From NCBI GenBank assembly GCA_000827205.1, contig KN832569.1, positions 136,647-200,646 of the forward strand: DNA of 64,000 nucleotides. The letters are read 5' to 3'. The stretch comes from Plicaturopsis crispa FD-325 SS-3 (Eukaryota; Basidiomycota; Agaricomycetes; Amylocorticiales; Amylocorticiaceae). Positions 1-64,000 of this stretch are shown one piece after another. Under the pieces are notes generated by a model. It was not told the origin of the DNA and searched no databases. It was given only the letters and a program-made list of their open reading frames with translations. Each line of letters starts with the position of its first letter. Position 1 is the stretch's first letter. The position numbers were made by a program, and so were the translations under genes.

Positions 1-341
1 AACACGGCCTCTCTAACCTCGTCCTCGTTCTCGGGCATCTCCGCCGCTCTAGCGCATGGTTCGTACACATCTGGGTCGTCATACATGTACGCGTTGTCGT
101 GGGCGTAGACATTTTCGAGGGCGTGGTCGTCCTCGTGGGCATAAGCATTGTCGTGCGAGCCCGACACGTAGTAGGGCTCCGGAGTTGCGTACTGCAGAAA
201 TTCGGGTGCGAAGGACGCGTCCCCGTAGTCGTAGCCGTGAAGAGACGGTACGGGTGCGTACCCAGTATTGTTGTTCCCCCGGGTGTCGTACCCGTCGTAT
301 CCGTACGAGCCAGAGCCGTAATATTCGTCGTAGTAGTCCAT
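1..341 (-). CDS. Tyr/Asp-rich hypothetical protein, 5' part only
   Basis: An open frame starts at an ATG at 341 and runs off the left edge without a stop (113 codons plus 2 nt). It begins MDYYDEYYGSGSYGYDGYD and stays rich in Tyr, Asp, Glu, His and Asn, with repeated AYAHEDD/VYAHDNAY-like stretches, so the N-terminus is probably disordered and acidic. I see no signal peptide or recognisable domain and do not recognise the family. A palindromic TCACGTGA lies 280 bp upstream. The biased but non-repetitive residue usage supports real coding; the missing 3' part prevents a functional call. Confidence 0.5.
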   Translation of the reverse strand, partial: MDYYDEYYGSGSYGYDGYDTRGNNNTGYAPVPSLHGYDYGDASFAPEFLQYATPEPYYVSGSHDNAYAHEDDHALENVYAHDNAYMYDDPDVYEPCARAAEMPENEDEVREAV

Positions 342-620
342 AATATGAAGCTGGTATTAAATGTGGAAAGCTTAAGATCAGAGGGCGGTGTGGAAAGGGA
401 GTCCTCTGCGTTGAGCAGGTGTGTTTCTCGCGAAATTGCGGTGGGCGTCGTGTAACGTCGCTGTCGGGGTCTCGCTGGCTAGCGGTAGAATGGAATGGCG
501 TGGGTCGAATCACGCTCTCATCACCACAATGGGGATGTCCGGGCGGGTCTGGGCGAATACGGTCGATATGGGTGAGATGTGGACTACGATACAGGAAGAC
601 GCGTGTAAACTACGGTGTGG

Positions 621-628
621 TCACGTGA
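621..628. promoter_or_regulatory. Palindromic E-box TCACGTGA
   Basis: A perfect 8-bp palindrome with CACGTG core, the kind of site bound by bHLH factors such as Cbf1 or USF-type proteins. It lies 280 bp upstream of the Tyr/Asp-rich gene and also contains the TGA stop of the upstream membrane-protein gene. Function is inferred from the motif only. Confidence 0.3.
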
Positions 629-2549
629 CTCCAGCTGTGGCGGCTCCAGCAGCCACAGCGTTGGCCATAACATCGAAAATTCGGATTGTCGGCGTGCAGA
701 AGACCGTTCTCGTCTCGGGTTTACCATTGTCGACTCTCATATGGAAATACCAGAACATGACTGGTTGAAGGGTCGCATTTGTGGACGTAGATCCGCAATT
801 GGGCACTGCGCTAACGCCATACTGCTGCTCGGAAGAGCTCGGGTCGAACTGAGCGGTCACGGTGCAACCCGCCGTAGACGTACTGGTGATGGTATAATTT
901 CCTGTCCCAGGTGTATCGAGTTTTTGAGACGTAGGGTTCGCACAATTGACGTTGGTTCTACGGAAGCAAGGTGTGAACATCCGGAGCACGGAGAAGAAAT
1001 GTAAACGGGAGACGAACTGAACAGCAGTCGTATTGGCCGTCATCGAGCCATTTAGGACAGGGTTTTCAGGAAACTAACGGGACATAAGCATAATTTCCAA
1101 TGAGGTACCCAAGAGCTGCGACTCACTGCAAATTCGGCTGTGGCCCATCCCCCGATAATGAATGGCGGGTCCTGGAGTCCGTTGATTACGGCGGCTTCAG
1201 CAAACTAAGTCAAAATATTTCAGACGCGGAGAGCAGCATCAAGGAACAGATGTTATACCCCAGCAGCAGCCGAGAAAGCGTTGAGCGCTGCAATATTCGG
1301 CGCGAGGCCGATGCTGCTGATGCTCGTCACATTAGTATCTGCGACCAACAGATTAGTTATTCAAAATCGCGTGACGTCTAGATGGGTACGAACCCTGAGT
1401 GAATGGAAGCTGTCTGATCTGGAAAATTGAGCCCGCGAGAGGCTGAAGGATGTACGTTGCAAGAGCTGTAATAGTCGACACATGCAACAGCCAGTGACCG
1501 TGCTTTGCAGACACCCAGACGGTATATAGTTTGCTTGAAGACGAGGACTGAGCAACGCGGTGGACGAGTGGAAGCGACAGACTCACTTTAAGGCAATCTG
1601 TGGGCGCAACAAACGTTAGTGAGCATGCAAGGAGAGACAGAAGAGGACGCATACGTAGTCGAGTAGTAAACTCTCTTCAGCTGGTGCACTGTTGCGGGAT
1701 AAATTCACGTATGGCTTATCAGAGGACCGTTAGATACCTGGTGGTTTAGACGGGTATGATAACCTACTTGGTACCATCTGATCATCCAGTCTGTAACGCC
1801 CCACAGCAAGGCAAGAGGCGCAACAAGCAATGTCGGGAAAAAGGACTGCACAGCAGAACAGTTAGTAATGTAGGACTAGCGCAGCGTGTCTTATACTGAC
1901 GGTCAGAAACTGTGTCGACACAAAGCTAAAGACGTTGCGCTCGGGGACAGCAAATCCTGAAGTTCGTCCCAGTTAAGTATATACCACATGCTGGGTAGCG
2001 ATACCATTGCTCACCATTGTTCTTATATGATATATTCAACGCAACTTCGAGCGCAACGGCAAGCCCGATCATTAGCAGCGCGATGGCTGCAACGATCCAT
2101 ACGTTCAATATCAGCGGTTCCTACTCACGAATAACGCAACCATGAGTTCCCAACTGTACGCGCGAAGTCAATTTCAAGGCACTCACATAGCGTTTTGGTC
2201 TCTTCCGTTCAACGCCAGGGGTAGGGATGAGATGCACGGACTCCCGGAAACGCGACGAAGTTCCGCTAGTAGGACGTAGACCCGCCTCACTGTCTGCGAA
2301 TGAATCCGCAGCAGAGTAAGAGTCGCGAGAACCGGACATATAGCTCGAAAGCGAAGGAGTATGAGACTTTCGCGCGGGGCGGTAGTCGGTAGCGCTAGCC
2401 ATGGAATCCGCTTCGCCAGGCAAGTTCGTCTGTACTCCGCTTGGTAAAGCGTGTCCTAGACTGGCTACGCAACCGTTGAATGTTGTTCCTTTGCGGACTC
2501 GGGAATTGTCCTGTGAGGGCGAGGAGGAGGAGGAACGGAGGAGCGCCAA
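621..2549 (-). CDS. DUF3433-like basidiomycete membrane protein, apparently lacking its C-terminal half
   Basis: Eleven exons on the minus strand (2549-2187, 2120-2015, 1956-1901, 1845-1768, 1714-1655, 1597-1587, 1533-1394, 1338-1259, 1204-1127, 1073-1018, 957-621) give 454 aa with every phase matching. The N-terminus is Ser-rich. Membrane segments follow around VWIVAAIALLMIGLAVAL and FPTLLVAPLALLWGVTDW. Then come the conserved PYVNLS..SLLLDY block, ITALATYILQPLAGSIFQ, and an extracellular-type region containing NTTAVQTNVNC and LQPVMFWYFH. This order matches a family I recall from polypores as DUF3433-related; function unknown. Relatives I remember continue for several hundred residues with more helices. 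Here a TGA follows soon after the FCTPTIRIFDV block, and the DNA beyond looks like the next gene's promoter. The exact start codon is uncertain. Exon 6 is only 11 nt. Confidence 0.6.
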
Positions 2550-2875
2550 GTCTCCATGATCAATTGTTGCAAGTACTTGAAGACTACAATTGGCTGTGCG
2601 CGTCGTGTGCCTTGACGCGACAGCGCTCCGTCTCGGACGCGTGCGCGAGAAATTACTTGTAAATTACATACACTGATACATCCTGTGACGGTCATCTCGG
2701 GACTCAAACTCTCCAGTCTCGGAGACGGCGACATGAAAATTCTCCTGAGATCCCCATCGCAAGCCAGCCGCTAGTTGCTGTGCATTACCGCGTCTACAAC
2801 AGTGCAACAACCATCTCGTTCTCCAACAGTCGAGCTGACGCTATATTCTACGCTTTTTCACGACACTTCAACGCA
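2550..2875. other. Intergenic region between divergent genes
   Basis: About 330 bp between the minus-strand membrane-protein gene and the plus-strand DUF6535 gene. It presumably holds both promoters. I see no clear TATA box or repeat. Confidence 0.4.
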
Positions 2876-5800
2876 ATGCCTTCTCATAGTCGGCGACGTA
2901 TACACCCAGAACCGGAGCGGCCTAGACGAATCAGCAGTGCAGAGAGACCTCCGCATGCTCGACGTAGGACTGCAAACCGCTCGCCCCCGGGTGAGCCGCC
3001 GCTCACTGCGATTTTCAGCGATGTACGACTAATCTTCGTTCTATTTCAGATATCCGGCTGCAAGCAAACTCTGCGGGATCGGCCAGTGTCGATCTACGGC
3101 AAGAGCGAGTACTCAACTACGTCCAGGGGGGAGTCGACTCACTCGCAGACGCCGACGAAGCCGCCTGGCTCCCCCCGAGCGTACATCACGACAGCGAGCT
3201 CGAACGAGATACGGCACCGGAGTCGGATGGATCCCTCGCGGTACAGGACGACGAGGTTGAAAGTCAGTTGTGCAAATTCATGAAGTTGTTTCGCATGTGC
3301 TAAAGTGTTAATAACAGATGCTTCGAACGCGATAAATTATTCGTTCGAGTCCTCGTCTCCACCGGCCTCCAGCCATGTCCCCTCGCGAGCATCTCAAGTC
3401 TCTAGCCCTCCTGCCAACTCCTCCCCTCCGTCCTCAGAGTTCATACCGGCCTCCGCCCCGGCTTCTGCACCTACTTCCACGTCGACTCATTATAGCCCGA
3501 GCCATCAGCCTACGGAAGGCAGTGAAAGTGACTCCCAAGCTCCCTCTACGCATCCGGCGTCTCGGCCTAGTGCTGTATCGACAAATACTCCTGCAGACCC
3601 CGCCATTGAACGGCCTCCTCACATCTCAATCAGCGTAATACAACCTCGCTCCGACGGCTCTTCATTCCGGCGGTCTGGCGATGACAACCAGCGCTCCGCT
3701 TTCATACCTCTTCCACCACCTGATTATCATAGCTTTCGTGAGTCCTCTATATCACTATTTTACTGTGAGATTTCCTGACACGCTTCTCAAAGGACGCGGT
3801 TCTCCTCAGTGGCTGCGTGACAACGCACCTGCTTTTATACCGGCACGACCAGGGGTACTGTCTCATCATCATGTTTTTTCCACTATGATGCATGCCTAAC
3901 TATATCCTAAAGGAATCAATTGTCATCCCAGGCCGACCTGGAACTGAACGAACTGTTCCAGATGTTAAGGCTGATGCTCCAATATGGACAACTTATGTTC
4001 AAGAGGCCAGTGAGCAGGATAAGGACCAGATTGAAAAGTGGGATAAAAATATGGATGTCATCCTGGTCTTTGTAAGTTCTGTAACTCATTTTTGTCATGC
4101 CATATTTATATAACTTCAACTCTACAGGCTGGGTTGTTCTCTGCCATCTTAACTGCATTTATTATTGAATTCTACAAGCTTTTACAGCAGGATCCTCAAG
4201 ATACCACCAATGCTCTTTTGCAGAATGTTACAGCTACACTACAGGCTATTTTACAGAACCCAGATGGTGGTGGCACAGTCCCCATCATCAATGATTCCAC
4301 AGCTTTTCAGGTCTCAACACTAGTCCTATGGGTCAATGGCCTCTGGTTTTCCAGTTTAGCATGCAGCTTAGGTGCTGCCATGGCTGCCATGGTGGTCAAG
4401 CAGTGGATCCAGTTCTACAGCCCTGCCAAAAACAGTGGCAATGCCCATGATAATGCCCAGAGGAGGCAGTATCAGTATAATGCCCTCCACCAGTGGAGAG
4501 TGCCTGATATCATCAATGTCCTGCCCCTCTTGATGCATCTATCAGTGGGCTTGTTCCTAGTGGGCCTAGTTTTGCAGCTCTGGCAGATCAATTTCATTCT
4601 AGCTGTTGTTATGGTTGGCATTTTGGGCACTGTCCTGGCCATATATCTTGTGACATTGGTGCTGCCTCTAATATATGCTGCCTGCCCATACAAGAACTCT
4701 GCAGTTGTTCAGCTCAGAGACAGTTTGCATTTCCTGCATCTTCACCTGTGGGAAGCCTGGTTCAGGATCCTAGAATTTATCAATTACTTGGCTACACAGC
4801 AGAAATGGGATCCACTTTTGGACATTGAAAAGACTCTTAGCAAGCTAATCCAGGTGTATGAGCATACTCCCAGCTATATGGAGAAGCAGGAGATACTGCA
4901 GTTGACAGATAGATTAGAGGCAGATAGTGTTATCTGGCTCTTAGACAAGTCACAAAACCAGGACACTATACACATTGCATTACAATATGTCAAAGAGCTC
5001 TCCCCAGTCCCTGCACTAGTGGACACTTTCCTAGACCATGGGGTTCTTGATACACTGGCGCAAAAGTCCAGACTGCCTTTACCACAAAAAGCAGAATCCA
5101 CAGCTTATGATTACACCTGGCCCTGGCCTTACAACAGCATGACACCTCATGATGAAATATTCCAAGACCTCTCAGAGACTACAGACTACATGCTTTCCTT
5201 GATGTCTATTTGGCATCACCCCTGCTATCTTCTCTCTGAGAGGTATACATACCCTGCTCTCTCAGCACCACAGCACAAGAGTGAATACACTCCCCTGTTT
5301 GGTGACTGGCTTATTCTGTGGAGATCTATCTTGCGCAAATATGATAATGATTTGGAGGAAATGTGGAGAGGGGATTGGGATATCAAAGCTTTGGTAGCAC
5401 TGGTGTGCACAGAAACCCATTATCATCATCTGCATCCCCATGCTGCTCCCCTACTACCAGGACTAGATGATGAGAAAACTGTCCTAGATGACCTCCTTAT
5501 CCTCCTGGACTTTGCTCCTTTCTTAAACAGGGAGTGTGGTTCTGACATTGTCTGCATGATTCTAGACACCCTGGCATTTATCTTGGTTGACCTGCAAAAG
5601 GAAGAAGATTGTGTATTAAGACCAGAAATCTTGAAACTGCTAGTGATCTTGTTCACCAGGAATTTAGGGTTTGAAAACAATCTGGTTCTAGAGAAACTTG
5701 ATCTCTGTATCCAACTGTACACCATGGAGAGCAGCAAGGGTCTTGCTATCAGCACATCCTATCACACCCCATCTCCTAGCAAAGACCCAACTCTAAGCTC

Positions 5801-6902
5801 ACAGGCTACTTGTCTAGAGTTGATTGAAAACTTCCAGGCATTTGAGGGAGAAGACATGGAGGCAATCATTGACCGCTGCACTGCATACATCTTCCACACC
5901 AATTTAGAAAGGGATGACATTGATGAGGCAACAACCCTCATGTTTGAAAAGATACCTGCAAGACATATTTCAGCCTTCCTAGACTCAGTGTCCACAGACC
6001 CCTTAGAGTTTGTCACATGGGACTCTTTTGAGTGGTTCCTTGATTTGCTGTGCCACTGGTTAACAGTACACACAGATGACCTCAGCTTCCTGATACAACT
6101 GACCAGGCTTGCATCTGCGTTGCTACATTATAATGAACAGACTGCAGATGCAATGTATGCCACCTCAGAAAAGTTTCTGCCTGTTCTATGCAGCATCATG
6201 CTTTCTGATGACAACACTGGCAATCCTTCCAACATAGACAGCAGCCTGGCCAACATAGTGTGCAGTGAGCTCTGCTTTGCCCTAGGCAGGTCACTTGGCA
6301 CACAGCCAGAATCCTCTAACGAGGGCCTGTTCAACCAGTTCCTGAAATTAGGCACCATGGACAAGATCATGGCATTCCTCATGTCATCTGCAAAATCTGC
6401 ACAGTGCAATATCAACTGGTCCAGGTTTATCAACATGTGGGATGACATGCTGCAGAAAGAGACTGAGCAGGGCCTGGAGCAGGATCTGCACACTGCATTC
6501 ACCACAGCTCCTTGGGAGGAGCAGATGCACATGTGCCTGGAAAGATACTATGATGATTCCATGCCTGCAAGGAGTGCAGAATTTATCCAGGTCTATGAGG
6601 CACTTGTGGGTGCAGTGGCAATTACACTGCATGAGGCTAGTACAGATGATATACTGGCTTCTGGGTCTTCTAGCCATGACTACACATATTCTAGTGCAGA
6701 GCATGGTGCCACCACATTTACAGATCTTACAGAAAAGTCATCACATAGACCAGTATCTGATAGTCCAACAGATAGTACACAAAGTGAGACTTCACCACCT
6801 GAAGTTGTGCCATCCCAGGGAGAAAGCTCCATTGATTATGGGTTCCTTGATACTGTACCAATCTCAACAGATTTGAATCCTGATGTATTAGCAGTACCTT
6901 AA
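2876..6902 (+). CDS. DUF6535-domain membrane protein
   Basis: Six exons (2876-2990, 3050-3262, 3318-3737, 3793-3854, 3913-4071, 4128-6902) encode 1247 aa in one frame. The N-terminus is Arg/Pro-rich, then Ser/Pro-rich and disordered up to about residue 250. A DUF6535 domain follows: the pre-helix motif IEKWDKNMDVILVF, the first helix AGLFSAILTAFIIEFYKLLQ, a second helix near VLWVNGLWFSSLACSLGAAM, and helices near LMHLSVGLFLVGLVLQLW and VVMVGILGTVLAIYLVTLVL. The remaining 700 or so residues look helical and soluble, ending in a Ser/Thr-rich tail. DUF6535 proteins are abundant in Agaricomycetes and of unknown role. The last exon is nearly free of CpG, unlike exons 1-4. The start was chosen as the first ATG giving a continuous spliced frame; the domain assignment is firm, the first exon less so. 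Confidence 0.8.
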
Positions 6903-7125
6903 CAAGTAGTATCACAAAAATGAATCCCTTGTGACACAATCTACACTAATGAGAACTGAATCTGTAAGAAAGTGAAGTGCATAGAAGGTAAGTGATAGAT
7001 CTCATTCAAGGGAGAGTCAACACAATCACAAAGACCAACATAAATCTTTTTTAATAGAACTAGGCCAAGCTAAATGACAAGTGGTGGAATGTTTTTGTAA
7101 AAGTAGGGTATGAGTGGGGAAGGAC
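3856..7125. other. CpG-depleted block
   Basis: By eye I find only about five CpG dinucleotides in the 2775-bp last exon of the DUF6535 gene, and none I could see from its stop to about 7125. Exons 1-4 upstream and the DNA from about 7126 rightward are CpG-rich. The change is abrupt on both sides; the left edge falls in or near the intron at 3855-3912. TpG and CpA are frequent, as expected after deamination of methylated CpG. Confidence 0.75.
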
Positions 7126-7380
7126 AGCGGGTGACCAATCAACTTGTCTAGCATCCCATCACCAGTTGGCGGAGACTTGAGAGCGGTGGGTACAGAACAC
7201 GCGGTCACCGAGGCCCGAGAGGAGGTAGCATGTGCATATACGGCTGCCTACGGCCATCGAGTGGTGCCAGCAGCCCCGCCCGGTGGCAGCTGTATGCGCA
7301 CGCGAGCGTCGATTGCCGTCCTTGTGCGCAGTGGCACCGGACGTCGCCGTGTAGCCGAACACGAGCACATCTATGACCCG

Positions 7381-9720
7381 ACAAATGGAAGGAAGGAAGG
7401 AAAGGAGAACAAAGAAGGACGAAAGAAGAGGGGGGTAGAGGACGGAAGAAAGAAGAGGCATGGCTGCCGTCGCCTCGCACGCCTAAGCACGACACACGAA
7501 GGCGAGGAACGTACACGGAAGATGGGAGACGGAGACGCGACACGGGTTGGGTAACGATTGCGGCGATGACGCGGGGAGGAGCGCAGTCACAACGCGAGGG
7601 AAAATCACAGCTGCGACGAGGAAGACTCTGATCCATGCGACCGAGAAGTCCGACGACGGCGAGCATGGATTACAGCGAGGACAAGCGTGGGGTCCAGCGA
7701 CGGCCAGTGCGAGTTTCAGCGGCAGCGGCCGACGATTGAAGCGACAGGCGAGCGCAGACCGCAATAATAACACGGGAATGACTCTGACCAAGAAAGAACC
7801 ACCAAGTCACAGACGGGACCGAACTGCGAGCAAAGAACAGAGAGATGTTATCATACGCGTACGGCAAACACAGAACGGAAACGGAACACTGTACGGCATG
7901 CCCGCAGACGGACCGAGAATGAACGTGCGGCAGCGTATGGAGAGGACGCGATTGTCAAATTGAAGGGATGCATTTGCCGCAAGGAACGGACACATGTTCG
8001 TGTGTGCTTTGTGAAGAAAAATAGAGTCGGTGCGTTGAGGGTCGTGTCGGCGTACCAAAAGAGTGAGTTGGGGCATTGGAGGAACGCGCAGCGGGCGCGA
8101 TGGGGCATGGAAAGGCATACAGAACCGCCAGCGCGTAGACGGGAGACGCGAGGGAATCTGCGAAAGAAAGAAAGGAACACGGAAACATTGCACCCTTAAA
8201 TGCAAACACAAAGGCGACAGGAACGCACACATAATCGAAACCACGACACGGGCGACGAATAGAGCAGGTGCCGCTCAGAGCGCCGGGCCGTAAACGTGTC
8301 TCCAAAAGAAAGAAACAAAAAAGGGGAGCAAAGGCACCCTTGAGCGCACATACGAAGGCCAAAAAAACGCACACATGCACGCAATCACGACGCGATCAGC
8401 CATGACCCCGCACAGCGCGCCAACGAGTATTTTACGCGGGCGGAGACTGCAGAACATAACTGGGGGAACATCGTACCGCCAGCTACGGCACATAACTATC
8501 CCGCGCCAAACGCCAGAAAGAGTGGGTACGGCAGGCCTGCGGAGGGGCCGAGTGGAGTGGGCCCATTGAAGGAGCGCGTAGCCGTAAGTATGGAAGGGAC
8601 GCGGTGCCGCGTTGAAGAGTGAAGGAAAACCCGGCCGCAGTGAGGTCGTATGTGCACTGTGCAGAAGGATCGCGTTAGCGTATTGAGAATGTATGTTGGC
8701 GCATTGAAGGAACACGCAGTGAGCGCGATGGGGCATAGGAAGGCCCACTAGACACACGGAACAGCCAGCGCGCAGACGGAAGCGGCGAACGCGTCTGCCA
8801 TGGTTACATAACGCAACCCATAACGCAGACAACGCTTCCATCCATGACACCACCCACAGCGCCAGCAAGTATCCGGCGTGGGCGAGACCTACAGGATACA
8901 ACGGGGGAACATCGTGCAGCCAGCTACGGCACAGAAGTGCCCCGCGCCGAACGCCAGCAAGAGTTCAGTAGCCCGTGTACGGCAGGCCTGCGGAAGAACC
9001 GAGAAGGCACGCGTAGCCGCAGTGCAGGAACATGAGGCCATGCATGCACTGCGCAGAAGGACTTTGTCAGCGTAGTAAAAGAGCATGCTGCAGACATGAC
9101 CAGAGACAAGGAATAGCTTGCAGACATGCGAGATGGCCAGCGCGTAGACGAGATGACCGCTGGCGCGTAGACGAGACGACCGCGCCTAGAGGGGAGCTGC
9201 GAGCGTCTGCAAAAGAAAAAAGGAAGGAAAGAAAGGAAGAAAAGAACGAATGAGAGGAGGAGACAAAAGGCAGCCCCAGTGCACATACGCCGATTCCAAA
9301 ACACATACCCGTGACCATGATGTGGGCGACGCGTCCACCCATGAGCGCACAAAGCGCCAGCGAGTACTGAAGTATTGAAACGCAAGCAAAAAAGCAGACA
9401 CCACAAGGAAGACCATAGAATCGCACCGCCACTGGCGCAGGCACGCAACACGCGAGGATCACCACGTGGAACCTCGTGGAAGGGGCGCAAATTGAAAGAG
9501 CGTGGCTCGGGTAAGTGACGGTGGGCCTGCGTCGTCATGCAGCATGAGGAGGGGCGTATTGAATGAACGCGTGGCCGAGGGGAGGTCCGAGTGAGAGCAT
9601 TGCATTCGAGAAACACGTAGCGGTGCTGAAGAGCGTGTTTGTGTATCGGAACAGTGGGTGGGCCAGGAGAAAGACCAAGCGGACTGATTGTTCACGGCGG
9701 TAACGCGAGTCCGAGCCCGA
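7381..9720. repeat. Degenerate tandem repeat region without genes
   Basis: Diverged direct repeats fill this stretch. 8401-8553 matches 8843-9003, both ending in CGGCAGGCCTGCGGA. 8072-8160 matches 8700-8795, sharing GCGCGATGGGGCAT. A block at 8190-8245 recurs at 8335-8393 and weakly at 9270-9330. A GCAGAAGGA-containing block at 8651 recurs near 9051. Purine-rich GAAAGAAAGGAA tracts occur at 7385-7460, 8165, 8300 and 9211-9255. The plus strand is purine-biased. Open frames here lack any domain and shift between copies. It looks like an old, composite satellite or minisatellite. Confidence 0.6.
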
Positions 9721-10429
9721 CGTGGCTGTGACGGCGCATGGAAATCCCGCACTGAAGGAGTCGAATCGCCTTTGTGTACCGGCGGCATGCATTGGACTCA
9801 CGATCGCAGGTTGTCGGCAGCATTGCAGATACAATTGATATGAATCTGATGCAGGCCTGCGGTCGTGTACGCTTGTGATATAGCACGGTTCCTGCGTTCG
9901 AGTAAGTGTTGCTGATGGAGTATTTGTGGCGTCGTTGCCCCAGGCGTACTAGTCCATCGTATTGAATAGACGGGCAGCGTTCGAGGACCGGTGAGCCGTG
10001 GCATGCGGCGAGTGCTTCACTGTCGAGCTGGTGCGTACTCGAGTTGCTGAAAGTGAACATTGGCTGCACGTGACGGGCTTACGGACCAATGAGATGACGC
10101 GCGTATAACCCACTTGAGCCCTCCCCTCTTTACGATCCCGTAACACTCCGGTCGCGACTAACAACCGTCGCTGAGGCTGGGGCCCCTGAGACCAGCGCCG
10201 CCTCGAGTGGTGCGCGGCGTGTGATGCGCCCAGGCCAGGACGGGGGGGCTGAAACAGCAAAGGGGAACGCCGACATGGCCCCTAAGGCTCGGTTTACGTT
10301 TGTTTAGGGACATGATCGGACCGGGGCTCGGCTAATCGGTTGGCAGCCAATCGCTGCTACTTATTCCCTCGCCTCCCATCCCGTCGTTCGTTCTCTCCTT
10401 CTTACCCACTTCCCCCTCTCGACAACACG
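9721..10429. other. Upstream region of the Sfp1-like gene
   Basis: No gene is supported. The last 100 bp before the ATG at 10430 are pyrimidine-rich (CTCTCC, CTTCTTACCC), which is common around transcription starts in these fungi. Confidence 0.4.
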
Positions 10430-12207
10430 ATGGCCACACACTCCCAGCCCATCGCCCTCCCCTCGAATAATTCTAGCGATGTCCACATGGCGGACCCCCC
10501 CGACGCTGGGCCCTCGTCGTATTCGGGCAACGGCCCCTTCAATCCCGCCTCGTATACCAGGCATTTCCTCGGTTCCCCCTTGTCGTGGCGCGGCGCTGCC
10601 AGCTTTGGAAGCAGGTTCTACCCTGGAGGCTCCCCCGGTCAGATGTTGGGTCCCTTAGAGTGAGTGCGCTCATATGTGTGCGAGATGCGACTGCTGACGC
10701 ATGAGCAGCCCCCACGATTTCAAGACCGGGAAGCTGTCGTCATCCGTCGAGAGCGACCGCGGCTCCATCCTCAATGCGATCAACGTGATCGAGCGCGAGG
10801 GCGAGATGGTCAGTCCCTCCCTCCTCCTACCCCCCTTACGCTCCGTTGCTAACCCTCACACAGTGCCGCAACTTTACATGCTGCGGCCTGCCCCTCCCGG
10901 ACCTGCACGCCCTGCTCGAGCACTTCGAAGACGTCCACGTCCTCGTGTACGACCCCGCAGCCGCCGCGCCGCCCTTCCCCGCGCCCCCGCCGTTCCCCTC
11001 TGCGTTCGACCCGGACGATATGGAGCTCGACACCGAGCCGCCCTCGCTCAGCTCCTCGCTCACCAACTCGCCCTCCCCGCCCGCCTCGCCGCACCATCCC
11101 AACGACAGCGTCCACCCCTCCATGCTCACCTCCGCCTCTCCCCGCCCGCCTCCCCCGTCTTCCCTAAACATAAATGGCAATCTAAACGGGAATGGTGGTG
11201 CGAATGGGAACATACAGACGCCGGCAACGAGCACGACTCTGGCCCGCCCCGCCTCGAGCCTGCTCCTCAGCAAGCCGTTCAGGTGCCCGAAACCGAACTG
11301 CAACAAGTCGTACAAGCAGGCGAACGGGCTGAAATACCACATGACGCACGGCTCGTGCAACTACGCGCCGCGCAAGGAGGTCGAGGCCGTAGAAGCCGTC
11401 CTCGCCGCGCGCCGCGCCGCACACGACTCCCATCCCCCCTCCCCCTCCTCTTCCCACCCCCATTCCTCCTCCGACCCCAACTCCTCCTCCCACAACTCGG
11501 GAGGGGTAGGGGCACACGACGAATACACACCCACCCCCACGGACCTCCTCTCCATCGAAGCCGAAGCCGCGCGGCGCCTGCGGCCCTTCGCATGCGGCGT
11601 CGGCGAGTGCTCGCGGCGGTACAAGAACATGAACGGCCTGCGGTACCACTACGCGCACTCGGGGGAGCACGGGGCGGTGGGCCTGGGGATGCTGGCGAGT
11701 GGGCGGCATGAGGTGTGTAGGGGCGTGCCGGGGGTGGGGCTTGTGGGCGGGGGGAGTGTAAGGCGCTCGCACTCACATAGCTCCCATTCGCATAGTGGCA
11801 GTAGGACGACGGGGAGTGCGACACCGGGACAAATGACGCCTGGACACAGTCAGGCGACGACGCCGGCGGCGAGTAGGGGCGGCACGCCCATGAGCGGGGC
11901 TTCTACCCCCATGAGCGCGGGAGGGGGTGGGGGGACGACGCCTGTGATGCAGAGTGCGGGGTTCCAGCAGCAGTTGGCCTACGCGCAACAGCAGCAGCAG
12001 CAGGGGCAGTATGTACAGCCGCAGGGGATGCAGGCGGCGGCGCAGCAGCATGGGATACAGGTCCAGGCTCAACAAATGTCTTCGCAGGGGATGCAGGGGC
12101 AGATGCAGGGGCAAGGGATGCAGGGGCAGGGACAGCAGGGGCAGATGCAGTACGCGATGCCGGGGCAGCAGTATTCGATGCCGGGGCAGCAGATGTATGG
12201 GGCGTAG
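10430..12207 (+). CDS. sfp1: Sfp1-like C2H2 zinc-finger transcription factor
   Basis: Three exons (10430-10659, 10709-10808, 10864-12207) give 557 aa. The order is a Ser/Pro-rich N-terminus, a conserved segment with INVIEREGEM, and a first zinc finger beginning CRNFTCCGLPLPDLHALLEHF and ending EDVH. A long Pro/Ser linker follows, then two split fingers: FRCPKPNCNKSYKQANGLKYH and FACGVGECSRRYKNMNGLRYH. The YK..NGLKYH signature is characteristic of yeast Sfp1, a TORC1-responsive activator of ribosomal-protein genes. The C-terminus is Gly/Thr-rich and then almost pure Gln/Gly/Met, like an activation domain. The start at 10430 is preferred over an in-frame ATG at 10340 because the intervening residues look like leader sequence. 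The assignment to the family is strong; conservation of the TOR role is inferred. Confidence 0.85.
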
Positions 12208-13300
12208 GCTCTCGTCGCTGCTCCTTACCGCCCTCTTCGTCGCCATCCCCTTCCCTCGACTCCTCCCACCCTCGCTGCCATTCTCCTCACCCACGCCACC
12301 CGACTTCCCTACATCCTTCGACTCGGTGTACACGTCACCTCGCCCGCGCACAAAAACAAATACACGCGCGCCTACCACGAAGGCGCCCAAAAGTACAAAG
12401 TATACATATTGCATTATCTATTCTCCCCTCTCCTATCTCTCCTCTCTCATTCTGTTTCTGTTTCTCCTTCTGTTTCTCCCTCGTTCTGTTTCTCCCTCGT
12501 TTCCTCGTTTTTTCTGTCTTCCGTTGCTGTCCCCCCTGTCCATCCATCCCTGTCCCCTGTCCCCGTCCACGTCCACACTAATCAACTGTCCCCACTAATT
12601 TTTCCGTCCCCTGTTCACCCGTTTCCATCCCCTGTCCCTTGTCTCCACCCCCTAATTCCAAGTGCAAAAGCCGGCCTGACCCGCTTATATGTGGTCGCTG
12701 GGTCGTGCCTTCCTTCTCCTGTTGTCTGCGCTGTGCAGGCGTCTCTCTGTCTGTGTGTCGTTGTCTCGCGCCCTTCTGCTATCCCTTCCCTTGCCTGCCT
12801 TGATTACATTACTGCACATATGTGCACCACTCCCACCCCCATACGTGCTCCTTATTGCACTTCCGCGTGTGCTCATACGTGTGTGTCTGTGCACTTTACT
12901 GTCCGCCCCACTCGCTCACCTACCTACCCTATGCTACCACTTACTTACAGCGCCGTGCGCGTTATCATAGATTTTCTATTAGATGGGATTGGGATGCGCT
13001 TTACTCGAGTGTTCGTTGTGTGCTCTGGTCGTGGGGGTGACATCGTGAGTTCAGTAGATGATCTGTAAGTACGTTCACTCGTGTCAAGCTAAATATTGGA
13101 CTTGGCGCGACCATATGCACGTAAGTAGACTGGATCTATGATCCATGTCCCCATACGCCTCTCCTTGCACACGCACACAATCAGCTGGCAGAAGTCCGAG
13201 GGCCTCCAAGGGCACGATGCCGATGTACATTGTTCCTCTGCACCACCTCTTCTTCAAGGTACTACACAAGCACTGTGCCGCCCGGATTATCTCCTCTCCT
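12208..13300. other. 3' region with a long polypyrimidine tract
   Basis: No gene is supported. From about 12418 to 12660 the plus strand is almost pure C and T, built from repeats of TGTTTCTCC and CCCTGTCC. The tract follows the Sfp1-like stop by about 210 bp and may lie in its 3' UTR. Confidence 0.45.
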
Positions 13301-13309
13301 CTCCGTCAC

Positions 13310-14480
13310 GGTACTCATGAAGGCTCGAGTTTTTTGTCGCACGACGCGCCGCTCACCTCGATGGACCCCGAACGCACGTTCACTTGGGCCTTGGCTCCGC
13401 GCATCGGGAGGACGCAAATACTTTCAATAAGTACTTGTGAATTTTTGGCTGTTTATGTGCGGGTCTGCATGTGCAACGTACGCTGGACTGGTACCACTGG
13501 CAGCACGAGGCTTAGAGTCTCCGGCATTCGTCCGACGGTCAGCACTGAGCGGACTCGGAGCCGCCAGTAGGTGGGGCCACAGCGCGGAGGTCGACATCTC
13601 CTCTCGTCTACTTCGAACTGGCAAGCCATTTTGGTTGATCCAAATTCCGCATACTGTATGTGAAGGATCAGGCTGTACATGTCAGTCACCCTCATCCTTC
13701 AGCCTCGCCGCCAGCGCCCTGTCCTGACCTTGATCTTGAAAGTCAACTGGCACTCTGTTGCTCTTCAAAACAAAGGTTGAGCAATATTAATCATCATCAA
13801 TCCCTTAGACTCTGAACATTCCGGTCCAGGTGCGTATCGATCTCCCCAACTCGATGGAAAAGAACCCATGTACTCGGCATGCCATACGATTCGCACGACG
13901 CACGCGCTCACCTCGATGGAGGCCGAATCGCGCTATGTATGTTGTGAATTTCTACCTGCTTATGTGTGGGTCTACATGTGCAATGTACGATGCCCTGGAC
14001 CGACACATTACCAGCACGAGGCTCAGAGTCTCCGGCATTCGTCCGACGGTCAGCAGAGCGCTAGCCAGTAGGTGGGGTGTTCAGCCAGTCCTGAGTGCGG
14101 AGGTCGACATCTCCGTTTTACAAGCTCAACGACTTCCAATTCGAACATATCGGAGGTTGAGCTGTTGTGGCTGTCAATGATCCTCGCCACAGAGGTCCTG
14201 TCGCCGTCCTGTCCTGAGCTTCAAGATGATCTTCAGGGAACTCTGTTGCTCCTCAAACTAAACGTTGAGCGTCGAGCAATCAATCCCTCTAGCGCTCATC
14301 GATGCCATCGAACCTCCGGTGAGCATCGATTTGCCAAATTCAACAAGAATTAACCCAAGTACTGGGCATGCCGTACCACTGACGATGTACAGTATCCATT
14401 TCACAGGCTGTCATATCCTCGAGGCGCACTCGAAATTGATTGAGGGCACCGCGAATTGATCGAGGCCTTGCAGGCGTATT
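13310..14480. repeat. Duplicated non-coding block in two to three copies
   Basis: Copy A at about 13328-13610 and copy B at about 13885-14115 share GCTCACCTCGATGGA, then a GTGAATTT...CTGTTTATGTG-like block, then TCTCCGGCATTCGTCCGACG and GGAGGTCGACATCTCC in the same order, with a spacing near 500 bp. A partial third copy at about 14270-14400 matches 13777-13890 (GTTGAGC...CATCGA, then GGCATGCC). Reading frames differ between copies, so this looks like a duplicated gene relic or non-coding unit. Confidence 0.55.
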
Positions 14481-15144
14481 CAAATTCCACAACTGTATGT
14501 AACATTTATTATTATGTTTTGCTTCCTTGTGCCTCGCCGAGGGCTTCTGATGATGCTCATTGTTGAGGTGCGTTCTTTTTTCCTCCGCTTTCTTTAATGA
14601 TCACCACCAACTCGAAAGTGTGAGTTGACTGTAGTCGCCGCCATGAGCGGGGGCCAGTCGATGGGTTGCTTTATTGTGTGGTCATTCCATGAACAGTCAT
14701 TGTCGATGCGCACTGTTGCTGATCATTTATTTAACCAGCAGGCACCTGTGTCTCGCGAGATCATGTTCAAGCTAGAACTTTAATCAAATCCTGCCCGAGC
14801 GCTCTTACCGCGCTCATCTCCGCTACGACACGGCGAGCTCTCAAAAAAACCACCGCATGCACGGTATGCACAACACCCCCTGCGAATAATTAGAGCTGCC
14901 TGACAGGGCGTTCCTGGTAAAACCTCGGGTCGAGGCCAAGACCCCAGCCCAGGGTCACGTCCACCGTGACGTCTCTCGCACATCCCCCTTCGTTCTGGCT
15001 GTCCCGCTCTTCCAGCGCGATGCTTCCCGCATCCGACATCGTATTTCTGGGCGAGGGTATAAAGACGGCGTTTTGTTTTTTTTGGGCAGGAGTAACTGAC
15101 CGCCGTACAGCTGCAGTTGCCCCCTTTCCCCTCGTTCATTCAGT
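14481..15144. other. Upstream region of the first PriA-like gene
   Basis: No gene is supported. The stretch contains the TATA box listed separately; otherwise I see no repeat or motif. Confidence 0.4.
15058..15064 (+). promoter_or_regulatory. TATA box of the PriA-like gene at 15145
   Basis: TATAAAG lies 87 bp upstream of the ATG in a GC-rich context (GAGGGTATAAAGACGG). The inverted paralogue has a TATA-like site at a similar distance. Confidence 0.6.
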
Positions 15145-16160
15145 ATGCGTGGATTCACCAGCTTTGTGCTCGCCGCGCTCTCCGTGCTCTCTGCAACTGG
15201 TGCCTATGCCCAAGGCCACCTCGGACGGCGCGCGCTGCTCGATGTCTGTGCTAATGTAGACGTGGACCTGAACGTCCTAGGGATCGTCTTCGGCAAAATC
15301 GGTGAGCCCGTTGAGCAGAATAGCCGTCTCGTATATCGCTTGCTAAAGTTTCAATGAAGATGTATGCCTGTGTCTCTCCGCCATCCCTACATTTCTAGAG
15401 ACGAACGTCGTGGCCATCGCCGCCGTCGACCTGCTCGGCATCGCAGACGTCACCGCCGCCCTCACAGCCCTGGTGAGCCAGCATCACGATTCTACTACTC
15501 CGTCGCACCATCACTGACGCACGTCGCACAGATCAACGCCGCCCCCGACCACAAGACCTGCCACTACCCCGACCACGCCCTGCCACAGTGCATCCCCGGC
15601 TCCCCCTGCGGCTTCAGCTGCAGCGACGGCTTCGTGCCCTCGCTCCCGCAGGACCCCACGCAGTGCGTCTGCCCCGCGGGGAAGAAGGTGTGCAACGGCG
15701 TGTGCACGAGCGCGCCGTGCCCGAGCGGCCTCAGCAGCAGGAAGCGCGATGTGCAGCAGATGCAGTATTGGGCGCAGTGCCCGCGCGAGCTGAGGGCGTG
15801 CGGGGTGTATGGCGGGGCGGCGCGCGCGTGGGAGTGCGTGGATACGGAGAGCGATTTGGAGAGCTGTGAGTGACGTCGGGGTGGGCATGCGTATGCCTGT
15901 GTTAATGTTTTTTTTCCTTCATAGGTGGCGGTTGTGCGATCCCGCTCTTCGACAAGGCGCCGAGCGGCGTGGACTGCACGGCCCTGCACGGCGTCTCGGA
16001 CGTCGCGTGCATGTCGGGGCACTGCGTCGTGAAGCGCTGCATGCCCGGGTTCGAGCCGTCCGTGGACGGGTCCGTGTGTCTCAGCGAATCTTCGCAGGGG
16101 CACGGCATTGCTGAGGCGGTCGAGTACGCAGTCGAGCACCTGCCATTCTGGAAACATTAG
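15145..16160 (+). CDS. PriA/CPL1-like secreted cysteine-rich protein (copy 1)
   Basis: Four exons (15145-15301, 15360-15472, 15532-15865, 15925-16160) encode 279 aa. A signal peptide, MRGFTSFVLAALSVLSATGA, is followed by a segment with DVCLCLSAIPTFLE. The C-terminal CPL1-like domain is rich in paired cysteines: TQCVCPAGKKVCNGVC, then CPRELRACGVYGGAARAWEC, then ESCGGC and a last Cys module with DVACMSGHCVVKRCMPGF. The family includes Lentinula PriA and Cryptococcus Cpl1, which are secreted or cell-surface proteins; the biochemical role is not known. A KKR-type basic site (SSRKRDV) lies mid-protein and could be cleaved by Kex2. The C-terminus is about 20 residues longer than in the paralogue at 19175. 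High expression would fit the TATA box. Confidence 0.85.
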
Positions 16161-16773
16161 ACGCGCTTTTCTTGCTTTTTCTTTTGAAGGACATTCATTC
16201 ACTTACTCGCTCTGGGGCTCTAGGTTACATACAGTCGCTACTTGCTACTTGGTGATTCGCTTTTCGAAACGCGTGTTTATCGTTTGTTCTCCTGTTCACA
16301 CTTCCGTGGTCACCAATATAAATGAGGTATGTATCATAGCAGCGTGCCTGTCAATGGGACAGGCGTGTTTCTTCAACGTGCGCGATATTCAGGCGTGCCC
16401 TTCACTGCAGTCTGAGCCGCGCGTGGTCGCGACCATGTTGCCCGAAACCCGGTGATTATTTGGGCTTCTTGATTTTCCTGCACTGCGACACGTCTCTGCC
16501 AGGTTATCCACTGCTCGTTCCATCCTCTTACCGTCGCCATATTCCTCGCCCAACGATGGCCCATAATATTAAAAGCTGCACTTGCCATCCACGCCAACAT
16601 CCGTCAACTGCTTAAGTTTATTGCCTCCGAGATCCGCGAAATTGCCTCATTTATGTGCTCGTTATTTTCTGCAAATCCAATGTTTTCGCGTTCCTGAAGC
16701 CGTTCTATACCCTCTCACTGTACGATAAGCAGGCGCTCTCGCTGAACACGACCACGACAACGACCACGACAGG
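16161..16773. other. Intergenic region
   Basis: About 610 bp holding the 3' end of the PriA-like gene and the promoter of the EamA transporter. No further gene or repeat is visible. Confidence 0.4.
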
Positions 16774-18762
16774 ATGGCGACGACAAGGACAACATACGTC
16801 GCACAACATACCCCGACGACATCCACGTCCTCCTTCACCGGGCTTGCCCCCGACTCCCCAGCTTCCCCACACTTTCCCCCGACTCCGATAGCGCCATCGA
16901 CGGCCAAAGGCGAATGGACACAGGTGCCCCGCACTGGAGTACAGAAGCTCAAAGATCGCGCGTCTGCCCTGATAGCACGCAACACTGGATTGCTGCTCGT
17001 CACGGCGTCGCAGGCGCTGTTCTCCGCGACGAACGTCGCGGTGAAGAAATTAAATGACATTGACCCGCCCGTGCCTACGCTCGAGGTACGTGCCTATACC
17101 GTGCCTTCCTTCGGATTGCTCTTGCTCACCCCTCATGATAGCTGGTACTGGTCAGGATGGTACGCCGTCTCTCTATCGGCTTTAAACTTTTCCCTAAATA
17201 TATTTACAGGGCATAACGTGGATCTTCTGCGTCTCATACATGTGCGTCGTATGCGGTCGCGTCCCCCGTGTAGTGAATTTATCTCATCATGGGTCATGTA
17301 GGATGTACGCAAAAGTTCCCCACCCGTTCACTGGACCGCCAGGTGTGCGGCTCCTCCTGGTCCTGCGAGGATTCTCCGGGTGCGTTCCTCTATGCATGCT
17401 CGCATCGCCCCACTCATCCTTTATCTACCCATCTAGCTTCTTCGGCCTGTTCGGAATGTACTATTCTCTCTCGGCGCTTTCCCTCTCGGACGCGACTGTC
17501 ATCACGTTCATCGCGCCTGTCCTTACCGGCCTCGTAGGCGCCGCCCTGCTGGGGGAGACGTGGGGGATATCCGAGGCCGCAGCCGGTGGTAGGGCCTCTT
17601 CAGCAATCTCGAGTCATCTCAGCGGCCCTGACCTTCTATCCCCCAGGCTGCTCCCTCCTGGGCGTCGTCCTCATCGCCCGCCCGCCCTTCCTCTTCGGCG
17701 CCCAGCCACCGTCCATCTCTGACGTGCCCTCGACCGAATTTCCTTCCGACATAGACGGCCCCGCGGGCGTCACGCCCGCAGAACGCATGGCTGCCGTTGG
17801 GTGCGTCGTCTCCATCTCCAGCTTACTCACCTTCTGACGTGAAATGCAGTGTCGCCATGATAGGCGTCCTTGGTGCCACCGGCGCCTGTGCGTACCCACT
17901 CCCTCTCCCCTCACCTCTTGGTGCATACTGACCACTCTGACAGACACGACCCTGCGCGCCGTCGGGAGCCGCGCGCACCCCTTGCACAGTCTGACGAGCT
18001 TCTCGCTGCAGTGCGTCGTCGCCGCGACCGGCTTGTGAGTGTCCCCATCCCCACGCCTCCGCCTGTGCTGCCGATCGATTAACTAACCAACTCGCGTTCT
18101 CAGCATCATCGCGCTCAAGGTCCCGCTCGTCCTCCCGACGCGCCCGGATTGGATCCTGCTCCTCGGCACGATCGGCGTCACCGGGTTCTTCGCGCAGGCG
18201 CGTCCTCTCCCTTCCCACCTTTGTATGATGTGCTAACGACATGTATAATGCTTTGCAGGTGCTGTTGACGATGGGGCTGCAGCGCGAGACCGCAGGCCGT
18301 GGTACGCTGGGCGTCTACATGCAGGTCCGTCCGTCCGTTTCCCTCTCCCCTCCCCTCCCCGTGGTCCGAGTGCTAACATAAGGGATTGCCCACTAGATCG
18401 TGTTCGCGACGATACTAGAGCGCATATTCTTCCACCCTGCGCACTCGTGGCTCAGCGTCATCGGGACGCTCATCATCGTCGCCAGCGCGGTGTACGTCGC
18501 CGTGCGTATCCTTCCCTCCCCGCTTCCGCTTCCGTTCCCTCGCTCATTGCAACTGCAAACCCAGGTGAGCAAAAAAGCCGTAGAGAAATCGAAGCCGGGC
18601 GTAAGCGGAGACGCGGCGCTCGAGGAGGGCGAGGGCCTGCTGAGCTCGGCCTCGGACACGACGCTCGACGGCGACGACGAGGCGATCTTGCTCAAAGAGC
18701 GGGGCGGGGATTTGGCGATGACGAATATAACGATTTCGGACGACGGCGACTTAAGGAAGTAG
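16774..18762 (+). CDS. EamA/DMT-family membrane transporter
   Basis: Twelve exons (16774-17085, 17142-17159, 17210-17241, 17302-17379, 17437-17588, 17647-17800, 17850-17887, 17944-18034, 18104-18197, 18259-18324, 18397-18501, 18565-18762) give 445 aa in phase. The N-tail is Ser/Thr/Pro-rich and the body has the two EamA repeats: NTGLLLVTASQALFSATNV, GFFGLFGMYYSLSALSLSDA, FIAPVLTGLVGAALLGETW, then YTTLRAVGSRAHPLHSLTSF, VLLTMGLQRETAGRGTLGVY and LSVIGTLIIVASAVYVA. This resembles fungal SLC35G-like drug/metabolite transporters with about ten helices; the substrate is unknown. Exon 2 is an 18-nt micro-exon (LVLVRM). The intron after exon 9 starts with GC (GCGCGT) rather than GT, as required by frame and family alignment. 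The acidic C-tail is probably cytosolic. Confidence 0.85.
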
Positions 18763-19174
18763 CCAGGAAAAGGAACACTGATCTGCTGCTGAATTTATTG
18801 GGCACATTTTATTGGATGTATACATACTCACCTAGAAACTTGGAGGTTTGCTTGGGATTCTTGCTGGTTAATGTGTCGGATTTTGCCAGTTGCAGGGAAG
18901 TCAGAGAGCACTCTTCATGTCGGTATCGCATTCTTCGAAGAGATAGGATGCAATGGTAGGCACTGATTGCCATGGATTTGCAAGAACACGCCGAAAGTAA
19001 ACATGAATTTCTTGAAGCAAATGATAAAGTAACGACCGTAGGAAAAGCGCTGTAAAGACTGTAAGCTAGTGACCTAGCATGAGTAAAGGAAAGGTTTTGG
19101 GAGATGCGCAGGGAAATGGACGTCTAAATTCTACCAGAACTGTATGTGTCCGACGTACGCGACTCGGGTCCACT
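18763..19174. other. Intergenic region between convergent genes
   Basis: About 410 bp, AT-richer than the flanking genes, presumably the two 3' UTRs. Nothing else is visible. Confidence 0.4.
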
Positions 19175-20149
19175 CTACTGGGTATATTGGCTGAGACAGA
19201 GATCTCCGTCCACAGACGGCTCGAAGCCGGGCATGCAACGGTTGACGACACAGCGACCGGCCTTGCAGGCCACATCGAACACGCCGTGGATCGCCGTGCA
19301 GTCAACGCCGCTCGGCTCCCTGCCAGAGAGGGGGTTCAGCTCAATCACGCAGCCGCCGCCTGTAAAGTGTCAAGCATCAGCACACGCCCACACACACACC
19401 ACAGCGCATTACTCACAGCTCTCGAGGTCGTTCGCCGTGTCAATGCACTCCCAGGCGCGGGACGAGCCGCCATACACGCCGCACACGCTCTGGCCGCGCG
19501 GGCACTCCGCGGTGCGCGCCCAGTAGTTCGCGTCGCGCTTCTTGCCGCTGATCAGCCCGCTCGGGCACGCGTCCGCGGTGCAAACGCCGTTGCACACGTT
19601 CATGCCATCGGGGCACACGCACTGGGTGGGGTTCGCAGGGGGAATCGCAGGGGCGGGCACGTAGCCGTCGCTGCAGGTGAACGCGCAGAGGTTGTCGGTT
19701 GTGCATTGCGGCACGGCATGGTCGGGGTAGGCGCAGTCCTGTCGGTCAGGCGAGCGGTTGATCTGTGCCGGGAGGAGGGGGCGTCAGAGCGGTATGGCAA
19801 TAATGTGCGTTGTCGTCGTACCAGAGCTTCCAGGGCACCGACGACCCGAGTTGGGCCAAAGACGTTGACGGCTGAGCTGGCCACAGCGTCTGTGCGCTCG
19901 AATGCTCGGAGGCCAGAGAAACAGAGACACGAATCTGTTTAATATTTGGTTAGCCTGATATACGCGGAATTTTTGCCGCTGCACAGGCTTACCGATTCTG
20001 CCGAAGTTGACACCGTTCACGACCAGGTTTGCGTTGACATTGCCGCAAATGTCTTCGAGCGCCCGCAATCCGAGGTGACCCTGGGCATAAGCCCCAGTCG
20101 CAGAGAGAACGGAAAGCGTAGCGAGCACAACGTTTGCAAATCCACGCAT
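19175..20149 (-). CDS. PriA/CPL1-like secreted cysteine-rich protein (copy 2)
   Basis: Four exons on the minus strand (20149-19993, 19934-19822, 19762-19417, 19359-19175) encode 266 aa. Exon 1 is 157 nt, exactly as in the paralogue at 15145, and the signal peptide is nearly the same (MRGFANVVLATLSVLSATGA). Exon 2 gives DSCLCFSGLRAFERTDAV. Exon 3 carries the CPL1-like cysteine pattern TQCVCPDGMNVCNGVC and CPRGQSVCGVYGGSSRAWEC, and exon 4 has CGGC and DVACKAGRCVVNRCMPGF. It ends CLSQYTQ without the longer tail of copy 1. Conserved exon borders show the two genes arose by duplication. A basic GKKRDA site could be a Kex2 site. Confidence 0.85.
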
Positions 20150-20213
20150 TTTAGGGCAAGCGAATGTGGGGGTGCAGGTCGGACAACGGGGATTCCACGA
20201 CTGGGCGGGCCAT

Positions 20214-20223
20214 GCTTATATGC
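20214..20223 (-). promoter_or_regulatory. TATA-like box of the PriA-like gene at 20149
   Basis: On the minus strand GCATATAAGC lies about 65-75 bp upstream of the ATG, comparable to the TATAAAG of the paralogue. Confidence 0.5.
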
Positions 20224-21283
20224 TCGGGGAAAGGGTTTCGATATTGCGGTGTTTGCACTTGTATGAATGAGGCATCGCGCTGGAAAAGTGGAAGCGCTAG
20301 AACGAAGGTGACAAGCGCGGGGAGGTGAGATTGTATGATCCTAGCCTAAGTTCTAGCTTGGGCCGAGGATTTGCTGGGAACCAGCTGGCCCTGGGATCCG
20401 TCTCTAGTTATTCGCTTACCGCATTTCTACCGTGTGGTAGTCTTCGACGTCTTCGTCTTGCGAAGATAAGCACGGTAAGACCGCTCGACGAGCTTAGTGT
20501 CAAAACCTTGAACATCTTGCACAGAGCCACCATCATGTTTACTGTTGAACAGGCAAACAGCAAAAAAAGTGAGCATCATTATTAGGTATATAGCACAAGG
20601 AAAAGCACACCACTGGCGAGCCTTGGAGGAGTCCAAGCTCATGGCAACGATTATAGTTAGCTCATGCTCAAGAGTTGCTTAAGAAAGCACTTTGAAGTCG
20701 ATTGCTATCGATATTCGGTTCCCCCGAGGGCACCGAGCGGGATTCATCTTCTCAGCCGACGCCAAAGCCGAACTGTATCTCCTCTGGAGGACGATGGCCC
20801 TCGAGCTCATGTACCTCGCATGATGCTGACGACAACGGCCACGGCCATCGTCGATGCTCTAGTTCCAGTATTAAGTTCAGCCTGAGAACAGGGCCCAGGT
20901 GAGGAGGCAAACGGACATACCTGTGAAATGCGCGCACACAAAGATTTCCGATTCCACGACTTTTCAGTTTAAACTTCAAAGACCAATCAGACACTGATAG
21001 AAGTAAGTACTCACTGCGGGATACAGCAGGTTGCCGACGTGTGGCGCGGTGCCTTTACCGTGATGAGCAGTGCTGCGCGGAACGGAATGAGAATTGGGTA
21101 CGAGGATTGTAGACTGCTCGAAGCGTTCCGCCTGCCAACACGTACTAGGAACCGCGCAGCTGGAAAATGATGGCAAGTGGAAGGAAAAGATCTGACGACG
21201 TAGGCTTCCAGGGATATAATGCATAAGTACAACGCGACGAGCAAGTCAAATACAACATGAGTGATAAAGCAACAGCAGTGAAA
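20224..21283. other. Intergenic region
   Basis: About 1.06 kb between the PriA-like gene and the 3' end of the F-box gene. Small frames lack domain features. No repeat or RNA gene seen. Confidence 0.4.
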
Positions 21284-22834
21284 TCATACCAACACCGAGT
21301 AATACAGCGCATCCTTGTATTCCGGATTAATCCGCTCAAGCTTCTCCCAGTAGATCGACCCGTTGCTGGCGATCTCGTGTCGTCTCATCGGGACGTATTT
21401 CCCCAGCTCCGGTTCAGCGCCCAGGAGATACACGCTACGCGCGCCCTGCGCGACACCACGCGTCAGCGCCACGAGCGGCATATCGCCACGCATGCCCTCC
21501 TGCACGATCGCCATCTCGTCCTCGGGTAGATTTGGGGGGAGCTGCAGCGTGCTCTGCGCCACGACGAGCGTGTCGAGACGGCTGAGGTTGGCCTCCTGGC
21601 GCATGAAGAGATAGGATAGTAGGAGCAGCGATGCGGTGGGCTGCGCTATGCACAGGGAGTGTAAGCGTGTGCCTGCGGCGGCGTACGGTACCCAGGCGAT
21701 AGGGTGTATGGAGCGGAGGTAACAGTCGATCAGGGCGTGCAGAACGGCGTGACTAGTGTCGTAGAGCACTAAAGACTCGAGATCCAGAAGACGGCTGAGG
21801 AATGAATACCATAGCTCCTGGCTCCGAGCCCTCACGCCGTAGAGAGCCAAGTGCGTTATGCCGACGCCGAGACAGCTTCCGAGGGTGTGCACGAGGTGGT
21901 CTGCGGGTTCGAAACTGAACCGTGAATCGGAGTGCCAGTCTTCGAAGTCTTTCGAGGGCGGATCGCGCGATAGTGAGCGCAGAGTAAGCGAGGTAACGTT
22001 GGGCAGCAGCAGAGTCCAGAACAGGTAGTCGTAATCCCGGGGATCGTTGTATCCAACCGTGAGCGCGTGCAGTTGGCGCATTGTGAGCGCAGAGACGGCT
22101 GAGGCTCCCTTGAGCGGTGCGGCACCCTGCAACTCAAGTGTCTCTAGGGTATTCTGGTTTGCGATGAGAACGAAGTGCAATTCTGCGATGGTAGGTATGA
22201 AGTTCGCGGGGTGGGCGTGGATCGCGAGCGACGTCAGATGGCTGGGTGTCCACTCGGACCACATGAGATCGAAGTCGCGACTGATAGGCGGGGGGCGGAA
22301 TGTAGAAGGACCCGTCGTGAAAGGCGGGACCTGCGCTTTGCCCGTTACCAGACGCATACCGCGGCGGGCGACCAGCTCGAAGGTTTCGAGAACAGGCATG
22401 TCCAGGGCCAGCCCCCGGAAGAGAACCGGGACCAACATGTCACTGGATGCCGAGATGCTGAGAGTACGAATGCGGTGCAGGTGCGGAACAATCAATAGAT
22501 CGAGTTCCCAGTCCCAGAGCTGCCGGACAGCGTAGATGTGGATATCGACACGGCACATCTGCGAATAGGTCAGGCGCGTCTGAGCATAGAAGTGTCGCGG
22601 CGTTCCCCGGTCCATGCGCATCTTGATGGTCGTCCAAAGCTGAGGAGACTGCAGAGCAATATCTCGCCATTGGCGGCAGACGTGCGAGAGTACCACGGGG
22701 AAGTGAGTCGCGTCTTGCTCCATGGGTGCAGGGTAGAAAAAGGAGAAGATACGATGAAGGAGATCAGCATTGAGACTGGAGACCGGTGGCGTCTCGGGAT
22801 GTTCGTGCCCAATCAAAATTACGATTGCGTCCAT
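21284..22834 (-). CDS. F-box-like protein
   Basis: A single exon encodes 516 aa. An F-box-like motif occupies about residues 18-70: SSLNADLLHRIFSFF, then VVLSHVCRQWRDIALQSPQLW, the classic L..I.......L..V...W...A...P.LW pattern. The rest contains leucine-rich stretches (HRIRTLSISAS, LETLELQGAAPL, VTSLTLRSLSRD), typical of the degenerate leucine-rich repeats in the large basidiomycete F-box families. Such proteins are usually substrate receptors of SCF ubiquitin ligases; the target is unknown. The uninterrupted 1.55-kb frame among intron-rich neighbours is normal for this family. Confidence 0.85.
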   Translation of the reverse strand: MDAIVILIGHEHPETPPVSSLNADLLHRIFSFFYPAPMEQDATHFPVVLSHVCRQWRDIALQSPQLWTTIKMRMDRGTPRHFYAQTRLTYSQMCRVDIHIYAVRQLWDWELDLLIVPHLHRIRTLSISASSDMLVPVLFRGLALDMPVLETFELVARRGMRLVTGKAQVPPFTTGPSTFRPPPISRDFDLMWSEWTPSHLTSLAIHAHPANFIPTIAELHFVLIANQNTLETLELQGAAPLKGASAVSALTMRQLHALTVGYNDPRDYDYLFWTLLLPNVTSLTLRSLSRDPPSKDFEDWHSDSRFSFEPADHLVHTLGSCLGVGITHLALYGVRARSQELWYSFLSRLLDLESLVLYDTSHAVLHALIDCYLRSIHPIAWVPYAAAGTRLHSLCIAQPTASLLLLSYLFMRQEANLSRLDTLVVAQSTLQLPPNLPEDEMAIVQEGMRGDMPLVALTRGVAQGARSVYLLGAEPELGKYVPMRRHEIASNGSIYWEKLERINPEYKDALYYSVLV

Positions 22835-24757
22835 GATTGCGAATGCTGAGAGACGACATGAACGTCAATAGGAGAGCAACAGGAAAGAGCAGCGACAAAC
22901 CTTTGGTGTTCAAGGGATTAGTGGCAACAAAAATGATCAATAGTTCATACCTTTCTATGTCACTGACTTATATCTCTACGCGAATGAGGATGCCAAAGCG
23001 AACTAGGCTGTCCCTTTGGCATAGCTGCCTTTGGCGCGGAAGCTTTCTCGGCCAAATGCCCATTGTCTAGCTATGACAAGAAAACGTGAAAAGAGAACTG
23101 AGGGCTTTCCAATACTCGCCTTGACCTTGAAACGGTGTCCCGTAAGTTGACTGCCATCGCTGTGCCATCGTCCCGACATGAGGCACACGTTTACTATCAT
23201 TGCACGGGTCTTCGACACTGGGACCAGAGTTCGACAATTCACTTAAATCGCTATTGTATGCTCAACACTTCATCCTTTTGCCTAGTTCTTTTTTCTGTAT
23301 ATGCTCCTGTATGCCTAGAATACATCTGTGAAGCGGAAATTTTAAAATACGAGGTGCTACCGCCGTGAAAAATGCAATGGTGGCGAAAAAGCTTCGATCT
23401 GATGTTGCCTTGGCCGGTACTTGACTCAGTGGAGATATTTTCCTCCAAAAAATTGGCTCGGTTATCTTTCATGCCATACCATTGCACTCGTCAATTTTCA
23501 GGAAGAAAGGAAGGGTTGTGCTTGTTGGAGAGAGAAAAGCACCCTCAAGCGTGACATTCATGCGCGGCAGCGCGCCCATATTCAGACTCCGTCATCCGAC
23601 ACAGCTGCTGAGAGCTTATAGCCGAGTCGGAGTTCAGTCGCGGCAGCCATCCGAGGCGTGACATTCCGTGACAACTGTGTCGAACTCTAGTGTCCGACAC
23701 CATAGCGTGCCGACAGCGCTCTACTTCATCTTTTCGTTCCAAAAAAATCGGAGCCATGAAGGCAAGATGCTATTATTGATGACGGAGTAGAAACGGAGAT
23801 GAAATGTTATGTTGTGGAGGAGCAATAAAAAGTTTCGCAAAAAGTGTCGAAGTCCCGTACAGTGATAGTACCAACCACAGGTTGCATCCAACTTCCTTAG
23901 ACAGGAGACGGACGTATTGTAGGCATTCGCGATGAAGACGGTCTTTCTCGAGTCTTTCTTGAGCTCGAGGTCGATGTTTTGGATGACTTGGAAAAACTGA
24001 CCGCCGACGACAGCCGACGAATTGGGAAGCGCGTCCGTGCCACGAGGCTCGTGGGCTCGTGGCAAGCTCGTGGCGTCGACTCCGAGCTGAAACTTCGACG
24101 GTCAACGTTTCACCAACAAGCATTCGACGGACTTCAACGGGCTGCATACCAGCGAAGTGGGGAGAAAATCCTGTATCTCAATCCTCGGTACTATGACGGT
24201 GTACGCGAAATCGACTTGGACCATCGGTATGATAAGTATTTCGGACGGCACCAACACAACGGGGGCTAACTTCAAGGACGTGCCAGCGCCCAAACTTCGA
24301 TAACGGAGCGTGCATTACTATCCGTCGACGGACCAACGATGTCTTTAGGTATCAATACTATAGTCAGATCAAGGTCAAGACGATATAACTTCACAAAAAG
24401 AACGGGAACCTTTCGAAAAGATGCGGCGTTAAGTTCCTCCGCCTGATTTCCTTGTGTGATACTTACGAAGCTGATCACCTTCTTGCAATGGATGCACTAT
24501 ATGGTTACAATAATGTCAGCGCAGAATTGCCGAAGCGTCAGTGTGGCGGCGTTCAGATGCAGCGTAACGGCGTTCCAACGGAAGTGCCGATTTGGGTCAT
24601 TGTAACGGTGAACGCGGCGTCACAGTATAGGCTATTGTTAGGTGTGGACTTCCTTGCCGAGGTACTCATAGGCTGTGGACAGAGCCTACAACGACCCCAC
24701 CACACCAGTTTTATAACCGCACTAATCTTACCATCTATCCTCTTCAAACACTGAACG
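22835..24757. other. Long intergenic region with a small inverted repeat
   Basis: About 1.9 kb without a supportable gene. It contains a 28-bp imperfect inverted repeat, 23192-23219 against 23843-23870, with 25 of 28 bases matching by eye. GCTCGTGG recurs several times near 24045-24075. A TATA-like ATAA at 24712-24716 belongs to the gene at 24758. Confidence 0.4.
24712..24716 (+). promoter_or_regulatory. TATA-like element of the gene at 24758
   Basis: TTTTATAACC lies about 42-46 bp upstream of the proposed ATG in otherwise mixed sequence. The spacing would give a short 5' UTR. Confidence 0.35.
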
Positions 24758-25564
24758 ATGTCTGAGTGAGTGCATCTCTTGCTCCTACGACGTCTCATCC
24801 TGACGTTCCCTACCATCAGCAAACAATCGCAGCACCAAGGTCACACCATGCCTACCCGCACCGCTGACGAGGCATCCTACAGCGCAGCCAACACGGAACA
24901 GCAGGACCCTCAGCCTTCCTCCTCCCCCAGCGACGGGTCCCAACCGCAAGTGGACGGCATGAACTTGGTCCATGATCGCCGCCACAGGCAGCAAGAAATA
25001 CGCCACGAGATCGCGTCAATGCTAGTGCGCGGCAAGACCATCGACCTCCAGAACGACAACGCGATCCGACGCATGCAGGAGCAGCTAGAGTATGTACCAC
25101 ATCGCGGGCGCCACTCTGCAAATTGTACTGACATCGACGCCCACTTCGCTAGCCGTAGCACAGAGATGGACCAGCCTCACGGCGAATCCTCCCCCGTGTC
25201 ATCTCGTCCAGGTACACCCACCGACAACGAGGGCCCCGCCCCGCCCTCTCCCCGAGTTCTACGCCCACATGACTCAACTGTATGGTTATCGTCCTCCAGT
25301 CCTTCCGCTGCAGCTGCCGCGTCGCGTACCCCCGCCTCACCCTCTATCCCTCCCTCAGGCAGGAAGCGATCTCGCGTTGGAAAATTCAGCACCACGGACG
25401 CACCTCGTGGCACGCAAGCGACACACCTCCCCGGAAGGTCTTCTCAAGGCAGCGTCGCTGGCACTCGGACCTCAAGCAACGGTGCAGAGTCTGACTCGGG
25501 CGACGGCTCATCTTCGGCAAGCAAACGCAGGCGTGCATCTGCTAGCAAGAAAAGTGTTCAGTAA
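24758..25564 (+). CDS. Small Ser/Arg-rich hypothetical protein, probably nuclear
   Basis: Three exons give 229 aa: a first coding exon of only 8 nt (24758-24765, ATGTCTGA), then 24820-25089 and 25153-25564. Intron 1 has GTGAGT and CAG. Intron 2 (63 nt) has GTATGT, a CTGAC branch-like site and CTAG, and because its length is a multiple of three the frame is also open unspliced. A polar N-terminus is followed by a likely helix with IRHEIASMLVRGKTIDL, then long Ser/Pro-rich sequence, and a basic end ASKRRRASASKK that looks like a nuclear localisation signal. I do not recognise the family. Confidence 0.55.
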
Positions 25565-26035
25565 ACTCAGCGCATCTCGCGGAGCAACTGAGTGTACAGC
25601 CTGTCTGTGAAGAAGTTGGTCGACCGTGACCGTCGACCGTCGACGTCCGTCGTCCGTGGTCTTTCGTGGATCGCTTGAGTGGTTACGCATGCTGGTCTAG
25701 TATCGTTCCAAGGACTTTCGTGGTATCTCGTGCTCTGATATGTTTCTATGTGGTTCATGCCAATAAGTATGCCCAATGTGTTATTTGCAGTCAGCTTGAG
25801 ACGTCAGACTTCTCGAGCGCTGGAGCCGGAACGCTGGGAAAAGCCGCGGGGTTTGAAATCTTTAAGTACGAACCGCCTGCGAACCGCATCCGAGCTCGAA
25901 GCACCTGTTCAACTTCCTGTGGTAACTCGCACAACACTGTGATCTTCCAAGTTCCAGCCTCGAAGTCTCCAGTACGACTCCGAACGCAACTTGGGCATGT
26001 GCAAGGACTGTTGACGGAGCTGAACACCATTGAGC
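25565..26035. other. Intergenic region upstream of atg22
   Basis: About 470 bp. A GTCGACCGTCGAC-like motif near 25633-25655 is the only local structure seen. A short upstream Atg22 exon here cannot be excluded. Confidence 0.35.
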
Positions 26036-28076
26036 ATGCAAGTCGACAAACTAGCGGCCAATGCACACTCGAAACAACTCAAGGGATGGCTGAGCTATGC
26101 CTTTGCCAGGTCTGTAGTTCTCCCTCTGCATCCAGATTATCGGCCGTCTCACTCCTTCCCAGCGAAGTCTTCGTCATCGTGTCGCTCACCCTCTTTCTCC
26201 CCATCTGCCTCGAACAGTTTGCGCGCGACAACGGCGTACTCGCCCCAGAAAAATTGCAGCCATGCTCGTCCAGCAACGTCGAGAGTGCAACCGAATCTCG
26301 ATGTGTAGTGAGACTTGGGTGGTTGTGGATCGACACGGCAAGCTTTAGGTATGCACCATCCGGCTCGCCGTGTCCTCGTCATGAAGCTTACCCCGCGCAG
26401 TCTATATGTCTATTCGATATCCGTAGCACTACAGGCCCTGACTGTGATATCAATGGGCGGTATCGCGGACCGCCGTACGTACCCACTACTCAGGACTGCA
26501 TACGCCCACTAAAATCTATCAACTCCAGCCTCATACCGCAAACGCCTTCTCCTAGGATTTGCGCTTCTTGGAGCGTCCGCCGCCATGCTCTTCCTGGTGC
26601 TACCATCTTCCTCGCCCATATGGTTTCTTTCAGCACTTTTGGCCGTAGTGGCAAATGTGGGCTTCGGTGCGTCGGTTGTCGCTATGAACGCGTACCTCCC
26701 GACGCTCGCCAGAGGCGCACCGGAAGTAGCAGCTGTCCCCGCCGAGATCGACGATACGAACGCTGAAGAACAGCACCGCGTCTCCCAGGAGTCCGACGCG
26801 ACTGGGGATATTGAGCAGCCGCTGCTTCCCGGAACGCACACGGAAACTCCTGGTGCACGAGCGCGCTACGATGCGCAGCTGTCCATTGCGACCTCACGTA
26901 TATCCTCCCTCGGCATTGCCCTAGGATACGGTGCGGGAATTGCCCTCCTCCTTGTCGCGCTTGTCCCTGTCACCAAGCTGGGCGGGTCAACACTCTCGCT
27001 GCGCCTCGCTATCGGGATCAGTGGTATCTGGTGGGCCGTCTTTTCCATCCCTGCCGCATTGTGGCTCCCTGGAGGCAGTGTAGGCGAGCAGACTACAGAC
27101 GTGGACTGGAGTACGCGCAGGGAAATAATAGCATCGTGGAAGCGGCTGGGCGCCATGCTCCGTTGGTCCGAGGTAAAGCGCCTCCGCAACACGTTCAAAT
27201 ATCTTGCAGCATGGTTTCTCCTCTCCGACGGTGAGCTTCTTCCATTCATGAGCAAGCACTGTGACTCATTCCGTTGCAGGATTCACCACGATTACGTCGA
27301 CGGCGGTGCTTTTCGGGAAGACGACGCTACACATGCAGCCGTCCGCGCTCATCCTCGTTGGCGTGCTCACGCCGAGCGCGGGCATCCTCGGCGCGCTCGC
27401 GTGGCCCGTGCTGCAGCGGCGCTTTGGATGGACGAACCTGCGCGTGCTCGTCGCACTGGTAGCAATGGCCTCCGCGATCCCTGCGTACGGGTGCCTGGGG
27501 TTCCTGCCCTTTGTGCGGGCGGCACGGTGGGGCGGCTTGACGACACAGGGCGAGATGTTCGCACTCGCAGTGTACTTTGGTGCGTGCATGCGTGTTCTAG
27601 ATAGGCTTTTTCGCGCTCATGGCGTCTATAAGGCTCGGTATACGGCGCGTTCCAGAGCTATGCACGGGCGTTCTATGCGGAGCTGCTTCCCCCGGGTGAG
27701 GAGGCTCGATGGTGCGTGCTAGGCCTGTCTTCTACGACGACTGACATGCTTAGTGCGGCGCTTTATTTAGGTATGGCTTGTTCTCCATAACAGACAAGGT
27801 GTGTTGCTTTGCATCCTTCACGCAGTTCTTTCGCATGCTTACCTGTATTCTGTGCGACAGTCTAGCTCCTTCCTCGGCCCGCTTGTGGTCGGCCTCATCG
27901 CAGACGGCACGGGCAACATTCGCTATGCATTTGTCTTCCTTGTGGGCATGGTCTGGCTGGCGGTGCCCCTGCTGGCCAGCGTGAACGTTGAGCGGGGGCG
28001 CAGGGATGCAAGGGACTATCGTTGGGTGCGGACAGGCGGTAATGGGTTTGAGGGTGACGGACCTACAGACAGGTGA
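26036..28076 (+). CDS. atg22: Atg22-like vacuolar amino-acid exporter (MFS)
   Basis: Eight exons (26036-26109, 26163-26348, 26401-26474, 26529-27230, 27280-27579, 27633-27711, 27771-27798, 27861-28076) give 552 aa in frame. Atg22 hallmarks appear in order: KQLKGWLSYAFASEVFVIV at the first helix, VYSISVALQALTVISMGGIA, GFGASVVAMNAYLPTLAR, a large acidic loop, a helix near LGIALGYGAGIALLLVALVP, then FTTITSTAVLFGKTTLHMQP and GSVYGAFQSYARAFYAELLP, SSSFLGPLVVGLIAD. In yeast Atg22 releases amino acids, mainly leucine and other neutral ones, from the vacuole after autophagic breakdown. The start at 26036 leaves a short N-terminus, so an extra upstream exon is possible. Exon 7 is 28 nt. Confidence 0.85.
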
Positions 28077-28659
28077 TGGGTAATGGGTCTATTCCCAATT
28101 TCTTCCAACGGTTACATGCAGTGGGCATACTCTGGCAAGCGCGATGAAGTCTGGGGTGCGTTCTATCTTGTGCTCATATCTAAACATCGACGTGTAATGG
28201 GGCTGACATCACTCTCAGATTAGGGCGTTCAGTCCACAGGATTCACCGCACGAAACATCCACGCTCTCGGTGCCGTCCTTACCTTGATTTTGCCTTCCGC
28301 ACTTTGGTGTTTCCTGGTTCCACCGGTCTACCGCTTTCCAAGACGCAGGAATTCGAGTGTCTTGATATTCATCAAGCGGACAGGAAGCCCATCATTCCGC
28401 TCTACGTCTACAGCAGTGAGCGGAGGATTGCTCCACTCAAAAGGGTGTCTCTGCTTGTACGTTTATTTCGTGAAATTGCATATTTGTTGGGCTTCCTGGA
28501 AGCATTCCTTTTTCTTTCTAAGGGATTCAAGTATTCACGCCCGACTTTTCGTACAACTTCCAGGTTAAGCAAAAGTTGGATAAAATCGCGAAAAACGACA
28601 AGAGTTGGATACACGACCACTAGCAGACTGACACAGGGCCCATACGCAAATCATATTTC
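28077..28659. other. Intergenic region between convergent genes
   Basis: About 580 bp between atg22 and the kinase-like gene. Short frames lack family features. Confidence 0.4.
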
Positions 28660-30337
28660 TCAATACTCGTCTGTGAGGTCGTTGAAGACCCACTGCAAGT
28701 TACCGCGTCTGCCGTCGACGCACGCAAAGAAGCTAGCCGTCCCAGAGTACTTCTGTGCCCGCTCAAGATCGATAATGCGCCATTTGTGCGCGCGTTTGTG
28801 CCGAGGACATATCGCAGCCGACGTAGATGCTCCGACGGCACATATGTTTTCGTCCCGAATATCTCGGTGCAACAGGTGTAGCCCGCTGAGATCCTCGTAC
28901 AGAGCCATTACGTCCTTCCTAGAGTAGCGCCGGTCAAGACTTCGACAAGTACTCACCATATTGATACGACGTACCGGATAAATTTCGTCAGCTTTGCACC
29001 GTAGGGGAGGCCGCTCGTCTTCAGCCGCTCAAGGAGTAGAATGCACACGCGCTCCGGATTTGCCGCATCTCGAACCCTGCGATTGAGGTCTTCATAATAC
29101 GCATCTGAATTGCAGAATTCAGGTCGGGAATGCTCCTCGTAGCGCATCGCCTTTTGATCGACGTCGAGCGTGCACCCGTCGGCAAGACGGCCCTCAAAGG
29201 CGCCGTAGCAAAGTGGAACGACTACGCCTTGCAAGGGCTCTACCTCCTGGTAAGCCGATGCCTCGGGGCTGATACGACTCTGGAAGCCGGTCCGAGCGAT
29301 TTTGGCTACCAAGGGAGGGAGATCTACGTCCGATAATGGGTGACTTCCCGTAAGGATTAACAGACGAATTTTCTCTAAAATCGTCTCTAAACTGCCCTCG
29401 GCATCTCGGCCAACAAAATATTTGATCCAAATCGTCAGGGAGTGTATTTTTAAGTCGTTCTAAACCTGCAGGTTTACGAGGGGGTCAAGACCCTCTCGTA
29501 GACTTGAAGTTATCGGAAATGATGGCAAAAACCTCGATTGGGCGTGTCAACCACGCGTTTTTGCCCGATCCTCTTATAGCGGATCTCGAAATTCACTGCC
29601 GAAGCGATGCCGTTGCCCTCCAGATGGCTGATAATTTAGAGAATTTGGGCGTTACGGTTTACAGATCTGCTCGTCACTTTGCTCTAAATTTCCTTGGAAA
29701 CCATTTAGAAAAACGAGACTGTCTCTAAATCCTTACGGGAAGTCACCCAATATCTTGACGGTGTAGACGAGACTGCAGCCGCCCGATCCGAGCTTCTTGC
29801 CCAAGGAGATGCGGACATGCATGTTTCCAGGCGGGGGCAATGTCGACACGACGGGAGGGAGAGGAGCTGGTAAAGCTTCCAGGTCAGACGAGGGTCTCTT
29901 TATTTCCATGGTAGGCGGCGAGACTCGATGCATGAGCAAATCAGGATGTGCGCCCGTGATGGTGATGCATTCGATCGCATTGATAGCCTACAGGTATTGA
30001 TGCACTATTAGGCGACGCAGGTTACATAGAGCATGCATGTGCTCACGAGGGGAGAGGATGTCGTGGCCGGCGGTTGGCGGACAGTTGGCTTGACCTTCTC
30101 TTTCGTCGCGGATTTGGACATGTCTCCGTGCCGTTTAGTTGGCTTGACCTTCTCTTTCGTCGCGGATTCGGACATGTCTGTGTGCCGTTTAGTTGGCTTG
30201 ACCTTCTCTTTCGTCGCGGGTTCGGACATGTCTGTGTGCCGTTTAGTTGGCTTGGCCTTCTCTTCCGTCGCGGATTCGGACATGTCTGTGTGCCCCTTAG
30301 TTGGCTTGGCCTTCTCTTTCGTCGCGGATTCGGACAT
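28660..30337 (-). CDS. Protein-kinase-like gene carrying a MITE, possibly spliced out
   Basis: Minus-strand exons 30337-30047, 29987-29737, 29343-28975 and 28918-28660 make a 389-aa frame if the MITE is removed as an intron (29736-29344). Exon 1 is mostly five 18-aa repeats (KRHTDMSESATKEKVKPT type). Exon 2 holds the glycine loop, LGKKLGSGGCSLVYTVKIL. Exon 4 has the catalytic-loop motif HLLHRDIRDENI and WRIIDLERA in place of DFG, so it resembles the small kinase-like families of basidiomycetes more than a standard Ser/Thr kinase. Removing the element plus one target copy also restores an open frame, VKILSDVDLPPLVAK, which shows the gene was whole before insertion. If the MITE is not spliced, translation stops within its terminal repeat just after VKILGDFP. 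Confidence 0.7.
29338..29748. mobile_element. 411-bp Harbinger-type MITE
   Basis: The ends are inverted repeats starting GGGTGACTTCCCGTAAGGAT. The 3-bp direct repeat AAT flanks the element at 29335-29337 and 29749-29751. No transposase is encoded. Subterminal CTCTAAA/TTTAGAG motifs occur several times near both ends. A palindrome at 29473-29502 (TTTACGAGGGGGTC / GACCCTCTCGTAGA, spaced by two bases) is the reverse complement of one in the autonomous element at 51782-51811. The left end resembles the right end of that element, and the right end resembles its left end, so the MITE is an internally deleted copy lying in the opposite orientation. Confidence 0.9.
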
Positions 30338-30353
30338 GTCTGCGTGCCGTTTA
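30084..30353 (-). repeat. 54-bp coding minisatellite, five copies
   Basis: Five direct copies of 54 bp start at 30084, 30138, 30192, 30246 and 30300. They differ at a few bases and encode the 18-aa repeats at the N-terminus of the kinase-like protein. The repeat is Lys/Glu/Ser-rich and probably disordered. There are no unique spacers, so it is not a CRISPR array. Confidence 0.9.
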
Positions 30354-30895
30354 GTGATACAACGTGATATTGGTACCAGTGAGACAGACCTAGTAGACCT
30401 TGTGCGAGCCAGGTGCGAGCTTCGTATTCAAGCCACCTTCCAGTTTTGGCTAGGGAAGGATCACTGTCTGACAGAGGATGGACTTGGGTATACAGTTTGT
30501 AGGTTGGGATACAAGTTCAACCAACACGAAACGTGAGCGCGTGAGCTGACACGACTAAAAGTCATGATCAGGTCATGGTGTAAGCGCTAAGTAGCGGGAA
30601 TCGAAAGTCGCGTTGCGAACACGCGGACGAGCGGGACCCCTCGGAATAATCATAATAGCACCCCTTCTACTATTATTTCACAACAAGTTAAATTGCACCG
30701 TAGAGTCAGGAGAACAGAAACAAAATAGCAACATAACAAGCACAACAGAGCATAGTAACCTACCGCATAACGAAACAATAATCGAGAACATAACAGTAAC
30801 TTGTATAACAGTGTCCAGCTCGGACCGCCCAGTAATCGTACCCCACCATCGCGTGAGTGAGTTTTCCACCTCACCCCGGCCGGATCGTAAACCTC
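30354..30895. other. Intergenic region
   Basis: About 540 bp upstream of the kinase-like gene and downstream of the Ser/Pro-rich gene. From about 30675 to 30810 it is A-rich with recurring AACATAAC and AACAA. No gene seen. Confidence 0.4.
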
Positions 30896-32677
30896 TCAGC
30901 GCCAAACCTTCTTGTTCGTTTCTAGAGTCGCATGAATCTCATTGACAGGGAGGCCACGGAGGCGCGCGCTCCGACGCGTCTCCGGGACGGCGGCGCCAAA
31001 GCGTCCACGCTTGGGCGCACTAGGACCGTTAGAACCGTTGGATCCGGGGCCCACACTAGGACCCGCGTCAGCAGCCTCGCCACGAGCATGAGACGACGGG
31101 CCAGGACCCGCAGCCGACACGCCAGTACGGGACGCGCCAGGACGCGAACGGGGGACGGCCGCACCAGTACGGGAGGAAGATGTCGGGCCAGTACGGGAAG
31201 ACGACGCGCGAGGTCCCTCGACTGCCACTGGGAGACGCGACGAAGACGCCTGCGCACCGGTATTCCCACCCGTCTCTCCGCCGACGTGCACAGCCGCGGG
31301 GGGCTTCACATGCTCATCGCCATTCATGATCGACGCGAGCGAGTGGTCGCGCCGGCGCACCACCTGAGCGTTGTCACGACTGTTGCTTTGGGCACCGTGT
31401 GCGTTGTCCTCCTCTTCGCGAGCGCGCTTGCCGACCCTCTGTTCGCCACCCGCGCTAGGCACCCGTTCACGCGTGTGCCGGCGCCCGTGCAGGGGAGACA
31501 CGGGGCTCACAAAGGGGAAGTTCTCCCGGTAGCGCGGGGGTTGGAGCTTGTATAATGGGGATGCAGAGGCACGCGACGGGACTACGGGCGGAGGGGAAGG
31601 GGCTGCGTGGTTGGGTTGCGAGTCGGGCTGGAAACGCGGCAATTCGCGCTCGTGAACGGGTGGTACGGGTATGTATGCCGGAGACTCTGGTTGGTAGCAT
31701 GGCGAGTCGGGCTTGCGCTCGGGTGGCGAGACGAGCTTATAGTCAAGCACAACGACATCAGAATGGTAGCTGACTGGGCGCGAGAGGCCTGGGACAGCGG
31801 TCAACAACAAGGCGTCGGGACGCAGGCCCTGTGCAGCGACTGTGTATGACGGGCCTTCTTCGAGGCGCGGGGAGTAGCGAGGGGAAGTCGGAGCAGAGCG
31901 CGAGGGAGGGAGGTAGCGCGGCGACTCTGATGCATCGCTCGGGGAGTTGGATGCAGGGTAATCGTCTGGAGTACCCGAGGAAATCGGAACTCCGCCTCGC
32001 ATGGTCACTCGGCCCCGCATTTGGGCACCCTCCTGAAAGGCTGCTGGGCGGCCAGCGCGCATGGCCTCCTCGTAGTCGTCACCGGCATACGAGTAGTGTA
32101 AGGGAGGCGAGCGTCCAAGGGGGGAAAGTGAGCGTCCAAGGGTGGAGAGCGAGCGTCCAAGGGTGGAGAGCGAGCGTCCAAGGGGGGAGAGCGAGCGTCC
32201 GAGGGGGGAGAGTGAGCGCCTGCGGGGAGAGGGCGCAAACAGTTGCCTGGCCAGCGCCGTCCCGGCGTCAGCGTCGGTCACTACTTCCAACTCCATGTCC
32301 ATGTCCATACTCATCTCCAGTGCAGCTTCGGCCTCCAAGGCGCTATAAACGAGAAGGGAGGTCAGCGTGAGTCGACAGGAATGGTTGACATGGACGGAGA
32401 CGCAATAAGCCCGACAGAAATGGGAAAGGGACATGCAAGAGCAAATCAATGTATGCAGAACGATGGGCACTGACCGTGTTCGCCATCGTACTACCTCGTC
32501 CTCAAGCTCTGCGATCCGCGATCGCAGTTCGCGGGCGGTCTCCAGTCGAACAGTAGGATTGGTATAAGAAACGGCTTCAGCGGCGACGGCAGATGAGGGG
32601 AGCTCGGCGGAGGCGCTAGAGAGGGACGGTCCTGCGGTAGTAACAAAAGCGGGGGCTCCGCGAACCCAGTTATCCAT
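30896..32677 (-). CDS. Ser/Pro/Arg-rich hypothetical protein
   Basis: Two exons (32677-32475 and 32342-30896) give 549 aa; the 132-nt intron has GTCAGT and TTTATAG. A possible coiled coil lies near ARELRSRIAELEDEVVRWRT and continues across the intron into RALEAEAALEM. It is followed by a seven-residue tandem repeat (SLSPLGR and SLSTLGR), then long Pro/Ser stretches with SPRY/SPCY-like motifs, a possible nuclear signal (GKRAREEE) and an Arg/Ser/Gly-rich end (RRSARLRGLP). No catalytic domain is visible. The compositional pattern suggests a nuclear or RNA-associated scaffold, but I do not recognise the family. The start is the second ATG of a longer frame, chosen because the preceding residues resemble leader sequence. 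Confidence 0.65.
   Translation of the reverse strand: MDNWVRGAPAFVTTAGPSLSSASAELPSSAVAAEAVSYTNPTVRLETARELRSRIAELEDEVVRWRTRSVPIVLHTLICSCMSLSHFCRAYCVSVHVNHSCRLTLTSLLVYSALEAEAALEMSMDMDMELEVVTDADAGTALARQLFAPSPRRRSLSPLGRSLSPLGRSLSTLGRSLSTLGRSLSPLGRSPPLHYSYAGDDYEEAMRAGRPAAFQEGAQMRGRVTMRGGVPISSGTPDDYPASNSPSDASESPRYLPPSRSAPTSPRYSPRLEEGPSYTVAAQGLRPDALLLTAVPGLSRPVSYHSDVVVLDYKLVSPPERKPDSPCYQPESPAYIPVPPVHERELPRFQPDSQPNHAAPSPPPVVPSRASASPLYKLQPPRYRENFPFVSPVSPLHGRRHTRERVPSAGGEQRVGKRAREEEDNAHGAQSNSRDNAQVVRRRDHSLASIMNGDEHVKPPAAVHVGGETGGNTGAQASSSRLPVAVEGPRASSSRTGPTSSSRTGAAVPRSRPGASRTGVSAAGPGPSSHARGEAADAGPSVGPGSNGSNGPSAPKRGRFGAAVPETRRSARLRGLPVNEIHATLETNKKVWR
32113..32217 (-). repeat. 21-bp coding tandem repeat, five copies
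   Basis: Five consecutive 21-bp units of the type GTCCAAGGGTGGAGAGCGAG, with one more base each, encode the SLSPLGR/SLSTLGR heptads of the Ser/Pro-rich protein. Copies differ at one to three positions. Confidence 0.85.
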
Positions 32678-33739
32678 ACCGTGTCTGGGGCATGGATTAG
32701 AAACAGAAATAGTAAACAAGATGCGCAAGCACGTACAAGAGCAGCGACATTGTTCGACGTCAGGATACGATGATCGACAGGTCTTCGGAGTTGTAGTAGA
32801 GAGCAGACAAAAGGTGGTGGAAGGTGAAATCGCAGTAGCAAGTTGCCAAGTTGTAATCGCAGGTCAAGTTGTGAAAGCAACAAGGCAGCCAAAGAGATTG
32901 TGGATCAGGTTCAGACCCCGCGTCGCCTGAAATGTGGACAATGGGCGCGCCGTGCTGAAAAAGGGTCGACTCCGCCGCTTGTTTCCGCCATTGTCCACAA
33001 TCGACAAACTGGTGCAAACGGCGTGGACGCAGATGTGGACCTGGCCGTGCTTCGTACCACTGCTTGGCTATGATATATCACGTCTTTTCGGCTGCATAGC
33101 GCGGCCTGTATGATGCGTCGCAGGCTAGCTTCGGGCTATTGCCGCTTTGCTACGGAAGGTTCGCAGCATAAGGTACGGCGGGCAGCTTGGCCCAACTTCA
33201 ACTATACAAAGACCGCACCAGTTAGCATAACGTCAACGTCATGTTTGATTCCTTTACAGATAGACCCACTGTCCGCATTGCCCGACTAGGCCAGTACGCC
33301 TTTATGAACTATGCCTTTCGGTGGTCGACATCAATGGCCGTTGCATGCGCTTTGACGATGTTACGCGCTTTCCGAGCCCTGTGGATAGGACATCCTGGTT
33401 GCTCGACATCTGGCCGGCGGTCCAAGGTTCTCTAACAACGATCTTCAGCTAGACAAGACTTGGACGAGACTTGGATACAGGCCGACGACAACTTTTTCTG
33501 AGCGCTGGATTGAACGTTCTACGAAGCCTTACACGTGCTACCGACTAGGGCGCATAGATAGGGGCTATCCACTTAGGGTTTTGCGGCGGGATAGACGCCG
33601 CCGCTTGCACACGAGGCACGTCTGGCTCTTCACTACTTACCACCATCTACGAATTCCTGGCCCGCATACCAGCAAGTTCGCGCGCGCTGCTCATGGTGTA
33701 ACTCTCCGGCAGAACACAAGTGTCGATACAGCTACGATC
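32678..33739. other. Intergenic region between divergent genes
   Basis: About 1.06 kb, presumably two promoters. No gene, repeat or strong motif is visible. Confidence 0.4.
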
Positions 33740-35608
33740 ATGGGGAAGACGGCGAAAAATCTCAAACGGAAACGGCTTGCTCAAGCGCAGGCTGTATTTT
33801 CACGACCAGATCCATCGGAGGCAGTCCGCGCGGAAGAGGACCTCGTAGCAGATACGCAAAATGAACATGCAGCAGGAAATTTCGTGCTCGGGCAGAACGA
33901 GCTCGCCATCACAATACGGACGTTAGATGCACTTTCGAGCAACCCAGACATGCTGCAGAAACATCGCGGGGCTCTCAAAGGTACGCACATACTTACTATG
34001 AGTCCACTGGCCCACATCTCTGACTCGTCTTCTGTGCCCGCAGGTCTGCGCCGCGCCGTGTGGGATTTCCAACGCGTTTCAGCCGAGCAAGACGGCTGCG
34101 TGACGGGAAACTCGGGAACGCTGACTGCACGTATATCGTCCGCATGCGCCGGGGCACGCTGGACAGACGCACTGGTGCTACTCTCTGAGATGCGGCTGAG
34201 GAAGCAGCGGCCGAAGCTCGGCGCGTTGCAGCGGTGGGTGCGGGACTGCGATGCGGCCTCGAGCGCGTCGTCTTCAGCAGACGATGGGGGCGACACGGAG
34301 GTGCTGCGCGTCCTCGACGCTATTCTGCGTACTACCGCGGACGTAGATGTGGAGGATGGTGCAGAGGCGGAGCTGCATCCCGTCAGGCGACATCCGGACT
34401 GGTCACCTGAAATTACGACCAGCTCGAGCGATCCTACAGAGGGAAAAGGGCTCTTTGCAGCTGCGTCCTCCGGGACTCTTTACGGTACGCTACACGGTTC
34501 TCCATCTTTGACAGTATAGACATCATATATACGTGCTGTAACTAAACGCTGATCGATGTCTGTCGTGCTCATTTGTTAGATGAATCCCGGGCTACTGCTC
34601 TTCGTGCACTATTCCGGGTATGCAGTCATACCCCTGGTGCGGAGCGAAAGCCGCCGAACGTGTACCCAGCAATCGTGCACGCATCGCAGCCCAACACCGT
34701 CCCACTCTCCTTGTCACCACCCACCGTGTGCAAACATCCTGTCCCGCACGTTCCCTCCGCATTCCTCCTCACCTCCGTGCTCTCCCCTGCCGAATGTACC
34801 GCTATCGTGACCGCTACCGAGGCTGTGGGGTTTGCGCCTGACCAGCCGGTGGTAGAGATGAGCAGCATCTTAGCGCATGGCGTCATCTGGCTTGCGTGAG
34901 TTCTCCTCAGTTGTATCCCTTGAGCAAGAGTTAACATTGCCCCAAACTATCTAGCGACGCTGACTTCCTCGACACATTATGGACCCGCGTCTCCGCCTTT
35001 ATGTCGCCAACAATGAGCGGCGGGGAGGTGAGAGGGCTCAATGCCCGATTCCGAGTCTACCGGTACGCTTGCTCTACTCCTTACTGCCAGGGTTCTCATG
35101 CGCTTTCGTAGATACGTTCCTGGCGCCGTCTACCGACCACATATCGACGGTGCCTGGCCTAAAAGCGGCATCGACCCCGCGACGGGCGAGTACCTCTACG
35201 ACGCGTCGCCAGAAGGCGAAAGCCAATGGTCGCGCCTGACTTTGTATGCCATTCCATTCCGCATGCTAGCCGAGTAGTAGCTGACCTCGATACTCCCACC
35301 AGCCTGATCTATCTGAACGACGACTTCGAGTGCGGGCAGACGACGTTCTTTTTACCCTCGCCGGACCGTGTGGGCGTGATGGACGCGCGACCCGTGAAGC
35401 CGCGCCAGGGGTCCGTGCTAGTGTTCCGTACGTCTTTTCGCTTTCTCGGGGTAGCGCGCTGTACTCACGTTCTTCGTTAGCGCACGGTGATACAAAAGGC
35501 AGTCTTTTACACGAAGGCAGTCCAGTCCTGGCGGGAGGAAAATATGTGATTCGCACCGATGTATTATATACGACGCCGGGCAAGCGTGCTACTGCGGTAG
35601 CGGCTTGA
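33740..35608 (+). CDS. Prolyl-4-hydroxylase-like 2OG-Fe(II) oxygenase
   Basis: Seven exons (33740-33980, 34044-34484, 34580-34895, 34955-35062, 35112-35243, 35303-35427, 35481-35608) give 496 aa. The start MGKTAKNLKRKRLAQAQ is basic, followed by a helical region with ARWTDALVLLSEMRLRKQRP. The C-terminal half is a P4H-type double-stranded beta-helix: AFLLTSVLSPAECTAIV, then RPHIDGAWP with the first iron ligands (H.D), LIYLNDDFECGQTTFF, SVLVFPHGDTKGSLLHEGSP with the distal His, and KYVIRTDVLY with the 2-oxoglutarate-binding Arg. All expected metal and cosubstrate residues appear present, so it is probably active. Substrate unknown; there is no signal peptide, so it is probably cytosolic or nuclear. 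Confidence 0.85.
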
Positions 35609-35943
35609 CTGTGCTCACGGCTGTTTCTTCCACTTTCTTGATCACAATGTTGTACTACGTGTATTTGCACGATTCAGAGCGTGAACATCCAAGTGCGCGC
35701 AATCTTGCGAGGGAGCGTTAGGGAAGCCATGAAACAGTACTGGCATTGGTTTTCGAGACTATACTACCTAGTGTACATGGCTTGAAAAAAACACATAACC
35801 GCGGAAACGGAATAGACTAGGGGGTGATGAAATAATAGAGGGGAGAGTAAGAGAGCTTGCAAGACCTGGCTCGGAGACTAATAGTACGACGAAGAAACTA
35901 GCATTAAAATCACAAAGCATAGAGCGTCCAAACCGAGACCTGA
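35609..35943. other. Intergenic region between convergent genes
   Basis: About 335 bp, probably the two 3' UTRs of the oxygenase and epl1. Nothing else seen. Confidence 0.4.
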
Positions 35944-38900
35944 TTAATACCCGCCCTGGGAAGCGCCGACCGCCTGCTGGTGCTGCAGCGACGGCGAGGC
36001 CATAGGCCTCGGCGGCGACGAATGCGGCTGGCCCTGCATCGTCGGTGGACTGTGCTGGAGGTGCGGCGACATCGGATGTGGTCCCTGCCCGAGGTGCTGT
36101 GAGGGCACACGTCGCATGCCGTTTGCAGACGGCGTCCGTGCAGGAGGGACCGCAGCATGTCCCATGTTCGGGCTCGGCGACATCGAGCCATTCGTCATAC
36201 CACCCGGGGTCCACTGCGACAGCTGACGCGATGCCGGCAGCTTCATGTTGTTGTTGTAGTTGCCGTTCACGTGGTTCCCATTGGGCATGCCGTTCAAGTA
36301 AGCCGCTGGGATGGCTTGGCGGGCGTTCGCAAGGTTGAATGCGTTAACATCTGTCCCCGGTGGCATGGTGGCGAAGGCGGATTTGATGCTCTGCATCTGC
36401 TGCACACTGAGCGCTGGCGGCTGACCATGGTGGTAAGGCGTAGCGGGTGGGAACCCGTTGACGGCTGGGATGTGGTACCCGTTCGGCACGGCAATGGGCT
36501 GTTGCTGTTGCTGTGACTTTGGCCGCGTGGGACTCCCGTCGGGCGTCGACGAGCTGTCGGGTGCAACGCCATTCTGCACATGTGGCTTCGTGTCGCTGCC
36601 GGTCTCGTGCTGACCATTGGGTTGCTGCGAGGGAGTCGCGGGCGGAGACATGTGAATGATGGAAGACATGGGCATGCCCGGTACAGACGACGATGCAGAA
36701 GGCGCGGAGGGCGGTCGCATACCACCATTGGACGAGATACGCATGTGCGGCAAGGCGTTCGATTGCTGCATCTTCTTCATAACGGATATCGCCTGCCCAT
36801 TGTGCATCGGCACAGACAGTGACATGGCGTTGTGCTGCTGCGCCGGTGTAGCCACGGTCAACGACCCGCGAGAAGGCATCGCACGAATGTGGGGTGGCTG
36901 CCGAATGGGAACGATGCTCTGTTGTCGGCCATCGGATGTAGACACAACGAGAGTGGGGTCCGTCACGAGGAGGCGGTGATCGTCGTCGGTGATGAGCGTC
37001 ATAGTCTGAGCTATGTGCCTACGAAACTCTGGTTAGCTGGGCACATTATGATAAAGCAGCGTACTCACTGATAAGCGTAGTCATCAATAAGGACGCGATC
37101 GTGCTCATCTGGTCCTTCTGGTCCAACAGGCGGGCAGTCGTCGGTATCGAACTTGAATTGGCTCTCTAGTCGCCAAGCTCGTTCCGCCTTGTCCGCCTCC
37201 GTAAGCTCTGGCGATTGCGATCGAAGAGCGCGGCGAAGAGCGACACCCTCGGCGAAACTCGCCGTCGTCGAACGGTGGTTGTCGACCGGCCTACGGTCGA
37301 GCCACGGGCGCCCGCATCGCCCAATGCGTATTCGCAGGGCGCGCGGCTTGACGTTCTCGTCATCGTCATCCTTGCCGAAGAGTGAAGAGGAGGGTGCGCC
37401 AGGGGGTGGGATGAACTTGAAGTGGCGAGCGGCATAGGGCGCCGGGAGTTGTTGGTAGCCGTTCTACAGGGACGTCAGCGTGTGTATTGAGTGTGGGTAG
37501 AGATACACCTACTTCGATTCGGTCTTCCCAGTGGTTGTCCCGCTCCTTTTGCTTTTGCAAGTCCTTCTCGATCTGACTTTGTATCGCAGCGAGTTTCTCC
37601 TTCGGCCGTACCAGGTACTCCGTATGTGGATGTGTCGCAGAATCATCCCTGGTACGTAGCTTGAGAGCAGTAATTCGACTGCAACGAAGTCAGCAATAAG
37701 ACCAATAGTCAATGAATGAAAAACGTACGCGGATGATTCGTTCTTCTGCCTCTTCGGAGCGCGCTCCTTGTCTTGCAGTAGCTCGTCGTCTTCCTTGGTA
37801 CCGAGTGAAGGAAATTTGCGTTTGAGATCGACGAGGCTGGCTCGTTTCTCCCAGACGGTTTGATGTTGATCGAAAACATTCTTCTTGATTTTTTCCCGAT
37901 GCGTGATGGTCTGCGTGAGGTCCATGGCCGCGGTGAACTCGCGCTGCAATCGCATGAGCTTGTCGGAGGCGACGGCGTGGGAGGCCCGTGTCTTGCGAGC
38001 CGACTTGCCCTCGCGGCGGCGAAAGCAAACGTAGGATTCATTCGGTAGGTCAGTTTCATCGAACTAAAGGCAGCATATGAGTGAAGCACGCGTAGAAAGT
38101 AAGCGAAAGACATACATTTAAAACGGGTATGATTTGATGACCGCCACGCTCTATGCGCCGCTCTCGCCAGTAGGGATATATTGTACGTGCGATTCGAAGG
38201 AGTTGTGGACCGGGGTTGATCCATGAGGGGACGATGTACCCAGCGAAGAGGGCAGGCGAGAGCGGGTACGCAAACACATCCTGATAATCGGAGAAGGGTG
38301 GGAAGGGCATCCCCTGCTCTAGGCTCTGCGAAGTGGTGTTAACGGACAGTATGACGGAGTTTAAGAGACAATGCCTCACCATGTGCAAATACTCGGTCTT
38401 CTCGTGCGTTATCTTCTCGAATATGCCCATCACTAGCTCGAACTCGTCCTCTGAAATCACCGAAGGCTGAGCTGCCTCGGGCTCCTTGCCCTTGGCTTTA
38501 GAGCTGCGCGAGCCGGCTCCGGAACGCGTCGTAGTGCCGCCCGAGGACACCGCACCTTGAGCGCTCGTGCCCTCCCCGCGCGCCTCCTCATTGTTCTTCG
38601 CGAGCCAGTCATTGTCGCGCTCATCCATGTAGTACGTGAAGGGGCCGTTAAGGGCATCCGCCGTACACTCGTCGACTGTCTCGGACGTGCGCACGTACGT
38701 TTCGTGATCTCGCCATACGCCTGGCGGATACAACTCTTCATAGTTCTCTGCGAGTCCGGCATGATCTGGTATAGGGATGAAGGCGGCAGCGGGCTTCGTT
38801 GCTGTACTTTCGGCGGCAGCGGCGGCGCCTCGCGTTGCGCGCTGTGTCGAATGGTGGCGTTGGACGGCAGCGGAAAGGACGGCTTGCAGATGGTGTTCCT

Positions 38901-39227
38901 AAAGGGGCAATAGCTTAGTCAGCCATTCCATGGAACAAGTTCACACGATTCTCAGCCAATCAGAGCTCGCCACGCCGCAAAGTTCAACAAGGACGGAAAA
39001 AGCGACACGACGGCGGGCATGTTGGGCACAAAATAGCCAGGAGAACTCACATTGGCGTCCTCGATATCGACGCCGGCCGTCGAGATGACACGGGCCCTCT
39101 CCTCGTCCTCCTCAATGACCAGGGGGTCCGCATCGATGTCGCCCTTGACGACGCGCAGAATGGTCTTTGTCGTGACTCGATTGCGGTTTCTGAGGGTCGA
39201 GGTGCCCATGTTGTGGATGCGGGGCAT
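35944..39227 (-). CDS. epl1: Enhancer of polycomb-like protein Epl1 (NuA4 subunit)
   Basis: Exon 1 is 39227-39051 (MPRIHNMGTSTLRNRNRVTT, then ILRVVKGDIDAD and VDIEDAN), and exon 2 starts at 38898 with EHHLQAVLSAAVQRHHSTQR. Further exons carry the EPcA region: ELYPPGVWRDHETYVRTSE, TYYMDERDNDWLAKNNEEA, EDEFELVMGIFEKITHEK and YLHM. Then come AYPLSPALFAGYIVPSWINPG, the basic YVCFRRREGKSARKTR segment and a coiled coil (ELLQDKERAPKRQKN). The last exon (from about 37002) is Gln/Pro/Asn/Met-rich to the stop at 35944. Epl1 anchors the catalytic Esa1 module in the NuA4/Piccolo histone acetyltransferase complex in the nucleus. Exons between 38898 and 37002 were followed by family order rather than all borders checked. 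Confidence 0.85.
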
Positions 39228-41018
39228 GTCATGGAGAAGATAAAACAGTAAAATGTGTCGAGAACGGCGGGGAACTTGGCTTGTCGTCGTTGGGGGGCGC
39301 GGCTTGTGAATGAGGCGTCGGAAAATTAGACCGACGGATCGGGCCGAAATCAGTCTCTTCACACCGCCGTTATTTGCACGCGGGTACAAACAATAGGGTG
39401 GCGTCGGATTCTTTACCTGTGCGTTTGCTGCGAGTGCGCTAGAAATACGAGGGATAAGTGAGGGACTACTGCTACAGAGCTACTGGTCGCCAGAGTAAGA
39501 AGGTGGAGGAGAGAAAGAGCAGAAAAGCTAATTTATATTCTAAAATTCCCAAAGATCAGCGTCTTTCTATGTAGCAAACTGGAAACTTACTGATTCAACT
39601 AAATGGACACGATCTGGAAGGAGAACGGTATGAGCCAGACAGTTGACCGATCATTGAAGGGGACCAGCGTACATATTCACTGTGTTGGGAGGTCGTTAAC
39701 AACATCATAGCAAAGATACGTTGTGCAGCTTACCTTTACAAAGGGGTCGTGGCTATGGTATGACCATCGTGAATTTCTTCCTTCCATGTAGGGTGTGAAG
39801 GAGAACATCGTCCTAAGCATGGATGTGTTGGGATTGGGATGGTTCTTGTCGCAAAGCGACGAGCGTAGCCGGGTGGCATGTAGTGGCCACAGCAACAGCG
39901 TGGTACGCAAAAACTCGCCCACAAGCATTGAATTGCCTAAACCTGGATGGATGGCATGTTCTGTCAGATTGAGAAAGACCTTCGAGGACAGAAATCGGAT
40001 TCACCTAGTCATCCCTGGGTGCCCGAGGGCGTGCCCGCTACAGGTATCCAAGCGTCGCACTAGCAGACTATCATCAGTCAACTCCACCAGCCCTCGAAAG
40101 ACAGATAGGACCCAGATACATACGCTTTTGCGAAACCAGATATAAGGATGTCGAGGCCGCAAAGCTTACGCCATCCCTGGGTACGCACCCATCGACCACG
40201 ACCGACGACCCGGTCAAAAATATTTTCCCATCCACTCCTACCAACACTCTGAGACTTGAGTAGATGTCCATGATACATGAATGGATCCTGCTAGATGACT
40301 TTGTGTTGTCAGTGGGCGGACGAGGCGGCGGCGCTAAAATCTGCGCATGGCTTACCTCGGGGTCGGGGCATGGAAAAAGTCAAAGACGACGATATCCTGA
40401 ACAGCGACATACGATAGACAGTATGGTGAGGAAGAACAGCTTGGATACGTCGACACCTGGCCAGCATGCTTATGAGCACGTACGACCCACCGAGATAATA
40501 CAATAGGATACAATAATTGCACCCCCAACCTACCTAACCAGTCTGCTCGCAAGCAGGAATGCCCGCCGCAGAGGAGACCATGGCGGGATACTGGTTTGGA
40601 CGAGGTGAGAGGCAGGCGCTTGCGTGTCGGGCGAGAGCAAAGTGTGCGGATGCAAGTGTGCAGAACGGAGTGAGCATCGAGCAAGCGGAGCCTTCAGATT
40701 CGGCAAGCTCAGGTCGCACGGCTCCGGCCACGTGGGACTGTACATAGCAGCGGTCGCAAACTTTCGCACGGTCAATACAAGGCGGCCCGCGGGTTTCAAA
40801 GTACAGTATTCGGACTCGGAGTGTCTTGACGGAATTTGCGAGTCAACGCATGCATATGCATGCATGGCAAGGAAATTTCAACAGAACACGGATCCATTTT
40901 ATTAACATGACGGCTAGGGTACAGCACGGGCAAGTACCACAATTTTTATTTGCGCGCTTGATCGTACGCCTTGCAAGTACCTTCAAGCAGCACTCTTCAG
41001 CACCTCGGAGACAGACGA
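39228..41018. other. Intergenic region
   Basis: About 1.8 kb. The part next to 39227 is the epl1 promoter. Several short frames between 39660 and 40900 show no domain, no matching splice pattern and no repeat. Confidence 0.4.
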
Positions 41019-42159
41019 CTAGAAACCCGTCCCAGTCCAGCCACCATCGGCAACGATGACCTACACAATTACCTTTATAGTCGGAAGGGAGGAAGTAAAT
41101 CTGTGCTATCACTTACCTTGTTCGTCATATACCCGTTGCCCGCAAGCATTTCTACGACGGATGCGATCTCCTCGGGGCGGCCAAAACGACCTACCGGGAT
41201 GAGATTCTAGTATTCCGATGAGCTGAAAGACAAGTACAGCTGGAAAGGGCAGAGGTCTTACCGTGATTTCCTCGGGCTTCGAGTGATTTGCCATCATGTT
41301 TGTGTCTATCAAAAAATCAGAGATAGTATACAAGGGTAACCGGTATACCATGCATTACCCGTAATCAGAGCTGGTGCAACTGCATTACAGGTCTGGTGAT
41401 ACGATTCAGCGTTGCCTGGAGAGATGGATTGGCGGAGGACTCACAATCCCGCTCTTAGCGTATCTCGCCGCGAGCCAGTGCATCGTGCCATGTAACGCGC
41501 TTTTGGAAGATGCGTAGTGGGGACCAATCACCCCACCTGTATTCGCTGCGACGCTGCGTAGTACGTAGCGGTAAGTATCGCGTCACAAGCTTGCTACTGC
41601 GATACGCGACGATGCAACGCACCTAGAGCAGAATATAACGCGGCCCCATTGCTGCGTCTCCATATGCGGGATGCACAACTGCGCAAGCAAGTACGACGTC
41701 CCAGAATTTACGCGCCACACTCTCTCAAATTCCTCAATATCGACATCGCCCACCTCCCCGTGGCGACCTATTGTGAGGCCCGTAATGCCGTGGTTACTAA
41801 ACAGGATGTCTATGTGGCCCATCTGCTCCACGACCGCCTTATGCAGTGCGCGGGTGGCCTCGTAGGTGCTGAGGTCGGCCTGGAAGGCTTTTGCGCGGGG
41901 GGAAGCGTGGCCCGCGTTGAGGGTGTCGACGAGCGATGCTGCGGTCGATGCGGCAGAATTGTAGTGCACAGCGATGAGGCATCCATGGCGAGCAAGTGCA
42001 AGAGCGGTTGCACGACCAATTCCTCCGCTGAAAGATGATACGTATGTTATTATATGAAGACACTGAGCACTGGGGGGTGGAGATGTACGTGCAACCCGTA
42101 ATCAGGACCAGCTTCCCTTGGAAGGAATGGTTCGCAGTAGAATCAATTTGGGCGGCCAT
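41019..42159 (-). CDS. Short-chain dehydrogenase/reductase (FabG-like)
   Basis: Multi-exon gene starting MAAQIDSTANHSFQGKLVLI; first exon 42159-42089, second from 42027, last exon 41060-41019. The cofactor motif TGCTGGIGRATA is completed across the first intron. SNHGITG corresponds to the NNAG motif, CSSVAANTGG holds the catalytic serine, and HYASSKSALHG holds the YxxxK pair. The end NKVIVADGGWTGTGF is the usual SDR C-terminus. Such enzymes reduce or oxidise keto/hydroxy groups with NAD(P)H; closest in type to 3-oxoacyl-ACP reductases. The actual substrate cannot be told from sequence. It is divergently placed from the purine permease with 1.3 kb between. Confidence 0.85.
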
Positions 42160-43443
42160 ATTTCACGACGAATGCGCGGAGTGACGAGGTTTAATGGCGT
42201 TGAATACTAGGGCCACGAAGTCCTGGCAACAAGTGTCAGGTACGAGTTAGAGAAATCAGCAGTGATCGATAACTCGATAAGCCAACAATGTAACAGTCAG
42301 TGACTCTCAGCAAGCTGTGTCAAGAACTACCGTGAGCACTTGACTCCGGTCGGTTGCTCCGCTACCCAACGGACGTCATGCATCGGGTCTGTAGACCGGC
42401 CTTCTACGTGGCACATAGGCTGTAGTGGCTCAAATTTGAGTTCAAAGTTTTCGAGATGGAGACTTTAGGATTCACGACGCACCTGCTCGTCGACAAACAT
42501 ACTTTCTCTCGCCCACGCTCGCCCTTATCTACGACAATTCCGCGTCGAATAGCATTGCAGGAGGCTGGGAGAGAGCCGGGCGTCGCGTCAGCCTATGTCT
42601 CGCCCCGCTGCAACCCCGTTGCAGGGAAGTTCGGCTCCTGTGAACGTTGACAATCTGAATCCCAGGAGGCGGTCACCGCTCCAACCCCCAGAGCAACGAG
42701 GGTGGATGATATTTTGGAAGGCGCGAAAACAGTTAATGCCATGTCCGAGGGAATATTTACGTCGCATTCCGATGGCAGACTAGAAAGACGTCGTAGCAAG
42801 GTCGTGGCCTGTATTTTCGTTGGGGCCGTAACGACCGCTCTCCGGGATGAACGTTCCAATTTGCGTGCGATATGGCGGACCGTAGCTTAGCCTTCTAGGC
42901 TGCGCTTGCCGGCGGTACGCTCGTACGGACTAGGATAGAAAAGTGAGATAGGATTGTGATGAAAGCTATGTCGAGCCCTTGCGGCGAACATTGTCGGCGT
43001 CGTTGTAAAGCTGTATAACTTGCCTTTGCGTCTGCAAGTCAACCAGAGCCGCAGTATTTTCAGGCACCCAGTCTGCGCCAAGATCCGCTTGTTAGCGATC
43101 TTGATTTTTTGGAAAATGATCGTTCTTTTGCACCGTTCCCGGAGCAATTGCAGCGTCTTCTGGCAACCGAATTCATCATAGAATAACTAAAGACAGTAAT
43201 TGACGGCCGTGCGGGGACCGAGTCCGGTCGAAACATGATCGGCAGCATAGCGGGGCCGGCTTATATCTTGGGAGTACGAAGAGGATGGAACGTTCAGCTC
43301 AAGGCGTTCTTTAGCTTGTTCTCTCACCGGCAGGCCTTATCATCCTAGCCATAATTCCTGTCTTTCCTCCTCCCCCCTCAACTCCTCCCCGCCTTTCCCT
43401 CTTGTAAACACGCTCCTTGCTTCGTCCAAAGGCCGCCCAAAAC
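42160..43443. other. Intergenic region between divergent genes
   Basis: About 1.28 kb. A pyrimidine-rich stretch at about 43351-43405 (CTTTCCTCCTCCCCCC type) precedes the azgA start, as is common in fungal promoters. Nothing else seen. Confidence 0.4.
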
Positions 43444-45744
43444 ATGGTCTCTTTTGCCGATAGGCTAAACGCTCATGTAAGTCGAAAAGAAAAATTCTAT
43501 GTGTGCGGCGTAGCTGACGTGGTGGTCGTAGGTCGCATATTCGTGGATAGGACGGTGGTTCCGTCTAGAGGGCTCAGGACATGCGCGTGAACGTGAGGGA
43601 TCGCGATTCACCGTACGTGCGCTGTATATCATTTTTAAGGACATGTCACTCACCGAAATTACAGACAGAGATTCGTGCTGGCCTCACCACATGGGCTGCT
43701 ATGGCATACATTGTATGCACATGCTTCGGTGTGACCCCCGTATACAAAACTCACCGTTATCAAAATTATAGATCTCCGTGAATGCATCCATCATATCTGC
43801 TTCCGGTGGCCCTTGCGTCTGTGAGACCAACGACCAGTGCCTCACGGACGATACATATCTCTCTTGCGTTTCCGACGTCCAGCGCGATCTTATCACCTCT
43901 ACCGCCGCCATCTCTGCACTCTCCTCTGTCCTCATGGGCGCACTTGCCAATTTGCCCGTCGGAATGGCTCCCGGACTTGGCCTGAACGCATATGTGCGTA
44001 CCGCAAAATAAGCCCTTTCCTACAATATCGCGAATGCTGACATCGATACACGCAGTTCACATACTCGGTCGTGGGCTTCCACGGCTCTGGTATGATTACA
44101 TACCAAGAGGCGCTAGCCGCCGTTTTCCTTGAGGGGTAAGTCCCTTGTCTTGCTAGCGGCCTCGTGATCTAAACTGAGTACCATCTCCCTCTCCAGCTGG
44201 ATTTTCTTCTTCCTTTCTCTACTCGGTCTTCGTCAGTGGCTGGCTCGCATCATGCCGAACTCGTTGGTATTGGCAGTAGGAGCCGGTATTGGCTTGTATA
44301 TCGCATTCATCGGACTGGGTAAGCCAACACTACTCTGCAATAACATGTTGCGCTCATCTTCCCCATTTTTCATCCGTTCCTAGGATCTGGTGGTCTCAAT
44401 GTCGTAGGAGGCGATATGACCAATTTTGTCGGCCTAGGAGGGTGTAATCCGGAAGGTAAATACACTATTTCGCTCACTCTGACTTCACTTGCTGAGACGC
44501 TTTTGTAGATTGGCTATCCCCAGACCAGCCGTACTTCTGCAACAGTCGGGTGCTCCGCAATCCCACGGTATGGCTTGGAGTATTCATTGGCGGGTCAGTG
44601 ATTTCATCTTGCTATGCCAAAACGCTTGCTCACATGCAATGCCATGTTCCCAGATTTTTGACCGTTCTCTTGATGGTATACCGCATCAAGGGTGCCATGC
44701 TCATTGGCATCTTCCTCACTTCCATCATCTCGTGGCCCCGTCCGACCTCAGTCACATACTTCCCCCACACTGAAGCGGGCGACGAGCTTTTCGCTTTCTT
44801 CAAACAGGTCGTCACCTTCCACCCACTTGGCGTCGTGGGCAATGTCCTCGACTACAACTACGGAAAGGGCAAGGTTTGGTATGCGCTTGTTACATTCCTT
44901 TACGTCGACATTCTCGGTATGTATTCACATTCATTGGATCATATATCTTTCTCGGTGCTTACCGATATCGCACGCAGATACGACCGGTACTCTGTACTCT
45001 ATGGCGAAATTCGCAGGCTTGCGCGACCCTGTGACGATGGACTTCGAAGGGTCAACCATTGCTTACTGCGTTGACGCGTTCAGCATCAGTATGGGTGCGC
45101 TGATGGGGACTAGCCCCGTCACAGCGTTCATCGAGAGTGCTACCGGTATCAGTGAGGGCGGGAAAACCGGTCTCACCGCTGTCGCCACTGGTCTGATGTT
45201 CTTCGTCTCCATCTTCTTCGCGCCTATTTTCGCGTCGATCCCTCCCTGGGCTACTGGCGGTGCCCTCGTCATCGTCGGCTCCCTCATGATGAGGAATGTT
45301 GTGTCCATTAACTGGGACTACATTGGCGACGCTGTCCCCGCGTTCCTCACCATCATTATCATCCCCTTCACCTACAACATCGCGTACGGTGTCATCGTCG
45401 GCATCTTCTCGTACGTCATTTTGAACGGCATCCCCCTCGCCCTGCGCAAGCTCTCCGGCGACCGCGTTATACCCCCCAACCTCGACGCGTCGGAGCCCTG
45501 GGTCGTCCCCCCTGGTGGAATTGTCCCGATCTGGCTGCAGCACCTGACCGGCAGATACCACGAGGATCTGCTCGACATTCCCATGGAGCAGCAGCAGCAG
45601 TACAACCCCGACAACCACCACCATCGGCGGTCTGTTACCTCTGTCGACACTGCATCGCAGGACCACGTCGTGAACGTCGTAAAGGACTCACACATAAACG
45701 TCAACTCGCCGATGGAGAAAAACCACACCACCTTCCTTCCTTGA
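43444..45744 (+). CDS. azgA: AzgA-type purine permease
   Basis: A multi-exon gene starts [11 protein letters not shown] (43444-43476) and continues at 43531 with [14 protein letters not shown]. Conserved NCS2/AzgA segments follow: [20 protein letters not shown], the CDS-like Cys-rich loop [57 protein letters not shown], then [34 protein letters not shown] with [14 protein letters not shown], and [20 protein letters not shown]. AzgA proteins carry out proton-coupled uptake of hypoxanthine, adenine and guanine at the plasma membrane. The tail is long and polar with Gln and His runs. Splice borders for the middle exons were inferred from frame and family order. Confidence 0.88.
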
Positions 45745-46359
45745 GATATCTCATCGTTGCTCTTGTTGTCAGCTGTCCTTTCGCCTGCAGCTTGGTCGCC
45801 CGAGCTTCCGCGTGGGCAATGTGCTCAAAATGTACACTTATGTCGGGGACCCTTATTCACCTTCAGTTATCGTTTGTGCGGGTGTAATTAGTACGACGAT
45901 ATACCCATTGCTAGTTCGGGAGCTAGCAATCGTCCAGACTCCGGAGCTCTATGTATAATTAATGCCTGCAGGTGCTTGATAATGTTACACCGTCTCTTGC
46001 TTTCGCGTTCAATGGTTACAAGCAAGTTCAACTGAAGCAAGTTACAAGAATATTTCAAAAATGAGATGGAGATCTCGGGTCTTCCCACTGTTCTCCGCTC
46101 CCATGTACGGTATTCGGAGCCTACATAATTGAAGCTCGCTAGCTGGCCACCGCCAGTTCTAGAATACAGAAAATAAAATCTCGGCGCTGCGTTGTCGCGA
46201 CCGCGCGAAGGATGTCGCGCAGCCTGGACTGGTAGCAGTTCCAAAAGGGGAAACCCCCTGATGCAAAATGGTTCCACCACAAAAAGTGGTGCGACTTGCA
46301 GTTTCTCTCTTAAGCACCGACGGCCGCGAGCGAACAAGCCAAGCTCCAAGTCCACTGCC
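45745..46359. other. Intergenic region
   Basis: About 615 bp with the azgA 3' end and the erg25 promoter. No further feature seen. Confidence 0.4.
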
Positions 46360-47522
46360 ATGTCTTTCAACGCTACCGCCGCGCCTCTCACACCGGAGAG
46401 TCTCTACGCCCACACCGACTTCTCCCAGCTGAGTTTCCTGGAGCAGCAATGGGCGGCGTGGTATTTGTGGATTGGAAACCCCATTATTGCAACGGGGCTG
46501 ATGAGTTTTCTCCTGCACGAGGTGTGTACTGAGACTGTCTTTCTTGTTGGCTTTTTCTAACGGCGTATCAAGATCGTATACTTCGGACGCAGCGTCCCGT
46601 GGATCATCATAGACGCAATCCCATATTTCAGGCAATGGAAGCTGCAACCGAACAAAATCCCTACTAAGGAGGAGCAGTGGGAGTGCACAAAGCAGGTCCT
46701 GTTTTCCCACTTCACCATCGAGTTGCCTGCAGTGCGTTGTTTCCGTTTCTAAATACCCTCCCCGGCGTTGGCTAAGTGACGCGACCCCGCAGATCTGGCT
46801 GTTCCACCCTATGGCTGAAAACCTTGGCATGGCGACATGGCAGGTTCCTCTGCCTGACTTCAGGGCTATGCTCCCGCAACTCGCGATATTCTTTATATTT
46901 GAGGATATGTTCCACTACTTCGCGCACCAGGCCTTGCACACCGGCGCCCTCTACAAGCACATCCACAAAATCCACCACAAGTACTCTGCACCCTTCGGTC
47001 TTGCCGCTGAGTACGCGCATCCCGCCGAGGTGTTCATCCTCGGCACCGGCACCATCGCAGGCCCCATACTGTACTGCTACTTTGCACGCGACCTCCACAT
47101 TTTCACTGTCTACGTGTGGATTACTCTTCGCTTGTTCCAGGCCATTGACGCACACAGCGGTTATGGTGAGTTTCAGCAATATATCTGCTTTCTGTTGCTG
47201 ACTGCGCTTTACAGACTTCCCCTGGTCCCTCCAGCACATCGTGCCCTTCTGGTCTGGCGCGGAGCACCACGACTTCCATCATATGGCGTTCACGAACAAC
47301 TTCTCGACGTCATTCAGGTGGTGTGACCGACTCTTTGGCACAGATACCAAGTACCGGGAGTACCGCAAGCGCATCGACGCCGCTAAGAAGGCGATGAAGG
47401 GTGCGAGTGAGGCCGAGAAGAAGGAAATGGAGCGCAAAATGATGGATGAGGTTGAAAAGGAGGGCATTCGGGCTGAGGCTGAAGCCGAAGGGAGCCTTCC
47501 GAAGACCGTCAAAGTCCAATGA
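46360..47522 (+). CDS. erg25: C-4 methylsterol oxidase Erg25
   Basis: Four exons (46360-46521, 46573-46731, 46793-47165, 47215-47522), starting [20 protein letters not shown]. The fatty-acid-hydroxylase/sterol-desaturase histidine boxes are complete: HYFAH, HKIHH and HDFHH, set in [19 protein letters not shown] and [20 protein letters not shown]. Hydrophobic segments lie near [19 protein letters not shown] and [19 protein letters not shown]. In the ER membrane Erg25 oxidises the C-4 methyl groups of 4,4-dimethylzymosterol on the way to ergosterol. The C-terminal tail is Lys/Glu-rich and longer than the yeast KKXX end, with no obvious dilysine signal. Confidence 0.9.
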
Positions 47523-47829
47523 CCTATAGATGTCGTTGTCTATCCTATACCTACTATTAGCACATAATATCGACTCTCATTTTGCTTTCGTCTGCTCCTG
47601 AGGCTTCAACGTCCGAACCTTGAGCTGATCTCTCCCTGCTTCCGAACTCCATGAATCGTCGTGCTGTCAGTACATATTACGCACTCTTCGCTGGTCTCAC
47701 CCCCACGATCTCTGTCACTCGTGTCTGCCTGAGCTCCAATGACTTCAGACATATGCTAACCATACCCTAACGGAGTTGACCGGTAGCACGTCCGCCACTA
47801 TAGCGCTATAAGCTAAGCTGATAGTGAGT
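47523..47829. other. Region between erg25 and the transposon
   Basis: About 307 bp of pyrimidine-rich 3' sequence, ending in the 3-bp target AGT at 47827-47829. Confidence 0.4.
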
Positions 47830-48040
47830 GGGTGACTTCCCGTAAGGATTAACAGACGTTGCAGCGTTTCTAAATGGTTGCCATTAGATTTTGATGAAAT
47901 TTAGAGACCGTGTTTGGAGGTATCTTCAAACCGTAAGACAATAAGCTGTAAAAGTTGCATGAAAAAAGACAGATCTGGCGAGATCTGTAATGATCTGTTC
48001 GATAAGATTCACGAACGCGCGCCTGCTGCTAGACGTCGAC

Positions 48041-49401
48041 ATGTCGGATCCCGCTGCCCTCAACCAGGCGCTCGCGTTGCTCGACGCGGGGGACGATGAA
48101 GAATTATACATGCGAGCAGCGCTCGCCGTAGTTCTACTGCTAGGAACTGAGGATGTACGTCTTGAGAGAGCTGCTCGACGCAATCCTTCGCGTCTATATT
48201 TGCGGCGTCCCCAGCTTCTACCGAATCCTCGCATACTCTCAGCATGGCAGCGACTCTACGAAAGCCAGGATGACCGTGCATTTATCACGACCATGGGATT
48301 CGACGTCGACACATTCCAGTTGCTGCTCGATAGCGGGTTCGAAGAAAAGTGGAACGCAACACCCATTCCCCGCTCCGATGTCGCAGCCTCAGGCCAACCA
48401 CGCCTCGGTGCCCGCTCCCTTGACGCTTCGGGCGCGCTAGGCCTTGTTCTACACTGGCTCAACTCTGCCATGCTTGAACACAGCTTGCAGCTGATTTTCG
48501 CCCTAATCCCTACCACTGTCTCCCGCTACCTTGACTTTGCACGCAGGATCTTGCTTGAAACTGTGCGCGCAATGCCCGAGGGTGCTGTGGGTTTCCCCAA
48601 GACTTTGGAGGAGTATGAAGAGAATTCGGCACTCATCGTGGAACGGCATCCTCTGCTCGAAGGTGCATTTGGTAGTATCGATGGGCTAGGGCTTTTGGCG
48701 CAGGAAGCAGTGGATCCCGAGATGGAAAATGCGACTTACAATGGGTGGAAAAGTGGGCATTACTTTAACAACATCCTAGCGTTCTCACCACAAGGTAGTA
48801 GATCATTTTGTCACTGCCAGTGCATCTGCAAAGCTGACAGGAACATCTTGTAGGGATAATTATCGCTGCTGTCTTGAACTCTCCAGGCAGCTGGCATGAT
48901 GCACATGTTGCTCGCCCAGTCTTCGAGACGCTACGAAGATTTACGCCGGAGGGGTATTACCTCGTCGCCGACACCGCATTCCCTCGTGGTACTGCTTCGA
49001 TTGCAGGGAAGATCAAAGCCCCTCTCAAAGGTGGTCAGCGAATAACTGCGGATCCCACTGAACAACAGCGCATCATGCGTTATCAGAGGCAACTTCTCTC
49101 CTATCGCCAAACCGCTGAGTGGGGAATGCGAATGTTCCAAGGCTCGTGGGGTCGCCTCCGTGTACCGCTCGACGTGAACGACGAGGGTGGACGGAAAGAG
49201 CTTCTCGAGCTATGTGTAAGGTCATCAAACGTACGCACCCGATGTGTTGGTATTAACCAGATCCGTAATGTGTACATGCCACGGTGGCAGGAGTCTGAAG
49301 ACGAGCGGCTATGGACAGACCTGCGGAACATGATGTTCAAGGACATTCGAAGGACGGAGAGGGTGTCGCGTTACCATCTTGTAATAGAGGAAGACCCATG
49401 A
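48041..49401 (+). CDS. Harbinger-type DDE transposase
   Basis: Two exons (48041-48794 and 48854-49401) encode 433 aa; the intron joins LAFSPQG to GIIIAAVLNSPGSWHDAH. The N-terminal part has RRNPSRLYLRRPQLLPNPR and a helical region that reads well as a DNA-binding segment. The catalytic core shows GAFGSIDGLG (first Asp), YLVADTAFPRG (second Asp) and QTAEWGMRMFQGSWGRLRVP (Glu), the usual DDE layout of DDE_Tnp_4. I see no stop or frame break. It cuts and joins the element ends, normally with help from the Myb-like partner on the other strand. An in-frame ATG at 47990 is an alternative start. Confidence 0.88.
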
Positions 49402-49506
49402 TGAATTGAAGGCTCGCACTTAGCATTCCAGATGACTACGATACAGGCCTATGATCCATGGTAAACACTACGAAAGTCCATGAACCCAATAAGTGGAATG
49501 ATAAAA

Positions 49507-51565
49507 CTAGTTCGGGGCGGAGGGTGAGGGTGACCAAGGGATGGGGGAACTTGCACGCCGAGAGGCATACGGACTACCATTGACATTGGCAAAGTGTCCA
49601 GCGGCCTCGAGTGGAGTGGCAGTAGGGGATCCTGCCATGTCCTGGTGCATGCTGGAGGCAACCGAAGCAAGAATGCTCATAGGCCCGAGAGCAGAACCAC
49701 TAGCGATGGGCTTGCTCGGCGCGCACTTGACGAAAGGTGTCGGAGTCGGAAGGGGGTTGATGTTCTCGATATCTTCTGCGTGCGAGAGGTGCGACGCACG
49801 AGCAGGTGTGCGATACGGAGAACGCGCAGGTGCGCGGTACGGAGAACGCGCAGGTGTGCGGTACGGAGAACGCGCAGGTGTGCGGTACGGAGAACGCGCA
49901 GGTGTGCGGTGCGGAGAACGCGCAGGCGTGCGGTACGGAGAACGTGAGCGGTGAGCCTGGCGCAATGGCCTGCCGTGCCGACTGGGAGAGCCGTGTTCCT
50001 CTCCGTACCACCGACGAGCACTCCGATACTCCGAGCCACCCCCGCCGCTCATCATCTTCATCATCGCAAACTCGGACTCCGCGCGATCGGCGCGGCGCAT
50101 TTCCGTGTTCATGCGATCTGTGATAGTGTCGAGCCGAGCACGCACCTCGCGCAGCTCAGTCTTTGCATCGCGCGCCTCTGCGAGGGCAGTGGAGAGCTGC
50201 GTAGCCTGGACAGTCTGCGCGTACCGGCCCTCGTCTCGTTGTCTGACACTGGCAGGATTCAAGAGGGATGTGATGGAGGAAATAGCCTCGGTAGCGGCCG
50301 AGCCTCGTTTACGCCTCAAGACGGGGGGACCGTCCAAAGGCGGCTCGACACGGTAAGCCTTGACGAGTGTTTTCGAGCCCGACTTGGGGGCAGGCTCAAG
50401 GTCGTTGTTGTCGGATGAGATCTCGATTACGTCGCTGGCTTCGCCGTCTTCGAATTCGGGGTCGTCGAGGGCCAACGTGCCTGACTTGATCTCGATGTTC
50501 TCCTCGGCTAACCATGCATCGTGCAGGTACTGAGGGCAGTCCGCGACGCCGGTAGGCTTGCGCGTCTTCAGGAACTGCAAGGGAAAGCATAAGCGAAGGC
50601 TCCTAGACTAGATTGTGATGGAAGGAACTTACCCCGCCCTCAAACTTGGTTCGGAGGGCAGTCTGTCCGCGATCGGTGAAACCATGCGCAACAGCCCACT
50701 TGTTATACTGCACCATGACCCATTGCCAGCCCGCTTTCCCTATCGGGAGCTTCTCGGAGATGTAGCGCACAAGCGCTTCACACTCGGGGATGCTGTACTT
50801 CACGGCGCCAGGCTGCCGACCGCGCGTCTTCGCAGGCTTCGCAGCCTTTGTGACAGATCGGTCGACAGGCTCCGTTTTGACCTTGACCAGCTTCGGGGTG
50901 GGGGGCGTATCAGCTGGCTTCCGAGCCTTTTTTGCCTTCGGCTTGCCAGCGGGTTCGGGATCGACGTCGCGCGCACGCTTCTTCCCCGCCGCTTTCGTCT
51001 GCTTGGCAGCCTTCGGTTTGCGCGTGACCATGTCCGGCAGCGATTCTTCGTCGTCCGAAGGCTCGGAAATAGGCAGCGCATTCGGGGGACGCGCCATGTA
51101 GGCGGAGGTTGACCCAGCGCCAGCATTTGCGCTGGGGCTATCGACGGGGTAGCGGAAGCTGAATTCCGAGGACGGAAATCCAGCCGGCGCCGCGTTAATG
51201 GGAGCAGAGAGTCGGCCCATTCGGGGTAGCTCTGCGTGGGAACCCATGGGAGCACCGCCGTATTCGCCTGCGGCTCGTGGTGTCATCTGCAGTCGACTAG
51301 TCGAGTTGTCGAAACCGCGAAACACGGGTGTTGGTTGCGGACGAAAGCCGCTGTGCGCGGATGCGTGCATCTGAACTCCGTGAAATTAATACATGGCCGT
51401 AAAGTGAAGTCCTGCACCGCGAAGACGTACATTTTGATCATCTTCGTGGAGAAGACGGTGTCCTCCCGGACCTGCAGGAGGGTTCTCTTGATTAAACGAG
51501 CGTGAGAGCCCATTCCCGTACTCTGAAAAATGAGCAGGGCTGGGATTGTAAGAATTCTGGTTCAT
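49507..51565 (-). CDS. Harbinger Myb/SANT-like DNA-binding protein
   Basis: Three exons (51565-51431, 51370-50633, 50574-49507) give 646 aa. The start is MNQNSYNPSPAHFSEYGNGL. A Lys/Pro-rich region with nuclear signals (GKKRARD, KPKAKKARK) leads into a Myb/SANT-like domain: VKYSIPECEALVRYISEKLP, GWQWVMVQYNKWAVAHGFTD, then ALRTKFEGG joined to FLKTRKPTG. Next come an acidic stretch, a coiled-coil segment (AEARDAKTELREVRARLDTI), and a run of SPYRTPAR octapeptides. In Harbinger systems this partner binds subterminal DNA and carries the transposase into the nucleus. It is transcribed towards the transposase gene. All phases fit and the frame is uninterrupted. Confidence 0.85.
49796..49950 (-). repeat. 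24-bp coding tandem repeat in the Myb-like gene
   Basis: About six to seven 24-bp units (GCGGTACGGAGAACGCGCAG plus four bases) encode SPYRTPAR octapeptides with small variants (PHRTPAR, PYRAPAR). There are no spacers, so it is not a CRISPR array. Confidence 0.85.
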
Positions 51566-51781
51566 GGTTAAGAAAGTAGAAGGATACGAGAGATTTTTGG
51601 GTAGTGAAAGAGGGGATTTTTCGTCGACTAGCGATGATTTCAAATTTGGAAAGGGAAAGGATTGAAGAAGGTGCTCACCAAAAATCGGGACCCAATTTTC
51701 TTGATCAAGACCAGCGGAGATGGAAAATACGCGACAACGCCGTCTGCAGCTCAGTTCGAGGCGTTTACAGACGATTTGCAG

Positions 51782-51811
51782 TCTACGAGAGGGTCTTGAC
51801 CCCCTCGTAGA
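51782..51811. repeat. Internal palindrome of the Harbinger element
   Basis: TCTACGAGAGGGTC and GACCCCCTCGTAGA pair with one mismatch across two central bases. The same palindrome occurs inverted in the MITE at 29473-29502. Confidence 0.8.
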
Positions 51812-52216
51812 TGGTGGGATCAACCTGACAACGGCGAAATCTACGAGGCCGCTTTTTCCATCAGCGGACCTCAAATGTGGCATCTGGCGACACGGCATCT
51901 CGGCAGGAGACCGTTTAGAGCAGAATTTAGAGCAAAATCGTCTGTAAATCCTTACGGGAAGTCACCCAGTCCTCCAGTGATTTACAGTCGATCGCATCAC
52001 ATATGATACTTGCATCATATGCACGGTGCCTGCCCACCTACCCTAAAACGCTCCAAGTCCGGAAATCTATAGATCTGCTAGCCACTGCTTGCTGAGTCCC
52101 GACCGTACTTAGTGGCGGGGCGCGCGGATCCGCGATTTCGCCCTCTCCGTCTTGTTCTTGTCTCTGTACCATAACATTTCCTACTCATACCGCTGGGAAG
52201 GCTGGCCCTAGGCTAG

Positions 52217-53995
52217 ATGGATGTGAACCCCCTCGACCAAGGACAGGAAATGTACGTGCCTATCTCCTCCCTCTCACCTGTCGCTCCGCTGAATGGAAGG
52301 GGATTTATCTGCATAGAATTTTGCACAGCAGGCTGCACCTGCTGGCCGTGACGATTCTGTACTGGGACCACCTCATCACGCTGGGCGACGAGATACGGTG
52401 CATCTGGCGACATCCCAAAAACTTTTCCGTCTGCGTGTTTATCGCGAACCGCTACTTGGCGGCATTCGGTGACGCCGCCGTCACCTGCATAAATTTCACT
52501 ACTCTTTCGGAAACAGTGAGTCAATGGCTCGCATATGCTGGCGCGAATCATGCATCTGACCGCTACAACTGCAGGGGTCAGAACACAAACGCGTCGACGG
52601 ATAGGACTGTGCTAACAAAGATAACATAGATGCAACCAGTTCATGCTCTTCCGGCAGTGTCTCCTCGTCGCCAATCAGGTCCTCGTATGCTGTACGTTTT
52701 CCTCTCCCGGCGTCTTACTGCTGTCTCACTTTTGACCCGCAAGTGCTGCTGACGCTGCGGACCTACGCGCTCTTCGGTCGTGATCGGCGAATCCTGGCGT
52801 TTATGATCACTTCGGCGGCGTGTCTAATAGCAGCTTCTGCCGTGCGTGGATCTCCTAGGATGGCAGTCTTAAAGCGCGCATTTACCTGTTTATCATCTAG
52901 TGGGCATTGACGGGGCAAAAAAATAATGTTTCGGATGCCGGGCCTGGATGCCATGTAGCGATATCCAAGATCACGTACGTCCGCTCATCTACATACAGAT
53001 ATTCATGTCACTGAGACTTTGCAATTCAATAGAGGCATACGTGAGTGACAGTTTATCCCGCGTGTCTTGTGGGTGTCTTTATGACAATAATGTTCCATGC
53101 AAGACCTCGCGGTACCATGGGAGTCGCTCTTCGTGTACGACATGCTAGTGTTTGGACTCACTTTGCGCAAAACGCTGCGGTCGGGGAACTTCCGTCGCCT
53201 CAGGAGCGGTAGCAGGCTACCGCTGACGCTCCTTTTACTACGAGATGGTAAGCATGAGATCTTAGTACACCCCGATGTTATACTAATAAATGGTCTGGAA
53301 AGGCGCTTTTTATTTCGGGTACGCGAGAATCCTTCATGTTTTCGGAGGAATCTTGTGACTGACCGAAATCTCCCCCCAAAGCGTGATGGCGCTAGCGAAC
53401 CTCGCAAATATACTGACATTCTATGTAAGTGAACTCGATGGGTGACGTTCCTACAGCGTAGAGCTAATCATACGCCCGTCACTAGAAAGCTTCGGTGCGT
53501 TCATTTGGATATCGACCTTTGCCAATCCTCACGTAGACGCTACCTTGCGCTTCAGCCGCTCTTGAGGGGCTCACTGTCGACATTTGCGGGCTCGTGCGTC
53601 ATCCACACACCCTTGAACACTCACGTTTCTGCAGCTAAACGCCGCGCACCCGCAGGATCTCTGTAACACTAGTATCACGGCTAATGCTCAACCTCCACGA
53701 CGCAGCCGAGTCGACGACCACCACGCGCACGGGGCTGTCCACCACGGCTGTCGACGCCTACACGACGAACGCGCCCGTGTTCACGTCACGCATCGACGCG
53801 ATGGAGCTGTCCGTGGCGGAGCCCTTCGAGTCGTTCTCCCACGTATACTTTGCATCGCAAGAAGACATTTACGACGACGATTTACCGGCAAACGACGCGC
53901 TATCGTCCGGGAGCGACACCACGCGCACACGACAGCTTGACGGTCGGTCGAGCCGCAGCAGATGGTGGCGAAACAGCGGCACGCATAGCGCCTAA
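52217..53995 (+). CDS. DUF6533-domain seven-helix-type membrane protein
   Basis: The gene starts MDVNPLDQGQE (52217-52251) and continues at 52317. The DUF6533 block is clear: VTILYWDHLITLGDEIRCIW, NFSVCVFIANRYLAAFGDAA, then CNQFMLFRQCLLVANQVLVC, LLTLRTYALFGRDRRILAF, MITSAACLIAASAWALTGQ, PGCHVAISKIT, WESLFVYDMLVFGLTLRKT, LLLLRDG and VMALANLANILTFY, then a polar tail with HDAAEST and an acidic YDDDLPAND stretch. Such proteins are expanded in Agaricomycetes and of unknown role; receptor-like topology is a guess from helix number. The join between TTLSET (ending 52515) and CNQFM does not keep phase with the simplest splice sites, so that border is uncertain. Confidence 0.72.
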
Positions 53996-54885
53996 CGTTG
54001 ACGAATGAAACGGACGAGATGTATTTATATGTGAGTACCATTTGTTGGTCTCCTGGTAGGTTGTTGCAAGCATGTTGAACGATGCATAGTTAGGATATAG
54101 CATAATCAGATGACCCTTGTACATTTACAAGCATCTCGATATCATTTATTTATCATGATCGCGTGTATCGCTGCACAGCGCACTGCAAGAGCATTTCCGC
54201 CGACATCACGTCCTGCATTCCAGCGTGAAACAAGGAGACCTCCGGCGTCCCTCGAGCCCTCCGGGCAGTGTATCGCGGATTTGGGCGGGATTAGCGCTGT
54301 AGACAGCGCTCGCCACTGCATGAGACGTGATAACGAGCTGCCCAACAGTTGCCATAAACCTGACAAGGTAGAGCCTCCGCAACAGAGTCGGAAGCTCACT
54401 AGGAGTGCTTCTGATATTGACATAAAGACGCAGCTTGTGGCTCGTTCGCCAAGTGGAATATGGGCCAAGCAAGGATGGGGCCAGCTTCCATATCAACAAA
54501 ACGCCTTTACTTGGAGCCTTGTCGTAAGTAGGAGACCTTGTTGTTCTCGAGCGTTGGGCGTCCTACTTCACAGCTGGTAGCTGGCGCGCGGTATTGGAAA
54601 TGAGAGTGTACACAGCAGGCAAAACAATTGCGAAAGAGCAAGAACAAGAGGAAGAAATGTAGGACGGAGCGTGGAGTCCGAGACGACACCGCCAAGCGAT
54701 GCCGTGGGAAAAAGACGAATTAGAGGAGGGGAACCGCCTTTCATCTGGACAACGGGCGCTGCTCTGCATTCCCCTCCCCGCCCCCCGTTCTTTCCGTCTG
54801 CTTTCATTCCTCATTTCCCTCGGGACAAGCTAGCCTGTGAAGGTAGCATATCTTCGCAAACCAGGCTCGTTTGCCGAGACAGATC
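53996..54885. other. Intergenic region
   Basis: About 890 bp before tvp38. The last 150 bp are C/T-rich in places (CCCCTCCCCGCCCCCC near 54772). No gene seen. Confidence 0.4.
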
Positions 54886-57110
54886 ATGGCCTCATATCCG
54901 GCATATGGAGGGCAGCAGGCTGCAAGCACTTACCCTTACCCGCCAGGCAACAGCTACAACAACAGCATGGCCAGCACCCTCAGCTTCCAAGCGCCCAAGG
55001 ACGACAGACAAATCTCGCGCACGCCTAGCCCTACTCCCAGCGAGGCAGAGGAACTAGCAAAGCCTAGCTTATTCCATTGGAGAACGTATGCCAACTGGCG
55101 GTTTTGGATAAGGAAAGAATGGGCTTGTACGTTGACTCGTCTGGTTTCAACATCACCGGGGCACTCATTGCGCTTTTATGATAGGGTACTATGTTATTCT
55201 GGTCATAATCATGACTGCCACCGCCCTCATTTCGATATATCACGACCAAATTGTGGAGGCGTTGAAGCCTGCGACCAACTGGATGCACAAGTACGCTTAC
55301 CGTGTTTCGTCTTTGCCGTGCAGTATTGACGCATGCATCTTAGTCTACCATTCGGCTGGCTCATTCCTATCGGCATCCTCTTTGTTATCTCATTCCCACC
55401 TGTGAGTTCCCCGACCGAACGCACATCACCCGCAAGTAGCCCTGACACACTATTGCACTCCTAGTTGTTTGGTCACGAAATTGTTGCGATTCTATGTGGT
55501 CTTGTGTGGGGCCTATGGATCGGTTTTGCTATCGTCTGCGCCGGCACGTTGCTTGGTGAAATCGGCAACTTCTAGTGCGTCTCTATTCTCTACCATCGGA
55601 TATAGCTTCGTCTAAACATTATTGTTACTCAGTGCCTTCAAATACTGCTGCCGTGCGCGAGGCGAGAAGATGGAGAAGACAAACATTATGTATGCGTGCC
55701 TAGCAAAAGTTGTTCGGGACGGAGGCTTCAAGATCGCTCTCATCGCGCGGTTTAGCGCTATCCCTGGACACTGTATGCTTCTCTTTTTTTATGCGATGTG
55801 CCCGTGCTAACTTTTGTCTAGTTACCACTGCTATTTTCTCCACTTGTGGAATGGGTATCTTCACGTTCACGATCGCCGCAATTCTTTCCTCGCCCAAGCA
55901 ATTCATCACCGTTTATCTTGGTGTTATTTTGGAACAGTCGAAAGACGGTGCGTTCCACGAGTGTATCTTGCATGCCATATACTTATGAATGCGTGCAGGT
56001 ACCGACAGCACGAAGAACAAGATCATCAGTGATTCGGTCCTCGCCATCACAATGGCAGTGACTATCGCCGCGATGTGGTATCTTCTGCGTAAGATGAACC
56101 AAGTCAAGGTTGACGTTATTTACGACAGGCGCAAGGCGCGGTCCGTGTTACTCTCTCTTAATCGCACTTGCATGCGTACTAACTAGTCCAATTCTAGGCA
56201 AGGCAAACTCGATCGTGCAAACTTCACGCCATATGGCAATCCCAGCGCATACGAGTCTGGCTCCTCCGTGGGCTTCAACCCGCAAGTCTCGGAGACCGAT
56301 ATTCCCCTCACAGCTACCCATGGTGGAAGCCCCTACCAACAATGGGATAAGGACGGCCGTGCTATTGGGCCTAACCCGGGTGACCCACGGCTATACGCGC
56401 CTACGCCGCAGCGTGCGATCATTAGCAATCCTGGCCGTGTCCCTACTTACCGTACCGATGGTGGTGGTGGGTACAACACGGCTGGCCAGCGCTATCCGCG
56501 GGACGAGGAAACCGGTTCGGTGTATCCCGTCAATCCAGCTCATCCGGAAGGACGGAGTCCCGTCCGTCAGGAAAGTGGAGACTCTGTCGGTTGGGACATG
56601 CAGCATGGGCACGATCGGTCCGAATACGTTCTTCCGCACGTCACGCGTGTCGCCTCACCGATGAGCGCGTCCTCTTCCGCTCAATCGTCCTCCACTCAGA
56701 ACCCCTTCACGAGTGCCGAGACCGTGCACGAACGCTCGTATACCCCACCGACGCCGCGCATTCCACCGCCCCCGCCGGCGCCCATTCCGCGCGCAGCGTC
56801 TCCCCCGGCACAATACGTGTCTGTACATAACCCCCCGCTCGGCTCCGTCGACCTGGCCTCGCCGCCGCTTCCCCTCCCTTCGTATCCCGCGTACGCATCG
56901 CCGTCCGCAACGCCCACACAGGCCTCTCATTCTCATGTACCGGCTCCGCAATCATACTATACCCACGCCGCGGAGCCGACCGATGCAAGCTACCGCACAG
57001 CCGTGTCCTCGCACTCCAGGGAGGTCTCGGAGATGGACCCCCCGGCGCGACTGGAGTACGCGTCGTCGCCACCACCACCTAGTTATCGGACAGCATTACC
57101 GGGCCGATAG
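54886..57110 (+). CDS. tvp38: Tvp38/TMEM64-family Golgi membrane protein
   Basis: A multi-exon gene starts MASYPAYGGQQAASTYPYPP. After a polar N-tail the VTT (SNARE-associated) region follows: WIRKEWAYYVILVIIMTATA, LPFGWLIPIGILFVISFPPL, GHEIVAILCGLVWGLWIGF, CAGTLLGEIGNFYAFKYCCR, KIALIARFSAIPGH, STCGMGIFTFTIAAILSSP and KQFITVYLGVILEQS, then a last helix near IISDSVLAITMAVTIAAMWY. The motif RFSAIPGH is the family signature. Tvp38 sits in the Golgi in yeast and its relatives act as lipid scramblases or ion carriers; the exact role here is unknown. A 300-residue Pro/Ser/Tyr-rich tail follows, much longer than in yeast. Confidence 0.85.
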
Positions 57111-57884
57111 GTGTGGGGTGGGCCCCTTGACTACTCGTCCCGGTTGTGCATTTTGGCTGCTCGTTTATTCCTTTTCCATTTCTTACCGTCCGTTTTTATA
57201 TCTAGTGTAGTGTAATCCTCGAACGGACCGGTGAACATATGTTACACGAGGATGTAGTCTGTTTCTAATGAACATCATGGATTTCATGTGTCTTGTAGTT
57301 AGTTCATACTACATGATTGCTTGCGATGACAGACCTTGCAGCGTGCTATATGTAACGCTAGCGAACGCGTCGGGCCGGGACCGGAGCGCCCTGCACTATG
57401 TCTCGACGCGTACCGTAGAACTTGAACTCAGACAAAAACTTGGCCATAACCAACTGCTTCAAAAACTCGACCAACATGCGGGCGGAAGCTCGTATTCATT
57501 CGTTCAAGCTGTCCAGCATAGTGAGTACTACATACATGCATCTGCTCTTTGACTTTGTTCTCAGTACCGCTTTCATACGGCTCCACATGACGTTCGTTCA
57601 AGCTGTGTAGCTTCTGCAAACCTGGCAGCAAGTAGGCACAACCTGTGTACCATATCGAGGCTGGCTCCAATAAATATGGCACTACGTTGGTCTTCTATCA
57701 CGCTCCCCTGAGCAAACAGAGCGCCAGCCAGGGCTGTTCAGTGTTTTGAGCGCCTGTCGAGCACTGCGATCCTCTTTTACACCCGCCCTCACTTCAAATC
57801 GCGATATTTGGACGACCCGTGAGCAGTGATACTCACCTGTGTAGAGCGCTCACATTCCACTCGAATGCACTGCTCCTGACCCTG
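57111..57884. other. Intergenic region
   Basis: About 775 bp with no gene, repeat or clear motif. Confidence 0.4.
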
Positions 57885-60319
57885 ATGTCCTGTCTAAACA
57901 TCAAACCATATTTCCCCCAGTTTCTTTGGAAGTTTTGGCTGCTTGAAGGGTGCGTACCGTTGATCTTACATCGCCGGTCCTTGACTAGCTGACCGATAAT
58001 ATACAGTGGTCCGGCAAAGGAGTGCTCTTTCGATACACACCGCGTTCACGTCTATGATGTGTACGAGAACAACCTTACCGAGCTGCGCAGGATCCCCTTC
58101 CAGCCTCGGACTATATTCCATGACTTTCAGAACGGGACCCTGGGGAAAGTGTGCGAGGTGGAACTCCGGGAAGCCGAGCAAGCATTCGCACGACTAGAGG
58201 GAGATGTCGAGCACGGCCTGACACGTCTAGTCCACGACGTACAGAACATCGCAGACACAGCCGCGCCCGGGCAGAACATTGCTGTGCCAGTGGAGCCGCG
58301 CACCCTGCTCAACTTCCGCAAGTTTTTCACGTTCCTCCGATATCGCAACAGCACCAACTACGACGAGACACTGGGAAATCTAGGGCTCCCAGATGACTAC
58401 GACGATGCGGCGAACGGTATGCGGCAGATGCGTCGTCGCCAGATCCTGCGGGGATTCCGACTGTTTCTCGGCCACAAGACACCTTCGGATGAGCCTACCG
58501 TCAACCAATTCCGAGCCGTCCACAAATATTGTTGGCGGTTATGCAATGCCGATGTCTGCCTTGGGCTGGGATCCGAAGGGAATGAGTTTGTTATCAGCGA
58601 TAACTGCTATGGTCTGTTGGACGAAACATTTCGCGGAGACCGGTACGCGAACTCTTTTTAGCTCCTCTAGCTCGCTGAAGCCCATACCCATTCATTTCTA
58701 GAGAGTGCCCGGACTCGTTCTTTCCCATCACACCGAGACTGGCATTGTACATGCTCGCCGACTCAATAGATCGGCGTGGCGAAGCTACGGACCAAGGGAT
58801 GGTCCCGATAGAATGTGGTTTCGAATCCCGTTCTGATGTCCACCTCCGGAACGCATCAATCCTCGAGAGCTATCCTTCAATGTTATATTTCTCCTCCCTG
58901 AGCTCCGTGGTGTTATCCATCGGATCCTACGAAGAATTCCGTCTCACGCACCAGCACATGGACTACAGCCGCCTCCGGCAACGATGTCGCCAAAAACACA
59001 CGCAAGAAAGCCTCATGAAGACGCTTGCCATCCGAGGCTCGGTTCTAGTGACTGATTTGACCGATGAGGTCGTTCGCACTGGGGATACTGCCGTAGCGCA
59101 CGGAACGTTCTCGGACGTATGGAAAGGCGTTTGGACGGACACATTGGACAACACACCACGCGTCGTAAGTGGTGCATCTCATGCTGTCCAAGCCCTAGAC
59201 TTAATTGTACGCGCAGGTATGTATCAAGTACCTTCGCCAGGTGATGGTGAAAAATGTGCGAGAGAGATTATTGAAGGTGTGTAGTTTACAGCCGGCCCAT
59301 ACTGCACATAGTTTAACGGCCAATTCAGCGCCTCCGGGACGAAGTCTTAGCCTGGCATCGCCTGCAGCATCCTAATATCGCGGAACTATATGGTGTCATA
59401 CAAGGAGCCACTACGGTAGGTATGGTGTCGCCTTGGTGCGAGAATGGCTCGATCGTGCATTACCTTCAAAAGATAAATCCCAAAGCGGACCGACTTGAGC
59501 TGGTGCGAAGTTTCGAGCGTGTTATTGCCGTCCGCATTTTCTCATACCTTCCCAGCTGGTCCAAATCGCATCCGCCATGGCGTATCTCCACACCTACAAA
59601 CCAGTTGTCGTACACGGCGACTTGAAAGGCGTACGTCTCTAAGACCCAGGATGCTAAAAAATATCGGTCCTGACTCATCGCATCGTAGGGCAACATCGTC
59701 GTTAATGACCGTGGCCAAGCTGTTGTGACTGATTTCGGGCTGTCCAAAGTCACTGAGGAGCTATCAGACACCCTAAAGTTGGACACATCGTCGTTTGCCG
59801 GCTCGACGAGGTGGATGGCGCCAGAACTGGTGCTTGCGCTGGTCGAAGACGACGGGTGCCCGCCTCCCATCTCAACCTCCAGCGATGTCTATGCATTTGC
59901 AGCTGTCTGCTTAGAGGTACTCTAGCCGATTCCCTTGAACCGCCGTGGCGCTGACTATCGCTTGATAGGTCGTGACAGATCGCGTGCCATATCACCATCG
60001 TACGAACGACCATTCAGTGACCGTCGATATACTGAAAGGCATACGGCCATCGCGGCGAGGATGCGACCCCCTAGTCAGACTCCCGTGGCTTTTCTGGGCC
60101 ATGCTCGACCACTGTTGGGCATGTCCGCCAAATCTGCGACCTTCCATGTCGGAGATGACCTCGTTTCTCGTGGGCCTCGAGACTTCGTCGTGGATCAAGT
60201 GGCAGGACGTCCTGCTCGAGCGGTATCCGTTTCTCGACGAGGACACGAGACGAGAGTCAGAGGATCTTGGTGGTCAACGGCCTTCGCTGGTGCCAGTAAA
60301 ACCATGGAGAGGTGTTTGA
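57885..60319 (+). CDS. DUF4238 domain fused to a TKL-type protein kinase
   Basis: Eight exons (57885-57949, 58007-58642, 58702-59164, 59217-59276, 59329-59502, 59556-59630, 59689-59916, 59969-60319) give 683 aa in one frame. The N-terminal half is DUF4238-like: IKPYFPQFLWKFWLLEGG, RVHVYDVYENNLTELRRIPF, LLNFRKFFTFLRYRNSTNY, CPDSFFPITPRLALYML, IGSYEEFRLTHQHMDYSRL. The C-terminal half is a kinase: GTFSDVWKGVWTD loop, VCIKYLRQV with the ATP-binding Lys, LQHPNIAELYGV, VVVHGDLKGGNIVV as catalytic loop (non-RD, HGD), VTDFGLSKV with DFG, STRWMAPEL with APE, and SSDVYAFAAVCLE. The key catalytic residues are there. DUF4238 function is unknown. The fusion rests on splice phases that I could follow exon by exon. 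Confidence 0.8.
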
Positions 60320-60528
60320 AACGGACAGTGTATTCATCATCCGAGCGCTGCACCTCATGACATAGCATAGCATACAGATTGCAATTGTATTTTTACTCCA
60401 CACATATCATTATCCATGTACTTATACAAAACATTGTTGAACGTAGATCCTCTTACATTCCTCGCATAGCTTCATGCGTATTGATATTTCCAAACTGCTA
60501 ACTCGTTCAACGTTCAGCTCGAGTCCAC

Positions 60529-62945
60529 CTACTCGAGCTTCAGGACGTCCACGTAAAACTTGAGTTCACCGTCGAGAGCGTCCTTTTTGGTTTCAGCCTT
60601 CCGCCAGCCATGCCCTTCACCGTCGTAGAACTTGACTTCGCACACGACGCCGTTCCCTGCGACGATATCGTGTATGCGATCGGCCTGGTTGGGAGGCACC
60701 ACTTTGTCCTCCTTGCCCTGAAGGATCTACGTCAAGGATTCTGCGTCAGTTCACATTGAAGGGATTCGATTCGAGGAGGAGGGTACCAATAGTGGGACGA
60801 CGATTCTGTCTGCGTGGGTGATGGGGGACCTATCTACGTAGACTTCGGGGATTTGCTTGTACGTGCCACCCATTAGTTTTTCCTAGAATATCAGTGTATT
60901 TAGCGTGAGCTTTGATGCAGTAAAAAGTGCTACTCGCCATGTATCTAGACAAGGTAGCGTCAGATCAGATCAGCGTCCTCGTACGATAGGTTGAAAACTG
61001 ACCGCGACTCAAATTTATGGGTATCTTCTGCCAGTACCACCATATTGGAGATTCCGTACAATGACGTACCAGCCGCGAAGAATTTGTGCTCGGGATCCGG
61101 CGCGTTCGCGAGCGCTGCGAGGGTCGTGTAACCACCCGCAGAGCCACCACGGATGACGGTGCGCTTCCCGTCGATGAGAGCGTCAGGACCAGTTGATAGT
61201 GCACGGGCCGCTTGGATGCAGTCGGCCACGTCTGTGATGCCCCACTTTCCTGCGAGACGGGCCCTTGAAAGTGTGCCAGGATTCTAAGCACGAGAAGCGC
61301 TCACAGAAGGGACGACCTACGTGTACTTGCGTCCATAACCAGACGAGCCTCCGTAATTAACATCGAGCCTTACGAAGTATCCACATCAGACATACCAGCA
61401 TATTTGAAGAGAATGAGTAGGATATGGACTGACCATGCAAATCCTCTGCTCGTGAAGAACTGTTTCAACCAATCGAGCGACTGGCCGGCCATGCTCGTGG
61501 GCCCGCCGTGCGCATTCACAACACACGGCGGCTTCTCACCCGGGATGCTCGAGCCTGCGTATTCAGGGTTCTTAGGCGCGTAGTACACGACGTGAACGGG
61601 CTCATTGTCCGGCGGGACGTCGACAGATTTCGGCAGTGGCGGCGAGATGATGCCGTCGGGGAAATCTGCGCCAGAGGAGCCTGCGGAGCTGGATTTCAAG
61701 ATAGAGAAAGTGGGTGACGAGCTGGGATCAGCTGCGCTGGAGGACACGTAGCATAGCACGACGCCGCCAGGGGAATCTGGAAGTTCGCCGACAAAGACGA
61801 AGCCAGGGACCGAGCCGTCGGATAGAGCGTGTAGATGGTCGACAGAGACGTATGGACAGTCTATTTCCTGAGCAGCCCCGCCTTCCTTGAGCTCGATAAT
61901 ATACAGGACACTCCTGCCGCCACGGATGGCCATGAATATGGCCGTCTGCCCCGAATTGCCAAGGACGGCATAGGGCTGAGCCCCGAGTTGCCACTGCGGG
62001 GCACCGAAGTCCTCATTGATGGGCTTGGTAAGTATCGGCGCAAACTTCCCCGACGATGTAGTGTAGATCCACGGGTTCGAATAGCCGGACTCATCGTAAG
62101 TGAGGATGAGAGATTCATTAGACACCCAGGAGGGGTAGCATGCAGCTACCCCATCTTTATCGCCAAGGACGTGGCGTCCACTCTCTTCTACGATAAGGAC
62201 TTTGCCCTGGACGAGGGAGCACGATGCGACGACGACCTGTGCCCCTTCCCAGGGCATGTCGGGATGGAACCATTGTTCCCAGGCAAGTCGGGTACCGTCG
62301 GGCGAGAAGGACGGCGACGAGTAGAAATCGGCTCCGCTGACAAGCGGAGAGACGGTCTTTGATTCCGCATCGATGATGCACAGCGTTGTTACCACCTCGG
62401 AGGGGACATCGTGGGTGTGGTCTTCGAGCACGGCTACGATTATATTTGACTGAACCGGGTGTATCGCAAAGTTGGCGTAGCGATAAACACTGCTCTCTGT
62501 GCATTCACACATTAGCATATCATTTCGCTCAAGATACCTTCATAGATACCTGGGGTGATTGGTTCGGGTGTAGACCCTTCCTTGACCTTGTACACCCTGC
62601 CATCGGGGAAATTGGAGAAGTATATGATGCCATCGGAGGCAATAGCGGCACCTCCGCCGTATTCCTGCACACCTGTCCGGACATTCCAGTCCCCTGCGAC
62701 AACATCGATGTTAGTCTTCGTGTTCACGATCGCATTTCGGCCAGTCGGGCGCCTCTCGACGTGATAGACGGTAGATGTCACTCGATCTACCACGACGGCA
62801 TCGAAGCCGATCGCCTTGTCAAGTTGACGGAGTGAGTTTTAGAGCTATAGCATCGGCAGTTGAGTGGATGGTAGCATACCCCTTGCGTTATCGCGTCGGA
62901 TGTGATGGGGGACTTCCATGTCCCGTAAGGCGCGGTTTTCGACAT
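60529..62945 (-). CDS. S9-family prolyl oligopeptidase/aminopeptidase
   Basis: First exon 62945-62880 (MSKTAPYGTWKSPITSDAIT), second from 62814 (AIGFDAVVVDRVTSTVYHVE). A beta-propeller-like N-terminal half follows (GVQEYGGGAAIASDGIIYFS, FSPDGTRLAWEQWFHPDMPW). The alpha/beta-hydrolase half includes PPCVVNAHGGPTSMAG, LDVNYGGSSGYGRKYT, WGITDVADCIQAARAL, VIRGGSAGGYTTLAALANAP with the nucleophile Ser, YGISNMVVLAEDTHKFESR, ILQGKEDKVVPPNQADRI with the acid, and DGEGHGWRK with the His. The triad is complete. Such enzymes cleave short peptides in the cytosol; no signal peptide is visible. It is transcribed away from met17. Confidence 0.85.
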
Positions 62946-63637
62946 TGTGTGATAGCAAGAGTACGCTGGTTTCGCGATATGTGATGGTCGGAGAGTTGAA
63001 ATCGATGTCGTCGGTAAGCGCTGGACTCCTACTCTGCTCAAACCAAGTCTCGAGCTTAGAGATTGCTATAAAAATGGTAATTCCCCCTTCAGTACACGCG
63101 GGTGACATGGGCGCCTCTTCACAGATCGCGCCTGTTGAAAGTGCGTACCTTTAGGAAGCTGGCTCTGCCTGCAAATCGGAGGATGCCTGCCAGAACGAAG
63201 TAGTCGGTCTGTCTTCAAGTCAAAATAGTTGAATCGCACCGCCAGACTCCGGTGGTGGGCGCGACGGTGGTGGCGGTTGGTGGCGCTGTGGCGGTGCTCA
63301 GGCCACGTGGCCGCGCGCATACCGCGACGATCGCCGCCGCGAGTCATCATGTCCTCGATCATATTTTTTCTATCCAACATTCACTACCTTTTTTTACTCT
63401 ACAACATGTTTTCTGCTGTGTACAGACCACAGGACACAACGAAGTTGATTCACTGTGGATTCTGCTGTCGCGCTTGAGAGCAAAGAAATGGCGTGATGTT
63501 CGTGAGCCTAGCACGTCATTAATCGTGTCTTCCAAGGACATCTCCTCTACTTAAACGGCCAAGTTGTAGCGGAGTGATATCCCAAGTTCACGCCGTATTT
63601 CTTGTTGCCCACCATCTTGAGACGAGGAGAATAAACC
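62946..63637. other. Intergenic region between divergent genes
   Basis: About 690 bp between the S9 peptidase and met17. It contains the E-box listed separately and a GGTGG-rich stretch at 63245-63300. Confidence 0.4.
63304..63309. promoter_or_regulatory. CACGTG element upstream of met17
   Basis: CACGTG lies in the palindrome GGCCACGTGGCC about 330 bp before the met17 ATG. In yeasts this core is the Cbf1 site of sulfur-metabolism promoters. Assignment is by motif and context only. Confidence 0.4.

Positions 63638-64000
<363 letters not shown>

Follow-up and report, generated by a model that had tools for sequence, protein, structure and literature searches.

The way in which genes acquire introns has long been in question, and for algae and other protists a leading answer is DNA transposons that bring splice sites of their own. 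A locus of the basidiomycete Plicaturopsis crispa raises the same question for a fungal element. Within the 64-kb window (the whole stretch of DNA analysed, GC 0.546), a 411-bp MITE lies in the coding region of a kinase-like gene, and the initial annotation had proposed that it may behave as a new intron, excised at splice sites carried by its own terminal inverted repeats (TIRs). The features on which this proposal turns are collected in Table 1.

Table 1. Coordinates within the window of the MITE, its predicted splice sites, the host gene model and the related larger element.
Feature	Position	Strand	Remarks
MITE	29338..29748		411 bp; GC 0.45; inside an exon of the kinase-like gene (minus strand)
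Target-site duplication AAT, copy 1	29335..29337
Target-site duplication AAT, copy 2	29749..29751
TIR GGGTGACTTCCCGTAAGGAT	29338..29357	+	exact 20-mer
TIR GGGTGACTTCCCGTAAGGAT	29729..29748	-	exact 20-mer
Predicted 5' splice site GTAAGG	29731..29736	-	score 4.38
Predicted 3' splice site AAG	29344..29346	-	score 4.32
Possible branch site TTAAT	29356..29360	-	13 nt upstream of AAG
Competing CAG acceptor within MITE	29628..29630	-	score 6.25
Competing CAG acceptor within MITE	29466..29468	-	score 7.22
Predicted exon 1	30047..30337	-	54-bp tandem repeat; start codon uncertain
Predicted exon 2	29737..29987	-	ends 12 bp into MITE; glycine-rich loop LGSGGCSLVY
Predicted exon 3	28975..29343	-	opens with last 6 bp of MITE; PPLVAK
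Predicted exon 4	28660..28918	-	HRDIRDEN and RIIDLE; stop codon
Related element	47830..51967		4138 bp; same TIR as MITE; duplication AGT
Transposase gene of related element	47990..49401	+	DDE_Tnp_4, PF13359, E 3.3e-14; three-intron model
Second gene of related element	49507..51513	-	DUF6818, PF20681; outer limits from a rough model

The MITE is bounded by inverted arms of 34 nt that are 91% complementary (29332-29365 and 29721-29754). Its perfect 20-mer TIR occurs four times in the window when up to three mismatches are allowed, all four occurrences being exact, against none in 100 shuffles. These four sites are the two ends of the MITE and the two ends of a 4138-bp element 18 kb away, which gives, in 64 kb, one copy in an exon and another that is apparently intergenic. 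When the two elements were compared with the window by BLAST, no additional copy of either came up, the remaining matches being mutual end matches, internal repeats and short ones at chance level. The 20-mer had no match in the viral contig collection or in the genome contig collection, and a pattern search of the same collections for transposase relatives gave 2 and 15 stretches, respectively, none of which was confirmed. Elsewhere in the window, at 23192-23870, a pair of inverted 28-nt ends that lie 623 nt apart, are 89% complementary and have TA on either side perhaps delimits another MITE, of a TA-duplicating family. At 14987-16097 and 19178-20308, several long inverted arms (40-193 nt each, 71-83% complementary) stand in mirrored order, which would suit an inverted duplication of about 1 kb that has since diverged. 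The domains recognised in the window, among the 20 ORFs scanned of 90 with at least 150 residues, were DUF6535, ATG22, FA_hydroxylase, Xan_ur_permease and EPL1, and ARAGORN found no tRNA in it. The DUF6535 gene and the brevity of the introns would suit a mushroom-type basidiomycete.

The MITE had been named a Harbinger element, and of this description the MITE identity stood while the family name did not. In the account of Han et al. (2015, PMC4482050), PIF/Harbinger elements produce TWA duplications, and Pangu elements, which correspond to Harbinger2 of Repbase according to Kojima (2025, PMC12730594), produce 5'-ANT-3' duplications and have TIRs of 11-40 bp beginning with AG or GG. Both elements of the window (2/2) are flanked by duplications, AAT and AGT, which fit ANT and clash with TWA, the signature of PIF/Harbinger in the strict sense; Pangu-type is therefore the better name. 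The TIR begins with GGG and its arms are about 30 bp long, and the larger element encodes a DDE transposase of the PHIS superfamily, whose match to DDE_Tnp_4 reaches 38.9 bits on a single ORF and 53.2 bits on the protein joined by the gene model (cut-off 24.8). The likeness to Pangu as described by Han et al. thus covers the duplications, the length and start of the TIR, and the pairing of a DDE transposase with a second gene. In Pangu elements the second gene has a Myb/SANT domain; that of the larger element matches DUF6818 (29.9 bits, cut-off 27, after removal of a predicted intron) and no Myb family, the group being read here from duplications, TIR and domains. DUF6818 itself is presumably a Myb/SANT-type domain. 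A 24-bp tandem array of 6.1 copies (49798-49944) also lies in this second gene. The MITE is most likely a non-autonomous DNA transposon of the PHIS superfamily, Pangu (Harbinger2) group, with only two insertions behind the ANT consensus, and the 4.1-kb element is its likely autonomous partner. Similarity between the two is confined to their ends (the best match covers 55 bp at 89%, and there is one exact block of 30 bp), which makes the MITE a relative of the larger element and leaves its origin as a simple internal deletion of that copy unsupported.

When the MITE and one duplication are removed, the minus strand reads VKILSDVDLPPLVAK with its frame unbroken. The exonic position claimed for the MITE was thereby upheld, insertion into an exon being one of the traits of an introner. 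The four-exon model was likewise reproduced: with an ATG at 30337 and introns at 30046-29988, 29736..29344 and 28974-28919, it sums to 1170 nt in a single frame with one terminal stop. The start codon is uncertain, as four other ATGs within the tandem repeat of predicted exon 1 open the frame equally well (1116, 1062, 1008 and 954 nt). This repeat (30083-30355, 5.1 copies, 94% matches) encodes 18-residue units such as MSESATKEKVKPTKRHTD. The motifs LGSGGCSLVY (with its LGSGG), VAK, HRDIRDEN and RIIDLE were read by eye and are presumably those of a kinase. For the host protein, Pfam gave only a sub-threshold match to PF17667 (10.6 bits against a cut-off of 24.1, E 0.23), and a PDB search returned no match at E up to 10. 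Supposing that the gene does encode a kinase, the insertion separates the strand of the glycine-rich loop from the VAK strand, at a place where loops tolerate changes of length.

The splice sites proposed within the TIRs were found by measurement at both ends: GTAAGG starts after the first 12 bp of the element and AAG ends 6 bp short of the opposite end, in both elements and in both orientations. As the ends mirror each other, the same donor and acceptor pair is present whichever way the element lies, in agreement with the initial annotation; in the opposite orientation the MITE scores 4.38 and 4.16. The larger element scores 4.38 with either 2.74 or 4.32. The AAG is the first AG downstream of the candidate branch site. 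Excision of 29736..29344 (393 nt) would yield VKILGDFPHPLSDVDLPPLVAK with the frame open, and the arithmetic put forward for it was correct, 12 + 6 + 3 = 21 nt being left behind as the seven extra codons GDFPHPL. Since this sum is divisible by three, an exonic insertion of such an element anywhere keeps the frame in two of three phases, the 18 nt retained from the element containing a TGA in one of the three frames. Frame keeping is thus borne by the element and nearly automatic, and says little about splicing at the host locus; expected in two of three frames for any insertion, it was dropped as support.

More informative is whether a TIR would resemble a splice pair by chance. Within the outer 34 nt, the highest score of a pair that keeps the frame free of stops was 8.71; with score tables of our own making and a comparison made after the fact, a pair as splice-like that kept the frame without a stop arose in a fraction of 0.011 of 3,000 dinucleotide-shuffled arms (outer arms of 28 nt) and 0.012 of 3,000 random arms, against 0.47 and 0.56, respectively, for a frame-keeping pair of whatever quality. 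That about 1% of shuffled TIRs are equally splice-like is suggestive, and this result at the level of the element is stronger than that on the frame. A total of 346 single introns are compatible with an open frame as far as the stop. By site score the TIR pair comes third among them, and both of those placed higher delete kinase sequence.

The sites were also set against 24 introns of the window, chosen out of 37 predictions of the same gene-finder model. Those kept came from the ERG25-like gene (3/3), the permease (8/9), ATG22 (7/7), EPL1 (4/7), the transposase (1/3) and the kinase-like gene (1/4), with none of four from the second transposon gene; the 13 dropped include predictions of 152 and 235 nt in EPL1, 272 nt in the second transposon gene, and 109 and 137 nt inside the MITE. 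The MITE donor is ordinary by this measure, 8 of the 24 reference introns being no better. The acceptor is poor, weaker than that of 23 reference introns with 1 of 24 no better, and the sum of donor and acceptor is likewise equalled or undercut by a single reference intron. The predicted MITE intron of 393 nt compares with 49-65 nt in the reference set, a range narrower than that of predicted intron lengths because the longer predictions had been dropped. Reference acceptors are CAG (14), TAG (8) and AAG (2). One AAG closes a predicted intron of the ERG25-like gene (46522-46572) that has a CTAAC branch site, and such an acceptor may therefore be usable in this host.

A home-made gene finder was also applied, a rough one for which we set the intron cost, the length model, the codon table and the splice-site tables ourselves; an early run at low intron cost gave many doubtful introns and was superseded by a later one. 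When free to choose, it took the TIR intron in none of six settings. The free parse scored 26.1 against 15.8 for a parse restricted to the TIR intron at an intron cost of -3 with the length term, and 36.2 against 25.9 without it; the corresponding pairs were 9.7 against 6.4 and 17.4 against 12.7 at -6, and 3.4 against 3.4 and 5.4 against 3.7 at -9. In the 9.7/6.4 comparison the restricted parse fell back to a fragment from 29147, below the MITE, as both parses did in the 3.4/3.4 comparison. The free choice was the pair 29736-29628 and 29596-29460 or, at the lowest cost, a larger number of introns. This rough model thus lends no support to the TIR intron over a rival with internal acceptors.

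Folding was calculated for a 491-nt stretch as RNA, which reached -166.1 kcal/mol against -135.7 (sd 6.3) for shuffles (z -4.8); the TIR stem is closed in this fold. Without a limit on pairing distance, both splice sites lie within the stem and are unpaired with a probability of 0.0; under a limit of 150 or 60 nt, which imitates folding during transcription, the donor GTAA is mostly free (0.63-0.99) and the last two donor bases mostly paired. The modelled hairpin could hide the splice sites or bring both together, and decides nothing between the readings.

The reading most worth testing is that a Pangu-type MITE inserted into an exon of the kinase-like gene with a 3-bp ANT duplication, and that the 12th/13th base of its TIR would supply a GT donor of ordinary strength, and the 6th base counted from the opposite end a weak AG acceptor. 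The spliceosome would then remove the 393 nt in at least some transcripts and leave 21 nt, so that the seven added codons would lie between the strand of the glycine loop and that of VAK, and the MITE would be tolerated as an intron-like passenger, as maize Ds1 can be. The proposal of a new intron was therefore retained in part: anatomy, arithmetic, a TIR-borne pair and published precedents speak for it, whereas the poor acceptor, the length of 393 nt, the higher-scoring acceptors inside the MITE (29628 and 29466), the full-length hairpin in which both sites would be paired and the failure of the gene finder to choose it speak against it, and the frame is weak evidence. That the TIR sites are spliced, if only in part of the transcripts, is possible, at somewhat less than an even chance.

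About as likely, and likewise short of an even chance, is plain disruption, in which a recent insertion has struck a dispensable or silent kinase-like gene and the splice-like letters of the TIR are coincidental to transposase binding. Transcripts would then end at VKILGDFP*, where the unspliced frame does stop at once, 2 nt into GTAAGG. The poor acceptor, the long distance between donor and acceptor and the hairpin all fit this account, as do the strict gene-finder settings, which lose the upstream exons and leave the fragment from 29147, and the sub-threshold PF17667 match with no PDB match, which would allow for a gene that is only weakly constrained. The exons are otherwise all open, however, with coding scores mildly positive in the right frame (5.6, 3.9 and 5.5, the last including the stop row), and the small share of shuffled TIRs that are equally splice-like argues against coincidence.

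Partial splicing, or exonisation, is unlikely. Here the TIR donor would be joined to acceptors inside the MITE, for instance by introns of 109 nt (29736-29628) and 137 nt (29596-29460), a pair which the free parse selects in three of six settings, to which it adds a third intron of the MITE region in a fourth, and on which the main gene-finder run agrees. The acceptor at 29628 outscores the AAG (6.25 against 4.32), and the joined frame, retaining MITE codons, is open through to the kinase stop. This arrangement nevertheless requires two introns with weak donors and places some 50 codons between two strands of the kinase core, and the gene finder that favours it is rough in its intron cost, length model and codon table. 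That the MITE entered an older intron with splice sites of its own in the flanks is very improbable and was rejected, given that the empty site reads straight through and so needs no intron at the insertion point, and nothing was found in its favour, the frame-keeping flank-to-flank introns that do exist having weak donors.

For the TIR intron, the layout had been likened to that proposed for introners derived from DNA transposons, and precedent exists in the survey of Gozashti et al. (2022, PMC9860276), which reports introners in 175 of 3,325 genomes. One Aureococcus family described there brings both of its splice sites along and lengthens the message by 12 bp (4 + 8). The MITE shares with such introners the TIR and the duplication and, as predicted sites, the pair of splice sites of that family's kind. 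The introners of that survey comprise many spliced copies per family, whereas here there is one exonic copy with predicted splicing; the fungal introners it names belong to Pezizomycotina and are described as lacking TIRs and duplications. The maize element Ds1 can behave as an intron (Dennis 1988 and Wessler 1991, as cited in PMC3260210), with donors 12, 22 or 33 bp from its end (PMC5432752). Both Ds1 and the MITE are exonic, non-autonomous DNA transposons of about 400 bp whose splice sites, predicted ones in the MITE, lie fewer than 35 bp from their ends, with a donor 12 bp in. Unlike the MITE, Ds1 is a hAT element with an 8-bp duplication and splice sites reported, in these sources, for one orientation only, and its splicing was demonstrated by RNA, that of the MITE being predicted from sequence.

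Among fungi, Lim et al. (2021, PMC8476143) name PIF/Harbinger as one of the elements present in 15 introns of recent gain from 12 genomes, and warn that repeats may have entered those introns afterwards; PIF/Harbinger sequence is what they have in common with the present case, section 8 of that paper giving no splice-site anatomy. The symmetrical stwintrons of Hypoxylaceae (Fekete et al. 2021, PMC8469720) are also fungal and have terminal inverted repeats of 45-55 nt; as described there, they differ from the MITE in that they lack a target duplication, integrate seamlessly and work on the coding strand only. Searches of the open-licence literature for introners together with PIF-Harbinger, or for a Harbinger MITE together with intron gain and splicing, found nothing, which is no proof of absence. 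Work by Huff in 2016 is reportedly also among the precedents.

At present, the locus stands as one predicted case. It is improbable, though of wider consequence, that a Pangu-type family in this basidiomycete bears mirror-image splice sites by which each exonic copy is spliced out in either orientation, adding seven codons and keeping the frame in two of three phases. If true, this would amount to an introner family derived from DNA transposons in a group of fungi for which the survey of Gozashti et al. names none, with its autonomous source still nearby. A fungal element combining TIRs, a target duplication, a likely autonomous partner and splice sites of its own would then make intron formation directly testable.
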